From: Myxococcota bacterium
GTDB taxonomy: Bacteria > Myxococcota_A > UBA9160 > UBA6930
Reading direction: 5' to 3'
DNA: 64,000 nt
Assembly: GCA_028277885.1 (NCBI GenBank)
Contig: JANQFK010000079.1
Span: 1 to 64,000, forward strand
The notes under the pieces are model-generated. The model was not told the origin of the DNA. It made no database searches and saw only the letters and a list, made by a program, of their open reading frames with translations. The number at the start of each line of letters is the position of its first letter. Within the stretch, counting starts at the first letter, position 1. Made by a program: the position numbers and the translations under genes. Below are positions 1 through 64,000 of the stretch, in pieces.

Positions 1-216
1 TGCCGGGTGATCTCCATCGCACCGGGGGTGGTGGAGACCGCCATGCAGGCCGAGATCCGCGAGACCGGGGAGCGCGACTTCCCCGAGGTGGCCCGCTTCC
101 ACGAGCTCCACGACGAGGGGCACCTGCGCGCCGCCGAGGACGTGGCGCGGGAGATCTGGAAGATCGTCGAGGGCCCCTTCGAGAACGGGGCGGTCCTCGA
201 CCTGCGCGACGCCTGA
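1..216 (+). CDS. SDR family oxidoreductase, C-terminal fragment (5' end outside window)
   Basis: Open from window start; VISIAPGVVETAMQAEIR is a typical SDR post-active-site PGxVxTxM segment. Confidence 0.75.
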   Translation, partial: CRVISIAPGVVETAMQAEIRETGERDFPEVARFHELHDEGHLRAAEDVAREIWKIVEGPFENGAVLDLRDA

Positions 217-251
217 ACGCGCTATACCGGTGCGGGGGCCGGGGGAGCACC

Positions 252-1475
252 ATGGCGCTGTCGATCCGCGATGCCGAGCTCTTCGGGGTGACCGAGACGA
301 CCGCCACCCTGTGCTTCCGCGTCGAGGACGACGCGGGCGCGGTGGACGCGCCCGTCGAGGTCCGGCTCGACGGCGCCACCCACGAGCGCTCCGAGGGGCC
401 CGCCGCCACCCGCGTGGTGCGCCTCGAGGGGCTCGAGCCCGGCCGCGGCTACGCGCTCGAGCTGCGGGGCCCGGGCGGCCTGCGCGCGGAGCCCGACCGC
501 TACCTGCCCGCCGCGTTCGAGACCCGGCCCGCTCCCGCGGCGGGGCTCGCCGCGGAGTTCGCCACCCTGAACGACCTCCACTTCGGCGAGCCCCGGGTGG
601 GCGGCACGCTGCTCGAGAACGGCGACTACGGGCCCGAGGCCCCGGGCTTCCCGGCGGTGCACGCCGACGAGACCGGGACGCCCTACTGGTCGTTCATGAA
701 CGACGACGCCGTCGCCGAGATCAACGCCACGGGGGTGGACGCGACCTTCGTCAAGGGCGACATCGCGGACCGCGGCCGCCCGGAGCAGTTCGCCGCCGCC
801 GCGGACTGCTTCGCGAAGCTGGACGCGCCCCACCACGCCTTCCTGGGCAACCACGACCACTACGCCCTCGAGGAGGGCGTCGAGGTGGACGGCTACGCGC
901 TGCTGGGCCAGCCCCGGGCGCCGCGCCGGGTCGACCTCGGCGGCTGGTGCCTGCTGCTGCTCGAGACCGCGGTCCCCGGCGAGCACCACGGCGAGCTCTG
1001 CGCCGAGCGGCTGGCCTGGCTGGAGTCCGCCCTCGAACGCACCCGGGACGAGGGCGTCCCGACCCTGGTGCTCGCCCACCACCAGCCCGTGCCGCCCCGC
1101 TACCGGGACCGCTACCCGAACACCATCGGGATCGATCCCGGCGACTCCCTGCGGCTGTTCGCCTGCCTCGGCCGCCACCCCCAGGTGCGCGGCGTGCTGC
1201 TCGGCCACACCCACCGCAACGTGGTGCGCAGCGACGCCATGGCGAGCCACGTGCCGTTCATCGAGGTGAACTGCACCAAGGACTACCCCGGCGGCTGGGC
1301 CCACTACCGCCTGTTCGAGGACGGCCACTTCCGCCAGGAGGTGCGCCGCACCGCCAGCCCGCGGGCCCTCGCGCACTCGAGCCGCTGCCGCCACCTGTTC
1401 CGCGGCCTGTACCGGGACTTCGCGCTCGGCCCCCTCGACGCCCGCAGCTTCGTGAGCGGCCCGCTCCAGGCCTGA
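252..1475 (+). CDS. Metallophosphoesterase family protein
   Basis: Motifs NDLHFGE, KGDIADRG, GNHDHY, LGHTHRN of calcineurin-like phosphoesterases. Confidence 0.88.
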   Translation: MALSIRDAELFGVTETTATLCFRVEDDAGAVDAPVEVRLDGATHERSEGPAATRVVRLEGLEPGRGYALELRGPGGLRAEPDRYLPAAFETRPAPAAGLAAEFATLNDLHFGEPRVGGTLLENGDYGPEAPGFPAVHADETGTPYWSFMNDDAVAEINATGVDATFVKGDIADRGRPEQFAAAADCFAKLDAPHHAFLGNHDHYALEEGVEVDGYALLGQPRAPRRVDLGGWCLLLLETAVPGEHHGELCAERLAWLESALERTRDEGVPTLVLAHHQPVPPRYRDRYPNTIGIDPGDSLRLFACLGRHPQVRGVLLGHTHRNVVRSDAMASHVPFIEVNCTKDYPGGWAHYRLFEDGHFRQEVRRTASPRALAHSSRCRHLFRGLYRDFALGPLDARSFVSGPLQA

Positions 1476-1499
1476 GCCCGGCTCGCCGGCGCGCCCGGA

Positions 1500-2210
1500 T
1501 CAGCCGTCGAGGGCCCGCGTGGCGTTCTCGAGGGCCAGCAGGTCGTGGATCGTGAGGTAGCCCGACTCGAAGCTCACGATGCCCTCCTGGGCCCAGTGCC
1601 GCAGGTGCTTGTTGATGCTCTCCCGGCTGGTGCCGACGAGCTCGCCGAGCTCGGCCTGGGGGAGCTTCAGCTCGATGCGGACGCCCTCGGGCGTGGTGCG
1701 CCCGAAGCTCCGCGACAGCGAGAGCACCTGCTTCGCGAGGCGCGAGGAGAGCGGCAGGAACGAGCTGTCCTCGAAGCGCTCGGAGAGCATGCGCACGCGC
1801 TGGGCCAGGACCTCGGCCAGGCGGATCGTCACGCGCGGGTTGCGCTCCAGGAAGGGCAGCAGGTCGCGGCGGTGCAGGCTCAGCAGCACCGTCGGCTCGA
1901 GGGCCACGATGGTGGCCGAGCGCGGCGTCGCATCGAGGATCGACACCTCGCCGATGGTCTCGCCCGGCTCCATCAGGCTGAACACCACCTCCTTGCCGTC
2001 CGCCCCGGCCGAGACCGCCTTGAGCCGGCCCTCGATCACGGCGAAGAGCTGGTCCGAGCGGTCGCCCTTGCGGAAGAGCGTCTCCCGGGCGTCGAGCTTG
2101 CGCGTGGTGGTCACCGCGAGCAGCCCGTCGATCTCGCGCTCCTCGAGCTTCTGGAAGAGGGGCAGGTTCGCCAGAACCTGCCGTCGATCCAGGGGTTTGG
2201 GCCCTGCCAT
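1500..2210 (-). CDS. Crp/Fnr family transcriptional regulator (cNMP-binding + HTH)
   Basis: cNMP-binding segment GETIGEVSILDATPRSATIVAL; HTH QAELGELVGTSRESINKHLRHW. Confidence 0.93.
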   Translation of the reverse strand: MAGPKPLDRRQVLANLPLFQKLEEREIDGLLAVTTTRKLDARETLFRKGDRSDQLFAVIEGRLKAVSAGADGKEVVFSLMEPGETIGEVSILDATPRSATIVALEPTVLLSLHRRDLLPFLERNPRVTIRLAEVLAQRVRMLSERFEDSSFLPLSSRLAKQVLSLSRSFGRTTPEGVRIELKLPQAELGELVGTSRESINKHLRHWAQEGIVSFESGYLTIHDLLALENATRALDG

Positions 2211-2224
2211 GGCCCCTCCCGTGC

Positions 2225-2240
2225 TGTGAAGGCCTTCACA
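2225..2240. promoter_or_regulatory. CRP-like operator TGTGAAGGCCTTCACA (perfect palindrome)
   Basis: Exact TGTGA-N6-TCACA, 15 bp upstream of the Crp-family start codon and about 100 bp upstream of the divergent P450. Confidence 0.8.
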
Positions 2241-2338
2241 GCGGCCGGCCCGGCCCGTGCCTAGGATCGGGCCGTGTTCGGCATTTCACCCAGTCTACCG
2301 ACGGCACCCTCCGCGGTGCCACGGCAGGGAGGAGAGCC

Positions 2339-3583
2339 ATGGCCTTCCGCGTCTCCCACGCCCCCACCGGCTCCCACGCCGCCCCGACCCGCAGCGACCG
2401 CGCCCCGGACGACGCACTCGCCTACGACCCCCACGACCCCGCCTTCCACCAGGACCCGTACCCCCTGTACGCGCGGCTCCGGGAGGAGGCTGCGATCCAC
2501 CGCAGCCGCACCGACACGTCGGCCTGGGTGCTGTCCCGCTACGCGGACTGCCTCGCGCTGCTGCGGGACCCGCGCGTCGGCTCCCTCCAGGGCTTCGACA
2601 CCCGCACCGGCCCGGCCGGCGGCGGCGTCCGCACCCTCGCGCGGCGCGCCCGGGAGCAGGCCCGGGCCCGCCGCCTGGTGGCGCGCGCCGTCACGCCCTG
2701 GACCCTCCAGCGCCAGCGTCCCCGCCTCGAGCGCCTCGTGGACTGCCAGGTCGAGGCCTTCGGCGGCCGCGACGCGGTGGAGCTCATGCAGCTCGCCCAG
2801 GCCGTGGCGGTGACGTCGGTGTGTGAGCTCCTCGACGTCCCCACCGGCGAGCGCGCGCCGTTCCGGGAGTGGCTGCCGGCCTTCGCCCACGGCCTCGAGT
2901 CGGGCGCGTCCGACGAGGCGCAGCGGCTCTCCCGGGCCGCGCGGAACTTCCTGGCCGACCACCTGGCGGAGCGCGTCGCCGCCGACGAGCGCTCCCCGGC
3001 CGGTGGTCTGCTCACCCGCCTGGCGGGAGCCGAGGAGCAGGGCGTGCGACTCGACCGCCGCGCGCGGGTCACGAGCGGCGTCGACCTCGCGCTGGCAGGC
3101 TACCTGACCAGCTACGGGCTGCTGGGCAACGCGCTCCTCGCGCTGCTGAGCCATCCCGAGGCCTTCCACGCGCGGCGCGCGGACCCCGCCAGCATCCCCT
3201 TCGCGGTGGACGAGTGCCTGCGCTGGGACCCGCCGCTCCAGGTCGTGGTGCGCTTCGCGCTGGAGGACTTCGCTCTGCGGGGCCACGCGGTCCGCGCCGG
3301 CGATCCGCTGTGGCTGCTGGTGGGGTCGGCGAACCGGGACCCGCGCTGCTTCCTCGAGCCCGAGCGCTTCGATCCGCTGCGGGCCGGTCCGCCGCACCTG
3401 GGCGGCGGGCTGGGCGGCGCCTTCGGGATCGGCGCCGAGCTGGCGCGGCAGGGCGCCGAGGTCGCGCTGCGGCGCCTGGTCCGCGCCCGACCGCGGCTGG
3501 TGCTCGCCTCGGATCACCTCGACCGGCGCGCCATGGGGCTGTTCCGGTTCCCCGGGCGCCTGCCCGTCGCCGTGGCGAGCTAG
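2339..3583 (+). CDS. Cytochrome P450-like protein
   Basis: P450-like N-terminus (YDPHDPAFHQDPYPLYARLREEA), ECLRWDPPLQVVVRFALEDFALRGHAVRAGDPLWLLVGSANRDPRCFLEPERFDPLR; no obvious FGxGxHxCxG heme loop (GGAFGIGAELARQ). Confidence 0.85.
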   Translation: MAFRVSHAPTGSHAAPTRSDRAPDDALAYDPHDPAFHQDPYPLYARLREEAAIHRSRTDTSAWVLSRYADCLALLRDPRVGSLQGFDTRTGPAGGGVRTLARRAREQARARRLVARAVTPWTLQRQRPRLERLVDCQVEAFGGRDAVELMQLAQAVAVTSVCELLDVPTGERAPFREWLPAFAHGLESGASDEAQRLSRAARNFLADHLAERVAADERSPAGGLLTRLAGAEEQGVRLDRRARVTSGVDLALAGYLTSYGLLGNALLALLSHPEAFHARRADPASIPFAVDECLRWDPPLQVVVRFALEDFALRGHAVRAGDPLWLLVGSANRDPRCFLEPERFDPLRAGPPHLGGGLGGAFGIGAELARQGAEVALRRLVRARPRLVLASDHLDRRAMGLFRFPGRLPVAVAS

Positions 3584-3584
3584 A

Positions 3585-3640
3585 GGCCGACCCAGGATGG
3601 GTCGGCTTCCGCCGCGAAGCGAGCCCGAAGGGCTCGCTCA
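3585..3640. repeat. Two-hairpin element, copy C (inverted orientation)
   Basis: GCCGACCC-aggat-GGGTCGGC then AGCGAGCCC-gaa-GGGCTCGCT between convergent genes. Confidence 0.8.
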
Positions 3641-3691
3641 GCTGGCCCGAGCCCCCTTCGGAGCGGGGGCGGAGCGGGGCAACGGGTCGGA

Positions 3692-4363
3692 TCAGCCGAC
3701 GCCGCCCGCGATGACGGCGCGCCCGCCGTCCCGCGGCGCGCGCAGCCAGCGCCAGGCGTCGCGCAGCGAGCGGGTGAGCCGGAAGCGCCCGGCCAGCACG
3801 CGGCGCAGGTCCGCGCCCTGGCACAGGCGGCTGGCGCGCTCGAGCAGGAGCAGGGCCTCGGGGCGCTGGTCGCAGCGGCCCAGCAGGCTCGCCAGGTCGA
3901 GCAGCACGTCGACGTTGCCGGGCTCGTAGGTGCGCACCCGACGCAGCAGATGGATCGCGACGGGGCGCTGCCAGCGCTGGTTGTAGTGGTGGCGCGCGTC
4001 GAGCAGCGTGCGCACCGCGTCGGCGGAGCGTCCGTGGCGGCGCAGCAGCTCCGAGGTCTCGAGCCAGGCCTCGAGCTCCTGGGGAAGGCGCTCGCAGGCC
4101 TCTCGGTAGATCGAGAGCGCGCGGTCGGTGCGGTCCTCGCGCAGGAAGCTCCGCGCCGCGGTGCGGTAGCTCATCCAGGCGTCGAAGAGCTGGCCGGACT
4201 CGGCGAGCAGCGGGGCCACCTTGTGGTGGAGCTCGCCGTTCTGCGGCTCCACGGCGAGCACCCGGCGGTAGAGCGCGATGGCGCGTCGGCGTCGCTTGCG
4301 CGAGCGCGCGCGGGACGCCTCGTCGAGGAGCCGCGCGCGATCGTAGGTTTCCCCCGAGAACAT
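3692..4363 (-). CDS. Tetratricopeptide-repeat-like protein
   Basis: Helical repeats (AIALYRRVLAVEPQNGELHHKVAPLLAESGQLFDAWMSYRTAARSF...). Confidence 0.75.
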   Translation of the reverse strand: MFSGETYDRARLLDEASRARSRKRRRRAIALYRRVLAVEPQNGELHHKVAPLLAESGQLFDAWMSYRTAARSFLREDRTDRALSIYREACERLPQELEAWLETSELLRRHGRSADAVRTLLDARHHYNQRWQRPVAIHLLRRVRTYEPGNVDVLLDLASLLGRCDQRPEALLLLERASRLCQGADLRRVLAGRFRLTRSLRDAWRWLRAPRDGGRAVIAGGVG

Positions 4364-4561
4364 CCTCTCCCCCTTCCTCGAACGGCGAGCCGGTCCCGGC
4401 CCCTCGGGGGGAGCCCTCGGGAGGGACGGCCGGCGTCCCCGTCGGATCGGGTCCGGACCCGCGAGCGGCCGTGACGCGCCTCACCGGCCCCGGTGCGCGA
4501 TTTCCGGCCGTCGGCAGCCACGAAGCAGTGGATGCGCAGCGATGCCGTCCCGGAGACTTCG

Positions 4562-5374
4562 ATGCCCGCAGCGCGCCGCGCCGTCGCCCGCACCGCAGCC
4601 GCCCTGCTGCTCGCAGCCGGGCTCGCGGCCCCCGCCCAGGCCTTCCGGGTGGACGCCTGGTCGGTCGCCTGGACCCAGCAGATCGACGCCTTCGGCAACC
4701 CGCTCACGATCGGCGACGACTTCGAGGACGGCGTCTTCCCGGGCTTCCCGGTCTACGGGGAGCTGTGCGGGAGCGTCTCCCCGGGCGACGAGGCGGGAGG
4801 CAGGCTCACCATCGGCGACGATCCCGAGACCGGCCCGGGCTGCGCGGGCATCGAGCTCATCTCGGGCAACGTGACCGCCGTCGGCGACATGGTCGCGAAC
4901 GTCACCTACGACTTCGCGGTGCCGGCGCCGGGCGAGCTCTACGGCATCACGCTCGGAAACGTCGACGGCAACGACTTCGTCACCATGGTGGTGTCGCGGG
5001 CCGAGGTGCCGCTCACCGGCGACCGGGTGCTGATCGCGATCTCGGACGAGAACTTCAACGGCCTGAACGTCGTGCAGCAGTTCATCTTCCCCCAGGCCCC
5101 GGCAGACCTGGTGGGCGACTTCTCGAGCATCGAGCTGCAGCTCGAGCTCACCACCGACGGCTTCGGCCTGGTGCCCCAGGGCCGCTTCCGGGTCGACGAC
5201 AACCCGATCTTCCAGAACCTCGACCCCAACCCCCTGGGCGGCTCCGACGGGCTGCTGAGCGTGTTCGACCTCCACGGCGCGTCGCTCATCGCCACCCCCG
5301 AGCCGGGCACGGCGCTGCTGCTGGCGGCCGGCCTCGCGGGCCTCGCACGGGCCCGCCGTCGCCGCGCCGGCTGA
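4562..5374 (+). CDS. Secreted protein with PEP-CTERM-like sorting signal
   Basis: Signal peptide MPAARRAVARTAAALLLAAGLAAPAQA; C-terminus TPEPGTALLLAAGLAGLARARRRRAG. Confidence 0.85.
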   Translation: MPAARRAVARTAAALLLAAGLAAPAQAFRVDAWSVAWTQQIDAFGNPLTIGDDFEDGVFPGFPVYGELCGSVSPGDEAGGRLTIGDDPETGPGCAGIELISGNVTAVGDMVANVTYDFAVPAPGELYGITLGNVDGNDFVTMVVSRAEVPLTGDRVLIAISDENFNGLNVVQQFIFPQAPADLVGDFSSIELQLELTTDGFGLVPQGRFRVDDNPIFQNLDPNPLGGSDGLLSVFDLHGASLIATPEPGTALLLAAGLAGLARARRRRAG

Positions 5375-5437
5375 GCCGCGGCGCCCCCGCCGGCACGGGC
5401 CGGTGGCTATGCTGGCGGGTCGAGGAGAGCCCCGCCC

Positions 5438-7663
5438 ATGGCCGAGACGCGCCACACCTTCTGCCGGATCTGCGAGTCCCTGTGCGGCCTCGAGGTGGAC
5501 GTCGAAGCCGGGCGCGTCGTCGCGATCCGGCCGGACACGCGCCACGTCGCCACCGAGGGCTTCGGGTGCGTGAAGGGGCTCAAGCAGCACGGCTTCTACG
5601 ACTCGCCGGACCGGCTGCGCCACCCGCTCAAGCGCGTGGGCGACCGCTTCGAGCGCGCCAGCTGGGACGAGGCCCTCTCGGGCATCGGCCGCGCGGTGCG
5701 CCGCATCGTCGGCGAGGCGTCCCCCGACGCCGTGGCGATGTACGTGGGCACGGCGGCGGGCTTCAGCGTGCTGCACCCGGTCTTCGCCCAGGGCTTCATG
5801 CAGGGCATCGGGTCGAAGAGCCTGTACGCCTCGGCCACCCAGGACTGCGCCAACAAGTTCGCCGTCGCCCGGGAGATCTACGGCTTCCCCTTCACCCAGC
5901 CCTTCCCGGACGTGGAGCGCACGCGCTGCCTCGTCGTGGTGGGCGCGAACCCCGTCGTCTCCAAGTGGAGCTTCCTCCAGGTCCCGAACCCGATGAAGCG
6001 CCTGCGCGAGATCGAGGAGCGCGGCGGGCGCGTCTTCTTCGTGGACCCGCGCCGCACCGAGTCCGCCCGGGCCGCCGGCGAGCACGTCTTCATCCGGCCG
6101 GACACCGACGTGTTCTTCTACCTCGCGTTCCTGAACGAGCTGCTCGCCACGGGCGGCGTCGACCGCGCCCGGGCCGAGGAGCACCTGACCGGCGTGGCGG
6201 AGCTCGGGGCGCTCGCCGCGCCCTGGACGCCGGAGCGGGTCGCCCCGGTCACGCGGATCGCGCCGGAGACGCTGCGCGAGATGGTGGCCGCCTACCGCGA
6301 GGCCGAGGGCGCCGCGCTCTACAGCTCGACGGGCGTCAACATGGGAACGAACGGCTCGCTGTGCTTCTGGCTCCAGGAGGCCATCAACGCCGTCTCCGGC
6401 AACCTCGACCGCCCCGGCGGCACCCTGGTGGGCCGGGGCGTGCTCGACTTCGCGAAGCTCGGCAAGCGCAGCGGCTTCGGGCTGAGCAGCGAGCGCTCGC
6501 GCATCGGCGACTTCAAGGCCGTGAACGACGCCTTCCCGGGCGGCGTCCTGGCCGACGAGATCGAGACGCCGGGCCCGCGCCAGGTGCGCGCGATGTTCGT
6601 CACCGGCGGCAACCCGCTGGTCACCATGGCCAACGCCGGGCGTCTGCGCCGGGCCTTCGAGCACCTCGAGCTGCTGGTGGTGACGGACATCTTCCTGAAC
6701 GAGACCGCCTCCCTCGCCCACTGGGTGCTGCCCGCCACCACGCCCTTCGAGCGCGCCGACCTCCCGTTCCTGTTCCCGCTGCTGATGGGCATGCAGTCCC
6801 GGCCCTACCTGCAGGCCACCGAGCGGGTGGTGGAGGCCGACGGCGAGCAGCGCGACGAGGCCACCATCTACACCGACCTGGCCCGGGCCTGCGGGGTCCC
6901 GCTGTTCCGCTCGCGGGTGGCCCAGCGCGCCCTCGAGCTGGCCCGGCGCCTCGACTCCGCGCGCCATCCGGGGCGCCAGCCGTCGATCCCCCAGGAGGCC
7001 CTGCTCTCCCTGCTGCTGCGCGTGACCGGCCACGGCAGCTTCTCGCGCCTGCTCGGCGAGACCCACGGCCGCCCGCTCCCGGAGCACGCGGGCGGCGACT
7101 TCCTCGGCCAGCGCGTCGTCACCGAGGACGGGCGGGTCCAGCTGGCGCCCGAGGCGTTGACCCGGCAGGCGGCCAAGCTCGAGACCGACTTCGCGCGGGA
7201 GCTCGCCAACCCCGACGGCCTCAAGCTGATCACCCGACGCCACCCGAAGACCCACAACTCCTGGACCCACAACCACGAGGACTTCGTGTCGGGGACGCGC
7301 CACACCAACCACCTCTACATGCACCCGGACGACGCCGCCGCCGCGCGGCTCGCCGACGGCGACCTGGCCGACGTGAGCAGCGCGACCGCCACGGTGCGCG
7401 TGCCCGTCCAGCTCCTGCCGGACCTGATGCCGGGCACCGTGGCGCTGCCCCACGGCTGGGGCCACCAGCACGCGCGCGGCCTCTCGGTGGCGAGCAAGAC
7501 CTCGGGCGTGAACGTGAACCTGCTGGCCGCGGACGGCCCGGACCGCATCGAGCGCGTCTCGGGCATGGCCCACCTGACCGGCATCCCCGTGGAGGTGCGG
7601 CCGGCGGCGGGGCCCCTCGCCGCCGACGACTGGTCGGGGATCGCGGCCGCCCCCGAGCCCTGA
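5438..7663 (+). CDS. Molybdopterin-dependent oxidoreductase
   Basis: CRICESLCGLEV...GCVKG iron-sulfur motif, GTNGSLCFWLQEAINAVSGNLDRPGG, molydopterin-binding C-terminus. Confidence 0.92.
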   Translation: MAETRHTFCRICESLCGLEVDVEAGRVVAIRPDTRHVATEGFGCVKGLKQHGFYDSPDRLRHPLKRVGDRFERASWDEALSGIGRAVRRIVGEASPDAVAMYVGTAAGFSVLHPVFAQGFMQGIGSKSLYASATQDCANKFAVAREIYGFPFTQPFPDVERTRCLVVVGANPVVSKWSFLQVPNPMKRLREIEERGGRVFFVDPRRTESARAAGEHVFIRPDTDVFFYLAFLNELLATGGVDRARAEEHLTGVAELGALAAPWTPERVAPVTRIAPETLREMVAAYREAEGAALYSSTGVNMGTNGSLCFWLQEAINAVSGNLDRPGGTLVGRGVLDFAKLGKRSGFGLSSERSRIGDFKAVNDAFPGGVLADEIETPGPRQVRAMFVTGGNPLVTMANAGRLRRAFEHLELLVVTDIFLNETASLAHWVLPATTPFERADLPFLFPLLMGMQSRPYLQATERVVEADGEQRDEATIYTDLARACGVPLFRSRVAQRALELARRLDSARHPGRQPSIPQEALLSLLLRVTGHGSFSRLLGETHGRPLPEHAGGDFLGQRVVTEDGRVQLAPEALTRQAAKLETDFARELANPDGLKLITRRHPKTHNSWTHNHEDFVSGTRHTNHLYMHPDDAAAARLADGDLADVSSATATVRVPVQLLPDLMPGTVALPHGWGHQHARGLSVASKTSGVNVNLLAADGPDRIERVSGMAHLTGIPVEVRPAAGPLAADDWSGIAAAPEP

Positions 7664-7670
7664 GGCCCGT

Positions 7671-9923
7671 CTAGCGCGGCAGCACGTAGATGGGCGAGGA
7701 CCAGGCGCGCTCCTCGCCCGGCGCGAGGCAGTCGTCGTCGCGCGGGGTCTGGTAGCCGCCGTGGCAGGGCCGCGCCTCGACGCAGCGCCCGGTCTCGTCG
7801 TACTCGCAGCGCGCGAGGCCGCCGTTCACCATGGGGGTCGGCGGCTGGATGGCGCGCACGTAGTAGGTGTAGGGCCGCGAGCTGCCCGCGAACTCCGCGT
7901 CCTCGAACTCGACCACGCAGCCCGCGGGATCCGGCGCGCAGGCGAAGCTGCGCCAGGGATCCTCGACCAGGCTCGCCATGGGCTCGCCGGGCTCGACGCG
8001 GGGACGGATGCGCACCACCTCGATGCGGTCGATGGGCTGGCGCGCGTCCGACGGGTTGTAGCACTCGCCGCGGCACAGGGACGCGAGGCGCTCCGGCGAG
8101 AGCCCCGCCGTGGAGACGTCGGGGCAGCCCGGACCCTGCTGCAGGCTGCCGACGGCGCGCACCCGGAAGCGCGGCGCGGCGTCGAGCTTCACCCGGGCGC
8201 CCATGGGCGCCGCACCGCCGGGCGCGTTCACGAGATCGAACCAGAGCAGGATACGCTCGCCGCTGGTGCCGTAGGTCTCGCGCCGGCGCAGGGCGTCCCA
8301 GATGGCCTCGCGGGAGCGGTCCTCGGAGTGCACCACGGCGAGGCCGCCGGTCAGGAAGAACGAGGCCTGGCGCTCGAAGTCCACCGACAGGTAGGCGGGG
8401 AGGTCCGACGTGCCGGGGTCGAAGGCGACGGACTCCACCGGCGGCTCCGCGTCGAGGTCCACCTCGAACATGCGCTCGTACCAGGCCTCGTCCCGGGGCC
8501 CGCGCGCCTCGGTGTGGAAGAGCCGCCCGAACTCCTTGTAGCCCGTGCCCGGGCGCGCCGTGTGGCTGTCGCTCGACGCGATGAAGCCCAGGTGGAAGCG
8601 CGAGGGATCCCCGGGCGCCTCGAAGTCCGAGAGCCCGAGAATGTACTGCACCGAGCTCGCGGCGCGGTACTTCATCGAGGGCAGGAAGCAGCTGCGGCAG
8701 GTCCCGCAGTCCTTCCAGTCCTCGAGGCTCGTGCCCGGCACCGCGTGGCGCCCGGCCACGCCGGCGGCCAGGAAGTTCGCCCGCGCCTCGGCGACCCGTC
8801 GCTCGCAGGTCTCGGAGGTCGGGTCCTCGCAGCGCCCGCGGATGATCTCGCCCGCCCGCCAGCAGCAGGGCTCGAACTCCTCGGTGGGAGCCGGGCACAC
8901 CGGGGCGCCGCTCGCGTCGAAGTCGACGCTGCGCAGGTCGCGGTACTCCTCGGAGTTGCCGTGGCCCGAGAACACCTCGATCAGGGTCTGGCGCTCCGGG
9001 TCGTGCTGGGCCGCGGTGAGCTGCTTGTCCCAGCTCGAGCCGGGCGGCGTGTAGATCCCCCAGGTGGTGCCGTGGGGGATCACCAGGGACTCGAAGCCCC
9101 ACTGGTCGAGCTTCTCGAACAGCAGGCCCGGCGTGGCGGCCCCCTCCATGCAGTCCTCGGGAAGCTCGCGCACGTCCACGCCGGCGGGGCAGCGATCGGC
9201 TTCGCGCAGCTGCGCCTGGTAGTGGAACAAGTCGAAGTAGCGCTGGCGGTTGGGGAAGTCGAGGAGCGGCAGGCCCAGGCGCGTGCGCAGGGGCGGCGCC
9301 TGGGCCATGGCGGCGTTCGTGAAGCTGTCCGAGTCGATTGCGCGCGTGGGCACCGAGCCCTCGGCGAGGTCCCGGAAGATCACGTTCTTGTGGCCCCAGT
9401 GGTTCTCGGGCGTGGTTCCCACCTGGGTCCACTCCCAGCCCAGGAACGCCACTACGTCCGGGTTGGCGGGGTCGCCCGCGGCGGCGTTGCACTCCCGGAT
9501 GGACTCGCGGGTCTCGCGCCAGCGCCGAGGGGTCAGGGCCTCGGCGTGGTCGTTGATGCTCCAGAAGTCGACGCCCGAGCAGTAGCGGGCGAAGTCGCAG
9601 GCGTCCGCGACGGGCCGGGCGCCCTCCCCGCTCAGGATCGGCAGGCTCATCATGAAGGCGTCGGCGGAGTAGGTCGAGTGGACGTGGAGATCGCCGAACA
9701 GGATCTGCTTCCCGGGTGCGGGCAGGCGCGCCGCGGCCGCGGCCTCGGCCGCCGCGTCGGCGCGCGCCGCGTCTCGCGCCGAGACCGTCGCCTCGGGCAG
9801 GCGCGCGCCCTCGATCACGCCCGGGTCGTCGTCGCGGCCGCAGCCCACCGCCGCGGCGAGGGACGCCGCCAGGACCACGAGCAGCGCCCCCGCCGAGTGC
9901 CTTCCGCCTCCCCTTCCACCCAT
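7671..9923 (-). CDS. DUF3604-type (PHP-like) predicted lipoprotein
   Basis: KQILFGDLHVHSTYSADAFMMSLPI, FWSINDHAE; lipobox-like AAAVGC near the chosen N-terminus MGGRGGGRH. Confidence 0.82.
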   Translation of the reverse strand: MGGRGGGRHSAGALLVVLAASLAAAVGCGRDDDPGVIEGARLPEATVSARDAARADAAAEAAAAARLPAPGKQILFGDLHVHSTYSADAFMMSLPILSGEGARPVADACDFARYCSGVDFWSINDHAEALTPRRWRETRESIRECNAAAGDPANPDVVAFLGWEWTQVGTTPENHWGHKNVIFRDLAEGSVPTRAIDSDSFTNAAMAQAPPLRTRLGLPLLDFPNRQRYFDLFHYQAQLREADRCPAGVDVRELPEDCMEGAATPGLLFEKLDQWGFESLVIPHGTTWGIYTPPGSSWDKQLTAAQHDPERQTLIEVFSGHGNSEEYRDLRSVDFDASGAPVCPAPTEEFEPCCWRAGEIIRGRCEDPTSETCERRVAEARANFLAAGVAGRHAVPGTSLEDWKDCGTCRSCFLPSMKYRAASSVQYILGLSDFEAPGDPSRFHLGFIASSDSHTARPGTGYKEFGRLFHTEARGPRDEAWYERMFEVDLDAEPPVESVAFDPGTSDLPAYLSVDFERQASFFLTGGLAVVHSEDRSREAIWDALRRRETYGTSGERILLWFDLVNAPGGAAPMGARVKLDAAPRFRVRAVGSLQQGPGCPDVSTAGLSPERLASLCRGECYNPSDARQPIDRIEVVRIRPRVEPGEPMASLVEDPWRSFACAPDPAGCVVEFEDAEFAGSSRPYTYYVRAIQPPTPMVNGGLARCEYDETGRCVEARPCHGGYQTPRDDDCLAPGEERAWSSPIYVLPR

Positions 9924-10014
9924 GGACGGTCCCTCCCCCGTGCTGGCCACGGACCGCGGTTCTACCGCGACGGCGGTGCGCGGGTCAACCGTCGGCGACG
10001 CCGCGCGCCGCGGC

Positions 10015-11013
10015 TCAGCGCGGGACGGCGGCGTCGAGGGCGCGCACCCGCAGCTGCTCGTCGGGCGCGAAGTGGCGCCCCCGGAGCTCCTCGAGGGCCG
10101 CCTCCCGCCCGGCGGCGTCGAGACTGGCGTCGGCGAGCAGGGCGTCCCGCTCGGCCCGGTAGCGATCCAGTCGCTCGCTCCACGCGGCGCGCTCGCGGTC
10201 CTGGGCCGCGAGTCGCTCGGCCGCCTCGCTCCCCACCACCTGCTCACGCAGGGCCTGGATCTCGCCGGGCGAGGCTCCCGCGGCGCGAAGCTGGCGCTCC
10301 CGCTCCATCAGGCGCAGCACCTCGGACGCCTCGGCCCGGGCGCGCCGGACGCGCTCGGGGAGCTGCGCCTCGAGCTCGGCGAGGCGCGCGGCGCGCTCGG
10401 CCTCGTCGAGCTCGGGATCGTCGGAGACGCGGCGCATCTCGAGGCGGATCCGGGCCATCTGCTCCTGCTCGCCGAAGAGCGCCTCGGCGTCCTCGCCGAA
10501 GTGCTCGCGACGCAGCTCGCGGAGCCACTGGAGCCGGCGGTCGAGGTCGACCCCGAGGCGGGGATCGTCGAGGTCGCCGAGGGCCCCGCGGTAGGCGAGG
10601 TAGCGCTCCAGGGTGGCGCGAGCGTCGCCGCGGGCCGACGCCGGCAGCGCGTCGATCTGCGCCTGGATGCGCCGGAGCGCCGTCGCCAGGGGCTCGTCGG
10701 TGGTGCCGGCGAGGAAGTGGTCGAAGAGCGCGACGGCGCCGGCGCCGGGCACGAAGCGCCCCTCGGCGTCCACCTCGAGCCGGCCGGCGGGCGTGGTGCC
10801 TCGCAGCGCCCGCGGCAGGGGCGGCAGCCCGGTCGTGGTCGGGCTGGCGCCGCCTGGCGCCGGCTCCGAGGCGAGCCCCGGCGAGGCCACGCCCGCGTCG
10901 CGCTCCGCTGCCGAGCCCTGCGGCGCCGCGTCGCCCGCGGCGCGCAGCCACCACGCCCCGGCGGCCGCGGCGAGAAGCGCGAGCGCCGCGAGCCCCAGCC
11001 GCCACCCCGTCAC
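10015..11013 (-). CDS. Lipase foldase / lipase secretion chaperone
   Basis: N-terminal TM anchor; LPPLPRALRGTTPAGRLEVDAEGRFVPGAGAVALFDHFLA and long charged helices typical of Lif/LimK. Confidence 0.88.
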   Translation of the reverse strand: MTGWRLGLAALALLAAAAGAWWLRAAGDAAPQGSAAERDAGVASPGLASEPAPGGASPTTTGLPPLPRALRGTTPAGRLEVDAEGRFVPGAGAVALFDHFLAGTTDEPLATALRRIQAQIDALPASARGDARATLERYLAYRGALGDLDDPRLGVDLDRRLQWLRELRREHFGEDAEALFGEQEQMARIRLEMRRVSDDPELDEAERAARLAELEAQLPERVRRARAEASEVLRLMERERQLRAAGASPGEIQALREQVVGSEAAERLAAQDRERAAWSERLDRYRAERDALLADASLDAAGREAALEELRGRHFAPDEQLRVRALDAAVPR

Positions 11014-11022
11014 GACACGGGC

Positions 11023-12021
11023 TCAGAGCCCCAGGTTGCGCAGGCGGGTCGCGTGCTGGACGTAGGGGGTCTTCGGGTCCACCTCGAACAGGTGCGTGAG
11101 GCCGAGGATCTGGTTCACCTCGTCGAGGTGGTTCATCCAGTAGTCGTCCTCCAGGACGTCGCCGAACTGGGCGCTGCACACGGTGACGAGCCCGTCGTTC
11201 TGCTGGAACAGGTACACCACGCTCGCCAGTCCCAGCAGCGTGTCCGTGGGGTCCAGGAAGTTGGTGAGCACGTTCTTGCCGGTCCAGGAGTAGTAGCGGA
11301 CGTCGCCCACCTGGGCGGCGCCGGGGTGGCAGCCGGCGGGGAGCCCGTTCGGGAACAGGGCGTTGAAGTCGTCGATGCCGCTGCCGACCAGGTTCGAGAG
11401 GGCGGCCCGGGCGTCCACCGGGTCCGACGTCCCGAACAGCAGCTCGAGCAGGACGCCGATGGAGCTGCCGAACAGGTCGAGCAGCGCCGCGGTGAAGGTG
11501 CCGTCGGCCAGGATCCCGTCGAAGAGCTCGTCGAACACCAGCGCGCCCTTGTGCGGCGACCCCACGGTGGTCACCGACGCCACCAGGTCCGGGCGCACGC
11601 CGGCCACGTAGCGGGCGTCGAGCCCGCCCTGGCTGTGGCCGATGAGGTGCACCTTGTCCTTGCCCGTGATGATGAGGATGGCCTCGACCTGCTCGAGGAG
11701 CTGCTCGCCGCGCACGGTGCTCGAGTGGATGGCGCTCACCTGGGTGACGTGGACGTCGTTGCCCGCGTCCTCGAGGGCCGAGACGATCCCGAACCAGTAC
11801 TCGAGGGGCCCGTAGGACTCCATGCCGAGGGCGCCGTGGGCGAGGACGATGGGGTACGGCGGGCCGGGGTCGCCGCCGCCGGGGCCTCCGCCCGGGTTGC
11901 CGCCACCGCCGCCGCAGCGACCCGCGGTGAGCAGCGGGATCGCCAGGCACGCGATGGCGAGCTGGAGCCCCCTCGATCGACCCGGATTCGAGCTCAGGAC
12001 CGGCAGGCGCAGGAAACCCAT
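11023..12021 (-). CDS. Triacylglycerol lipase (alpha/beta hydrolase, family I-like)
   Basis: PIVLAHGALG, VHLIGHSQGGLDARYVAG, directly upstream of its foldase. Confidence 0.9.
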   Translation of the reverse strand: MGFLRLPVLSSNPGRSRGLQLAIACLAIPLLTAGRCGGGGGNPGGGPGGGDPGPPYPIVLAHGALGMESYGPLEYWFGIVSALEDAGNDVHVTQVSAIHSSTVRGEQLLEQVEAILIITGKDKVHLIGHSQGGLDARYVAGVRPDLVASVTTVGSPHKGALVFDELFDGILADGTFTAALLDLFGSSIGVLLELLFGTSDPVDARAALSNLVGSGIDDFNALFPNGLPAGCHPGAAQVGDVRYYSWTGKNVLTNFLDPTDTLLGLASVVYLFQQNDGLVTVCSAQFGDVLEDDYWMNHLDEVNQILGLTHLFEVDPKTPYVQHATRLRNLGL

Positions 12022-12113
12022 GCTTCGTTCCCCCTCGGCATTGGTGCGGCGGTTCTAGCACGGGCTGCGGCCGGGCGTCGACTGAACGGCGTTCCGCCCT
12101 CGGCGGCGCCGCG

Positions 12114-12893
12114 TCAGCGGATCGGGTTGCCGAGGTTGAAGACCGCGGCCTCGGGGTCCGGCGGCGCGTGGGGGTCCCGCTCGCACTCCGGCGGGAAGGC
12201 GCGGCGCTTGCGCGCGTAGTAGTCGTCGCGGTGGTCGCCCTGGGAGGCGGGGTTCCAGGTCACGTAGTAGGCACGGCGCGGGGCGGCGCTGCGGTTGGGC
12301 CCCGACCGGTGGGGCACGTAGGAGTCGAACAGCACCAGGTCGCCGGGCGACGTCTCGAGGGCGTGCCAGTGCAGCGACGCCACGACGTCGTCGCGCAGGG
12401 TCCCGTCCCCGGCCTGGGGCAGGGTCACGGCGTCGCGGAAGTCGTCCACGATGTCGAGGCCGCCGTTCTCGGGCGTCGTCGGGTCGACGGAGACCATCAG
12501 CGTCACGTGGAGCGTCTGTCCGAAGCTCACGAAGGCGGGCGCGTCCTGGTGGGGAGCGAAGCCCTCGCCGCCGGGCAGCTTGAAGTTGATCTTCTCCTTG
12601 AAGAGCACCGGCGGCTCGCCGAGGAGCTGCTCGAGGCAGCCCAGCAGGTCCGGGCGCGAGAGCCAGTCGCGCAGGCCGTCGTGGAAGGGGAGGAAGTTCT
12701 CGACCCGGCACAGCAGCCGCTCCTCGCCGGGCTCGAAGTACTTCATCCACCTGCCCGGGGTCTCGGGCCAGGCCTCGAGCTCGTCGGTCCAGCGCGCCAG
12801 GGCGGTGCGCTCGGCGGCTTCGAGTGCGTCGCGCAGCACCACCCAGTGGTGGGCGTCCCAGTGCGCGCGCTGCTCCGGCGTGAGCTCGATCAG
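12114..12893 (-). CDS. PhyH/PhnY-like 2-oxoglutarate/Fe(II) dioxygenase; start proposed as CTG at 12893 (track start is GTG 12842)
   Basis: HQDAPAFVSFG (HxD), VPHRSGPNRSAAPRRAYYVTWN; upstream extension LIELTPEQRAHWDAHHW in frame with AGGAGGG 8 nt before the CTG. Confidence 0.85.
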   Translation of the reverse strand: MIELTPEQRAHWDAHHWVVLRDALEAAERTALARWTDELEAWPETPGRWMKYFEPGEERLLCRVENFLPFHDGLRDWLSRPDLLGCLEQLLGEPPVLFKEKINFKLPGGEGFAPHQDAPAFVSFGQTLHVTLMVSVDPTTPENGGLDIVDDFRDAVTLPQAGDGTLRDDVVASLHWHALETSPGDLVLFDSYVPHRSGPNRSAAPRRAYYVTWNPASQGDHRDDYYARKRRAFPPECERDPHAPPDPEAAVFNLGNPIR

Positions 12894-12931
12894 CGGGGAG
12901 GCCCTCCTCGACGCGGTATCCTAGGAGAACG

Positions 12932-13537
12932 ATGCGGCCCGCGACAGGCGAGGATCCCGAGGCCCGGCTGCAGCGCCTGCTGGACCTGCTCGAGGCGTCG
13001 GCCCGGGCGGACTACATCGCCGAGCCCGTCTCCCAGCTCGAGCACGCGCTCCAGGCCGCGCAGCTCGCCGAGGCCGCGGGAGCGCCCGCGGCGGAGGTGC
13101 TCGCCGCGCTGCTCCACGACGTCGGCCACCTGTGCGACCCCGGCGCCGAGCGCATGGAGGGCGTCGGCGTGATGCACCACGAGGAGGTGGGCGCGCGCTA
13201 CCTCGAGAGCCTGGGGTTCGGCCCCGAGGTGACGGAGCTGGTGCGGGGGCACGTGGCCGCCAAGCGCTACCTGGTCGCCGCCCGCACGGACTACGCCGGG
13301 CGCCTCTCCGCCGCCAGCCGCCGGACCCTCGTCCACCAGGGTGGCGCCATGGACGACGCCGAGCGCCGGGCCTTCGACGCCGACCCGCGGCGCGACGCCA
13401 AGCTGCGCCTGCGCGCCTGGGACGAGGAGGCCAAGGTGCCGGGACGCGCGACGCCGGGTCTGGCCCACTTCCGGGAGCGGCTGGCCGCGCACCTGGGCGC
13501 CGCCGGCGAAACGGGGCTCAGCCCGCCCGGATCGTGA
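12932..13537 (+). CDS. PhnZ-like HD-domain diiron oxygenase / phosphohydrolase
   Basis: DYIAEPVSQLEHALQAAQLAEAAGAPAAEVLAALLHDVGHL, HHEEVGARYLESLGF, VRGHVAAKRYL. Confidence 0.85.
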   Translation: MRPATGEDPEARLQRLLDLLEASARADYIAEPVSQLEHALQAAQLAEAAGAPAAEVLAALLHDVGHLCDPGAERMEGVGVMHHEEVGARYLESLGFGPEVTELVRGHVAAKRYLVAARTDYAGRLSAASRRTLVHQGGAMDDAERRAFDADPRRDAKLRLRAWDEEAKVPGRATPGLAHFRERLAAHLGAAGETGLSPPGS

Positions 13538-14573
13538 CCGCGATGGCGTCGTGGTCCGAGAGCGCGGCGCCCGTCGCGGGGTCGACGGCGGGGAGCACCT
13601 CCGGTGCCTCGGCCACGAGCCCGCGCGCCAGGAACCAGTCGAGGTGGAGCCCGCCCCGCCCCGTCCCGTCCGGGCCCGCGACGCGCTGGGTGGGCTCGCC
13701 GACCTCGTTGCAGCGCTCCCACTCGTAGCCGGCCGCGGCGGCCACCTCGAAGAGCGGCTCGTGGGGCAGCGGCGTGCGCAGCCGCTCCGGATCCCGCGCC
13801 AGGGCCTCCCGCAGGCGTTCGGGATCCGCGAGCTCGGCCCGCCCGAGGGAGTGGGTGTTGAGGTCGCCGCCGATCAGCGCGGGGGCGCCGGGACGGCGCG
13901 CCTCGATCGCGTCGAGCAGGACGCGCAGCTCCGCGGCGCGCTCGTCGGGGTCGCCGTGGCTGTCGAGGTGCACCGCGGCGAGCGCCACCTCGACGTCGCC
14001 CAGCTCGAGGGAGGCCAGCACGGCGATGCGTCCACCGACGCGCCGCTGCCCGCGCTCGGGACCGAACCAGTCGCCGCGGGTCTCGAGCCGCACCAGCTCC
14101 GGGCGGACCAGGGGGTAGGCCGAGAGGATGGCGCCACCGTGGTAGCCGACGCGGTTCCCGGCGCCGGCGTGGGCGGCGGCCTCGGCGGCGTCGCCCAGGC
14201 CGAGCTCGAGGAACTCGACCCCGAACGCGTAGCCCGTCGCCAGGGCGTCGGCGAGCGCCCGAGCCGCGTGGCGCTGGCCCGAGCGCGCCATGCCGACGTC
14301 GAGCTCCGAGAGCAGCGCCACGTCGGCGCCGGCGAGCAGCGCCGCACCCGCGGCGGGCTCCCGACCCCGCTCGGCGTTCCAGGCCACGACCCGCAGCCCG
14401 CTCCCGGGAGCGGGCACGGGCCGCGGAGCGGCGGGCGGGCGCACCTCGACGGCGCGGGCGAAGGGCATCCCGGCGAGGAGCTGCCGGTGGCAGGAGGGGT
14501 CCTGCGGGCCCGCGAGGATGCGAGCGCGCTCCGCCTCGGCGACGACCTCGAGCTCTCGGAGGGCGGGCGCCAC
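13518..14573 (-). CDS. Endonuclease/exonuclease/phosphatase family protein
   Basis: LRVVAWNAERG, LSELDVGMARSG, VHLDSHGDP, LIGGDLNTHS, LSDHDAIAV. Confidence 0.88.
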   Translation of the reverse strand: MAPALRELEVVAEAERARILAGPQDPSCHRQLLAGMPFARAVEVRPPAAPRPVPAPGSGLRVVAWNAERGREPAAGAALLAGADVALLSELDVGMARSGQRHAARALADALATGYAFGVEFLELGLGDAAEAAAHAGAGNRVGYHGGAILSAYPLVRPELVRLETRGDWFGPERGQRRVGGRIAVLASLELGDVEVALAAVHLDSHGDPDERAAELRVLLDAIEARRPGAPALIGGDLNTHSLGRAELADPERLREALARDPERLRTPLPHEPLFEVAAAAGYEWERCNEVGEPTQRVAGPDGTGRGGLHLDWFLARGLVAEAPEVLPAVDPATGAALSDHDAIAVTIRAG

Positions 14574-14655
14574 GCCGGCAGGCTACCCCGGGCGCGTTTC
14601 CCGGGCCTGCATCCCGGGCCTACACGGGGCGGCCCGGTCGGCCGATGGGCCCCCC

Positions 14656-15258
14656 ATGGGACGCTTCGTCGTGCTCCTGCTCGGGATCGCGGTCGGCCTG
14701 GTGCTGCTCGACGTGGTCTCGGTGCGCAGCCTCGTGCCGGGGGGCGGTCTCGGCACCCGCGTCGAGGCCTCCACCGTGGTGCGGGACATGAAGGACTTCG
14801 AGACGACGTTCTCGCGGGTCGAGGACGTCGCCGACGCCTACATGATCTTCGGCGGCGACGCCAAGCAGCGCGTGAACGGCTTCACCCACGCGAGCGTGGC
14901 GGCCCTGCCGATCCAGGAGGCGCGCTGGATCGCCCAGCGCCACCCCGACTTCCACCGCTGCGCCTCCCCGGGCTCCAAGCTCGCCAAGGACCGCATCGCG
15001 CCCATGAGCTTCGTGGCCGCCGACGGCACGGCCCGCGACGCCCTCGCCGAGGCCGTCGAGCTCCACGAGGACCGGCTCCGCGACGACGGCGACCGCACCT
15101 GCTTCCGCGTCCGCGGCGCGCGCCTCGAGATCGAGTCGATCCGGGTCAAGCACGACGACCAGGACGTGACCCGGCGCTTCGCCAAGCCGCTCTCCAAGAC
15201 CGACTTCTACCTGGCGGAGCAGGTCGAGCTGGCGGACTGCGCAGCGCTGCTGCGCTGA
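14656..15258 (+). CDS. Hypothetical secreted/membrane-anchored protein
   Basis: MGRFVVLLLGIAVGLVLLDVV N-terminal hydrophobic segment; complete ORF in the coding frame. Confidence 0.65.
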   Translation: MGRFVVLLLGIAVGLVLLDVVSVRSLVPGGGLGTRVEASTVVRDMKDFETTFSRVEDVADAYMIFGGDAKQRVNGFTHASVAALPIQEARWIAQRHPDFHRCASPGSKLAKDRIAPMSFVAADGTARDALAEAVELHEDRLRDDGDRTCFRVRGARLEIESIRVKHDDQDVTRRFAKPLSKTDFYLAEQVELADCAALLR

Positions 15259-15265
15259 GCCGGGA

Positions 15266-15478
15266 TCAGCCGCGCTGGGCCGACTTCCACACCGCCTCGG
15301 CGAGTGCGTAGCTCGCGAGGGAGACGGTGAAGGCCATGCGGACGGGCCGGCGCGCCAGCTCGAGGGGCCGGGCGGCGAGCTCGCGCAGGCGAGCGGCGGG
15401 GGCCGACCAGAAGCGGGCGGGCTGGCGGTTGCGGCTCGAGCTGCGGCGGGAACGGTTCGCGGGGCGACGGGTGGCCAT
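15266..15478 (-). CDS. Small very basic protein (about 70 aa)
   Basis: MATRRPANRSRRSSSRNRQPARFWSAPAARLRELAARPLELARRPVRMAFTVSLASYALAEAVWKSAQRG. Confidence 0.45.
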   Translation of the reverse strand: MATRRPANRSRRSSSRNRQPARFWSAPAARLRELAARPLELARRPVRMAFTVSLASYALAEAVWKSAQRG

Positions 15479-15588
15479 GGCTGGATCTCTCCTCGCTGGC
15501 GGGCGCAGGGCGCTCATCGGGTGGGCGACGCGCGGGCTTGATCGCGAATTCCGGGCGGCTCCGCACCCCCCGGCCCGCGGACCCGCGG

Positions 15589-16659
15589 TCAGGCGGCCTC
15601 GCCGTGACCCTCCGCCGCCGCGGGGGAGGGCCCCAGCAGGACGGCGACCCAGTGGGTGTCGCGGTTGGCCTCGAGGGCGACCTTGGCCGTCATGGTCAGG
15701 GGCACCGAGAGCAGCATCCCGACCGGGCCCAGCACCCAGCCCCAGAACACCAGGGAGACGAACACCACCAGGGTCGAGAGGCCCGTGCCCCGGCCCATCA
15801 GCCGCGGCTCGATCCCGCTCCCGATGGCGACGTTGATCGCCACGTAGCCGGCGGCGGTGAGGCCGGCCGCGCCCCAGCCGAGCTGCACCGTGGCCAGCAG
15901 GATGGCGGGCACCGACGCGATCACCGAGCCGATGTTGGGCACGTAGTTGAGCAGGAACGCGAGCAGCGCCCAGAGCAGCGGGAAGTCCACGCCGACGATC
16001 AGGAGCCAGACGCCCACCAGCACCCCCGTCGCCAGGCTCGTACCGGTCTTGATGGCCAGGTAGCGCTGCACGCTGCTGCGCACCTGGTCGAAGCGCGCGA
16101 GGGAGGCGTCGGGGTCGTCCACGATGGCGGCCAGCTTGCTCTTGAAGGCCGCCGCCTCGAGCAGCATGAAGGTGGTGGTGAGCAGGATGAGCAGCGTGTT
16201 GGTGAGCACGCCGCCGAGGCCGGCCACCAGGGTGCCCACCATCCCCATGGCGGCGCCGGCATCCAGGCGGTTGCGGACCTCGTCCAGCGAGAGCGGAAGC
16301 CCCAGGGACTCGAGGTTGGCGAGGGCGGCCTCGCCCATCTCCGAGAGCCGCGCCTGGTAGCCCGGGAGCGCCTCGGTGAAGCCCGTCACCGAGGTGCCCA
16401 CCAGCGCGCCCAGGGCGAGGAAGATCACGATCACCGCGACGATCACGACGGGCAGCGCGATGGCGGTGGGGACGCCGCGGCTCTGGAGTGCGAACAGCGG
16501 CGGCGCGAAGATGATGGAGACGAAGAGCGCCAGCAGGAACGGGTTGGCGATCGCCACCGCCGACTTCAGCCCGGCCACCACCACCACGAAGGCGGCCACG
16601 GCGAGCAGCGCGTTCACGGGCTGCGGGCGTCCGGCGGTCGGGCTCGGCGGCGGGCTCAT
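15589..16659 (-). CDS. AI-2E family transporter
   Basis: Multiple TM helices; LPLLWALLAFLLNYVPNIGSVIASVPAILLA typical motif. Confidence 0.92.
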   Translation of the reverse strand: MSPPPSPTAGRPQPVNALLAVAAFVVVVAGLKSAVAIANPFLLALFVSIIFAPPLFALQSRGVPTAIALPVVIVAVIVIFLALGALVGTSVTGFTEALPGYQARLSEMGEAALANLESLGLPLSLDEVRNRLDAGAAMGMVGTLVAGLGGVLTNTLLILLTTTFMLLEAAAFKSKLAAIVDDPDASLARFDQVRSSVQRYLAIKTGTSLATGVLVGVWLLIVGVDFPLLWALLAFLLNYVPNIGSVIASVPAILLATVQLGWGAAGLTAAGYVAINVAIGSGIEPRLMGRGTGLSTLVVFVSLVFWGWVLGPVGMLLSVPLTMTAKVALEANRDTHWVAVLLGPSPAAAEGHGEAA

Positions 16660-16897
16660 GGACGGGTGATGCCCCCACTCCCCTGCGGCGGGTGCGGCCC
16701 CGCAGCGGGCGAGAATCTAGCGACCGCTGGATCGGCATTCGCGAGGTCCGCCGTGAGTGACGGGGGCAATCCCACCCGCCTCGGGTCCGCCCGGCCCGGC
16801 CCTCCCCTCCGCCCTGCGGGCGGCCCTGCTCCACTCCCCCAAAAGGGTTGAGTGACCCCGCGCGCGATCCGATGAGGTCCGGCGGGGGAGGGGCGCC

Positions 16898-17578
16898 TTG
16901 CGCAGGCTGCTCGCCATCGGCGACGAGGATCTCCAGCGCTTCCTGCACGAGCGCTTCGGTGGGAGCGGAATCCAGGTCAACGCCGCGTCCTCGGTGACGC
17001 GCGCCCTCGTGCAGGCCCTGGTCGAGCGGCCCGAGGTGATCGCCTGCGCGGAGGGCTGCCTCCAGGGGTCCCTGAAGGACCTGCGCAGCGAGCTCGACGA
17101 GCTCGGCCTCGCCCATTGCCGGCTGGTCTGCGTGCGCGACACCGGGGACCCGGTGAACGAGCGACTGCAGGGAGTGGTGGAATGCACCGAAGAGGAGCTG
17201 TTCGAGTGCGTCGCCGCGCTGCTGCCGGAGCGGCGCGAGGCGCGCTGGCGCCGGGTGCGGCTGCTGGCCAGCTGCGCCCGCCTGGGAGGCGGAGAGGACG
17301 GAATGCAGGCCTTCGCGAACCTGCTGGCCCTGGCCGAGCGCCGCGTGGTGCTGGAGTCGCCGGGCGAGCTCGAGCCCGGTGAGCGCCTCGCGCTCGGCTT
17401 CTTCCTGCCCCGGGCCGGCGACGGCGGACAGGTGCGGCTCTCCCTGACCTGCACCGTGCGGTCCGTCGCGGACCGCGAGCTGCTCCACTACGAAGCCGAG
17501 GTCGACCACATCGACGAGCTCTCGAAGCTGGCGCTGCTGGATTTCCTGTCCCGGCCGGATTGCGGCGAGGAAGACTGA
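16898..17578 (+). CDS. Degenerate receiver-like plus PilZ-like domain protein (hypothetical)
   Basis: N-terminal response-regulator-like fold with no clear phospho-Asp; C-terminal AERRVVLESPGELEPGERLALGFFLPRAGDGGQVRLSLTCTVRSV... resembles PilZ. Confidence 0.65.
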   Translation: MRRLLAIGDEDLQRFLHERFGGSGIQVNAASSVTRALVQALVERPEVIACAEGCLQGSLKDLRSELDELGLAHCRLVCVRDTGDPVNERLQGVVECTEEELFECVAALLPERREARWRRVRLLASCARLGGGEDGMQAFANLLALAERRVVLESPGELEPGERLALGFFLPRAGDGGQVRLSLTCTVRSVADRELLHYEAEVDHIDELSKLALLDFLSRPDCGEED

Positions 17579-17579
17579 C

Positions 17580-18689
17580 ATGGAGACGCTCGGAGTCGAT
17601 CTCGGAACGACCAACACCGTGGCCGCCGTGGGGCGCCAGGTGCTCGCCCTGGGAGCCACCCGGTCCGTGATGCCCTCGGTGGTGGCGTTCCTCCCGAACG
17701 GGACGGTGCACACCGGAGCCGTGGCGCGGCGGCGCAGGGCCATCGACGTGAAGAACACCATCTACTCGTCGAAGCGCATCATGGGCCGGCTGTGGGACGA
17801 GACCGAGACCCAGGAGTTCCGCGAGCGCTACCCCTTCGACATGGTCGAGCGCGAGGGCGCGCCGGCCTTCGTGACCCGGGCCGGCGAGTTCAAGCCGAAG
17901 GACGTCGCCGCCATCCTGCTCTCGACCATCCACGAGCGCGTCGCCGCCATGGCGAGCAAGCTCGAGATCGTCATCACCGTGCCCTCGGGCTTCTCGGAGC
18001 GCCAGCGCTTCGCCACCCTCGAGGCCGCGGGCAAGGCCCGCTTCGCCAACGCGAGCCTGATCGAGGAGCCGGTCTCCGCGGCCCGGGCCTACCAGGGCCA
18101 GCTCGGCCGGCTGGAGCGGCTCGGGGTCTACGACCTCGGCGGCGGGACCTTCGACTTCGCGGTCCTCGACTGCAGCGGGGACGAGCCCCGGGTGCTGCGC
18201 AGCTCGAGCGACATGTTCCTCGGCGGCGACGACATCGACGCCACCATCACCGAGTGGGTGGCCACCGAGGTGCTCAAGCGTCACAACTGGGACCTCACCA
18301 ACTACCCGGAGGTCCGGGACCGCCTGCTCCACGAGTGCGAGCGCGCGAAGATCCGCCTCTCCAAGTGGGAGCGGGTCAACCTCGACCTCTCCCGGGTGGA
18401 TCCCGAGCTCCAGTCCTCGGCCTCGGGGGAGGAGCCCATCACCCTGCACCGCGAGGTGCTGGACGAGCTGGCCGACAAGCTGGTGCGTCGCACCTTCGTC
18501 ACCTGCGACCGGGTGCTGCGCGAGATCGGCCTGCAGCCCGACCAGCTCGACGCCATCCTCCTGGCGGGCGGCAGCACCCACCTGCCCATGGTGAAGCGCG
18601 GCGTCGAGGCCTACTTCGGCAAGCCCGGCCGCGACGACCTGGAGCCCACCGAGGTGGTGGCCCTGGGGGCGAGCCGAGCCCCTCGCTGA
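17580..18689 (+). CDS. Hsp70-family protein, nucleotide-binding domain only
   Basis: GVDLGTTNTVAAV, YDLGGGTFDFAVLD, LAGGSTHLPMVK; ends at VVALGASRAPR where the substrate-binding domain would start. Confidence 0.9.
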   Translation: METLGVDLGTTNTVAAVGRQVLALGATRSVMPSVVAFLPNGTVHTGAVARRRRAIDVKNTIYSSKRIMGRLWDETETQEFRERYPFDMVEREGAPAFVTRAGEFKPKDVAAILLSTIHERVAAMASKLEIVITVPSGFSERQRFATLEAAGKARFANASLIEEPVSAARAYQGQLGRLERLGVYDLGGGTFDFAVLDCSGDEPRVLRSSSDMFLGGDDIDATITEWVATEVLKRHNWDLTNYPEVRDRLLHECERAKIRLSKWERVNLDLSRVDPELQSSASGEEPITLHREVLDELADKLVRRTFVTCDRVLREIGLQPDQLDAILLAGGSTHLPMVKRGVEAYFGKPGRDDLEPTEVVALGASRAPR

Positions 18690-18738
18690 GCGCTCCCGGG
18701 CGCTCGGACTCCACCGCGCCCTGACACAAAGGCCCGTC

Positions 18739-18764
18739 GGCGACCCCACTGCTGGGGGGTCGCC
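18739..18764 (+). promoter_or_regulatory. 9-bp perfect hairpin GGCGACCCC/GGGGTCGCC abutting the next start codon
   Basis: Stem 18739-18747 / 18756-18764, 8-nt loop; ATG at 18767; G-rich candidate SD lies in the 3' arm/loop. Confidence 0.6.
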
Positions 18765-18766
18765 CA

Positions 18767-19912
18767 ATGCGGATCCGGACCTGCGTCGTGCTGCTCTCGG
18801 CTCTCCTGTGGAGCCCCGCCACGGGAGCGGCGCCGCTGAACGTCGTCCTCATGGTGGGCGACGGGATGGGGTTCGAGCACGTCGCGGCGGCGCGGCTCTT
18901 CAAGGGCGGCCCGCTCGCCTTCGAGTCCGCCCCGCACCAGGCCGCGATGACCACCGACTCCCTGGGCCCGGGCGTCACCGACTCCGCCGCCGCGGGCACC
19001 GCCATGGCGACGGGCGTGAAGGTGCAGAACACCGTGGTGAGCTTCGACCTCGCCACCTTCACCGACCTCCCCACCTCCCTCGAGATCCTGAAGGGGCGCG
19101 GCAAGTCGGCGGGCCTCGTCACCAACTCGACCCTCCTCGACGCGACCCCCGCCGCCTTCGGGGCCCACACCCCCGTGCGCGCCTTCTTCTTCGAGATCGC
19201 CGAGGACTACCTGGAGGGCAGCCGCCCGGAGGTGCTGATCGGAGGCGGCGCCAACGAGATCCCGCCCGCTGCCGCGGCCGCCGCCGGCTACGCCGTGGCC
19301 TCGGACCGCGCGGAGCTGGCGAGCCTGGCCGCCACCGAGTCGCGCCTCGCGGGGCTGTTCGCCGCGGGCCCCCTCCCCTACGAGTACGACCACGCCATCG
19401 GGCTCGACGACGGCTACGACACCCTGCCCTTCCTCTCCGAGATGACCTCCGCCGCGCTCTCGGTGCTCGAGGACGACCCCGACGGCTTCTTCCTGCTGGT
19501 CGAGCAGGAGAACACCGACTCCGCGGGCCACCTCCCCGACCCCGTCGCCGACGCCAAGATCGAGCGTACCGTGGACGCCGTCCTCGAGCTCGAGCGCGCC
19601 GTCGAGGTGGTGCTCGACTGGGCGTCGGGTCGCGACGACACCCTCGTGATCGTGCTCGCGGACCACGAGACCGGCGGCCTCGAGGTGCTGGCCGACAACG
19701 GTCCCGGCTCGCTGCCCGACGTCTCCTGGGCGGGCAGCGAGCACACGCCGGTGCCGGTGCCCGTCTACGCCTGGGGCCCGAACGCCGAGCTCGTGACCGG
19801 CACCCTCGACGTCACGGACGTCTTCCGGATCACCACGGTGCCCGAGCCGGCCACGGCGCTGCTCCTGGGCGCGGCCCTCGCCGCCCTCGGGCTTCGGCGT
19901 CGCGTCGCGTAG
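18767..19912 (+). CDS. Alkaline phosphatase with PEP-CTERM-like tail
   Basis: NVVLMVGDGMGFEHV, TDSAAAGTAMATGVK, LVIVLADHETGGLEV; C-terminus VPEPATALLLGAALAALGLRRRVA. Confidence 0.92.
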   Translation: MRIRTCVVLLSALLWSPATGAAPLNVVLMVGDGMGFEHVAAARLFKGGPLAFESAPHQAAMTTDSLGPGVTDSAAAGTAMATGVKVQNTVVSFDLATFTDLPTSLEILKGRGKSAGLVTNSTLLDATPAAFGAHTPVRAFFFEIAEDYLEGSRPEVLIGGGANEIPPAAAAAAGYAVASDRAELASLAATESRLAGLFAAGPLPYEYDHAIGLDDGYDTLPFLSEMTSAALSVLEDDPDGFFLLVEQENTDSAGHLPDPVADAKIERTVDAVLELERAVEVVLDWASGRDDTLVIVLADHETGGLEVLADNGPGSLPDVSWAGSEHTPVPVPVYAWGPNAELVTGTLDVTDVFRITTVPEPATALLLGAALAALGLRRRVA

Positions 19913-19998
19913 TCCGTTTCGCCGACGCGCGAGTGCGGGGAAGCCTGCAAGGCCGCGAGAAGGTTCAAGCCCCGCCGCGGGGTGCCGATGCCACCCGC

Positions 19999-20976
19999 AT
20001 GGCGATCAAGCGCGGAAAGCAGCGCCACGAGGAGGGCTACGGCCAGGGCCTCGTCAAGCTGGCCTTCGACGACGACGTCCTCCTCGACGAAGACGAGGTG
20101 ACGAAGCGTCTCCTCGACGTGTTCAGCGCGCCGGACTACCGGCCGCCCACGCTGCCGAGCGTGGCGACGGAGCTGATGTCCATCTCCCAGAATCCGAACG
20201 TGGGCATCGACGACGTCACCGAGCTGCTCGAGCGGGACTCGATGCTCACCGGGCGCGTCATGAAGCTGGTGCGCTCGCCCATCTACAAGGGCGCAGGCGA
20301 CGTCCCGACCCTGCACAACGCCGTCCTGCGCCTGGGCCTCAACACCCTGCGCGACATCGTCCTCGAGACCTGCATGAACATGCGCGTCTTCCGGGCCGAC
20401 GCCTTCACCGAGACCATGGAGCGGCTTCGCGAGCACAGCGCCTTCACGGGCCACGTGGCGCGCATCGTCTGCCGCTACACCGCCATCGAGCAGGAGTACG
20501 CGTTCCTGTGCGGCCTGCTCCACGACGTCGGCGTGGCGGGCTCGCTGATCGCGCTGTCCGAGGGCGTTCCGAAGCAGAAGCGCCCGGACCTGATCGCCAT
20601 CTGGCCCGCCATCGACCGCGCCCACGGGAAGGCCGGGGCTCTGATGGCGCGGCTCTGGGATCTGCCCGCCGACGTGGAGCTCGCCGTCGAGGCCCACCAC
20701 CAGGTCCTGATGGGCGGGGAGCCCCACCCCCTCGCGGCCACCATCTGCATCGCCGACGAGGTCGCCCACGAGCTCGGCTTCGGGCTGGTGGAGAGCCCCG
20801 ACGACGAAGGCGACGCCTCGAGCCTGGAGGCGGCCTGCCTCCAGAGCCACACCGGCATCGACCGCAGCCTCGGCGAGACCCTCGCCCGGGCGCGGGAGGC
20901 CCTCGGCGTGAACGACGCGCAGATGGAGCAGATTCGCGGCGACGCCCGGGACCTGAAGGAGCGGATGGCCGGCTGA
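19999..20976 (+). CDS. HDOD domain-containing protein
   Basis: LPSVATELMSISQNPNVGIDDVTELLERDSMLTGRVMKLVRSPIYKG; AFLCGLLHDVG. Confidence 0.9.
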   Translation: MAIKRGKQRHEEGYGQGLVKLAFDDDVLLDEDEVTKRLLDVFSAPDYRPPTLPSVATELMSISQNPNVGIDDVTELLERDSMLTGRVMKLVRSPIYKGAGDVPTLHNAVLRLGLNTLRDIVLETCMNMRVFRADAFTETMERLREHSAFTGHVARIVCRYTAIEQEYAFLCGLLHDVGVAGSLIALSEGVPKQKRPDLIAIWPAIDRAHGKAGALMARLWDLPADVELAVEAHHQVLMGGEPHPLAATICIADEVAHELGFGLVESPDDEGDASSLEAACLQSHTGIDRSLGETLARAREALGVNDAQMEQIRGDARDLKERMAG

Positions 20977-21408
20977 TCAGGCGGGCGCGAGGCGCCCGAT
21001 GATCGCGAGCAGGCGCCGCCGCTCGACCACCACGGTCATCATCACGCAGCCCGCCAGGGCGACCAGGGTGCCGAGGAACAGGCGCACCAGCATCAGCACC
21101 ATCCCGGCGCTGAACTTCATGCCGCCCTCGAGGGTCTCGAGGAGCGCCGCCTCGGTGAAGGTCTCGGGCTCGATGCGCTCCACGCCTCCCTGGTACGAGG
21201 CGTACAGGAACGCCAGCTTCGCGACGGGCCGGTCGAAGCCCGGATCCCGTCGCGGGTCGGCCAGGGGGTCGAAGCGCACCACGCCCCAGGTCGCGTAGGC
21301 GGCGCCGACCAGCGCGAGGGCGAGGCCGGCCGCGGCGGTCCAGCGCTGGGTGCGCGCCAGGCGCGAGAGCAGCCGCGCCTCGGCGGGCGGGAGATCCACG
21401 GGTTCCAT
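20977..21408 (-). CDS. Hypothetical membrane protein (143 aa)
   Basis: Two TM helices; ORF MEPVDLPPAEARLLSRLAR...IIGRLAPA. Confidence 0.65.
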   Translation of the reverse strand: MEPVDLPPAEARLLSRLARTQRWTAAAGLALALVGAAYATWGVVRFDPLADPRRDPGFDRPVAKLAFLYASYQGGVERIEPETFTEAALLETLEGGMKFSAGMVLMLVRLFLGTLVALAGCVMMTVVVERRRLLAIIGRLAPA

Positions 21409-21528
21409 TCGCGCCTCCGGAGCTCGCCTCGCCGGGAGGCCTGAGGGTCTCATCGGCCAGCCGCGCCCGGGGCACGAGCCGCGGGACACCGGTCCCGGGA
21501 CGCGGCAGAATGGGCGCGGAGAACCGGC

Positions 21529-22410
21529 ATGAAGCTCGACGACTGGCGGCGCGCGGCACGGCATTTCGACTTCGGTGGGCACCGGATCGCGTACTGGGAG
21601 GAGGGCGAGGGAGAGGCCCTGCTCTGCATCCACGGCTTCCCGACGGCGTCCTGGGACTGGCACGCGCTGTGGCCCGACCTCACGGCGCGCTTCCGGGTCG
21701 TGGCCGCCGACATGCTGGGCTTCGGGCTCTCGGACAAGCCGCGGCGCCACCGCTACTCGATCCACGAGCAGGCCTCGCTCCAGGAGGCGTTGCTCGAGCA
21801 CCTGGGCGTGAAGCGCGCCCACGTGCTCGCCCACGACTACGGCGACTCCGTGGCCCAGGAGCTGCTGGCCCGCCACGAGGAGCGAAGGGGCGCGGCGAGG
21901 GCGGGACTCGCGATCGTCTCGTGCTGCTTCCTGAACGGCGGGCTCTACCCCGAGTGCCACCGCGCCCGCCCGATCCAGAAGCTGCTGAACTCCCCCCTCG
22001 GCTCCCTGCTCACGCGGCTCACCACCGAGGGCCGCTTCCGCCAGGGCTTCTCCCAGGTGTTCGGGCCCGCCACCCGGCCCAGCGACGGCGAGCTCGCCGA
22101 CTTCTGGGCGTTGATCCAGCACCAGGACGGGATGCGCATCGCCCACCGGCTGATCCGCTACATGGAGGATCGCAAGCAGCACCGCGACCGGTGGGTGGGG
22201 GCGATCGAGTGTGGCTCGGTGCCCCTGCGCCTCGTGAACGGCCCCGAGGATCCGGTGTCGGGCCGCCACCTGGCCGAGCGCTACCGCGAGCGCGTGCCCG
22301 ACGCGGACGTCGTGCTGCTCGAGGGGATCGGCCACTACCCCCAGGTCGAGGACCCCGAGGCCACCAAGCGCGCCTTCCTCGAGTTCGTCGAGCGCCACGC
22401 CGGTCGGTGA
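21529..22410 (+). CDS. Alpha/beta hydrolase (haloalkane dehalogenase/epoxide hydrolase-like)
   Basis: LCIHGFPTASWDWHALW, GFGLSDKP, LAHDYGDSVAQELLAR, GIGHYPQVEDPE. Confidence 0.9.
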   Translation: MKLDDWRRAARHFDFGGHRIAYWEEGEGEALLCIHGFPTASWDWHALWPDLTARFRVVAADMLGFGLSDKPRRHRYSIHEQASLQEALLEHLGVKRAHVLAHDYGDSVAQELLARHEERRGAARAGLAIVSCCFLNGGLYPECHRARPIQKLLNSPLGSLLTRLTTEGRFRQGFSQVFGPATRPSDGELADFWALIQHQDGMRIAHRLIRYMEDRKQHRDRWVGAIECGSVPLRLVNGPEDPVSGRHLAERYRERVPDADVVLLEGIGHYPQVEDPEATKRAFLEFVERHAGR

Positions 22411-22479
22411 GCCGCCGCGCATCTTCGCCTACCCTCCGAAGCGCGCCCTCGCCCGACCCCGCCCGACAGGAAGCCCCCC

Positions 22480-23964
22480 ATGACCCAGCCCCGGCCGCAG
22501 CCCTCCGTCGACTTCCCCATCGCGATCATCGGAGCGGGCTTCGCCGGCATCGGGGCCGCGATCCAGCTCGAGAAGGCCGGCATCGACTCTTACACGATCT
22601 TCGAGCGCGCCGGCGAGATCGGTGGGACCTGGCGGGACAACACCTATCCCGGCGCGGCCTGCGACGTGCCCTCCCACGTCTACTCCTTCTCCTTCGAGCC
22701 CAACCCGAGCTGGAGCCGCACCTTCGCCGAGTCGGGCGAGATCCAGCAGTACCTGCTCGACGTCGTGGAGAAGTGGCGGCTGCGCGAGCGCCTGCGCCTG
22801 GACACCGAGATCGTCGAGGCCCGCTTCGACGCGGCGGAGGGCGCCTGGCACCTCACCACCGGCGACGACGAGACCTTCACGGCGCGCGTGGTGATCTCCG
22901 GCGTGGGCGGTCTGGTGGACCCCTCGTGGCCCGACATCAAGGGCCTCCACAGCTTCACCGGCGAGAAGATGCACACCGCCCGCTGGGACCACGACTACGA
23001 TCTCACGGGCAAGCGGGTGGCGGTGATCGGCACCGGGGCGAGCGCGGTGCAGGTCGTGCCCGCCATCGCGCCCCAGGTGGAGAAGCTGACCGTCTTCCAG
23101 CGCACCCCGGCCTGGGTGGTCCCCAAGCGCGACCGCCGCTACGGCGAGGAGCGCAAGCGCTTCTACGCCCGGCACCCCCTCGCCCTGCGGGCCAGCCGCG
23201 CGCTCAAGTACGGCCTGAGCGAGCTGTTCGGCCCGATGATCTTCCTGGACGCCCCGCGGCTCTCGGCGATCGGCGAGAAGGGCTCCCTCGCCCACCTGCG
23301 GAGCTCGGTCCGCGACCCGGAGCTGCGCGCGAAGCTCACCCCGGACTTCCAGCTCGGCTGCAAGCGCATCCTGATCTCCGACGACTACTGGTCGAGCTTC
23401 GAGCGCGAGAACGTCGAGCTGGTCACCGATCCCATCGAGGAGATCAAGGGCCAGGGGATCCAGACCCGCGACGGCACGCTGCACGAGGTGGACGCCATCG
23501 TGTTCGCCACCGGCTTCACGGTCAACATCGTGACGGCGCCGTTCCCGGTGAAGGGACGCGGGGGGCGCACCCTCGACGAGGCCTGGGCGGACGGCGCCGT
23601 GGCCTACAAGGGCATGAGCGTCCACGGCTTCCCGAACTGGTTCATCCTGATGGGGCCCAACACCGGGCCCGGCCACACCTCGGTGCTCGTCTTCACCGAG
23701 GCCCAGATCCACCACGCGATCGAGGCGATCCGCAAGATGCGGGAGGAGGGCCTCAAGTCCGTCGAGGTCCGCCAGGACGTCCAGGACCGCTACAACGAGG
23801 GCATCCAGCGGCGCATGAAGCACATGGTCTGGACCTCGGGCTGCAACAGCTGGTACCTGTCCGAGGACGGCACCAACCACTCCCTGTATCCGGGCTTCGC
23901 CGCCGAGTACGTGCTGCGCGCCCGGCGCTTCAAGCCGTCGGACTACGAGATCACGCGCTTCTGA
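22480..23964 (+). CDS. Flavin-containing monooxygenase / Baeyer-Villiger-type NAD(P)-binding protein
   Basis: IIGAGFAGIGAAIQLEKAG, TYPGAACDVPSHVYSFSFEPNPSWSR, VIGTGASAVQVVPAIA. Confidence 0.93.
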   Translation: MTQPRPQPSVDFPIAIIGAGFAGIGAAIQLEKAGIDSYTIFERAGEIGGTWRDNTYPGAACDVPSHVYSFSFEPNPSWSRTFAESGEIQQYLLDVVEKWRLRERLRLDTEIVEARFDAAEGAWHLTTGDDETFTARVVISGVGGLVDPSWPDIKGLHSFTGEKMHTARWDHDYDLTGKRVAVIGTGASAVQVVPAIAPQVEKLTVFQRTPAWVVPKRDRRYGEERKRFYARHPLALRASRALKYGLSELFGPMIFLDAPRLSAIGEKGSLAHLRSSVRDPELRAKLTPDFQLGCKRILISDDYWSSFERENVELVTDPIEEIKGQGIQTRDGTLHEVDAIVFATGFTVNIVTAPFPVKGRGGRTLDEAWADGAVAYKGMSVHGFPNWFILMGPNTGPGHTSVLVFTEAQIHHAIEAIRKMREEGLKSVEVRQDVQDRYNEGIQRRMKHMVWTSGCNSWYLSEDGTNHSLYPGFAAEYVLRARRFKPSDYEITRF

Positions 23965-24002
23965 GCGCCGGGGCCGCGGCGCGGCTCTGGGAGGCGTGGC
24001 GG

Positions 24003-25541
24003 GTGCCCCGCCTCGGCCCCGAGACCCACCGGCTGACGCGGCGCCTGTTCCTGGTCCTGCTGGCGGCCGTGTACGCCACCGCCTTCGCGTCGCTCTGGCT
24101 CCAGGTCGAGGGCCTGATCGGCAGCCGCGGCATCGCGCCCGCCGCGGAGCTCCTGGCGCGGGCCCGGGAGCAGCTCGGTGGCGGGGCCTTCGCGCGCGTC
24201 CCGACCCTGCTCTGGCTCGGCTCGAGCGACGCCGCCCTCCACGGCCTGTGCGCCGCCGGCGTCGCGGCCGCACTGCTCCTCGCACTGGGCGTCGCCCCGC
24301 GGCTCGCCCTCGCCGCCCTCTGGGCCCTGTACCTCTCGTGCGTCTCGGTGGGCGGCCCCTTCCTCTCCTACCAGTGGGACGCGCTGCTGCTCGAGACGGG
24401 AGCCCTCGCGGTGCTGCTCGCGCCGGGAGGCCTGGCGCCGCGCCGCGCCGCGGAGGGCGCGCCGAGCGCGATCGCGCTCTGGCTGCTCCGCCTCCTGCTC
24501 TTCAAGCTGATGCTGCTCTCCGGCGTCGTGAAGTGGATCTCCGAGGACGCCACCTGGCGCGGGCTCACGGCGCTCCACTTCCACTACTGGACGCAGCCGC
24601 TGCCGGCCTGGACGAGCTGGTACGCCCACCAGCTGCCCGGGGTCCTCCACTCGGCGGGCGCGCTGGCGACCCTCGCGATCGAGATCGCACTGCCCTTCGC
24701 GATCTTCCTGCGCCGCGGCGGGCGCGTCGTGGCCTTCGCGGGCTTCGCCCTGCTCCAGGTCGCCATCGGCCTCACGGGCAACTACGGCTTCTTCAACGCC
24801 CTCACCCTGGCGCTCTGCGCGCTGCTCCTCGACGACGCCGTGCTCCGGCGCGTGCTTCCCGCGCGCCTGTGCGCCCGCCTGGCCCCCGAGCCCCCGCCAA
24901 CGGCCGCCTCCCCACGCGGTGGATGGCTCCCTCGCGTCGCCCTCGCCGGCGTCGCGGTGGCGCTGGTCGCGCTGAGCGCCTCCCGGGCGCTCGAGTCCGT
25001 GGGCGCGCCCCTGCCGCGGCCGGCCTGGTTCCGGGCCGCGGAGCGGGGGCTCGCGCCCTTCCGCTCCATCAACGCCTACGGGCTCTTCGCCGTGATGACC
25101 ACCGAGCGCAACGAGATCGAGCTCCAGGGCAGCGACGACGGCCGCAGCTGGAAGAGCTACGGCTTCCGCTGGAAGCCGGGTCCACCGGAGCGCGCACCCC
25201 GCTTCGTGCAGCCCCACATGCCGCGGCTCGACTGGCAGCTCTGGTTCGCGGCGCTGCGCGGCTGCCCGCGCGCGCCCTGGCTCCCGGGCTTCTTCGAGCG
25301 CGTGCTCCAGGGCGAGCCCGGCGTGCTCGCACTGATGGGGGAGAACCCCTTCCCCGAGGCGCCGCCCCGCCAGCTGCGCACCCGCCTGCACGCCTACCGC
25401 TTCGCGCCCGGCGGCAGCGAGGGGCTGTGGTGGCAGCGCACGCTCCGGGGCGGCTTCTGCCCGAAGGTGACCCTCGAGGGCGGCCGGCTGGTGCCCGTCG
25501 GCCCGGACGGGGCCGGGCCCGGGGGACCGCGAGGGCGCTGA
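24003..25541 (+). CDS. Lipase maturation factor (LMF) family membrane protein
   Basis: SYQWDALLLETGALAVLLAP, KLMLLSGVVKWISEDATWRGLTALHFHYWTQPLPAWTSWYAHQLP, RPAWFRA...FRSINAYGLFAVMTTERNEIELQGSDDGRSWKSYGFRWKPG; start approximate (GTG). Confidence 0.88.
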   Translation: MPRLGPETHRLTRRLFLVLLAAVYATAFASLWLQVEGLIGSRGIAPAAELLARAREQLGGGAFARVPTLLWLGSSDAALHGLCAAGVAAALLLALGVAPRLALAALWALYLSCVSVGGPFLSYQWDALLLETGALAVLLAPGGLAPRRAAEGAPSAIALWLLRLLLFKLMLLSGVVKWISEDATWRGLTALHFHYWTQPLPAWTSWYAHQLPGVLHSAGALATLAIEIALPFAIFLRRGGRVVAFAGFALLQVAIGLTGNYGFFNALTLALCALLLDDAVLRRVLPARLCARLAPEPPPTAASPRGGWLPRVALAGVAVALVALSASRALESVGAPLPRPAWFRAAERGLAPFRSINAYGLFAVMTTERNEIELQGSDDGRSWKSYGFRWKPGPPERAPRFVQPHMPRLDWQLWFAALRGCPRAPWLPGFFERVLQGEPGVLALMGENPFPEAPPRQLRTRLHAYRFAPGGSEGLWWQRTLRGGFCPKVTLEGGRLVPVGPDGAGPGGPRGR

Positions 25542-25593
25542 ACGGAATCGCGGGCCGCCCCGGACCGCTTCGCCACGGAATCGTCGCGAACCG

Positions 25594-25609
25594 AGTGAAG
25601 CGCTTCACA
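25594..25609. promoter_or_regulatory. CRP-like site AGTGAAGCGCTTCACA
   Basis: 9/10 match to TGTGA-N6-TCACA with perfect 14-bp core palindrome GTGAAGCGCTTCAC. Confidence 0.6.
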
Positions 25610-25785
25610 GCCCGGAGGGGGCAGGGCGCCGATGCTCCGGCGGTGTCCGGCGCGCCCGGCCGGACGCGCGGGAGGCGGGGACAGGGATGCGTCGCTACGC
25701 CATGCTGTGCGCCTACCTCGGTGCGATCGCGCTCGGCGTCACACTGGGTGCGCTCCAGACCCGCTTTCACCAGCTGAGCGAGGGG

Positions 25786-26862
25786 TCAGGCGGCGTCGGG
25801 CTCGGCCCGCTCCTCCGCCTCCTCGGCGCCCGTCAGGCGAGCCACGAAGCGCAGCACGCAGCGGTCGTGCCAGGGGGTGCGCGCGTCGGCGGCGTGGAAG
25901 CCCACGTGACCGCCGCCGGCCGGGAGCAGCGGCACGAGCCGCGGGTTCGTGCTCCAGTCGAAGTCGGTGTAGAGCCGGCCCGGGATCCAGGGATCGTCGA
26001 GGGCGTGGATCACCAGGGTCTCGATGCGGATCTCGGCCAGGAAGCGCCGCGCGTGGTTGCGGGCGTAGTAGTCCTCGGCCCCGGCGAAGCCGTTGCGCGG
26101 TGCCACGATGCGCTCGTCGAACTCGACGATGGTGCGCACCTCCCGCAGGATGCCGTGCTCCTCGTCGGTGAGGGAGCTGGCGGCCAGGGCTTCGCGCTTC
26201 ATCCCCGCGAGCAGGTGCCGGTGGTAGGCCCAGTTCCGCGCCTCGAGGATGCGGGCGGAGGAGCGCGCCAGGTCGATGGGGGCGGAGACCGCGACCGCAC
26301 CGAGCAGCCGCGGGACCTCCGCGCCGTGCTCGGCGAGGAACTTCAGCAGCATGTTGCCGGCGAGGGAGTAGCCGACCACCACCAGGCTCTCGGAGCCGGG
26401 CAGCGCGAGCAGCGCGTCGCGCAGGTCCCCGGTGCGGCCGGCGTGGTACTGCTGGCGGCACAGCGGCCGGGACGGTCCGGCTCCGCGCAGGTTGAGTCGC
26501 AGCACCGGGTAGCCCGAGGCGAGCAGCGCCGCCGCGGTGGCCTGCACGTAGGCGCTGGTCTCGTCGCCGCCGAGACCGTGGATCACCACCACGAGGGGCG
26601 CGTCGGGCCGCGTCTCCCGGGGCCGCTCCAGGAGGGCGGAGAGGCGGTCGCCGCTGCCGTCCCGGAGGGCAAGGGTGAGCCGCTCGGTCCGCGTGCCTTC
26701 GGGCCGCACCGCCACCGGGCCGCGCAGGGTGTTGCGCAGGGTCTGGAGGTCCGGTCCCCACCAGGGCGCGCGGGGGACGAAGCGGGGGAACGCGTCGGCG
26801 CGGAGCATCCCGGTCGAGCCTAGCAGGCGGCGGCCCGAGACCGGCTCGGCCTTGCGGGGCAT
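25786..26862 (-). CDS. YheT-like alpha/beta fold hydrolase
   Basis: WWGPDLQTLRNTL, VVVIHGLGGDETSAYVQA, LVVVGYSLAGNMLLKFL, HVGFHAAD; start 26862 or 26808. Confidence 0.88.
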   Translation of the reverse strand: MPRKAEPVSGRRLLGSTGMLRADAFPRFVPRAPWWGPDLQTLRNTLRGPVAVRPEGTRTERLTLALRDGSGDRLSALLERPRETRPDAPLVVVIHGLGGDETSAYVQATAAALLASGYPVLRLNLRGAGPSRPLCRQQYHAGRTGDLRDALLALPGSESLVVVGYSLAGNMLLKFLAEHGAEVPRLLGAVAVSAPIDLARSSARILEARNWAYHRHLLAGMKREALAASSLTDEEHGILREVRTIVEFDERIVAPRNGFAGAEDYYARNHARRFLAEIRIETLVIHALDDPWIPGRLYTDFDWSTNPRLVPLLPAGGGHVGFHAADARTPWHDRCVLRFVARLTGAEEAEERAEPDAA

Positions 26863-26933
26863 CGGCGCGCGGCGGGGTGCGGCCGACGACCCGGGGCGGC
26901 GGGGACGGCCCGCGATGGGGCATGCTCTCCGCC

Positions 26934-27410
26934 ATGAGCGAAGCCGCCCGGGACGGCGCCGCGGTCCGCCTGCCGCCGCCCCTCGTCTACCTCGGCGGCG
27001 TGGCCCTCGGCGTGCTCCTCCACGCCGTCGCGCTCCCGCTGCCCCTCGGCCTCCCCGGCGCCTGGCGGATCGGCCTCGCCGCGCTGGCGGCCGGCCTCGG
27101 CATCGCACTGCTGGCCGGCGCCTTCGGTCACTTCCAGCGCACGGGGCAGGACCCGAAGCCCTGGCTCGCCACGCCGGAGATCATTTCCGAGGGCGTCTAC
27201 CGCTTCACCCGCAACCCCATGTACGTGAGCATGGCGCTGCTCCAGCTGGCCATCGGGGTGGGGCTCGGCAACGGCTGGATCCTGCTGCTCGTGCCCGTCG
27301 TCGCCGCGGTGGTGCAGCGCACCGCGATCCGCCACGAGGAGGCCTACCTCGAGGCCAAGTTCCGCGAGACCTACCTGGCGTACAAGCGGCAGGTGCGGCG
27401 CTGGCTCTAG
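26934..27410 (+). CDS. Isoprenylcysteine carboxyl methyltransferase-like membrane protein
   Basis: GVYRFTRNPMYVSMALLQLAIGVGLGN ... RHEEAYLEAKFRETYLAYKRQVRRWL. Confidence 0.87.
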   Translation: MSEAARDGAAVRLPPPLVYLGGVALGVLLHAVALPLPLGLPGAWRIGLAALAAGLGIALLAGAFGHFQRTGQDPKPWLATPEIISEGVYRFTRNPMYVSMALLQLAIGVGLGNGWILLLVPVVAAVVQRTAIRHEEAYLEAKFRETYLAYKRQVRRWL

Positions 27411-27434
27411 CCCGCCGGCGGGGCGCGGACCGGC

Positions 27435-28412
27435 TCAGCCGACCAGGCGGCCGCCGCAGCTCGAGCCCGCCCCGGCGGTGCAGCCGAAGCAGTGCGACGC
27501 CGTGGTGATGCCGCAGCCCTCGAGGTCCTCGACGCTCTCCAGGTCCCAGAGCGTCCGCTCCGTGCCGGGCATCGGGAGCCCCGCCATCTGGTTGAAGTCG
27601 CAGTCGTAGATGCGGCCGTCCCAGGAGACGGAGAGGGTCTCGCGGCACATCAGCGCCGGCAGCGTGGCGGCGTTGAAGCTCGAGACCAGCAGGTCCAGGT
27701 AGTCGCCGAGCCGGCCCTCCCGCACGAGCGCGCGCTCGAAGCGCCGGATCGGCATGTTGGTGATGGTGATCAGGTGGTCGAACTCGATCCCGAACAGGCG
27801 GCGCAGCTCCTCGCGGTAGCGCTTCTCGAGCTCGTCCTGGGAGGGCGGCAGGTCCGGACCGACGGGGTTGTAGACGAGATCGAGGCGCAGGGACGAGCCG
27901 GGCTGCCCGTAGCCGAGGCGGTTCAGCCAGCGCAGGGCCTCGATGCTCCGGTCGAAGACGCCGCGACCGCGCTGGGCCTCGACGCGCTCGGCGGTGTAGC
28001 AGGGCAGCGAGGCCACGACGTCCACGCCCTGCTCCGCCAGGAACTCCGCCGTGGTCTCCTGGCCGGGCTCGAACAGCACGGTCAGGTTGCAGCGGTCCAC
28101 CACGCGGCGGCCGAGGGCCCGGGCCCCCTCCACCAGCCGTCGGAAGTGGGGGTTCAGCTCGGGAGCGCCGCCGGTCAGGTCCAGCGTCTCGATGCCCGGG
28201 CTGCGCTCGAGCAGGCCCAGCACGCGGTCGGCAGCGCGGGCGTCGAGGTTCTCGGTGCGGTTCGGCCCGGCCTCGACGTGGCAGTGGTGGCAGGCGAGGT
28301 TGCACAGGCGCCCGAGATTCACCTGGAGCACCCGCACCGCGCCGCGCCGGGGAGGCGCGAGGCCCGCGGAGGCCAGGTGCGCGTCGAACTCCGGGAGCCC
28401 GGCTCCGCTCAT
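27435..28412 (-). CDS. arsS: Arsenosugar biosynthesis radical SAM protein ArsS-like
   Basis: VNLGRLCNLACHHCHVEAGPNRTE, TGGAPELNPHFR, YDCDFNQMAGLPM, C-terminal HCFGCTAGAGSSCGG. Confidence 0.85.
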   Translation of the reverse strand: MSGAGLPEFDAHLASAGLAPPRRGAVRVLQVNLGRLCNLACHHCHVEAGPNRTENLDARAADRVLGLLERSPGIETLDLTGGAPELNPHFRRLVEGARALGRRVVDRCNLTVLFEPGQETTAEFLAEQGVDVVASLPCYTAERVEAQRGRGVFDRSIEALRWLNRLGYGQPGSSLRLDLVYNPVGPDLPPSQDELEKRYREELRRLFGIEFDHLITITNMPIRRFERALVREGRLGDYLDLLVSSFNAATLPALMCRETLSVSWDGRIYDCDFNQMAGLPMPGTERTLWDLESVEDLEGCGITTASHCFGCTAGAGSSCGGRLVG

Positions 28413-29554
28413 CCGCAGCAGCTGCCGCCCCGCCCGGCCGGTGCGCCCCGGGTGCCGCCCGCCCCCTGCTCGCCGAGGGCCACGACCTCGCCGGCGTAGG
28501 GCGGCTCGGCGAGGCGGCGGAGGCTGCGTCCCGCGACCTCGGTGCGCTCGCCCCGCCGCAGCACGTTGCCCTCGTCGTCCTCGACGCGGCGCCAGGGGCC
28601 CCGGTACAGCACGTGGCCGCGCGCGGCGTCGCCCTCCTCGGCAGCGGCGTGCTTCCTGCCCGTGACCGTGACCGAGCGGAACGTGATGCCCTCGACCACG
28701 GCGAAGGGCTCGGGCTCCCAGCTCGCGATCTCGACGCCGTGGAAGCCGGCGGACTCGAGCCGCGCCACCAGCTCCGCCTCGTGGAACGCACCGGACACGC
28801 ACCCGCTCCACAGCTCGGGGTCGGCCTTCAGGTGCGCGGGGACGACCTCGTCGCTCACGATGTCGCTCAGCGCGAAGCGCCCGCCGGGCTTCAGCACCCG
28901 GTGGATCCCCGCGATCAGCCGGTCGCGGTCGGCCTCGCGCACGAGGTTCAGCACGCAGTTGGAGACGACCACGTCCACCGAGGCGTCGGCCACGAGCGGG
29001 CTCTCCCCGCGCAGCCCATCGAGCTCGGCCTCGAGGCGCGCCAGGGCCTCGCTGGTGGCGACCGGCCGCTCACCCAGGCGCTCGTCCACGCGATCGAGGT
29101 CGAGGGCCAGGTCCTGGATGAAGCCGCGCCGGAACTCCACGTTCGAGAAGCCGAGCCGCTCGGCCACCACCGGCGCCGAGCGGCGCGCCAGCTCGAGCAT
29201 GTCGGGGTTCACGTCGACCCCGATCACGCGGCCCTTGGGCCCCACGATCTGGGACGCGATGAAGCAGATCTTGCCGCCGCCGCTGCCGAGGTCGAGCACC
29301 TCGTCCCCCTCGCGCAGGTGCCGCGAGGGGTCGCCGCAGCCGTAGTCCCGCTCGAGCACCTCGGCGGGGATCACCTCCAGCAGGCGCGGGTCGTAGTCGA
29401 CGGGACAGCAGAGCGCGGCCTCGCGCTCCTGGGCCGCAGCGCTGTAGCGCTCGCGGACCGCGGACTCCGGATCTCTCAAGGCTTCCCCCTGGCTCGGTCG
29501 GTACCGTTCGATGACCCTACGTCCCGGCTCCCCGCGCTGCCACCCCCCACGCAC
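28409..29554 (-). CDS. Arsenite methyltransferase-like SAM methyltransferase (ArsM-like); 5' end approximate
   Basis: LDLGSGGGKICFIASQIVGPKGRVIGVDVNPDMLELAR, VVSNCVLNLV, ELWSGCVSGAF; 4-bp overlap with arsS. Confidence 0.82.
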   Translation of the reverse strand: MRGGWQRGEPGRRVIERYRPSQGEALRDPESAVRERYSAAAQEREAALCCPVDYDPRLLEVIPAEVLERDYGCGDPSRHLREGDEVLDLGSGGGKICFIASQIVGPKGRVIGVDVNPDMLELARRSAPVVAERLGFSNVEFRRGFIQDLALDLDRVDERLGERPVATSEALARLEAELDGLRGESPLVADASVDVVVSNCVLNLVREADRDRLIAGIHRVLKPGGRFALSDIVSDEVVPAHLKADPELWSGCVSGAFHEAELVARLESAGFHGVEIASWEPEPFAVVEGITFRSVTVTGRKHAAAEEGDAARGHVLYRGPWRRVEDDEGNVLRRGERTEVAGRSLRRLAEPPYAGEVVALGEQGAGGTRGAPAGRGGSCCG

Positions 29555-29579
29555 CCGCCGACCGATGCGGGCGAAGGCA

Positions 29580-30464
29580 TCAGCGCACCAGGTCCCGGTC
29601 GTTCAGCGCCCAGTCGTAGCTCCGGAAGCGCACCTCGCAGTCCGCGCACGCGGCGAGGGCGCGCGCCTTCTCCGGGGCCAGGAGCGGCTCGAGGTAGGCG
29701 CGCAGGCTCGGCTCGACCTCGGGGCGGCTGCGCTCCACGTGGCTCACGAAGTCGCCCTCGAACCAGTCGAAGATCCTCGAGAGCTCGACCACGCGGGCCT
29801 CGGGATCGATGCGGACGTTGCGCTCCTCGGCGACGAAGCGCCGCGCCTCGCGCTCGAGGTCCTCCTCGAGGGTCGCGGCGCGGAACGCACGCTGCGGGAG
29901 CTTCGGGCAGCTCGACGAGGCGCAGTTGAGCGCGAAGTGGATGCGCGGCTCGGCGAAGCGCCGCCGGATGAGCAGGTTCTCGAGGGCGAAGAGGTTGGTG
30001 TCGTCGCCGCCGAGCCGCAGCGGCTGGAACAGGAAGAAGCCCGACAGCCGCGGCAGGAAGAAGGCGTAGAGGGGACGCGGGACGTCGGTGACGCTGTCGA
30101 TCGGGTAGTGCTCGAGCACCTTCACCAGCACCGAGGCGTTGTAGGCGTCGATCCAGTAGGCGAGGCGGGAGGCATCGTCGCGGAAGCGCCCGGGGTGGCT
30201 GTCGGGGCTGGTCTCGGCCAGCAGCGCGGCGTAGCGGTCCAGGTCGCCGCGGTCCGCCGCCAGGGCCTCATAGTCGACCCGACCCTCGGGATCCACGAAG
30301 CGCTGCAGCACCCGGTCCAGCAGCTCGTGGGAGAACGGGGCCGGGGGCGGACCGGCGTCGCGCCCGGAGGAGGTCGAAGGCGCGGTCGTCGCGCAGCCGA
30401 GAGTGAGCAGGAACCCGCACAGCAGCACCGGGAGCCGGGCGTCGAGCCGAGGCGCAATGGACAT
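29580..30464 (-). CDS. DUF547 domain-containing predicted lipoprotein
   Basis: AYWIDAYNASVLVKVLEHYPIDSV, IHFALNCASSSCPKL; lipobox LLTLGC. Confidence 0.85.
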   Translation of the reverse strand: MSIAPRLDARLPVLLCGFLLTLGCATTAPSTSSGRDAGPPPAPFSHELLDRVLQRFVDPEGRVDYEALAADRGDLDRYAALLAETSPDSHPGRFRDDASRLAYWIDAYNASVLVKVLEHYPIDSVTDVPRPLYAFFLPRLSGFFLFQPLRLGGDDTNLFALENLLIRRRFAEPRIHFALNCASSSCPKLPQRAFRAATLEEDLEREARRFVAEERNVRIDPEARVVELSRIFDWFEGDFVSHVERSRPEVEPSLRAYLEPLLAPEKARALAACADCEVRFRSYDWALNDRDLVR

Positions 30465-30709
30465 CGCGCGCTTCGATGCCGACCTCGCTCTCCGGTTTCG
30501 GGCCGGCGAGGTCGAGCCAGCGGTAGAGGTCGAGGGCGATGCGCTGGGCCAGCACCGCGGCCTCCTCCTCGCTCTCCGCCCGGTCCGTGCACCAGCGCAG
30601 GATGGAGGGAAAGTGCCGACGCAGGAACCGCTCGTAGTCGCTCACGTTTTCCATCGTGTACCTCGGCTGCGGGTTCATCCTCCAGTACGCGGCCGGGGCG
30701 GCGACGGTT

Positions 30710-31609
30710 TCAGCGCAGCTCGGGCACGGCCCGCAGGCTCTCCTTCGTCCAGTCCACGAAGGCGCGGACCCGGGCGGAGAGCAGGCCGGCCTGGGCGTAG
30801 GCGACGCTCACCGGGACGGCGGGGGGCTCGAACTCCCGCAGCACCACCCGAAGCCGGCCGGCCTCCACCAGCGGGGCGACCTGGTAGGAGAGGAACAGGC
30901 CGAAGCCCTGGCCCGCCGCACAGGCCTCGAGGGCGGCGCCCGCCTGGTTGCACGAGAACGCTCCGTCGATGGGTACCGAGAGCGGTCGCCCACTCTCCTG
31001 GAGCTGCCAGCGCGGGGCGGGGGCCGTGCCCAGGAAGCGCACGCAGGGGAGCGCGCCGAGCTCCTCCGGTCGGCGCGGCGTGCCGACGCGACGCAGCAGC
31101 TCCGGGCTGGCGCACACCACGCGCCGGACCTGCCCGACCCGCGCCGCCACCATCGAGCTGTCCTCGAGGGGCGCGATGCGGATCGCGACGTCGATGCCCT
31201 CCTCCACCAGGTTCACCACGCGGTCGAGGAGCAGCAGCTCGAGCTTCACCCGGGGATGGCGCGCGAGGAAGCCGGTCACGGCGGGCGCCACGTGCATCTC
31301 GCCGAAGCGCACCGGCGCGGTGACGCGCAGGCGACCGCGGGCCTCCCGCCCGCCGCTCGCCAGGGAGAGCTCGGCCTCCTCGACGTCGGCGAGGATCTGG
31401 CGGCAGCGCTCGAGGTAGGCGCCGCCCTCCTCGGTGAGGGACATGCGGCGCGTGGTGCGGCGCAGCAGCCGCACGCCGAGCTCCTCCTCGAGCCCGGCCA
31501 GGGTGCGGACCACCGTGGGCAGCGACTTGCCGAGGGCGCGGCCCGCGGCGGTGAGGCTGCCCCGGTCCACGATCTCCACGAAGGCCTGCATGGCAGCGAG
31601 CTTGTCCAC
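30710..31609 (-). CDS. LysR family transcriptional regulator
   Basis: MQAFVEIVDRGSLTAAGRALGKSLPTVVRTLAGLEEELGVRLLRRTTRRMSLTEEG. Confidence 0.94.
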   Translation of the reverse strand: MDKLAAMQAFVEIVDRGSLTAAGRALGKSLPTVVRTLAGLEEELGVRLLRRTTRRMSLTEEGGAYLERCRQILADVEEAELSLASGGREARGRLRVTAPVRFGEMHVAPAVTGFLARHPRVKLELLLLDRVVNLVEEGIDVAIRIAPLEDSSMVAARVGQVRRVVCASPELLRRVGTPRRPEELGALPCVRFLGTAPAPRWQLQESGRPLSVPIDGAFSCNQAGAALEACAAGQGFGLFLSYQVAPLVEAGRLRVVLREFEPPAVPVSVAYAQAGLLSARVRAFVDWTKESLRAVPELR

Positions 31610-31624
31610 GGTCCCGGACTATAT

Positions 31625-31651
31625 ATCCATATAGTGGATTAATCATATCCA
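31625..31651. promoter_or_regulatory. Tandem LysR-type operator half-sites ATCCA-TATAG-TGGAT-N7-ATCCA
   Basis: AT-rich divergent intergenic region; palindrome 31625-31639 overlapping second palindrome 31635-31651. Confidence 0.6.
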
Positions 31652-31746
31652 TGATCTTCTATTTCATCGTGAAACGGATTGACCGAACCTGGCCTCCAAG
31701 CAGCGGGAGCCCAGCGAGGCTCCCCACAGAGAAGGGAGAGCGAGCC

Positions 31747-32163
31747 ATGACCGAGTCGATCCGCCGAGTGACCGAGGGCGTCCACCACGTGGGGCTGACC
31801 GTGCCCGACCTGGGGGTCGCCGAGCGATTCTTCCAGGAGGCCCTGCGCTTCGAGCGCGTAGGCGAGGTTCCCGACTACCCCGCCGTCTTCCTGAGCGACG
31901 GGTCCGTGATGCTGACCCTGTGGCGGGCCGGGGATCCGGCGAGCGCCGTGCCCTTCGACCGCCGGCGCGGGATCGGGCTCCACCACCTCGCACTGCGCGT
32001 CGCCGGCAGCACCGGCCTCGACACGCTCCACGACGCACTGAAGGCCCGCGACGACGTCGAGGTGGAGTTCGCGCCGGAGTCCCTGGGCGGCGGCCCCACC
32101 CGACACATGATGTGCCGGATCCCGGGCGGGATCCGTCTCGAGCTGATCGCGCCGGCGGTCTGA
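31747..32163 (+). CDS. VOC (glyoxalase/bleomycin resistance-like) family protein
   Basis: VHHVGLTVPDLGVAERFFQEALRFERVGEV, GLHHLALRV. Confidence 0.88.
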   Translation: MTESIRRVTEGVHHVGLTVPDLGVAERFFQEALRFERVGEVPDYPAVFLSDGSVMLTLWRAGDPASAVPFDRRRGIGLHHLALRVAGSTGLDTLHDALKARDDVEVEFAPESLGGGPTRHMMCRIPGGIRLELIAPAV

Positions 32164-32200
32164 GCCGGCGAGCAAGGCGAGCAGGACGGAGGAGGAAGTC

Positions 32201-33865
32201 ATGACCGAGCGAGTACGGCACTCGGATCCGGATTCGGGCTCGCCCTTCCACGCCGGGGAGCGCGCGGTGCAGGAGCGGCTCGGCGTGCGCGAGGGCATCG
32301 AGCCCTGGGCCCGGAAGGTGGTGCGCGGCCACCTGCCCGAGGAGCACCGCGCCTTCTACGCCGCGCTCCCGTTCCTGGTGGTGGCGGCGCGCGACGGCGA
32401 GGGCCGCCCCTGGGCGACGCTGCTGGCCGGCGCGCCGGGCTTCGCTGCGGCGCCCGATCCCGAGCTCCTCGAGATCGGCGCGCTCCCGGTGCCGGGCGAC
32501 GCGCTGGAGGGCGCCTTCACCGCCGGCACGGACGTGGGGATCCTCGGCATCGAGCCGAGCACGCGCCGGCGCAACCGCGTGAACGGCCGGGTGGCGCGGG
32601 GTGGGCCCGGCGGGATCGCGCTGGCGGTGGACCAGACCTTCGGCAACTGCCCCCAGTACATCAGCGAGCGCCACTGGGAGGGCGTCGTTCGCGAGGCGCC
32701 CCCGGCCCGGCACGCCGCGCGGCGGCTCGACCCCGCCATGCGCCGCTTCATCGAGGGCGCCGACACCTTCTTCATCGCGAGCGGGCACCGCGGCCAGGGC
32801 GACGACCCCGCCTTCGGGATGGACGCCTCCCATCGCGGCGGCGCTCCGGGCTTCGTGCGCGTGGAGGACGAGCGGCACCTGGTGTTCCCGGACTACGCGG
32901 GCAACAACCACTTCAACACCCTCGGCAACCTGCTCCTCGACCCGCGGGCCGGGCTGCTCTTCGTGGACTTCGAGAGCGGCGGCCTGCTCCAGCTCACCGG
33001 CCGCACCGAGATCGACTGGGACTCGCCGGCGCTGGCCGCGTTCCCCGGCGCACGGCGCCTGGTGCGCTTCGAGGTCGACGAGGTGATCCGGCTCGACGAG
33101 GCCCTGCCCCTGCGCTGGAGCTCCGCGGCGGGCTCGGTGCGCTCGCTGCGCGTCGTCGAGAAGCGGCGCGAGAGCGACGACGTCACCTCCTTCGTGCTCG
33201 AGGCGCGGGACGGGGGGCCCCTGGTGGACTTCGAGGCCGGCCAGCACCTGCCCATCGAGCTGGAGGTGCCCGGAGCCGGGGCCCCGGTGCGGCGCACCTA
33301 CTCGCTCTCGGGCGCGCCCGGCGCCCCGCACTACCGCATCTCGGTGAAGCGCGAGCCCCGGGGCGTGGCGTCGCGCCAGCTCCACGACCACGTCGAGGAG
33401 GGCGCGATCCTCGAGGCCCGCGCCCCGGCCGGCGACTTCGTGCTCGCCCACTCCCAGCGTCCGGTGGTGCTGGTCTCCGCCGGCGTCGGCGCCACGCCGC
33501 TGGTCAGCATGCTCCACGCGCTGGTGGAGCGAGGCGAGAGGCGACCGGTCTGGTTCGTCCACGGCGCCCGGGACGGCCGCCACCACCCGCTCGCCGACGA
33601 GGTGCGCGGGCTCGCCGCGCGCAGCGACGCCGTCCGGACCCACGTCGCCTACAGCCGGCCCCGGCCCGAGGACCGCCTCGGCGCCGACTACGACGCGCCG
33701 GGGCGGGTCGACGCCGGCGGGCTGGCGGCGCTGCTCCCGGACCTCGACGCGGACTACTACCTGTGCGGCCCCCTCGGCTTCATGGCGGCCGTGCAGGACG
33801 GCCTCGAGGCCCGCGGCGTCGCGCCGGAGCGCATCCACAGCGAGTCCTTCGGACCGACGGGCTAG
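32201..33865 (+). CDS. Pyridoxamine-5'-phosphate-oxidase-like domain fused to FAD/NAD(P) oxidoreductase (flavohemoprotein reductase-like)
   Basis: N-terminal FMN-binding split barrel region (VDQTFGNCPQYIS); RRTYSLSGAPG, VVLVSAGVGATPLVSMLHAL, YYLCGPLGFMAAVQ. Confidence 0.88.
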   Translation: MTERVRHSDPDSGSPFHAGERAVQERLGVREGIEPWARKVVRGHLPEEHRAFYAALPFLVVAARDGEGRPWATLLAGAPGFAAAPDPELLEIGALPVPGDALEGAFTAGTDVGILGIEPSTRRRNRVNGRVARGGPGGIALAVDQTFGNCPQYISERHWEGVVREAPPARHAARRLDPAMRRFIEGADTFFIASGHRGQGDDPAFGMDASHRGGAPGFVRVEDERHLVFPDYAGNNHFNTLGNLLLDPRAGLLFVDFESGGLLQLTGRTEIDWDSPALAAFPGARRLVRFEVDEVIRLDEALPLRWSSAAGSVRSLRVVEKRRESDDVTSFVLEARDGGPLVDFEAGQHLPIELEVPGAGAPVRRTYSLSGAPGAPHYRISVKREPRGVASRQLHDHVEEGAILEARAPAGDFVLAHSQRPVVLVSAGVGATPLVSMLHALVERGERRPVWFVHGARDGRHHPLADEVRGLAARSDAVRTHVAYSRPRPEDRLGADYDAPGRVDAGGLAALLPDLDADYYLCGPLGFMAAVQDGLEARGVAPERIHSESFGPTG

Positions 33866-33869
33866 GCTT

Positions 33870-33923
33870 GAGCGAGCCGTCCCGGCTCGCTCTGCGACGG
33901 AAGCCGACCGTCCTCGGTCGGCC
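33870..33923. repeat. Two-hairpin element, copy A
   Basis: GAGCGAGCC-gtccc-GGCTCGCTC tgcgacggaa GCCGACC-gtcctc-GGTCGGC. Confidence 0.8.
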
Positions 33924-33931
33924 CCTAGCGT

Positions 33932-33986
33932 GAGCGAGCCCAAAGGGCTCGCTTTGCGACGGTAGCCGACCCTCCTGGGTCGGCCT
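33932..33986. repeat. Two-hairpin element, copy B (tandem to A)
   Basis: AGCGAGCCC-aaa-GGGCTCGCT ttgcgacggta GCCGACCC-tcct-GGGTCGGC. Confidence 0.8.
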
Positions 33987-33998
33987 CCTGGCGGGCCC

Positions 33999-35618
33999 TC
34001 AGTCGCGCTCGGCGAGCACCCGCTTCAGCACCTTGCCCGTGGGGTTCCGGGGCAGGGCGTCGAGGAACACGATCTCGCGCGGCACCTTGTAGCGCGCGAG
34101 GTTCTCCTTCACGTAGGCCTTGAGGGCGGGCTCGTCGGCGGTGGCGCCCTCCTTGAGGACCACGAAGCCCTTGAGGCGCTGGCCGAACTCGTCGTCGGCC
34201 ACGCCGATCACCGCGGCCTCGACCACCTCCGCGTGGTCCGCCAGCAGGTCCTCCACCTCGCGGGGAAACACGTTCTCGCCGCCGGAGACGATCATGTCGT
34301 CGTCGCGTCCGTCGACGAACAGCAGGCCGTCCTCGTTGAAGTGGCCGACGTCGCCGCTCGACATCAGGCCGTCGATCATCTCCTTGGTGCCGCCGCCGGT
34401 GTAGCCGTCGAACTGGTTCTGGTTGGCGACGAAGATGCGCCCGGTGACGCCGGCGGGCACCTCGCGCCCCTCGGCGTCGTAGATGCGCACGGTCACGCCC
34501 CGCGGCGGGCGGCCCGCGGTGCCCGGCGCGGCGCGCAGCTCGTCGGGCATGGCGATGGAGGCCTGGGCCACCTCGGTGGAGCCGTAGAAGTTGTAGACGT
34601 TGTCGCCGAAGGCATCCATCCAGCGCAGGGCCAGCTCGCCGGGGAGCGTGGAGCCGCTCGCCGCCACGATCTCGAGGGACGAGGTGTCGTAGCGGCCGAT
34701 CACGTCGGGACCGAGGTCGAGGATGCGCTGCATCATGACCGGCACCACGGCGAGCACCTGGGGCCGCAGCTCCTGGACGGCGGCCAGGGTGGCCTCGGGA
34801 TCGAAGCGGCGCCGCAGGCAGACGGTGCAGCCGAGCTGGGAGGCCAGCAGCAGGTGGGCGCCACCCCAGGAGTGGAAGGTGGGCGCGACGATCAGGTTGC
34901 GCGTGCCGGTGTGCAGGGGCAGGCGGCCGAACAGGCCCACGAAGCTGTCGATGCCCTGGCGCTTCATGCTGCGCTGGGCGCCCTTGGGCGTCCCGGTGGT
35001 GCCCGAGGTGAGGATGGTGACCCGGCCCGGGCTCGGCGGAGGCTCGACCGGGGAGTCGTCCTCCGAGGCGGCCAGCTGGGCGAGGGTGGTCTCGGGACAG
35101 TCGCTCTCGGCCCAGGTGACGAAGCGCACCAGCTCGCCGGCTCCCCCCTCGACGATCTCGCGGAACTCCTCGTCGTAGAGGATCACCCGGGTGCCCTCCC
35201 GGGCGCAGACCTCCTTGAGCTGGGGAGCCGCGAAGCCGGTGTTGAGCAGCAGCGTGTTGGCGCCGAGCTTGTCGAGGGACGACTGGGCCTGGACGAAGCC
35301 GCGGTGGTTGCGCGCGAAGAGCCCCACGCCGTCGCCGGGCTTCACGCCCGCCTTGGCCAGGGCCCGGGCGATGGCGTTGGTGGAGCGATCGAGCTCGCCG
35401 AAGCTGACGGTGCCGGCGTCGTCGATCACGCCGGGGCGGTCCGGATCGCGGGCCGCCGCGGCCTGGAAGCCCGCCGCCGAGGTGGTCCCGAAGGACCGCA
35501 TGGCCGGGAGCAGCGTGGCCAGGAAGCGGGGGCTCAGGAACCCGGCGCCCCCCATCACCTCGAAGACCTCGGCCAGCCGCTGGAGCCGCCCGCCCTGCCC
35601 CGTGCCTCGCAGACTCAT
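33999..35618 (-). CDS. Acyl-CoA synthetase (AMP-binding)
   Basis: VTILTSGTTGTPKGAQR, YNFYGSTEVAQ, SGDVGHFNEDGLLFVDGRDDDMIVSGGENVFPREVE, RNPTGKVLKR. Confidence 0.93.
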   Translation of the reverse strand: MSLRGTGQGGRLQRLAEVFEVMGGAGFLSPRFLATLLPAMRSFGTTSAAGFQAAAARDPDRPGVIDDAGTVSFGELDRSTNAIARALAKAGVKPGDGVGLFARNHRGFVQAQSSLDKLGANTLLLNTGFAAPQLKEVCAREGTRVILYDEEFREIVEGGAGELVRFVTWAESDCPETTLAQLAASEDDSPVEPPPSPGRVTILTSGTTGTPKGAQRSMKRQGIDSFVGLFGRLPLHTGTRNLIVAPTFHSWGGAHLLLASQLGCTVCLRRRFDPEATLAAVQELRPQVLAVVPVMMQRILDLGPDVIGRYDTSSLEIVAASGSTLPGELALRWMDAFGDNVYNFYGSTEVAQASIAMPDELRAAPGTAGRPPRGVTVRIYDAEGREVPAGVTGRIFVANQNQFDGYTGGGTKEMIDGLMSSGDVGHFNEDGLLFVDGRDDDMIVSGGENVFPREVEDLLADHAEVVEAAVIGVADDEFGQRLKGFVVLKEGATADEPALKAYVKENLARYKVPREIVFLDALPRNPTGKVLKRVLAERD

Positions 35619-37066
35619 GTCCGGGGGTGTACTCCAGCCTCGCCGCCGGGTCGAGAGCCCGCCAGGCGCCGCAGGTTGGCCTCGTGGCTGGCCCGGGAGA
35701 TGCGGTAGGCGGCCACGAAGAGCAGCGAGACCACGTAGACCGAGCCGATCAGCGGGATGTAGAGCAGGCCCAGCCGGAAGATCACCGCGGCGTTTACCTC
35801 GCCCGGCTGCGCGCCTTCGGGGAAGCCGATCGCGGTGAGGAGGGCCGTCGCGCTCACCACCCCCACCCCGTGGACCGACTTCTGGATGAAGCTGCGGGCG
35901 GCGAAGAAGACGCCCTCGGAGCGTCGGCCCGTGGTGACCTGACTGTCCTCCACGATGTCGGCCACCATCGACGCCACCAGGATCGAGGCCGTCACGATCA
36001 GGCCCACCTCGATCACGGTGTAGACGAACAGGATCGGCAGCAGGGCCGGGGAGCCGTTGGCGGGCATCCAGCCGAGGAGCCTCCCCGCGATCGGGGCGGG
36101 GGCGAGGAGCAGGGCCGCGGCGTAGATCGTCAGGGCGGCGCGCCTCTTGCCGAGCTTCTTCGAGAGCACCGGCGACGCCGCCAGGGCCGCGGCCGCGGAC
36201 AGGAAGGGGCCGAAGGTGAGGATGCCGATCTCGTCCTGGGTCAGCTCCCAGAAGTAGGTGTTGAAGTAGATGTTGAGCGACGAGCTCAGCCCGGCCGCCA
36301 TGGCGCCGAACATCGCCGACAGGAAGAGCACCAGGAAGGAGCGGTTCGAGAGCGTCTCGCGCAGCTCGCGCACGGTGCGGCCCACGCTGAAGGGACGCTT
36401 CTCGGGGGGCTGCTCCAGGTACGGGATGTGGCGGTGGGTGCCGAGGGCGGAGACCAGGATCGCGAAGGCCATCACGCTCGACGCGATCCCCCCGTAGGCG
36501 CGCCAGCCCTCGGGGTTGAGCTGGCCCACGGGGTACTCGGGGGTGGGGCGCAGCAGGAAGAAGTACGCCACCAGCGCCATGCCGAGCCCGCCCCACCAGC
36601 CGAAGAAGAAGCGGAAGCCCAGGAAGGAGGTGCGCTCGTCGTAGTCGTCGGTGAGCTCCGCCACCAGGGAGGAGCTCGGGATCTCGTAGAAGGTGATGAA
36701 GGTGCGCACCAGGATGGCGAGCACGACCAGGTAGACGAGCAGCCCGCCCGGGTCGAGGCCGGCGGGCGGGTTCCAGAGCGCGTAGAAGGAGAGCGCCACC
36801 GGCACCACCGAGGCGTACATGAACGGGTGCCGGCGGCCCCAGCGGGAGTGCAGGTTGTCCGACGCGTAGCCCACGATGGGGTCCGAGAACGCGTCGACCA
36901 CCAGGGCGGCCAGGATGGCGCCGCCCACCCAGGGGGCGGGCAGCCCCAGCACCTGGTTGTAGTAGAGCAGCAGGAAGAAGGCGAAGCCGTTGTCCTTCAC
37001 CCCGAAGGCGACGGATCCGAAGCCGTAGAACAGCTTCGTGGAGAGCCCCCCGTGCGGAGAGCTCAC
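35615..37066 (-). CDS. MFS transporter (glycoside-pentoside-hexuronide-type)
   Basis: About 12 TM segments; DAFSDPIVGYASDNLHSRWGRRHPFMYASVVPVA. Confidence 0.9.
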   Translation of the reverse strand: MSSPHGGLSTKLFYGFGSVAFGVKDNGFAFFLLLYYNQVLGLPAPWVGGAILAALVVDAFSDPIVGYASDNLHSRWGRRHPFMYASVVPVALSFYALWNPPAGLDPGGLLVYLVVLAILVRTFITFYEIPSSSLVAELTDDYDERTSFLGFRFFFGWWGGLGMALVAYFFLLRPTPEYPVGQLNPEGWRAYGGIASSVMAFAILVSALGTHRHIPYLEQPPEKRPFSVGRTVRELRETLSNRSFLVLFLSAMFGAMAAGLSSSLNIYFNTYFWELTQDEIGILTFGPFLSAAAALAASPVLSKKLGKRRAALTIYAAALLLAPAPIAGRLLGWMPANGSPALLPILFVYTVIEVGLIVTASILVASMVADIVEDSQVTTGRRSEGVFFAARSFIQKSVHGVGVVSATALLTAIGFPEGAQPGEVNAAVIFRLGLLYIPLIGSVYVVSLLFVAAYRISRASHEANLRRLAGSRPGGEAGVHPRT

Positions 37067-37800
37067 AGCACGACGGAGGGATCGCCGATGTGCCGGGAGA
37101 CCAGGGACCAGAAGCCCGGGCGGCCCGCGCCGTAGCGCACGAGGTCGGCCTTGGCGAAGAGCGCGGCCTCCCGCGAGATGGGCTTGGCGTCGCGCACCTT
37201 CATGTGCGCCTCGGCGACCCGCTCCATCTGCACGAAGCTGCCGACGGACTCGTCCACCCGGGCGCCCACGGTGAGCAGGCCGTGGTTGCGAAGGATGACG
37301 GCGCGGTTCGGGCCGAGGGCGTCGGCGATGCGCTTGCCGGCGTCCACGCTCTGCACCTGCACCTCCTCGTCGTCGAAGATCGCGTGGTCCTCGAAGAAGA
37401 TGCAGGACTCCTGGGTGATCGGCTCGATGGGGCGCACCTCCGCCGAGAAGGGCGTGCCCCAGCCCGTGTGCACGTGGGTCGCGCTCACCGCGTCCGGGCG
37501 CGCCATCAGGATCGGGTGGTGGATGTAGTAGCCCGCGACGTTGATGACGCCCTCGCCGTCGGCGAGCCGGCCGTCGGGCCCGACCAGCACGAGGTCCGAG
37601 ACGCGCGCCTCGTGGTAGGAGACGCCCCAGCGCAGCATCCAGAAGCAGTCCTCGCGCTCGGGATCCCGGGCGCTGATGTGCCCGTCGCCCAGGTCTCCCC
37701 AGCGCTGGGCGGCCAGGATGCGGTAGCCGAGGGCGACGTCGCGCTTGCGCTCCAGGCGGATCTCCTCGGCGGAACGAGCCTCGGGTGCGGCCTGGGCCAT
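37063..37800 (-). CDS. Class II aldolase/adducin family protein
   Basis: GDGHISARDPE, SATHVHTGWGTPFSAE, AVILRNHGLLTVG. Confidence 0.9.
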   Translation of the reverse strand: MAQAAPEARSAEEIRLERKRDVALGYRILAAQRWGDLGDGHISARDPEREDCFWMLRWGVSYHEARVSDLVLVGPDGRLADGEGVINVAGYYIHHPILMARPDAVSATHVHTGWGTPFSAEVRPIEPITQESCIFFEDHAIFDDEEVQVQSVDAGKRIADALGPNRAVILRNHGLLTVGARVDESVGSFVQMERVAEAHMKVRDAKPISREAALFAKADLVRYGAGRPGFWSLVSRHIGDPSVVL

Positions 37801-37840
37801 GGGAACCTCCTCGTCCCAGTCTAGGCCAGCCGCTCGGCCG

Positions 37841-38671
37841 TCATCCCGCCGGCGCCACCGATCCGGCCGCCGTCGGGCCGGGAAGCGCGCGCCGCCGCTC
37901 CCGGGGAGGGATCAGCGGGGGCTCGCCCTCGAGGTAGGGGCCCATGCGCGCCAGCCAGTCCACGAGGGCGGGATGCTCGAGGACCTCGTCGCCGCCCCGG
38001 AAGCCGATGGCGTGGAAGAGCGCGAACTGCGGGTAGGCGGCGAGGTCCGGCAGGGAGGGCGTGGACCGGCCGGCCAGGAAGGGGCCCTCCCCGAGGTGCG
38101 CGAGGAACTCCGCGTAGAGCGCGCGCTTCGACTCCCGCAGCGGCAGCCCGTCGTCGGCCTGGGCGAGCAGGCTCCGCACGAACGGGACGCGCGGAACGAT
38201 CCAGGGCCAGGCGAAGCGGAGCGGCCAGGGGAGCCCGCCGTTCGCGGTGTGGCTCATCACGCGGGAGAGCTTCCAGCCGTTGAGGATGCGGTCCACGCCC
38301 TCGCCGGGGTAGTGGCGGAAGCTCCCGGGGATGAGCCGCTGCGTCACCCAGGCGTCGAGGGCGAGCAGGCGCTCGCGCTCGGGCCCCTCCCGGGGCAGCA
38401 GCCGCGGCGCGTCGGGGAAGCGCTCGTCGAGCCAGAGGCCGATGGGGGTGGAGTCGGCGCGGCTCTCGTCGCCGATGCGCACCACCGGGACCTGGCGGCC
38501 CAGGGGCAGCTCGCGGCGCGCCCGCAGCGGGTTCACGTAGTGGCAGCGGAAGGGCAGGCGCTTGAACAGCAGGAAGCCGTGGACCTTCGCCGCGTAGGGG
38601 CTCATCGCGTAGCTGTAGAGCGTGATGGAGGGGGCGGCGGTCGCGGAGCCGCTCGGGGGTTGCGTCGCCAT
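37841..38671 (-). CDS. Glutathione S-transferase-like protein
   Basis: Thioredoxin-like N-terminus LYSYAMSPYAAKVHGFLLFKRLPFRCHYVNP..VPVVRIGDESRADSTPIGLWLDERFP. Confidence 0.8.
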   Translation of the reverse strand: MATQPPSGSATAAPSITLYSYAMSPYAAKVHGFLLFKRLPFRCHYVNPLRARRELPLGRQVPVVRIGDESRADSTPIGLWLDERFPDAPRLLPREGPERERLLALDAWVTQRLIPGSFRHYPGEGVDRILNGWKLSRVMSHTANGGLPWPLRFAWPWIVPRVPFVRSLLAQADDGLPLRESKRALYAEFLAHLGEGPFLAGRSTPSLPDLAAYPQFALFHAIGFRGGDEVLEHPALVDWLARMGPYLEGEPPLIPPRERRRALPGPTAAGSVAPAG

Positions 38672-38703
38672 TTGGTCAGATGTATAGTTGGATTGGTCAG
38701 ATG
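38672..38703. promoter_or_regulatory. Direct repeat TTGGTCAGATG x2 with 21-bp period (candidate TetR operator/divergent promoter)
   Basis: Identical 11-mers at 38672-38682 and 38693-38703 between the divergent GST-like and TetR genes. Confidence 0.6.
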
Positions 38704-38766
38704 ATCAACCCCCGCCGGGCCCCGACGCATCCGGGGCCCGGGCGCCACCCGGAACGAGGAGCCCCC

Positions 38767-39411
38767 ATGGCCCGAGCCGCCCGCGCCGAGGCCGGCAGCG
38801 ACACGAGGGAGCGCATCCTCTCCGCGGCCCTGGCGGCCTTCTCCCAGAACGGCTTCGACGGGGCCCGCACCCGGGACATCGCCGCCCGGGCCGGGGTCAC
38901 CCTCGGGCTCCTCCAGTATCACTTCGGCAGCAAGCCCCGGCTGTGGCGGGCGGCCGTGGACCTCGCCTTCGCCGAGCTCGGCCGCGGGCTCGAGGCGCTG
39001 CTCGAGGATCCCGCCCCCCGCGACACGCGGGAGCGCCTGCGCCTGCTGATCCGCTCCTACGTGGCCTTCGTGGGCCGCAACCCCGAGTTCGTGCGCCTGA
39101 TGCACGACGAGGGCAAGCGGCGCGGCCCGCGCTCGCGCTGGCTCGCGGACCGCCACGTGAAGCCCCTCTACGACCGGCTCCTGGGCCTGGTCGGGGACGC
39201 CCAGCGGGAGGGGATCCTGCGCGGCGGCATCCCGGCGCCCCACTTCGCCTACGCGTTCGTCGGCGCCGTCGACGTGATCTTCCACCAGGCCGAGGAGTGC
39301 CGCCGCGTGGCGGGCCTCGACCCCACCGACGAGGACGCCATCGAGGCCCACGCCGCCGCGGTGGAGTCCCTGTTCCTCGGCCCCGCCCCCTCTCGAGGAG
39401 AGAACCCATGA
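38767..39411 (+). CDS. TetR family transcriptional regulator
   Basis: TRERILSAALAAFSQNGFDGARTRDIAARAGVTLGLLQYHFGSKPRLW. Confidence 0.93.
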   Translation: MARAARAEAGSDTRERILSAALAAFSQNGFDGARTRDIAARAGVTLGLLQYHFGSKPRLWRAAVDLAFAELGRGLEALLEDPAPRDTRERLRLLIRSYVAFVGRNPEFVRLMHDEGKRRGPRSRWLADRHVKPLYDRLLGLVGDAQREGILRGGIPAPHFAYAFVGAVDVIFHQAEECRRVAGLDPTDEDAIEAHAAAVESLFLGPAPSRGENP

Positions 39412-39836
39412 GCCGGGACCCGAGCGACTCCCCGCGGTCCTACTGGATCGCCACCGTGCTCTTCTGCGCGGTGCTCACCCTCTCCGGCGTCGCCCACCTC
39501 GCCCGGCTCGGGCCCATGCTCGAGGGCATGACGGCGCTCGGCTACCCGCCCTACTTCATGACGATCCTCGGCGTCGCCAAGCTGCTGGGCGTCGCCGCGC
39601 TGCTCGCGCCGGGCCTGCCGCTCCTCAAGGAGTGGGCCTACGCGGGGTTCGCCTTCAACCTGCTCGGCGCCACGGCGTCCCACCTCTTCGCCGGGGACCC
39701 GCTCTCGGAGACGCTCCGGCCGGCGATCGTGCTCGGCGTGGGCGTCGTATCCTATGGGCTGCGACCGGCCTCGCGGCGGCTCGCCGCCGAGCCCGCCGGG
39801 TCGCCCGCACACGGCGCGCTCCGCCGCGCCCACTGA
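39408..39836 (+). CDS. DoxX-like membrane protein
   Basis: LTLSGVAHLARLGPMLEGMTALGYPPYFMTILGVAKLLGVAALLAPGLPLLKEWAYAGFAFNLLGA; ATGA overlap with TetR. Confidence 0.85.
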   Translation: MSRDPSDSPRSYWIATVLFCAVLTLSGVAHLARLGPMLEGMTALGYPPYFMTILGVAKLLGVAALLAPGLPLLKEWAYAGFAFNLLGATASHLFAGDPLSETLRPAIVLGVGVVSYGLRPASRRLAAEPAGSPAHGALRRAH

Positions 39837-39848
39837 GAGGAGCCTGCC

Positions 39849-40757
39849 ATGATCAAGGTCAAGGACATCGCCTACGTGCGCTTCTCGGCGCCGGACCTCG
39901 ACGCCATGGAGAAGTTCGTGACGGACTTCGGTCTCGTGGTGACCGCCCGGGAGGCCGACGTCCTCTACGCCCGCGCCAGCGACCCCTCCCCCTACGTGCA
40001 CGTCACCGAGCTCGGCGACCCGGGCTTCCGGGGCGTGGCCTTCGAGGCCGCCTGCGAGGACGACCTGAAGGCCGCCGCCGGGCTCGAGGGCGCCTCCGAG
40101 GTCGAGAAGATCGACGCGCCCGGCGGCGGGCAGCGGGTGCGCTTCACGGACCCCGACGGCTACGCGGTGGAGGTGGTGTTCGGCCGCCAGGAGCTCGCCC
40201 CCCTGCCCGTGCACCGGATCGAGTTCAACTGGGGGAGCGATCGCCGGCGGCTCGGCGACCTCCAGCGCGTCCCGGCCGGGCCCTCGTCGGTGAAGCGCCT
40301 GGGCCACGCCGTGGTGCGCGTCTCGGACTTCCGCCGCAGCGAGGCCTGGTACAAGTCGCGCTTCGGCTTCGTCACCTCCGACGAGGTCTTCATCGGCGAG
40401 CAGGACAACGTCGTCACGGCCTTCATGCGCTGCGACCGCGGCGACGAGTACGTCGACCACCACACCTTCCTGTGCGTCGGGCTCGGCGAGCCCGGCTTCG
40501 ACCACGCCGCCTTCGAGGTGGAGGGGATCGACGCCGTGATGGCGGGCCACGACCACCTCGAGAAGGCGGGCTACGAGCACCACGCCGGGGTGGGGCGCCA
40601 CGTGCTCGGCAGCCAGATCTTCGACTACTGGCGGGATCCGTGGGGACACGTGCACGAGCACTTCACCGACGGCGACCTGCTGAACGCCGGGCACCGCGCC
40701 GAGCGCCACGACCCGGTGACGGCCCTGGGTACCCAGTGGGGCCGGTTCGGAACCTGA
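39849..40757 (+). CDS. VOC family extradiol-dioxygenase-like protein
   Basis: Two VOC modules (DIAYVRFSAPDLDAMEKFVTDFGL; LGHAVVRVSDFRRSEAWYKSRFGF); FDYWRDPWGHVHEHFTDGDLLN. Confidence 0.88.
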   Translation: MIKVKDIAYVRFSAPDLDAMEKFVTDFGLVVTAREADVLYARASDPSPYVHVTELGDPGFRGVAFEAACEDDLKAAAGLEGASEVEKIDAPGGGQRVRFTDPDGYAVEVVFGRQELAPLPVHRIEFNWGSDRRRLGDLQRVPAGPSSVKRLGHAVVRVSDFRRSEAWYKSRFGFVTSDEVFIGEQDNVVTAFMRCDRGDEYVDHHTFLCVGLGEPGFDHAAFEVEGIDAVMAGHDHLEKAGYEHHAGVGRHVLGSQIFDYWRDPWGHVHEHFTDGDLLNAGHRAERHDPVTALGTQWGRFGT

Positions 40758-40794
40758 GCCCGGAGAAGCCGGGCACGGAAGAGGAGAGGCCTAC

Positions 40795-41788
40795 GTGACC
40801 GAGACGAACCGACAGTGGCGGCTGCGCGCGCCCCGTGGGCATGGTGGAGGAGAGCGACTTCGAGCTCCACTCCGAGCCCGTGCCGACCCCCGGCCCCGGG
40901 CAGGTGCTGGTGCGCAACCGCTGGCTCGCCTTCGAGCCCGCCATGCGCGGCTGGATGGAGGACCGCCCCAGCTACCTGCCGCCGGTGGGGATCGGCGAGG
41001 TGATGCGCGGCATGGCGGTGGGCGAGGTCGCCGCCTCGAACCTCGAAGGCTACGCGGCGGGCGACCTCGTCAGCGGCATGACGGGCTGGCAGGAGTGGGC
41101 CCTGGGCGACGCCGGCCTGCGCAAGCTGCCGCCGGGCACCGACCCGCGCCTGGCGCTCTCGGTGCTGGGCATCACCGGGCTCACGGCCTGGTTCGGCCTG
41201 CTCGAGGTGGGGCGGCTCAAGGCCGGCGACGTGGTCGTGGTCTCGGGCGCTGCCGGTGCCACGGGTTCCGTGGCGGGGCAGATCGCCAAGCGCAAGGGCT
41301 GCCGGGTGGTCGGCATCGCGGGCGGCGCGCGCAAGTGTGCCTGGCTCACCGACAAGGCCCACTTCGACGCCGCCATCGACTACAAGAGCGAGGACGTGGG
41401 CGCGCGCCTCTCGGAGCTGTGCCCCGACGGCATCGACGTGTTCTTCGACAACGTGGGGGGCGAGACCCTCGACGCGGTGCTGGCGCGCATCGCCCGCGGC
41501 GCCCGGATCGTGATCTGCGGCTCGATCTCGCGCTACAGCCTCGAGGAGCCGCCGCCGGGCCCGAGCCACTACTTCAACCTGGTCGCCCAGCGAGGCCGCA
41601 TGGAGGGCTTCGTGGTGATCGACTTCCTGCCGCGCTCCGCCGAGGCCACCAAGGAGCTCGCCGCCTGGGTGGCCGACGGCAGCATCGCCTGGGAGGCGGA
41701 CGTCCAGCAGGGCTTCGAGAACGCGCCGAAGACCCTGCGGCGGCTCTACACCGGCGACAACTTCGGCAAGCAGCTCCTCGAGCTCTGA
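40795..41788 (+). CDS. NADP-dependent MDR oxidoreductase with apparent 5' frameshift (intact frame 40835-41788)
   Basis: MTETNRQWRLRA in frame of 40795, then PVGMVEESDFELHSEPVPTPGPGQVLVRN in another frame; GAAGATGSVAGQIAKRKGCRVVGIAGG, FFDNVGGETLD. Confidence 0.85.
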
Positions 41789-41812
41789 TCGAAACCCGAC
41801 GAAGGCCCTAGG

Positions 41813-42175
41813 CTACTGCGTTTTCCACCACGGGGTGCGGGAGGAACCGGCCTCGTCGGCATCGCGGTACTGAGTGCGTGGCTCCCGTCGCGCGCGATCA
41901 GTGGACTCCTCGGCAAGGCCGCTCGCGCGTTCCGCGAACCCGAAGGCGTAGGTCAGTCCGTTCCGAATCTCCTCGCCAACTCGCGGCAACCCGAGGGAGA
42001 GCATCGCGAGGACGGATGCGACCATCGCCAGTCTTGCGCAAGCAGCGATGGGAGGGCCCCAGGGCCGGCCCAGCTCATAGGAGACCTTGTCGATCTCGAA
42101 GGAGCACAGACGGAGGAGCTGGAGGACCAGCTGGAAGGGACCGATTCGTTTCGGCGCACCACTGTTGACAGACAT
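41813..42175 (-). CDS. Hypothetical small protein
   Basis: MSVNSGAPKRIGPFQLVLQLLRLCSFEIDKVSYELGRPWGPPIAACARLAMVASVLAMLSLGL..; no family recognised. Confidence 0.45.
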   Translation of the reverse strand: MSVNSGAPKRIGPFQLVLQLLRLCSFEIDKVSYELGRPWGPPIAACARLAMVASVLAMLSLGLPRVGEEIRNGLTYAFGFAERASGLAEESTDRARREPRTQYRDADEAGSSRTPWWKTQ

Positions 42176-42207
42176 CTCTACTCCTCCGCTCACTCCCCGC
42201 GAGATTC

Positions 42208-42223
42208 CGTGAGCCGCGTCACA
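42208..42223. promoter_or_regulatory. CRP-like site CGTGAGCCGCGTCACA
   Basis: 9/10 match to TGTGA-N6-TCACA. Confidence 0.5.
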
Positions 42224-42257
42224 AAAACGGAGGATGAGGGCTCGCCTCCACAACCTC

Positions 42258-42273
42258 TGTGATGGGAGTCACC
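42258..42273. promoter_or_regulatory. CRP-like site TGTGATGGGAGTCACC
   Basis: 9/10 match to TGTGA-N6-TCACA, 50 bp from the previous site. Confidence 0.5.
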
Positions 42274-42377
42274 CCGCACCCGTTTGTGGAGATCGCACGT
42301 GCCTGAAGAAAATTGACTGACTGGGTCGGTTTAAATTAGAGTCCCTCCTGCGTCCCCCGCCCGCAAGGAGGGATCCC

Positions 42378-43043
42378 ATGAGCCCCTGGCTCCGCCTTCC
42401 CCCGCTCCTCGTCCTCGTCGCGCTGGCGAGCGCGTGCGGCTCGCTCTCGAAGGTAGACTTCGGCCGCCTCGTCACCTCGGGGCGCGACGGCTGGCAGCAC
42501 CCCGAGCGCGTCGTCGAGGCCCTCGCCCTCTCGCCCGGCGACTCGGTCGCCGAGATCGGCGCCGGCGACGGCTACTGGCTGCCCTGGCTCTCCGAGGCCG
42601 TGGGCGCCGAGGGCCGCGTCTACGCCGTGGAGGTGGAGGCCGAGAAGGTGGAGACCCTGAAGGAGCGCGTCTCGAGGGAGTCCCTCGACAACGTCGTCGT
42701 GGTGCACGGGCGCTACGAGGACCCGGAGCTTCCCGACGGCGAGATCGACCTCGCGATGACGTGCCTCACCTACCACCACATCGAGGAGCGCGAGGCCTAC
42801 TTCGGCCGGCTGCTCGCCGATCTCGGCCCGGGCGGGCGCGTGGCCCACCTCGACGACCGCCACGACGTGCGCCCGCCGCTGCGCTGGTTCCAGGGGTCGG
42901 GGCACTGGAGCGATCCCGCGGCGATCCGCTCGGAGATGGGCGCGGCCGGCTACCGCACCGTCGAAGAGTTCGACTTCCTGCCCCTCCAGAGCTTCCAGGT
43001 CTTCCGCCCGGGGGTGTCCGGGGTCGCGGGAGCGCGCCCCTAG
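42378..43043 (+). CDS. Class I SAM methyltransferase with lipoprotein signal peptide
   Basis: LLVLVALASACGS lipobox; SVAEIGAGDGYWLPWLSEAVGAEGRVYAVEVE, MTCLTYHHIE. Confidence 0.82.
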   Translation: MSPWLRLPPLLVLVALASACGSLSKVDFGRLVTSGRDGWQHPERVVEALALSPGDSVAEIGAGDGYWLPWLSEAVGAEGRVYAVEVEAEKVETLKERVSRESLDNVVVVHGRYEDPELPDGEIDLAMTCLTYHHIEEREAYFGRLLADLGPGGRVAHLDDRHDVRPPLRWFQGSGHWSDPAAIRSEMGAAGYRTVEEFDFLPLQSFQVFRPGVSGVAGARP

Positions 43044-43732
43044 TGGCGCGACGCATCCCCGAGGAGCGCTTCGACGAGCTCATCGACGGCGCCACCGAGG
43101 TCTTCATCGCCAACGGCTACCGGCGCACCCAGATGGCCGACGTCGCCGAGGCGGTGGGGGTCGCCAAGGGGACGCTCTACGGATACGTGGAGGGCAAGGA
43201 GGCCCTGTTCTGGCTCTGCCTGCTATGGGCGGACCGCAGCGGCTCCGTGGAGCGCCCGGAGTCGCTGCCCGTCCCCACGCCCCGCACCGGGGAGCTCTCG
43301 GCGCGGGTCAAGGGGCGGCTCACCGAGGAGTCGGTGCCGCCGGCCCTCGCCGCGGCCCTGGCCCGCCCGCGGGCCCCGGACGCCCGCGCCGAGCTCGAGG
43401 CCGTGCTGCGCGAGCTCTACGCCATGCTCGACCGCTACCACCGGGCCATCAAGCTGATCGACCGCTGCGTCGACCACCCCGAGCTCGGTCACCTCTGGCA
43501 GACCCTGGGCCGCGAGCAGAGCCGCGCCGCGTTGGCCCGCTACCTCGAGAAGCGCATCCGCGCGGGCCAGGTCCGCCGGGTCCCGAACCTGCGCCTGGCC
43601 GCCCGCCTGGTGATCGAGACCCTCACCACCTGGGCGGTCCACATCCGCTGGGACCGCTGCCCCGAGGACCACGACCCCGACGAGGCGCGGGAGAACGCCA
43701 TCGAGTTCCTGGTGCGGGGCCTGCTCGCCTGA
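43043..43732 (+). CDS. TetR family transcriptional regulator (GTG start overlapping upstream stop)
   Basis: RIPEERFDELIDGATEVFIANGYRRTQMADVAEAVGVAKGTLYGYVEGKEALF. Confidence 0.9.
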   Translation: MARRIPEERFDELIDGATEVFIANGYRRTQMADVAEAVGVAKGTLYGYVEGKEALFWLCLLWADRSGSVERPESLPVPTPRTGELSARVKGRLTEESVPPALAAALARPRAPDARAELEAVLRELYAMLDRYHRAIKLIDRCVDHPELGHLWQTLGREQSRAALARYLEKRIRAGQVRRVPNLRLAARLVIETLTTWAVHIRWDRCPEDHDPDEARENAIEFLVRGLLA

Positions 43733-43753
43733 GCCCGCGCTCCCGGCGCGGGC
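43733..43753 (+). terminator. GC-rich hairpin GCCCGCG-N7-CGCGGGC immediately after TetR stop (no U-tract)
   Basis: 7-bp perfect stem directly 3' of the stop codon. Confidence 0.4.
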
Positions 43754-43802
43754 CGGCCACCCCGCCACCCCCCACTACCCAAGACCGCCCGAAGATGAGA
43801 GG

Positions 43803-45245
43803 ATGGGGGCGGAGAACCCCCGTTTGGCATCCCCGGCGCGCCCCCATCGCCACATCGAAGAGGCAGCCGGCGGCCCCAAGGTGGCCGCCTTCTTCGACGT
43901 GGACCGCACGCTCCTGGCGGGCTTCTCCGCCACGGCGTTCTTCCAGGAGCGTCTGCTGAGCGGCCGCATGGCGCCGGCCGAGATGGTCGAGACCCTGCGC
44001 GGCACCCTCGGCTACGCGCTCGGGCGCACCGGCTTCTCGGGCATGGTGGCGGCGGCCACGGCGGCCTACCGCGGGCTCTCCGAGGCGGCGCTCCAGGAGA
44101 TCGGGGACGAGGTGTTCGAGAAGCACCTCGCCACCCAGATCTACCCCGAGTCGCGCGCGCTGGTCCGCGCCCACCAGGACCGTGGCCACACCGTCGCGAT
44201 CGTCTCCTCGGCCACGCCCTACCAGGTGGAGCCCGTGGCGCGGGAGCTCGGCGTGGAGCACGTGCTGTGCACGCGCCTCGAGGTGGAGAACGGCGCCTTC
44301 ACCGGTCGGGTGGTGAAGCCCACCTGCTTCCGCGAGGGCAAGCGCGTGGCCGCCGAGTCCCTCGCCGCCGCCCACGACCTCGACCTCTCGGAGAGCTTCT
44401 TCTACACCGACAGCATCGACGACCTGCCGCTCCTCGAGGCCGTGGGGCGGCCCCTCGCGCTGAACCCCGACGCGCGGCTCTCCCAGATCGCCAAGGAGCG
44501 GCAGTGGCCGGTGCGGCGCTTCCACAGCCGCGGGACGCCGGACGCCGAGCAGCTGCTGCGCACGGGCCTCGCCTACGGGAGCCTGCTGCCCTCCATCGGC
44601 CTGGGCACCGCGGTGGGGCTGCTGAACCGCTCGCGCCGCGAGGCCGTGAACGTGATCGGGTCGCTGTGGGGCGACCTCGCCCTGGCGGTCTCGGGCGTCG
44701 ACCTGCGCGTCGAGGGCGAGGAGCACCTCTGGTCCCAGCGGCCCGCGGTCTTCATCTTCAACCACCAGAGCGCCCTCGACCTGCCCCTCATGCTCAAGCT
44801 GGTCCGGCGCGACGTCACGGGCATCGGCAAGAAGGAGATCGAGCGCGATCCGATCTTCGGGCCGCTGGGCCGGGCGGCGGGCGCGGTCTTCATCGACCGC
44901 GCCGACACCGCCAGGGCGATCGAGGCGCTCCAGCCCGCCGTAGAGGCCCTCGAGCACGGCCGCTCCCTGCTGATCGCGCCCGAGGGCACGCGCCAGAAGA
45001 CGCCGCGCCTCGGACGCTTCAAGAAGGGCGCCTTCCACCTCGCCATGCAGGCGGGCGTCCCGATCGTTCCCGTCGTGTTCCGCAACGCCCTCGATGCGCT
45101 GCCCAAGGACGCGCTGGTGGTGCGCCAGGCCACGGTGTACGCGGTGGTGCTGCCGCCGGTGGACACCACGGGCTGGACGAAGGAGAGCCTCGACGAGGAG
45201 ATCGAGGCGATCCGCCGCCGCTACGTCGAGGTCCTCGAGGGCTGA
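43803..45245 (+). CDS. HAD-IB family phosphatase fused to 1-acylglycerol-3-phosphate acyltransferase (PlsC-like)
   Basis: AAFFDVDRTLLAG, FYTDSIDDLPLLEAVG (HAD); FIFNHQSALDLPLMLKLV, FIDRADTARAI, PEGTRQ (PlsC). Confidence 0.93.
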   Translation: MGAENPRLASPARPHRHIEEAAGGPKVAAFFDVDRTLLAGFSATAFFQERLLSGRMAPAEMVETLRGTLGYALGRTGFSGMVAAATAAYRGLSEAALQEIGDEVFEKHLATQIYPESRALVRAHQDRGHTVAIVSSATPYQVEPVARELGVEHVLCTRLEVENGAFTGRVVKPTCFREGKRVAAESLAAAHDLDLSESFFYTDSIDDLPLLEAVGRPLALNPDARLSQIAKERQWPVRRFHSRGTPDAEQLLRTGLAYGSLLPSIGLGTAVGLLNRSRREAVNVIGSLWGDLALAVSGVDLRVEGEEHLWSQRPAVFIFNHQSALDLPLMLKLVRRDVTGIGKKEIERDPIFGPLGRAAGAVFIDRADTARAIEALQPAVEALEHGRSLLIAPEGTRQKTPRLGRFKKGAFHLAMQAGVPIVPVVFRNALDALPKDALVVRQATVYAVVLPPVDTTGWTKESLDEEIEAIRRRYVEVLEG

Positions 45246-45256
45246 GAGGAGGCTCC

Positions 45257-46258
45257 ATGAAGCTCCGCGTCGCCGTGCTCGGTGCCGGCTCCTTCGGCAC
45301 CACCGTCGCCCACCTCGTGGCGCGCAACTCGCCCGCCACCCTGTGGTGCCGGAGCGCCGAGACCGCCGACCAGGTGAACCGCGAGCATCGCAACGGCCGC
45401 TACCTGGCCGACTACGCGCTGCACCCGGAGCTGCGGGCCACCGCCTCCCTCGAGGAGGCGGTGCGCGAGGCCGACGTGGTGGTGCTCGGCGTGCCCTCCC
45501 ACGGCTTCCGGGAGGTGCTCTCCGAGGTCGCCCAGCACATCCGCCCCTGGGTCCCGGTGGTGAGCCTCGCCAAGGGGCTCGAGCTCGGCACCCACCTGCG
45601 CATGACCCAGGTGATCCGCGAGGTGCTGCCCGAGCACCGGGCCGGAGCGCTCACGGGCCCGAACCTCGCCAAGGAGATCATGGCGGGCTACGCGGCGGCG
45701 GCGGTGATCGCCTTCGACGACCTCGACGTCGCCCGCCAGCTCCAGGGCGTCTTCCACTGCGGCGTGTTCCGCGTCTACACCAACCGCGACGTCGCCGGCT
45801 GCGAGCTGGGCGGCGCCCTCAAGAACGTGATCGCCATCGCGACGGGCATGGGGGACGGCCTCGGCGTCGGCGACAACACGCGGGCGGCGGTGATCACCCG
45901 CGGCCTCGCGGAGCTCACGCGCCTGGGCGTCGCCATGGGGGGCGAGGCCTCGACCTTCGCCGGCCTGGCCGGGATCGGCGACCTGATCGCCACCTGCGCG
46001 AGCCGCCAGAGCCGCAACCGCCACGTGGGCGAGGAGCTCGGCAAGGGCCGCACCATCGAGGAGATCATCGCCTCGATGAACCAGGTGGCCGAGGGCGTGA
46101 AGACCTCGCGGGTGGTGATGGAGCTGGCGGACAAGTACGGCGTGGACCTGCCGATCGCGCGCGAGGTCTACGGCGTGGTGCACGAGGGCCGCACCGCCAT
46201 GGACGCCTACCGGGGCCTCACCCGCCGCCCGGCGGGCTCGGAGCACGACGCCGCGTGA
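45257..46258 (+). CDS. gpsA: NAD(P)-dependent glycerol-3-phosphate dehydrogenase
   Basis: VAVLGAGSFGTTVAHLVARN, VSLAKGLELGT, LTGPNLAKEI, GALKNVIAIATGMGDGLGVGDNTRAAVITRGLAE. Confidence 0.95.
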   Translation: MKLRVAVLGAGSFGTTVAHLVARNSPATLWCRSAETADQVNREHRNGRYLADYALHPELRATASLEEAVREADVVVLGVPSHGFREVLSEVAQHIRPWVPVVSLAKGLELGTHLRMTQVIREVLPEHRAGALTGPNLAKEIMAGYAAAAVIAFDDLDVARQLQGVFHCGVFRVYTNRDVAGCELGGALKNVIAIATGMGDGLGVGDNTRAAVITRGLAELTRLGVAMGGEASTFAGLAGIGDLIATCASRQSRNRHVGEELGKGRTIEEIIASMNQVAEGVKTSRVVMELADKYGVDLPIAREVYGVVHEGRTAMDAYRGLTRRPAGSEHDAA

Positions 46259-46294
46259 GCGGCGCCGTCAGCGGGGTCGCGGCCTGAACACGGG

Positions 46295-47620
46295 TCAGCT
46301 CCGCGCGGCCGCCGAGTCGATGGCGCGGCCCAGGGCCCCGACCATCTGGTCGAGCTGCTCCTCCTCGATCACGAAGGGCGGCCCCATCAGCACCACGTCC
46401 TTCGCCACCCCGGACCCGCCCGGGTAGAAGAACACGCCCTCGCCGAGGCCCGCGGCCAGCACCCGCGTGGTGAAGTCCACGTCCGCGGGCCAGGGCCGGT
46501 TGCCGTCGCGGTCGCGCACCAGCTCGACGGCCCACCACAGCCCGAGGCCCCGCACCTCGGCCACGTGGGGGTGGTCGCGCAGGGCGTCGAGCTTCTTGCC
46601 CAGCTCGGCCCCGAGGCGCGCGCAGCGCGCCACCAGCTCCTCGCGCTCCAGGATCCCGAGCACCGCGTCGGCGGCCGCGCAGGCGGACGGGTGGGCGCCG
46701 AAGGTGAAGAACATCAGGTCGTCGCCGCGCTCCGCCATGGGGGCCACGACCTCCTCGCGGGCGTAGACGCCGCCCATGGGCGCGTAGCCCCCGGCCAGCC
46801 CCTTGCCCGCCACCAGGATGTCGGGCTCGAGCCCGAGGTGCTCCACCGCGAAGTTGCGGCCGGTGCGCCCGAAGCCGGACATCACCTCGTCGGCGATGAT
46901 CAGCACGCCGCGCCGACGGCAGATCTCGGCCACCCGCGGCCAGTAGTCCGGCGGCGGGACCAGCACGCCCGCCGTCGAGCCCGTGACGGGCTCCGCGAGG
47001 AAGGCGGCCACGTTGTCCGCGCCGACGGCGTCGATGGCCTCGGCGACCGCGTCGGCGCAATCCACGTCGCAGCTCTCGCGCTGCCTGCCGAGGGGGCAGC
47101 GCAGGCAGTAGCAGGCGGGTGCCTTGGGCCAGTCGCTGAGCAGGGGCAGCAGGTTCTTGCGCCGCTTCGCGCTGCCGCCGGCCGATAGCGTCGCCACGGT
47201 GGCGCCGTGGTAGGAGAGGTCCCGGCCCAGGACGAGGTGGCGCGCGTCCTCGCCGCGGGCGGCGAAGTGCTGGCGCGCCAGGCGGATCGCCGAGTCCACG
47301 GACTCCGAGCCGCCGCTCGTGAGGAAGATCCGCCCCAGGCCCTCGGGCAGCCATGCGCCGCGCAGGCGCTCCACCAGGCGCAGGCGGCTCTCGGTGGCGA
47401 AGACCGGCACCACGTAGGCCTCGCGGCGCACCGCCTCGGCCATGGCCTCGGCGACCTCGGGGCGGCCGTGGCCCACGTTGGACACGATGGCGCCCCCGGC
47501 GGCGTCGAGGATGCGGTGGCCGCCGTCGGTGTGGAGCCAGACCCCCTCGGCGCGCTCGATGGCGAGGGGGACGGCGCCGGGGCGCGGGACGAACGCGTAG
47601 GCGTCCTTGTCGAGGGGCAC
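46295..47620 (-). CDS. Class III aminotransferase
   Basis: DAAGGAIVSNVGHG, LTSGGSESVDSAIRLARQH, LIIADEVMSGFGRTGRNFAVEH, LVAGKGLAGGYAPMGGV. Confidence 0.92.
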   Translation of the reverse strand: MPLDKDAYAFVPRPGAVPLAIERAEGVWLHTDGGHRILDAAGGAIVSNVGHGRPEVAEAMAEAVRREAYVVPVFATESRLRLVERLRGAWLPEGLGRIFLTSGGSESVDSAIRLARQHFAARGEDARHLVLGRDLSYHGATVATLSAGGSAKRRKNLLPLLSDWPKAPACYCLRCPLGRQRESCDVDCADAVAEAIDAVGADNVAAFLAEPVTGSTAGVLVPPPDYWPRVAEICRRRGVLIIADEVMSGFGRTGRNFAVEHLGLEPDILVAGKGLAGGYAPMGGVYAREEVVAPMAERGDDLMFFTFGAHPSACAAADAVLGILEREELVARCARLGAELGKKLDALRDHPHVAEVRGLGLWWAVELVRDRDGNRPWPADVDFTTRVLAAGLGEGVFFYPGGSGVAKDVVLMGPPFVIEEEQLDQMVGALGRAIDSAAARS

Positions 47621-47788
47621 GCGTGGAGCATAGTCCCCCGGGAGCCGTCGACGCCCGGCTGCTCGAGCGCGCTCCCGCCCTCGAGCCCGCCCGGTTCCAG
47701 GGCTCGCCGAGACCGTGGCGCCGGACGAGGGACGCGCGCAGGCCATCGTCCGGGCGCCGTACCGCGCCGCGAGGGCGGAGCCCGGAGC

Positions 47789-49177
47789 CTAGAAGCTCAG
47801 CGAGAGCTGGGTGTAGAGGTAGTCGGAATCGCCCTGGCGGCTCGAGTTCGGTGCGTCGTCGATGAAGTCGCCCGCGAACAGGTGGGCGTAGCCCAGCTCG
47901 AAGCGGACGTTGCCGGGCACCACGTCCCAGCGGACGCGCAGCTCGGCCTGGGTCCCGACGTGACGGCCGGCGTCGCCGCTCGGGTCCACCACGCCTGCGG
48001 TGGTCCAGGCGTCGCGCTCCTCGGCCAGCCAGAAGCCGCGCACGGCGAGAAAGGCGGAGAGCGTCGGCGCCGGCTTCAGCTGGAGCCGCAGGCCCGGGGT
48101 GCTGACGTTCGAGCGGGCGAAGGCGCCGTAGATGCCCGTGGGCCCGAAGTCGAAGCGCCGCGCGCCGAAGAGCGTGTCGTAGCGCTCGTTGTCCGAGTCC
48201 GTCGGGTCCTCGTCGCCGCTCGCGTAGTCGAACTGCAAGGCGAGACGGGGAGACCAGGGCGCGTCGAAGCGGTAGCCCAGCTCGACGTGGTGGAAGTGGG
48301 CGAAGTGGTCGAGCTCCTGCCGGCTCGCGGTGCCCAGCCGGGACTCGCCGAGCTGGATCGCCGACTCCACCTGGTAGTCGAAGTGCCCGGCGCGCGGCGC
48401 GCGCAGCAGGCGGAACCCGGGCGTGTAGAGCTCGCGGTTCCGCGTGGGCCGGCTGGGGTCGTCCCGCTCGTGGAGCCCGAACACGAACAGCTCGAGGGCG
48501 TCGCCCCGGGCCAGTGGCGTGCGGCCGAAGAGGCCCCAGAGCTGGGTGTCCACGCTCTCCCGGTCGAACTCCACGCGGTCGTGCCGCAGGCGCCCGGGCT
48601 CGTCGGGGAGACGCCGGACGGGAAGCATCCAGAAGGCGCGCAGCTCGCGACCCGCGTCGTCCAGCCAGCGCAGGTCGAGGCCGTCGAAGCCGTTCGCCGT
48701 GTTGCGGTAGCGGTTGCGCGCCACGAAGCGCCGGCTCCCCACGTCCATGGTGATGCGGCCCGCGCGGAGCGTGGTGCGCCCGTCCCAGGGCCCCTCGCCG
48801 CGGAGCGTGAGCCGCGCCTCCAGCAGCTCGAGGGTGTTCACCGACGTGGTGTCGATCGGGGTGTTCGGGTCCTCGAGCTCCGTGCGCGAGTCCTGGATCT
48901 CGGCGCCGAGCTCGAGCCACGGCGTGAGGCGCAGCGCGGCGCGCAGCCGGGTGCGGATCGCGATGACGTCGTCGCGCCCGTCGCGGCCGGCACGGAACGG
49001 GTCGTCGAGGAGCTCGTAGCGGACGCGGTGGTCGCCCGAGAGCGAGAGGCGCTCGGGCAGGCCCAGGAAGTCCCCGAGGCCGTCCTCGAGCCGCCACGGC
49101 TCGGCGGCGCCGGCCGGGGCGGCGGCGAGGAGCCCGACCAGCAGGACGCCCGCGCTTCTCGCCCCGATCGCGGCCAC
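47789..49177 (-). CDS. Alginate-export/porin-type outer membrane beta-barrel protein
   Basis: Signal peptide (GARSAGVLLVGLLAAAPAGAA), LSLSGDHRVRYELLDDPFRAGRDGRDDVIAIRTRLRAAL, C-terminal LYTQLSLSF aromatic end. Confidence 0.82.
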   Translation of the reverse strand: MAAIGARSAGVLLVGLLAAAPAGAAEPWRLEDGLGDFLGLPERLSLSGDHRVRYELLDDPFRAGRDGRDDVIAIRTRLRAALRLTPWLELGAEIQDSRTELEDPNTPIDTTSVNTLELLEARLTLRGEGPWDGRTTLRAGRITMDVGSRRFVARNRYRNTANGFDGLDLRWLDDAGRELRAFWMLPVRRLPDEPGRLRHDRVEFDRESVDTQLWGLFGRTPLARGDALELFVFGLHERDDPSRPTRNRELYTPGFRLLRAPRAGHFDYQVESAIQLGESRLGTASRQELDHFAHFHHVELGYRFDAPWSPRLALQFDYASGDEDPTDSDNERYDTLFGARRFDFGPTGIYGAFARSNVSTPGLRLQLKPAPTLSAFLAVRGFWLAEERDAWTTAGVVDPSGDAGRHVGTQAELRVRWDVVPGNVRFELGYAHLFAGDFIDDAPNSSRQGDSDYLYTQLSLSF

Positions 49178-49285
49178 GAGCCCCCTCTCCGCACCCCTCG
49201 CGGGGCCCTCCGTATAGGACACCCCGGCGCCGGATGCGAAGCAGGCGGGATCGGCACCGCGCCCCTCGCCAGCTAGGGTCGAGGC

Positions 49286-49618
49286 GTGTCGAGGAAACGT
49301 CGCGCCGCAGTCCTGGAGCCGACGGGGATCGAGGGGGCCGCGGTCGTCTTCGCCGGAGCCGCCTTCGTGAACGTCGGCCTCGGCGCGCTCCTGATCCACC
49401 AGGCGTGGCTGGGTCCCATCGCGGGCAAGGCCTTCTGCCTGCTGGGCCTCGAGCTGGCCGCCGTGGCCCTCACCACGGCCACCGTGGCCCTGGCCCTCGG
49501 TCCCGTGTGGGGGGTGCCGGCCGCGCGCAAGGCCTGGGCGGCGGGCGCCTCGGCGCTCGGTCTGAGCGTGGCCGGAGTCCTGGTCGTCTTCCCCGGGCTG
49601 CTCGGCCCCGTCCCCTGA
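49286..49618 (+). CDS. Small membrane protein
   Basis: 110-aa ORF with two or three hydrophobic segments. Confidence 0.5.
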   Translation: MSRKRRAAVLEPTGIEGAAVVFAGAAFVNVGLGALLIHQAWLGPIAGKAFCLLGLELAAVALTTATVALALGPVWGVPAARKAWAAGASALGLSVAGVLVVFPGLLGPVP

Positions 49619-49619
49619 T

Positions 49620-49986
49620 GCGCGGGGACGCGGCGCTGCGGGCGTCGGCCACCGGGAAGGCGCTGGCGGCCTGCGCGTCGGGCGACCTCGCCGACGTCCC
49701 GACGCCCGCCGGAGCGCCGCTGCGCGCACGGGCCGCGCTCCCGACGGGCTCGAGGCGGTGGGGATCCGCACGGGCCGGGTCGGCGTGAAGGAGCCGCACC
49801 GGGCCTACCGGCCGCCCAGGGCGAATCGTTCCGCGCAGCATCGCCGGCGTCTCCGAGGACGTCGGCGAGGGGCGCCAGAGCCAGGCCCGGATCCTCCGCC
49901 AGCTGCACGAGTTCGACTCGGTGCTGCTGCCCGCCCACGAGCTCGGAGCCCTTCGACGCCTCGAGGCTCGCGCGGACGCGCCCTAG
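49620..49986 (+). pseudogene. Possible decayed ORF (frame-broken) ending VPRSIAGVSEDVGEGRQSQARILRQLHEFDSVLLPAHELGALRRLEARADAP
   Basis: Protein-like sequence with a stop at 49984-49986 but no matching start upstream; adjoining frames carry other protein-like fragments. Confidence 0.35.
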
Positions 49987-50159
49987 CGCCGCCCTCGCCT
50001 CGCGCGCTCGCGGTGCCGCCGCCGTCCCAAACCGCCCCATCCTTCGCCCGTCCCTCCGCTCGCCGCTTCGCCCGCCGCTTTGCCCGCCGGGCTGGCGCTC
50101 CTCCCCCGATCCGTCGCATCCTCGGGTCGCGCATCCCCGCGTCGCGAAGGAGGCCTCCC

Positions 50160-51896
50160 ATGTCCGAGATCAGCGTCGGCGAGCTCCTGGTTCGCTGTCT
50201 CCAGGCCGAGGGCATCGAGCTCGTCGCCGGCATCATCGACGGCGCCCACATCCCGATGGTGGTGCACACCGCCAAGTACGGGATCCGCTACGTGAACGCC
50301 CACCACGAGGAGGCCGCGGTGCACCTCGCCGAGGGCTACTCGCGCATCGCCCGCAAGCCGGGCGTGGTGATCGGCAACCCCGGCTGCGGCACGGGCAACA
50401 TGCTGGCCGGCGTGGTGAGCGCCCACGCCGAGGGCCACCCGATCGTGGCGATCGGCACGCTGCGGCCGCGCATCAAGACCGACCCGAACCGCGGCGGCGC
50501 CTGGCAGGCCGCCGACACCGAGAGCATGGCGCGCCCCATCACCAAGTACGCCGCCACGGTGCGCCAGTGGGAGCGCCTCCCGGAGATGATGCGCGCCGCC
50601 TTCCGCGCGGCCATGACCGGCCGCCCGGGCCCGGCCTACATCGCGATCCCCGACGAGCTGCTGCTCGAGCAGGTCGACGCCGACCGCCTGCCGCCGATCC
50701 ACGAGGCGTCGCGCTACCGCGTCACGAGCCTGGGCGCCGGCGACGCCGCCGCCATCGAGCGCGCCGCGGACCACCTCGCCCAGGCGAAGCGCGTCTTCAT
50801 CCACGCCGGCAAGGGCGTGCTCTGGGCCGACGGCGCCGCGGAGCTGCGCGCACTGGGCGAGCACCTGGGCGCCTGCCTGGGCGCGAGCCTCGGCGCCCGC
50901 GGCGTGGTGCCCGAGGACCATCCCCACTACTTCCATCCCTTCGATCTGGCCGGCGCCGGGCTGGCGCGGGCCGAGGCCGACGTCGTGCTCGTGGTGGGCG
51001 GGCGCCTCGGCGAGTACGACGGCTGGGGCGGGCCGCCCATGTGGGGCGACCCGGCCAAGCAGGTCACCATCCAGATCGACTCGGACCCGATGTCGATCGG
51101 ACTGAACCGCCCGGTGGACCTCGCCATCGTGGCCGACGCCCGCGCCGCCCTGGCGGCTCTCCTCGAGGCGGTGCGAGCCCGGGGCGCGGCGCGCGGCGCG
51201 CCGCCGGACCTGGCGCGCTACCGCGAGAAGACCGGCGAGACCATGCAGACGGGCATCGGCTACCTCGGCACGCCGTGCACCTCCGGCGCGAACCCCGGCA
51301 AGATGGTGATGGCGGTGCGGCAGCACTTCCCGCCCGACGCCATCACGGTGCTCGACGGCGGCAACACCACGCTCACGGGCGTCGCCTTCCACCCGATCCT
51401 CTCCTCGCCGAGCTTCCTGTACTCGGTGAAGATGGGCTACCTGGGAACCGGGCTGCCCTTCGCCATGGGGGCCCAGCTCGCCGCGCCCGAGCGTCCCGTG
51501 TGCCTGATCAGCGGCGACGGCGCCTTCGGGTTCCACGTGATGGAGCTCGAGACCGCCGTGCGCGAGGAGCTCCCCATCACCGTGGTGGTGGCGGTGGACG
51601 ACGCCTGGGGGATGGAGAAGACCGCCTTCGTCGCGCTGGGCTACGGCGCCTCGGACTGGGAGCGGCGCGGCATCGACCTGGCCTCCGTCGCCTACGACGA
51701 GCTCGCGCGCAGCCTCGGCTGCCACGGCGAGCGGGTCGAGCGGGACGAGGAGATGGAACCCGCGCTGGCCCGCTGCCGCCGGGCGAACGAGTCCGGCAAG
51801 CCCGCGCTGATCCACGTCCAGGTGGACCGCGAGCTCAACACGAAGCCGCCGGGCTGGGAGCAGTTCCGCGCGGCGCGCAGCGCCCAGGGCTACTGA
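50160..51896 (+). CDS. Thiamine pyrophosphate-binding protein (acetolactate synthase-like)
   Basis: HHEEAAVHLAEGYSRIARKPGVVIGNPGCGTGNMLAGVVSA, CLISGDGAFGFHVMELETAVREELPITVVVAVDDAWGMEK. Confidence 0.93.
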   Translation: MSEISVGELLVRCLQAEGIELVAGIIDGAHIPMVVHTAKYGIRYVNAHHEEAAVHLAEGYSRIARKPGVVIGNPGCGTGNMLAGVVSAHAEGHPIVAIGTLRPRIKTDPNRGGAWQAADTESMARPITKYAATVRQWERLPEMMRAAFRAAMTGRPGPAYIAIPDELLLEQVDADRLPPIHEASRYRVTSLGAGDAAAIERAADHLAQAKRVFIHAGKGVLWADGAAELRALGEHLGACLGASLGARGVVPEDHPHYFHPFDLAGAGLARAEADVVLVVGGRLGEYDGWGGPPMWGDPAKQVTIQIDSDPMSIGLNRPVDLAIVADARAALAALLEAVRARGAARGAPPDLARYREKTGETMQTGIGYLGTPCTSGANPGKMVMAVRQHFPPDAITVLDGGNTTLTGVAFHPILSSPSFLYSVKMGYLGTGLPFAMGAQLAAPERPVCLISGDGAFGFHVMELETAVREELPITVVVAVDDAWGMEKTAFVALGYGASDWERRGIDLASVAYDELARSLGCHGERVERDEEMEPALARCRRANESGKPALIHVQVDRELNTKPPGWEQFRAARSAQGY

Positions 51897-51903
51897 GGCC
51901 GGG

Positions 51904-52689
51904 GTGGCGGACGAGATCCTCGAGGACCGTCCCGGGCCGGGCCTGCACCGCATCACGCTGAACCAGCCCGGGCGCCGCAACCCGCTCTCGTCGACGATGA
52001 TGGGGCGGCTGTGCGACGCCCTCGATGCGGTGCGCGAGGACGCCGCGGTGCGCTGCGTGATCCTCGCCGCGGCGGGGCCCGCCTTCAGCGCGGGACACGA
52101 CCTGAAGGAGCTGGCGGGCCACCGCGGCGATCGCGAGCGCACCCGGGCCCTGTTCGATCGCTGCGCGTCGCTCATGGAGCGCATCCTCCACCTGCCCCAG
52201 CCGGTGGTCGCCCAGGTGCAGGGGATCGCGTCGGCGGCGGGCTGCCAGCTCGTCGCCACCTGCGACCTCGCCGTGGCGGCGGACACGGCGCGCTTCGTCA
52301 CGCCCGGCGTCGACATCGGCCTGTTCTGCTCGACCCCCATGGTGGCGGTCTCGCGCAACCTGCCGCGCAAGCGGGTGATGGAGATGCTGCTCACCGGCGA
52401 GGCCCTCGACGCCCCCACCGCCGTGGAGCTCGGCCTGGTGAACCGCTGCGTGGCGCCGGCCGACCTCGAGGCCGAGACCCTCGCCCTCGCGGGCCGCATC
52501 GCGGCCAAGCCCGCCAGCACGGTGCGCATCGGCAAGCAGGCCTTCTACCGCCAGGTCGAGCTGCCGACCCACGAGGCCTACGCCTACACGGCCGGCGTCA
52601 TGGCCCTGAACATGCTGGAGGAGGACGCCGGCGAGGGGATCGCGGCCTTCCTCGAGAAGCGCGACCCGGCCTGGCGCCGCGGGGACTGA
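51904..52689 (+). CDS. Enoyl-CoA hydratase/isomerase family protein
   Basis: LNQPGRRNPLSSTMMGRL, AGPAFSAGHDLKEL, GIASAAGCQLVATCDLAVAAD. Confidence 0.93.
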   Translation: MADEILEDRPGPGLHRITLNQPGRRNPLSSTMMGRLCDALDAVREDAAVRCVILAAAGPAFSAGHDLKELAGHRGDRERTRALFDRCASLMERILHLPQPVVAQVQGIASAAGCQLVATCDLAVAADTARFVTPGVDIGLFCSTPMVAVSRNLPRKRVMEMLLTGEALDAPTAVELGLVNRCVAPADLEAETLALAGRIAAKPASTVRIGKQAFYRQVELPTHEAYAYTAGVMALNMLEEDAGEGIAAFLEKRDPAWRRGD

Positions 52690-52690
52690 G

Positions 52691-54181
52691 GTGCGCTGGC
52701 TGCGCGGGGCGGCCCTCGTCGTGGGCCTCCCCCTCGTGCTCGCGATCGGGCTCGGCGCCCTCGCCCTCGGCGCGCGCTGGCTCCAGGTGCGCTGGCTCGC
52801 GGGCGACGCCCCGGCGCCGCGCCTCGAGCACAAGCAGCGCTACCTCGAGGCGCTCCCCAGGGTGGACCCCGCCGCCGCGCCGAGCTTCGTGGTGATCTTC
52901 TTCGACGACCTCGGCTGGGGCGACCTCTCGGTGCAGGGCAGCCGGCTGATCGACACCCCGCACATCGACCGCGCCGCCGCCGAGGGGCTGCGCCTGACGG
53001 ACTTCTACGCCGCCTCCCCGGTCTGCAGCCCCTCCCGCGCCGCGCTGCTCACCGGACGCCACCCGCCGCGCACCCGCACGGACCGCCACGTCTTCTTCCC
53101 CGACGAGAGCTGGCCCGGGCTCCTGCGCCGCCTGCTCGGCTGGGCCAACGAGCTGCCCCGGGACGAGATCACCCTCGCCGAGGTGCTGGGCCGCGCCGGC
53201 TACGCGACGGCCATGGTGGGCAAGTGGCACCTCGGCGGGCGCGACGGCCACCGCCCCGAGCACTTCGGCTTCGACTCCTGGCTCGGCGTGCTGTGGAGCA
53301 ACGACATGTGGCCGCTCCACCTGTATCGCGACGGCGTCGTGATCGAGGAGGATCGCCGCCCGCCCTCACCCTGGACCGGCGAGCGCGACGAGGCCTCGCC
53401 GCTCGGGCCCGGCGGCATCGACCAGTCGCGCCTCACCGAGCGCTACACCGCCGAGGCCGTCGCGTTCCTCGAGGAGAATCGCGAGCGGCCGTTCTTCCTC
53501 TACCTGGCCCACACCTTTCCCCACGTCCCCCACTACGCGTCGCCGGAACACGCCGGCCGCTCCGAGGGCGGCCTCTACGGCGACGTGGTCGAGGACCTCG
53601 ACCGCAGCACCGGCGCCGTCCTCGCCGCCCTCGACCGGCTCGGGCTGGCGGAGCGCACCCCGGTCTTCATCACCAGCGACAACGGCGCCGACTACGGCGG
53701 CAGCCCCGGCCCGCTGCGTGGCCGCAAGGGGGAGATCCTCGAGGGCGGCCAGCGGGTGCCGATGGTCGTGCGCTGGCCGGGCCGGGTGACCGCAGGCCGC
53801 GTCAGCGCCGAGCCCGCCATGAACACCGACCTGTTCCCCACCCTGCTCGCCCTCGCGGGCCTGCCGCTGCCCACGGACCGCGAGATCGACGGGCGCGACC
53901 TCACGCCGCTCCTCGTGGAGGGCGCCGACCTCCCCGACGAGCCGCTCTTCTACTTCCCGGTCCTGGACTCCCGGCCCGGCGCCGTGCGCGTGGGCCGCCT
54001 CAAGTACCTGCGCTCCACCGGCGACCTCGGACGCGACGGCGGCCACCTCACGCGGCTGGATGCCGACGCCGAGAGCCACGATCTCTCCGGCCGCCTCCCC
54101 GCCGAGGCCGAGCGGCTCGCCGCGACCCTCGAGGCGATGCGCGAGCGCGTCGCCGCGAACCCGCGCGGCTGGCTCGACTAG
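52691..54181 (+). CDS. Sulfatase (arylsulfatase type)
   Basis: FFDDLGWGDLSVQGS, SPVCSPSRAALLTGRHPPR (C-x-P-S-R FGly motif), GKWHLGG, TSDNGADYG. Confidence 0.94.
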   Translation: MRWLRGAALVVGLPLVLAIGLGALALGARWLQVRWLAGDAPAPRLEHKQRYLEALPRVDPAAAPSFVVIFFDDLGWGDLSVQGSRLIDTPHIDRAAAEGLRLTDFYAASPVCSPSRAALLTGRHPPRTRTDRHVFFPDESWPGLLRRLLGWANELPRDEITLAEVLGRAGYATAMVGKWHLGGRDGHRPEHFGFDSWLGVLWSNDMWPLHLYRDGVVIEEDRRPPSPWTGERDEASPLGPGGIDQSRLTERYTAEAVAFLEENRERPFFLYLAHTFPHVPHYASPEHAGRSEGGLYGDVVEDLDRSTGAVLAALDRLGLAERTPVFITSDNGADYGGSPGPLRGRKGEILEGGQRVPMVVRWPGRVTAGRVSAEPAMNTDLFPTLLALAGLPLPTDREIDGRDLTPLLVEGADLPDEPLFYFPVLDSRPGAVRVGRLKYLRSTGDLGRDGGHLTRLDADAESHDLSGRLPAEAERLAATLEAMRERVAANPRGWLD

Positions 54182-55353
54182 GAGCCCGACCCGGGATGGG
54201 TCGGCCTGCGCCCCGCCTGCCGGCCGTCGCGGCGCAGTCCGGCGAGCACCAGGCCCAGGGCCACGAGCAGCGCGGTTCCCGGCTCCGGGACGGCGCGCGC
54301 CGCGAAGGCGTCGCGGATGCCGAACCAGGCCGGCTTGCGCTCGAAGTCCGCGTCCAGCGGGAGCGGCTGCCGGTCGGGGCCGAAGAAGGAGTCGTACCAC
54401 GTGTAGCGATCCGTGAAGCCCCAGGTGGTGATCCGGTCGCACCCGGCGACGGCCAGGCAGGCGGAGACGACGTCGAAGTACTGCCGGCCCTGGGTCTCGA
54501 GGGCGCCCTCCTCCACCCGGATGCCGATGTCGAGCTCCGTGATCTCCACCACCAGCCCCAGGTCCGCGAAGGCCTGGATGCGGGCCTGGAGCACGTCGGC
54601 GGGCAGCTCGGCGGGCACGAAGGGGAAGTGGCCCTGGAAGCCGACCCCGTGCACCGGGACGCCGTCGGCAAGCAGCTCCTGGACGTACGCGAGCATGGCG
54701 TCGAACTTCGTGGTGGAGAGCGCGATCAGCGTCTCGTTGAGGAAGAGCGTCGCGTCGGGATCGGCCTCGTGGGCGATGTGGAAGGCCTCGGCGACGTACT
54801 CCGGACCCAGCTTCTCGAAGAAGACGTTGGCGTAGAGCTCCACGCCGAAGGTCTCGAGGGGCTCGTTCACCACGTCCCAGGCGTCGACCCGACCGCGGTA
54901 GCGACCCACCACGGTGCGGATGTGGTCCTCCATGAGCGCGCGCACCTCGGCCGGGTCCTCGGCGGAGGTCAGGTACGCGGGCGAGCTGTCCACCATCTCC
55001 TGGTCCCAGAGCAGGGTGTGGCCGCGCACCGTCATGCCGTTGGCCTCGGCGAACTCCACCACCCGGTCGGCACCGGCGAAGTCGTAGCGATCGGGCTCGG
55101 GATGCAGCGAGTCCCACTTCATGGCGTTCTCGGCGGTGACCGAGTCGAAGTCCCGGGCCAGGGCGGGAGCGTAGAGCGGGTCGGCGTCCAGCAGGAACGG
55201 CTCGATGGCGGCGCCGATCCGGACCCCGGTGAGCGCCGCCACCTCGCGGAGCGCGCAGTCCGCCCCCACCTCGAGGCAGGCGGGCAGCGCCGCCGCGGGA
55301 GCGGCGAGCCCCCAGGCGAGGAGCCCGGCGAGGGCCGAGGAGATGCGGACCAT
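54178..55353 (-). CDS. Glycoside hydrolase family 10 endoxylanase-like with PEP-CTERM-like tail
   Basis: VTAENAMKWDSLHPEPDRYDFAGADRVVEFA, VRGHTLLWDQ, WDVVNEPLE, VEITELDI, ITTWGFTDRYTW; VPEPGTALLVALGLVLAGLRR. Confidence 0.93.
   Translation of the reverse strand: MVRISSALAGLLAWGLAAPAAALPACLEVGADCALREVAALTGVRIGAAIEPFLLDADPLYAPALARDFDSVTAENAMKWDSLHPEPDRYDFAGADRVVEFAEANGMTVRGHTLLWDQEMVDSSPAYLTSAEDPAEVRALMEDHIRTVVGRYRGRVDAWDVVNEPLETFGVELYANVFFEKLGPEYVAEAFHIAHEADPDATLFLNETLIALSTTKFDAMLAYVQELLADGVPVHGVGFQGHFPFVPAELPADVLQARIQAFADLGLVVEITELDIGIRVEEGALETQGRQYFDVVSACLAVAGCDRITTWGFTDRYTWYDSFFGPDRQPLPLDADFERKPAWFGIRDAFAARAVPEPGTALLVALGLVLAGLRRDGRQAGRRPTHPGSGS
54185..54205. repeat. Partial copy D of the dispersed hairpin element (CCGACCC-gggat-GGGTCGG)
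   Basis: Matches the second hairpin of copies A, B and C; lies inside the 3' end of the GH10 gene. Confidence 0.65.
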
Positions 55354-55461
55354 CGAGGAGTTGTGGCTCCCCGGGCCGCGATGTCGCGCCCCGCGCCCGC
55401 GGGCCCGGAGAGGCGCTACCGTTGCGCCGGGGCACGGGAGGCGGACGCAGAGAAGGGGGAG

Positions 55462-56256
55462 GTGCGGGTGCTCGAAGGCAGGACCGCCCTCGTCACCGGC
55501 GCGGCAGCCGGCATCGGGCGCGCCAGCGCCCTGGCCCTGGCCCGCGCCGGGGCGGACGTGGCCGTGACCGACGTGGACGAGGCGGGCGTCGCCGAGACCG
55601 CGCGCGGCATCGAGGAGGCCGGGCGCAAGGCGCTGCCCTTGGTGGCCGACGCCGGCTCCGCCGAGGACGCGCGCCGCAGCGTCGAGGCCACGGTCCGGCA
55701 GCTCGGGCGCCTCGACGTGCTCTACAACAACGCCGGCGTCGCCCTCGTGGGCCAGGACGGCTTCACCCCGGACGTCACCCCCGAGGTCTGGGACCGCGTC
55801 ATCCGCATCAACCTCTCGGGCGTCTTCTACCTGTGCCACTACGCCATCCCCCAGATGGCGAAGAACGGCGGCGGCTCGATCATCAACGCCGCCTCGTCCA
55901 TGGCGAGCGTTCCCCTCGGCGGCATGGACGCCTACGCGGCCTCGAAGGGAGGCGTGGCCATGCTGACCAAGTCGCTGTGCGCCGGGGCCGGACGCCTCGG
56001 CGTGCGCGTCAACGCGATCGGGCCGGGCTACGTCGATACGCCCATGAACAGCGTGATCTGGCAGAGCGAGCCGCTCAAGGAAGGCTTCGCCCGGGGCCAC
56101 GCCACGGGACTCCAGTCCGCCGAGGAGATCGCCGAGCTGGTGGTGTTCCTGGCGAGCGACGCGTCGCGGAGCCTCACCGGCGCCCTGCTCACCTGCGACC
56201 GGGGCTGGACCGCCTTCAAGCAGCCCGAGCTGCTGTCGGCGCCGCCGAGCCGCTAG
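55462..56256 (+). CDS. SDR family oxidoreductase
   Basis: [55 protein letters not shown]. Confidence 0.92.
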
Positions 56257-56290
56257 ACTCGGCGCTCCCCGCGCCCCGGAGACCCACCCG

Positions 56291-57451
56291 ATGACGTCCG
56301 CCGCGAAGCCCAGCGTCCGCCCCCGCCGCCCCGAGTTCTCCTCCGGCCCCTGCGCGAAGCGGCCGGGCTGGTCCCTCGCGAACCTCGAGAAGGCGGTGCT
56401 GGGCCGATCCCACCGCTCGAAGCCCGGCAAGGCGCGGATCAAGGAGGTGATCGACCGCAGCCGCGAGCTCCTCGGCATCCCGGCGGACTACCGCGTCGGC
56501 GTGGTTCCCGCCTCGGACACCGGCGCGGTGGAGATGGCGATGTGGTCGCTGCTCGGCGCGCGCGGCGTGGACGTGCTCGCCTGGGAGAGCTTCGGCAAGG
56601 CCTGGGTGACCGACGTGCAGAAGCAGCTGAAGCTGGAGGACGCCCGCGCCCTCACCGCCGACTACGGCGCGCTCCCGGACCTCTCCCAGGTCGACTTCGC
56701 GCGCGACATCGTGTTCCCGTGGAACGGCACCACCTCGGGCGTGCGCGTGCCCGACGGCGACTGGATCCCCGACGACCGCGCCGGGCTCACGATCTGCGAC
56801 GCCACCAGCGCGGTGTTCGCCATGGAGATGCCCTGGCCGAAGCTCGACGTGGCGACCTGGTCCTGGCAGAAGGTGATGGGCGGCGAGGCGGCCCACGGCA
56901 TGCTGGTGCTCTCGCCCCGCGCCGTGGAGCGCCTCGAGAGCCACACGCCGCCCTGGCCGCTGCCGAAGATCTTCCGGATGGCGAAGGGCGGCAAGCTCGA
57001 CGCCGCGATCTTCGAGGGCTCGACCATCAACACGCCCTCGCTGCTCTGCGTCGAGGACGCCCTCGATGCGCTGGGCTGGATGGAGAGCATCGGCGGGCGC
57101 GAGGCCGTCCGCGAGCGGGCCGAAGGCAACCTCGCCGCCGTGGCGGAGTGGGTGGCGCGCACCGACTGGGTGGACTTCCTCGCCCGGGAGCCGGCTCAGC
57201 GCTCCTGCACCTCGATCTGCCTCCAGGTGGTCGACCCGTGGTTCACCGGGCTCGACGCCGACGCCCAGGCCAGGGCGGCCAAGAAGCTGGCGGCCCTGCT
57301 CGAGGACGAGGGCGTCGCCTACGACGTGGGCGCCTACCGCGACGCGCCCCCGGGCCTGCGCATCTGGGGCGGCGCCACCGTGGAGCGCGCCGACGTCGAG
57401 GCCCTGCTGCCCTGGCTCGACTGGGCCTTCGCCGAGATCCGCCAGGGCTGA
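56291..57451 (+). CDS. Phosphoserine transaminase-like class V aminotransferase
   Basis: [77 protein letters not shown]. Confidence 0.88.
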
Positions 57452-57467
57452 ACCGAGAGGAGAACGG

Positions 57468-58910
57468 ATGCGGCTCCCCAAGCACGGCAAGTCCGAAGCA
57501 GAGCTCTTCGGAGCCCTCGAGCGCTACCGCGAGAACGACATGCCGTGGAGGGACGGCCGCACCTGGGCCTACATCTACGATCCCGGCCCCGAGGCCGAGG
57601 GCGTGATCAAGCGCGCCTTCTCGATGTACCTCACCGAGAACGGCCTCGACCCCACCGTCTTCCCCAGCGCCATGCACATGGAGAACGACGTGATCGCGAT
57701 CGCGGTGGACCTGCTCCACGGCGACGACCAGGCGGTGGGGACCTTCACCAGCGGCGGCACCGAGAGCATCTTCTGCGCCGTGAAGGCGGCGCGGGACTGG
57801 GCGCGCCAGGAGCGGCCGGAGGTGACGCGGCCCGAGATCCTGCTGGCCGAGACCGGCCACGCCTCCTTCCAGAAGGCCGCCCACTACCTGGGCCTCGAGC
57901 CCGTGGTGGTGCCCGTGGACCCGGAGACCTTCCTCGCCCGCCCCGAAGCCATGCGCGAGGCCATCACGCCCGAGACGGTGATGATGGTGGGCTCGGCGAT
58001 CTCCTACGCCCACGGCGTGGTGGACCCGATCCCCGAGCTCGGCGCCATCGCCGAGGAGACCGGCACGTGGCTCCACGTGGACGGCTGCATGGGGGGCTTC
58101 ATGCTCCACTTCCTGCAGCGCCTGGGCGTGGACATCCCCGAGTACGACTTCCGGGTGCCCGGGGTGAGCTCGATCTCGATGGACTACCACAAGTACGCCT
58201 TCGCGGCGAAGGGCGCGTCGGTGGTGATCTACCGCAGCCGCGACCTGCGCCGGCACCAGATGTACGCCTGCTCCAACTGGACGGGCTACACGGTCATCAA
58301 CACCTCGGTGCAGAGCACCAAGTCCGCGGGGCCCGTGGCCGCCTCCTGGGCGATCCTCAACCACTTCGGCGACGACGGCTACATGGACATCGCCCGCAAG
58401 GTGTGGGCCATGACGGAGAAGATCGTGGCGGGCGTGGACGCGATCCCCGGGCTGCGCATCCTGGGCCGGCCCCAGATGAACATGTGCTCCTTCACCTCCG
58501 ACGAGGTGAGCGTCTTCCACATCGCCGACGAGATGAAGGAGCTGGGCTGGTACGTGCAGCCCCAGCTCGCCTACGGCAGCTCCCCCGAGAACCTGCACCT
58601 CTCCATCAACCCGAACAGCGAGCGCTGGGCCGACGACCTGATCGCCGACCTGGCGAAGTGCGTCGAGCGGGCGCGGGAGCTGCCCTCGGGCGAGCTGGCG
58701 GCGAAGATCGAGGCGGCCTTCTCGAACCTCGACCCCGAGGACCTCACGCCCGAGCTGTTCCAGAACCTGCTCGCCATGGCGGGCGTGGACGGCACGGCGC
58801 TGCCCGGCCGCATGGCCGAGATCAACGAGGTGCTGAACGCGCTCCCCGTGCCCGTGCGCGAGCGGCTCCTGGTCGAGTACCTGAACGAGCTCTATCAGCC
58901 CACGCGCTGA
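57468..58910 (+). CDS. PLP-dependent group II decarboxylase / sphingosine-1-phosphate lyase-like
   Basis: TFTSGGTESIFCAVKAAR, HVDGCMGGFMLHFLQRLG, SSISMDYHKYAFAAKGASVVIYRSRDLRRHQMY. Confidence 0.9.
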   Translation: MRLPKHGKSEAELFGALERYRENDMPWRDGRTWAYIYDPGPEAEGVIKRAFSMYLTENGLDPTVFPSAMHMENDVIAIAVDLLHGDDQAVGTFTSGGTESIFCAVKAARDWARQERPEVTRPEILLAETGHASFQKAAHYLGLEPVVVPVDPETFLARPEAMREAITPETVMMVGSAISYAHGVVDPIPELGAIAEETGTWLHVDGCMGGFMLHFLQRLGVDIPEYDFRVPGVSSISMDYHKYAFAAKGASVVIYRSRDLRRHQMYACSNWTGYTVINTSVQSTKSAGPVAASWAILNHFGDDGYMDIARKVWAMTEKIVAGVDAIPGLRILGRPQMNMCSFTSDEVSVFHIADEMKELGWYVQPQLAYGSSPENLHLSINPNSERWADDLIADLAKCVERARELPSGELAAKIEAAFSNLDPEDLTPELFQNLLAMAGVDGTALPGRMAEINEVLNALPVPVRERLLVEYLNELYQPTR

Positions 58911-58926
58911 AGGCTCCGCCCCTCCC

Positions 58927-60780
58927 ATGACGCCGCGAAGCCCCGTCCCCCCGGAAGGCTGCGAGGCCGTCGCGGCGCCCCTGGTCGGCACCGTGGTCGA
59001 GCTGCGCGCCGCCCCCGGCGAGCGGGTGCGCGGCGGCCAGGCGGTCTGCGTCCTCGAGGCCATGAAGATGGAGCATCTCGTGGCCGCGCCGAAGGCCGGG
59101 ACCGTGCGCGAGTGGCTCGTCGGCGTCGGCGACGTGGTCGAGGAGGAGGCCCCCCTCGCCTGGCTCGAGGTCTCCGGGGACGAGGCTGCCGCCGAGGCCG
59201 CGCCCGACGCCCTCGACCTCGACGCCGTGCGGCCCGACCTCGCCGAGGTGCGCGCGCGCCACGCGCTGCTCCTCGACGAGAGCCGGCCCGAGGCCGTCGC
59301 GAGGCGCCGCGCCCGGGGCCAGCGCACCGCCCGCGAGAACCTCACGACCCTGTGCGACCCGGGCAGCTTCGTCGAGTACGGCGCCCTCGCCGTGGCGGCC
59401 ATGCGCCGCACGCGCCCCATCGAGGAGCTGCGCGAGCGAACGCCCGCCGACGGCATCCTGACCGGCTTCGCCACCGTCAACGCGGACCGCTTCGGCGCCG
59501 AGGCGGCGCGCTGCGCCGTGCTGGTCGTGGACGCCACGGTGCTGGCCGGAACCCAGGGCTTCTTCCACCACCAGAAGATCGACCGCGTGCTCGGCCTCGC
59601 CGAGCGCCACGGCACGCCGGTGGTGTTCTTCCCCGAGGGCGGGGGCGGGCGCCCCAACGACAGCGACCCCACGGACCTCGTGGTGGCGGGGCTCCAGGTG
59701 CCGAGCTTCCACGCCTACGCGCGCCTGAGCGGCAAGGTGCCGCGGGTGAGCGTCGTCTCGGGCTTCTGCTTCGCCGGGAGCGCTGCCCTCGCGGGCTGCT
59801 CCGACGTCCTCATCGCCACCCGCGGCTCGAACCTCGGCATGGGCGGCCCCGCCATGATCGAGGGCGGCGGCCTCGGCGCCGTCGCACCCGAGGCGGTGGG
59901 CCCCGTCTCCGCCCTCGCGGAGGCCGGCGTGGTGGACCTCGTCGTGGAGGACGAGCGCGAGGGCGCCGAGGCGGCGCGGCGCTACCTCGCCTACTTCCAG
60001 GGCGACCTCCCGGAGACGCACTGCGCGGACCAGCGGCGGCTCCGCCACGCCGTCCCGGAGAACCGCCGCAGCGTCTACGACGTACGCCACGTGATCGACA
60101 CCCTGTGCGACACGGGCTCGGTGCTGGAGCTGCGGCGCGCCTGGGGGCCCGGCATGGTCACGGCGCTGGTGCGCATCCAGGGCCGCGCCTTCGGCCTCGT
60201 CGCCAACGAGCCCCGGCACCTGGGCGGCGCCATCGACGACACTGCGGCCGAGAAGGCCGCCCGCTTCCTCCAGCTCTGCGACGCCTTCGGCCTGCCGGTG
60301 CTCTCGCTGTGCGACACCCCGGGCTTCATGGTGGGCCCGGAGATCGAGGAGAAGGGCCAGGTGCGGAAGGTCTCGCGCCTGTTCACCGTGGGCGCCAACC
60401 TCTCGGTGCCGCTCTTCACCGTGATCCTGCGCAAGGCCTACGGGCTCGGCGCCCAGGCCATGGCGGGCGGCAGCTTCGGCACGCCCGACTTCACCATCGC
60501 CTGGCCCACGGGCGAGATCGGCGGCATGGGGCTCGAGGGCGCCGTGCGCCTCGGCTTCCGCCAGCAGCTCGACGCCATCGAGGACGAGGCCGAGCGCCAG
60601 CAGCTCTTCGAGAAGCTGGTGGGCTCGCTCTACGAGCGCGGCAAGGTGCTGGATGCGGCCAGCCAGCTCGAGCTGGATGCCGTGATCGACCCCGCCGAGA
60701 CCCGCGCCTGGATCGCGCGCGGGCTGAACGCCGCGGGCCCGATCGGCGGCGGCTCGCGGCGCTTCGTCGACACGTGGTGA
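58927..60780 (+). CDS. Acyl-CoA carboxylase carboxyltransferase with N-terminal biotinyl domain
   Basis: VCVLEAMKMEHLVAAPKAG at N-terminus, then carboxyltransferase (LCDTPGFMVGPEIEEKGQVRKVSRLF; AYGLGAQAMAGGSF). Confidence 0.9.
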   Translation: MTPRSPVPPEGCEAVAAPLVGTVVELRAAPGERVRGGQAVCVLEAMKMEHLVAAPKAGTVREWLVGVGDVVEEEAPLAWLEVSGDEAAAEAAPDALDLDAVRPDLAEVRARHALLLDESRPEAVARRRARGQRTARENLTTLCDPGSFVEYGALAVAAMRRTRPIEELRERTPADGILTGFATVNADRFGAEAARCAVLVVDATVLAGTQGFFHHQKIDRVLGLAERHGTPVVFFPEGGGGRPNDSDPTDLVVAGLQVPSFHAYARLSGKVPRVSVVSGFCFAGSAALAGCSDVLIATRGSNLGMGGPAMIEGGGLGAVAPEAVGPVSALAEAGVVDLVVEDEREGAEAARRYLAYFQGDLPETHCADQRRLRHAVPENRRSVYDVRHVIDTLCDTGSVLELRRAWGPGMVTALVRIQGRAFGLVANEPRHLGGAIDDTAAEKAARFLQLCDAFGLPVLSLCDTPGFMVGPEIEEKGQVRKVSRLFTVGANLSVPLFTVILRKAYGLGAQAMAGGSFGTPDFTIAWPTGEIGGMGLEGAVRLGFRQQLDAIEDEAERQQLFEKLVGSLYERGKVLDAASQLELDAVIDPAETRAWIARGLNAAGPIGGGSRRFVDTW

Positions 60781-61742
60781 GCGCCGAGCCGAGGCGTCGC
60801 TGGAGGCTCTTCGCGCTCTTCTGCGCCCTCGCGCTCGGGCTGCTCGCTCTCGTCCCCCTGCTGAGCGCTCTCTTCGGTCTCTCCATGGACTTCGCCGCCG
60901 TGGCGGCCCGCGCGTCGGAGCAGACCGGCGTCGAGTGGACCTCGAGCCTGTGGAACGTGGTCCAGCTGAGCCTCGCAGAGCCGGGACTCTGGCTCCTGGT
61001 ACTGGGGTCCTTCGTTCCGACCCTGGCGGCCCTCGTCACCCTCTCCCTCGCGCGGGACCGCGGGCTGTGGAGCGACTTGCGCGTACGGCTCCATCCCCTC
61101 GGACGACGAGGCGAGCCGGTGGGCAGGGCGCTCCTCACCTACGCGCTCCTGGTCGTGGGCATCGTCGTCTGCCTCGTTGTCGCCTTCGCGCTGCGGAACT
61201 GGCTCGACCCGGGTGCCTACGCCCGGTCCGTGGATCCGCTGTCGTCCTCGCTAGTGGGAGCCATCGCCATGGCGGCGCTCCTCGACCAGGGTGCGTTGCT
61301 CGAGGAGGGCGGCTGGCGCGGCTTCGCGACGCCGCTCCTCCAGGACCGCGTCGCGACCCCCCTCGGCGCCGCCGTCGTGGTCGGCGTCGCGTGGGGGCTA
61401 TGGCACGTTCCGCGCGACGTCGTCGGCGGCGTGATCGAGCGCCTCGGCGCGATCGAGTACGCCCTGCTCTTCCTGCCGGCCTTCGTGCTCGGCTGCGTGA
61501 CCAGCTCGATCCTGGCCAGCTACTTCATGAACCGCATCGGCGGCAGCCTGCTGCCCGCCATCATGGTGCACGGCCTCGCCAACGACGCCATGGGGATCTC
61601 CGGCACCGCGGCCATGGAGCGCGTGCTCACGCCCTTCCACCAGCTCACGAAGGTGCTGCCCTTCGTGCTGCTGTGCCTGGTCGTACTGTGGCTTGGCGGT
61701 CGCCGGCTGGGCCTCCCTGCGAGCCTGCAGCGCAACGCCTGA
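60777..61742 (+). CDS. CPBP family intramembrane metalloprotease
   Basis: EEGGWRGFATPLLQ, VGVAWGLWHVPRD, LPAIMVHGLAND; GTGA overlap with upstream stop. Confidence 0.88.
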   Translation: MSAEPRRRWRLFALFCALALGLLALVPLLSALFGLSMDFAAVAARASEQTGVEWTSSLWNVVQLSLAEPGLWLLVLGSFVPTLAALVTLSLARDRGLWSDLRVRLHPLGRRGEPVGRALLTYALLVVGIVVCLVVAFALRNWLDPGAYARSVDPLSSSLVGAIAMAALLDQGALLEEGGWRGFATPLLQDRVATPLGAAVVVGVAWGLWHVPRDVVGGVIERLGAIEYALLFLPAFVLGCVTSSILASYFMNRIGGSLLPAIMVHGLANDAMGISGTAAMERVLTPFHQLTKVLPFVLLCLVVLWLGGRRLGLPASLQRNA

Positions 61743-61747
61743 ATCCG

Positions 61748-61761
61748 CCGCCCGGGCGGCA
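61748..61761. terminator. Perfect palindrome GCCGCCCGGGCGGC just after the CPBP stop
   Basis: 14-bp self-complementary sequence 6 nt 3' of the stop, at the edge of the low-GC tract. Confidence 0.35.
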
Positions 61762-62135
61762 GACGCCGCCAGGGACGGCACTCCGCGCAGGCAACACGGC
61801 ACGCATCCCGTCAGAGATTCGTTTCCCGGCTCGCGACGCGCGACCTTGTTTCATCCGTGGGCAACCTTTGCGGGCCACTGGCACCCGTTGCGGAGGGCTG
61901 CGTAGCGGGGGTAGCCGTCGCCTTGGCTAGACGTACCAACCGCGAGAGGAGAAGCCGATGGCAGTACTCCTCAGAGTTCCGCTTGCTTTGCGGACTCGCG
62001 CTATCGGCGTCTGTCTCGCCGACAGCCATGGGTGCCCAAGGGGTGCAACGGTGGACCCCCTTCGACCATGCGTGCTCTGGTCGCAACGAGTCTCACTTGC
62101 TTATGCGAGCAGTTGGCTGAGAGGGCTGTAGCCCG

Positions 62136-62888
62136 CTAGACGCGAACGTAGCCGGGTACGTTCTTGGGAAGACGGTCGCCGATTTCCGGCGCGAAGTTGG
62201 CCATCGCATCAAAGCAGGTGACGCTGATCCTTCCCATGGACCTGACCTCGTAGCAGTCCGTTCCCGGTGTCTCGTCATACCGGTACGGACCGCCGCCGAT
62301 CCAGAAGTAGTCTGCGCCACGAGGATCGGTGCGTCGTTCGAGAGCCCGGCCATAGGAGTGGCGTCCGGGCCGTGTGAGTGTCCAATGGCTTCGTTCGGGA
62401 TTCGCCGGAACGTTGATGTTGAGCACTGCAGCTTCATTCCAACCACAGGTCCCGAGTTCCTTCAGGAAGGAAGCAAGGAAGTGCGCTGCCGCATCGAACG
62501 ACTTGCCTCCCACCTGGCTGATCGCGATCGCCGGCTTGTCGTGGATTGCCCCTTCGGCCGCCCCTCCGAACGTTCCAGAGTACCGAACGTCATGTGCGAG
62601 GTTCGCACCCCAGTTTATCCCCGAGACGACGAAGTCGACGCGACCCTTCGCAATGGACGTCAGACCGACGTAGGAGCAGTCTGCCGGGCTCCCGTCAACC
62701 ATCCATTCGTCTGGTGCCACAGCAGTCACTCGAAGGGGGGACCCGAGGGAGATTCCGTGGGAGGCTCCGCTCCTGTCTGTCTTGGGTGCGACCACAATGG
62801 CATGGCCAATCTCGCGGATCGCGACTGTAGCGCGCTGAAGTCCAGGCGCACCGAAGCCGTCGTCGTTTGTGACCAGAACCAGGCTCAT
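62136..62888 (-). CDS. surE: SurE-like 5'/3'-nucleotidase
   Basis: LVLVTNDDGFGAPGLQRA, VVAPKTDRSGASHGISL, VDFVVSGINWGANLAHDVRYSGTFGGAAEGAIHDKPAIAIS. Confidence 0.93.
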   Translation of the reverse strand: MSLVLVTNDDGFGAPGLQRATVAIREIGHAIVVAPKTDRSGASHGISLGSPLRVTAVAPDEWMVDGSPADCSYVGLTSIAKGRVDFVVSGINWGANLAHDVRYSGTFGGAAEGAIHDKPAIAISQVGGKSFDAAAHFLASFLKELGTCGWNEAAVLNINVPANPERSHWTLTRPGRHSYGRALERRTDPRGADYFWIGGGPYRYDETPGTDCYEVRSMGRISVTCFDAMANFAPEIGDRLPKNVPGYVRV

Positions 62889-63469
62889 CCTCTTCTCCTC
62901 AGTTGATCGACGAACTTGTCGATGCCTTTCACGGGCAGTGCGGTCCTGCTTATCGAGGGATCGATCGACGCGAGCACGAAGCGGCACGCATCCGTGAAGT
63001 ACTCCGAGCGCCGGAAGCCTTCTCCGACGAGAGCCGACATCCCTTGGTCCAGTTCGTCGTTTCCTTCTACTCCGATCGCCTCGAGCCAGCGTCCAACGGT
63101 TCCGCAGGCGCTCAGCTCCTTGATGCTTGCCCCCAACTTGAACCAAGCTGTGGGAGCGATCATTGCGTTACCTCTTCGGGAGACTCCGGCGACGAAGCCG
63201 CAGTGAACGAGCTCTTCGCTGAGCTGGAATACACCGCCTTCGATGCCCAATCCGACATCGGATTCGATGTCGATCCTCATCGCAGCCTTTGCACGGTTCC
63301 AAGCACCGAGCGCGGTTTCGCCCAGTGACATAGGCTGCTCGCTGACTTCCGACTCGACCGGGATCTGATGAATCTCGATCGGCCGATGGTGTCCATATCC
63401 CGCGCGGGCGAGCCCCGCCCGCTTGGCGGAACTGACCGAACCCAGCGAGACGCGCAACGGAGTTCTCAT
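62885..63469 (-). CDS. DUF84 / YjjX-like inosine/xanthosine triphosphatase family protein
   Basis: VSLGSVSSAKRAGLARA, SEVSEQPMSLGETALGAWNRAKAAM, DVGLGIEGGVFQL; overlaps surE start. Confidence 0.75.
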   Translation of the reverse strand: MRTPLRVSLGSVSSAKRAGLARAGYGHHRPIEIHQIPVESEVSEQPMSLGETALGAWNRAKAAMRIDIESDVGLGIEGGVFQLSEELVHCGFVAGVSRRGNAMIAPTAWFKLGASIKELSACGTVGRWLEAIGVEGNDELDQGMSALVGEGFRRSEYFTDACRFVLASIDPSISRTALPVKGIDKFVDQLRRRG

Positions 63470-63629
63470 GATCGCAGAGCCCACCCGGACGCGTGCCCCC
63501 GTGTCGCGACGTGTTCTTGGAGGCGACGAGCGCAAGCGCTACGGAAATTGGAGAACCTCGTTCCGATGGGGCCCATCGGGAGTTGGGGGGGCCCAGTAGC
63601 ATCGGGGGCGGTATGCCGGAGAGCGACTT

Positions 63630-64000
63630 TCACAGGCTACATGCCCAGTCGCAGATCGGATTGCTGATCGTTGCGTGGGATTCGAAGAACAGGAAGCCGC
63701 ACCGGCATTGGAACTCCCGATGGGGAATGAACGCCTTCCATCCCTTATCCAGGAGAGCGCGGTGACACCGGGGGCAGCGAACGGTTCGGAGAAACGGCCT
63801 GAGGACTCCGTTGAAACCGGTTTGATCCTGCCAGAGGCGAAGAGCCTCGTTGCTGATGGTCTGGCCGTTGACAACCAGTACGCCGAACGTTTGGTCCACC
63901 AGGCGCGAGCGTCCGTCAGAGTCGTAGCCATGGACGTGCGCACCCGACTCTTCGGGGCGCGAGGCTGTCCACAAGACGGCCGGACTCGTTCCCCAGATGT
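63630..64000 (-). CDS. Hypothetical zinc-ribbon-containing protein, 5' partial (reading frame open to right edge)
   Basis: RCPRCHRALLDKGWKAFIPHREFQCRCGFLFFES; frame stays open upstream (IWGTSPAVLWTASRPEESGAHVHGYDSDGRSRLVDQTFGVLVVNG). Confidence 0.6.
   Translation of the reverse strand, partial: IWGTSPAVLWTASRPEESGAHVHGYDSDGRSRLVDQTFGVLVVNGQTISNEALRLWQDQTGFNGVLRPFLRTVRCPRCHRALLDKGWKAFIPHREFQCRCGFLFFESHATISNPICDWACSL

Follow-up and report, generated by a model that had tools for sequence, protein, structure and literature searches.

Several two-enzyme systems are known that cleave the carbon-phosphorus (C-P) bond oxidatively. The HF130_AEPn_1 PhnY/PhnZ pair of an uncultured marine bacterium converts 2-aminoethylphosphonate (AEP) to glycine and inorganic phosphate, PhnY/PhnZ1 of Gimesia maris converts methylphosphonate to formate and phosphate, and TmpA/TmpB converts trimethyl-AEP to glycine betaine and phosphate. 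For PhnZ and TmpB, the lid and the mixed-valent diiron chemistry have been described (PMC8177086). The Gimesia PhnZ takes both hydroxy-AEP and hydroxymethylphosphonate while the Gimesia hydroxylase is specific, and PhoF is a known fungal PhnY-PhnZ fusion (PMC10574752).

Here we describe a related gene pair in a 64,000-nucleotide stretch of DNA (the window) from a Myxococcota assembly (5.19 Mb, 89.6% complete). The two genes very likely encode a PhnY/PhnZ-type two-step oxidative C-P cleavage pathway. The locus itself is an ordinary, well-supported example of this already known pathway; what is unusual lies outside the window, in a sister clade of the hydroxylase and in bacterial fusions of the two proteins.

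A divergent dioxygenase and HD-domain gene pair

An earlier note on this DNA had read the locus as a PhyH-type dioxygenase gene head-to-head with an HD protein gene, and this arrangement is borne out. The PhnY-like Fe(II)/2-oxoglutarate (2OG) dioxygenase (259 aa; 12114..12893, minus strand) matches the Pfam family PF05721 (PhyH) at 5.6e-19. The divergent gene (201 aa; 12932..13537, plus strand) encodes a predicted PhnZ-like HD-domain mixed-valent diiron oxygenase, based on TIGR03276, phmmer, tree and AF2/Foldseek results. The 5′ ends are separated by a 38-bp spacer (12894..12931), in which both ribosome-binding sites lie.

The first listed start of the dioxygenase, a GTG at 12842, is internal and omits about 17 residues that are present in all homologues. 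A CTG at 12893 aligns with the ATG of one relative (L088) and the TTG of another (L087). Because of this alignment and the good ribosome-binding site upstream (GAGGAGG), we consider CTG 12893 to be probably the true start, giving a gene of 12114-12893. Codon-position GC (0.73/0.47/0.98 and 0.85/0.52/0.96) is typical of genuine genes of a GC-rich genome for both frames. A scan of 12000-13700 found no sigma-70-like promoter, such a scan being uninformative in a GC-rich genome.

The flanking genes, all on the minus strand, encode a DUF3604 protein (7671-10247), a lipase-like alpha/beta hydrolase (11023-12021) and an endonuclease/exonuclease/phosphatase family protein (13518-14573). They have no obvious tie to phosphonates.

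The HD protein groups with PhnZ

The motifs first noticed in the HD protein are all present: Y28-x-x-E31, H38 seven residues past the Glu, H62-D63 another 24-25 residues on, and G106-HVAAKR. The earlier note matched them to the PhnZ spacing, and alignment to PhnZ confirms that the Tyr/Glu lid and all diiron ligands are kept. Residues H38, H62, D63, H83, H107 and D164 correspond to PhnZ H34, H58, D59, H80, H104 and D161, and the lid Y28/E31 aligns with Y24/E27. Other conserved pocket positions are K111, S126 (window numbering) and R161, which fall in invariant columns. In PhnZ numbering the protein reads D23 Y24 I25 E27 H34 H58 D59 H62 V77 H80 H104 K108 S126 T129 L130 R158 D161. PhnZ D23-Y24-I25, E27, V77, T129 and L130 are thus common to it, whereas in Gimesia-type enzymes position 25 is a gap and the residues at 77 and 129 are D and S.

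The proposed search with TIGR03276 (NCBIfam Phn-HD) gave a mixed outcome: it is the top-ranked model and matches over positions 4-179 of 179 (1.1e-58), but the score of 197.7 bits is below the curated cut-off of 214.6. Proteins from L106, L107 and L109, in the same tree clade as the window HD protein, exceed this cut-off. Next in the NCBIfam order come the TmpB model NF049941 (140.8 bits) and the hydroxymethylphosphonate dioxygenase (GmPhnZ1) model NF052439 (128.1 bits), both under cut-offs of 300. Likewise, phmmer favors PhnZ (4mlm, 4.6e-49) over TmpB (3e-29).

The suggested structural alignment is also in agreement. The AF2 model (pLDDT 91.8) fits substrate-bound PhnZ (4n71) to 0.9 A, the identity being 48% and the TMt 0.96 (Foldseek), and the first non-oxygenase HD match appears at E 0.05. 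In the tree, the window HD protein and HF130 PhnZ share a 33-row clade (support 100/99) with TmpB and Gimesia-type enzymes outside. HF130 PhnZ nests among HD proteins partnered with window-type hydroxylases, which indirectly favors a common clade for HF130 PhnY and the window hydroxylase; among about 750 alpha- and gammaproteobacterial genomes it has no relatives above 60% identity, the best being 51%. The earlier note had named an HD protein outside the PhnZ/TmpB clade, or one lacking the diiron site or lid, as grounds against its reading; we find the protein inside the PhnZ clade with site and lid kept.

The dioxygenase has the PhyH-type features expected of a PhnY

A PhnY is expected to combine a PhyH fold with a His-x-Asp...His triad and an Arg, and Pfam, the conserved residues and a fold search find all of them in the dioxygenase. 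The AF2 model (pLDDT 95.0) retrieves the PhyH-type hydroxylase fold. The facial triad H115-x-D117...H195 and R206/R207 (numbered from the CTG) are near-invariant family-wide and, by analogy with the superfamily, would serve as metal and 2OG ligands. A PDB sequence search with this protein returned no TmpA among matches up to E=1.

Linkage and fusion across relatives

We collected 80 related loci for gene-context comparison. A PhnZ-type HD gene is found in 28 of the 32 loci of the window hydroxylase clade, which span several phyla. Four lack a scored HD gene: two (L012, L015) are near contig ends, L009 has an HD gene elsewhere in the genome, and L036 shows a partial HD match just upstream. The arrangement varies from tandem in either order to divergent (the window, L007, L008, L087 and L088) and convergent (L025), and in L038 the HD gene is 3.9 kb distant. 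No extra neighbours are conserved with the pair beyond groups of close relatives, and no virus-borne copies were found in IMG/VR.

In 10 of the 28 loci, all bacterial, the two proteins are fused in a single ORF of 438-480 aa with the HD domain first (L014:7359-8780, L016, L017, L021, L024, L027-L030 and L039). The fusion state requires at least four changes on the tree. We found no account of bacterial PhnY-PhnZ fusions in a limited literature search.

Within the set of 80 genomes, three (the host itself, G007 and G072) encode a window-type hydroxylase with at least 65% identity, and the module is therefore patchy; its transfer between lineages is a plausible inference. In two gammaproteobacterial genomes, MFS transporter genes adjoin the hydroxylase-HD operon (L186:7212-11439 and L187:7750-10538), and these transporters are candidates for a substrate uptake route.

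Phosphonate genes elsewhere in the host genome

The absence of a transporter or C-P lyase near the pair, pointed out before, extends further. PhnJ was not found in the host genome (89.6% complete), PEP mutase and PhnW models matched it below their cut-offs only, and no dedicated phosphonate transporter was found. Its sole PF12974 (PhnD-like) match is on another contig (L183:6671-10975, G000:C40). There, the PhnD-like binding protein gene is followed by an adjacent hybrid histidine kinase gene and is divergent from a Porin_O_P gene. From its gene content, this locus may function in phosphate or phosphonate sensing or in outer-membrane uptake.

Predicted pathway and substrate

The earlier proposal of a PhnY/PhnZ-type pathway is supported at the sequence level by the position of the HD protein in the PhnZ clade and by linkage or fusion with the hydroxylase across many lineages. 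In the first predicted step, the Fe(II)/2OG dioxygenase would hydroxylate the carbon beside the phosphorus, converting 2-AEP to (R)-1-hydroxy-2-AEP. The close structural match to PhnZ suggests that, in the second step, the hydroxy-phosphonate would displace the lid Tyr28 at the Fe(II)/Fe(III) site of the HD oxygenase, with Glu31 contacting the substrate amino group. With O2, abstraction of the C1 hydrogen and C-P cleavage would then yield glycine and inorganic phosphate. Such a route would work without C-P lyase, PhnW or an external reductase.

Of the two Gimesia enzymes only the hydroxylase is specific, PhnZ acting on hydroxymethylphosphonate and hydroxy-AEP alike (PMC10574752). It is therefore the hydroxylase that decides the substrate, and HD similarity alone is insufficient. 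The window hydroxylase shares more identity with hydroxylases from AEP clusters (mostly 38-46%) than with those of the Gimesia methylphosphonate type (37%), and the HD protein is in the AEP-PhnZ clade. For these reasons AEP itself is our best guess, and it is probably the substrate. The TIGR03276 score below cut-off, the failure to find a dedicated phosphonate transporter and the hydroxylase model matches described below count against it.

A methylphosphonate pathway of the Gimesia/Prochlorococcus type, running through hydroxymethylphosphonate to formate and phosphate, would use the same kind of enzyme families and chemistry. Moreover, the only curated hydroxylase model that the dioxygenase matches strongly is NF052437 (methylphosphonate hydroxylase; GmPhnY). 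Its score of 192.5 bits is, however, far under the cut-off of 500, and the Gimesia-type hydroxylases branch apart with actinobacterial plasmid pairs (100/98). With the HD protein outside the Gimesia-type clade and devoid of the Gimesia marker residues, we regard methylphosphonate as quite improbable. Another amino-phosphonate would be compatible with the retained amino-contacting Glu31, and N-methylated AEP, trimethyl-AEP (TmpA/TmpB) and 3-aminopropylphosphonate (fungal PhoF) are such substrates used by known pathway relatives (PMC10574752). The TmpA/TmpB-like substrate suggested as a hedge in the earlier note is disfavored: the HD protein is outside the TmpB clade, the hydroxylase is PhyH-type, and PDB sequence searches with the two proteins found TmpB but no TmpA. 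A substrate of this group other than AEP is thus unlikely.

The two genes could also have no role in phosphonate catabolism, in which case a PhyH dioxygenase of generic type would simply neighbour an HD phosphohydrolase. Both superfamilies are large, divergent neighbours can occur by chance, and the host genome has three further, distant PhyH relatives. Yet linkage or fusion recurs in most loci of the clade, the lid and ligands of the HD protein are oxygenase-specific, and the structure search that closely matched PhnZ gave no HD hydrolases below E 0.05. A pair unrelated to phosphonate catabolism is accordingly very hard to credit. With AEP as its substrate, the pair is predicted to supply phosphorus, together with the nitrogen and carbon of glycine, from a common natural phosphonate to a Myxococcota-lineage bacterium in which no C-P lyase gene was detected.

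A sister clade of the hydroxylase in biosynthetic clusters

A 71-row hydroxylase tree, built after setting aside nine long or partial rows and thinning the second clade, separates 35 HD-linked rows from a 36-row clade (support 100/100). The HD-linked rows comprise the window clade together with Gimesia-type enzymes and two pairs from actinobacterial plasmids. Many loci of the 36-row clade are found in AEP biosynthesis clusters (L033-L086, e.g. L042:7315-13699, L062, L066 and L074) with PepM, Ppd and PhnW genes; the reference copies with which these genes were searched for pass the NCBIfam cut-offs (TIGR02320, TIGR03297 and TIGR03301). Often the loci also carry genes for a CDP-alcohol phosphatidyltransferase and a nucleotidyltransferase. 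This genomic setting of the sister clade suggests that enzymes of the family act on an AEP-like substrate.

When context is labelled as HD or biosynthetic, a single change is needed on the 71-row tree. The split is imperfect: L032 and L178, both left out of that tree, have PepM/Ppd neighbours and yet fall on the HD-linked side, on long branches, in a quick tree.

From gene context, the sister clade would hydroxylate AEP for lipids. The family may therefore use C1 hydroxylation of AEP in two opposite ways, for destruction with PhnZ in the window branch and for 1-hydroxy-AEP phosphonolipid head groups in the sister branch, a proposal that we hold with evenly divided confidence. A phosphonate-making hydroxylase branch is apparently unreported. 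The window hydroxylase has P119 and F121 where the biosynthetic branch has Q119 and G121, and these markers could keep biosynthetic hydroxylases from being annotated as degradative PhnY. With this comparison, the origin of 1-hydroxy-AEP in bacterial lipids becomes open to testing as well.

Hopanoid genes lie beside the hydroxylase in several of L041, L043, L046, L051, L053, L057, L066 and L074; such neighbours in sister-clade loci include squalene-hopene cyclase, HpnA, HpnB, HpnH and HpnN. This placement hints at a connection of hopanoid with phosphonate metabolism.

Three plasmid loci have particular gene contents. In Rhodococcus and Dietzia (L176:4999-9361 and L177:4925-9274), a Gimesia-like PhyH and HD pair is part of a conserved cassette that also encodes a GPR1/FUN34/YaaH transporter, a cobalamin-independent methionine synthase II family protein and a second 2OG oxygenase. 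In Azospirillum thermophilum (L178:5815-7554), a hydroxylase-like region overlaps an ORF annotated as a class V aminotransferase beside aepY, a possible hydroxylase-aminotransferase fusion.

Comparison with known systems

The closest counterpart is the HF130_AEPn_1 pair. Its PhnZ is in the same clade as the window HD protein and about 48% identical to it, with all ligands and the lid kept and the model fitting at 0.9 A, and the partner is a 2OG dioxygenase in both systems. In sequence, the likeness is that of the HD protein to PhnZ. Differences are the head-to-head orientation of the window genes and their host, a Myxococcota relative.

The Gimesia maris pair shares with the window the enzyme families, the two-step logic and a PhyH-type hydroxylase. 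In contrast, the hydroxylases are 37% identical, both proteins fall in separate clades, and lid spacing and pocket markers differ. The Gimesia genes are co-directional, often with a DUF5690 membrane protein, whereas the window genes are divergent.

TmpA/TmpB resembles the window system in its HD oxygenase chemistry and YxxE lid, but the window HD protein, about 35% identical to TmpB, falls outside its clade, and the hydroxylase has no TmpA match. Finally, PhoF of Fonsecaea multimorphosa is a fused protein while the window proteins are separate; its fusion logic recurs in the bacterial HD-hydroxylase fusions related to the window pair.
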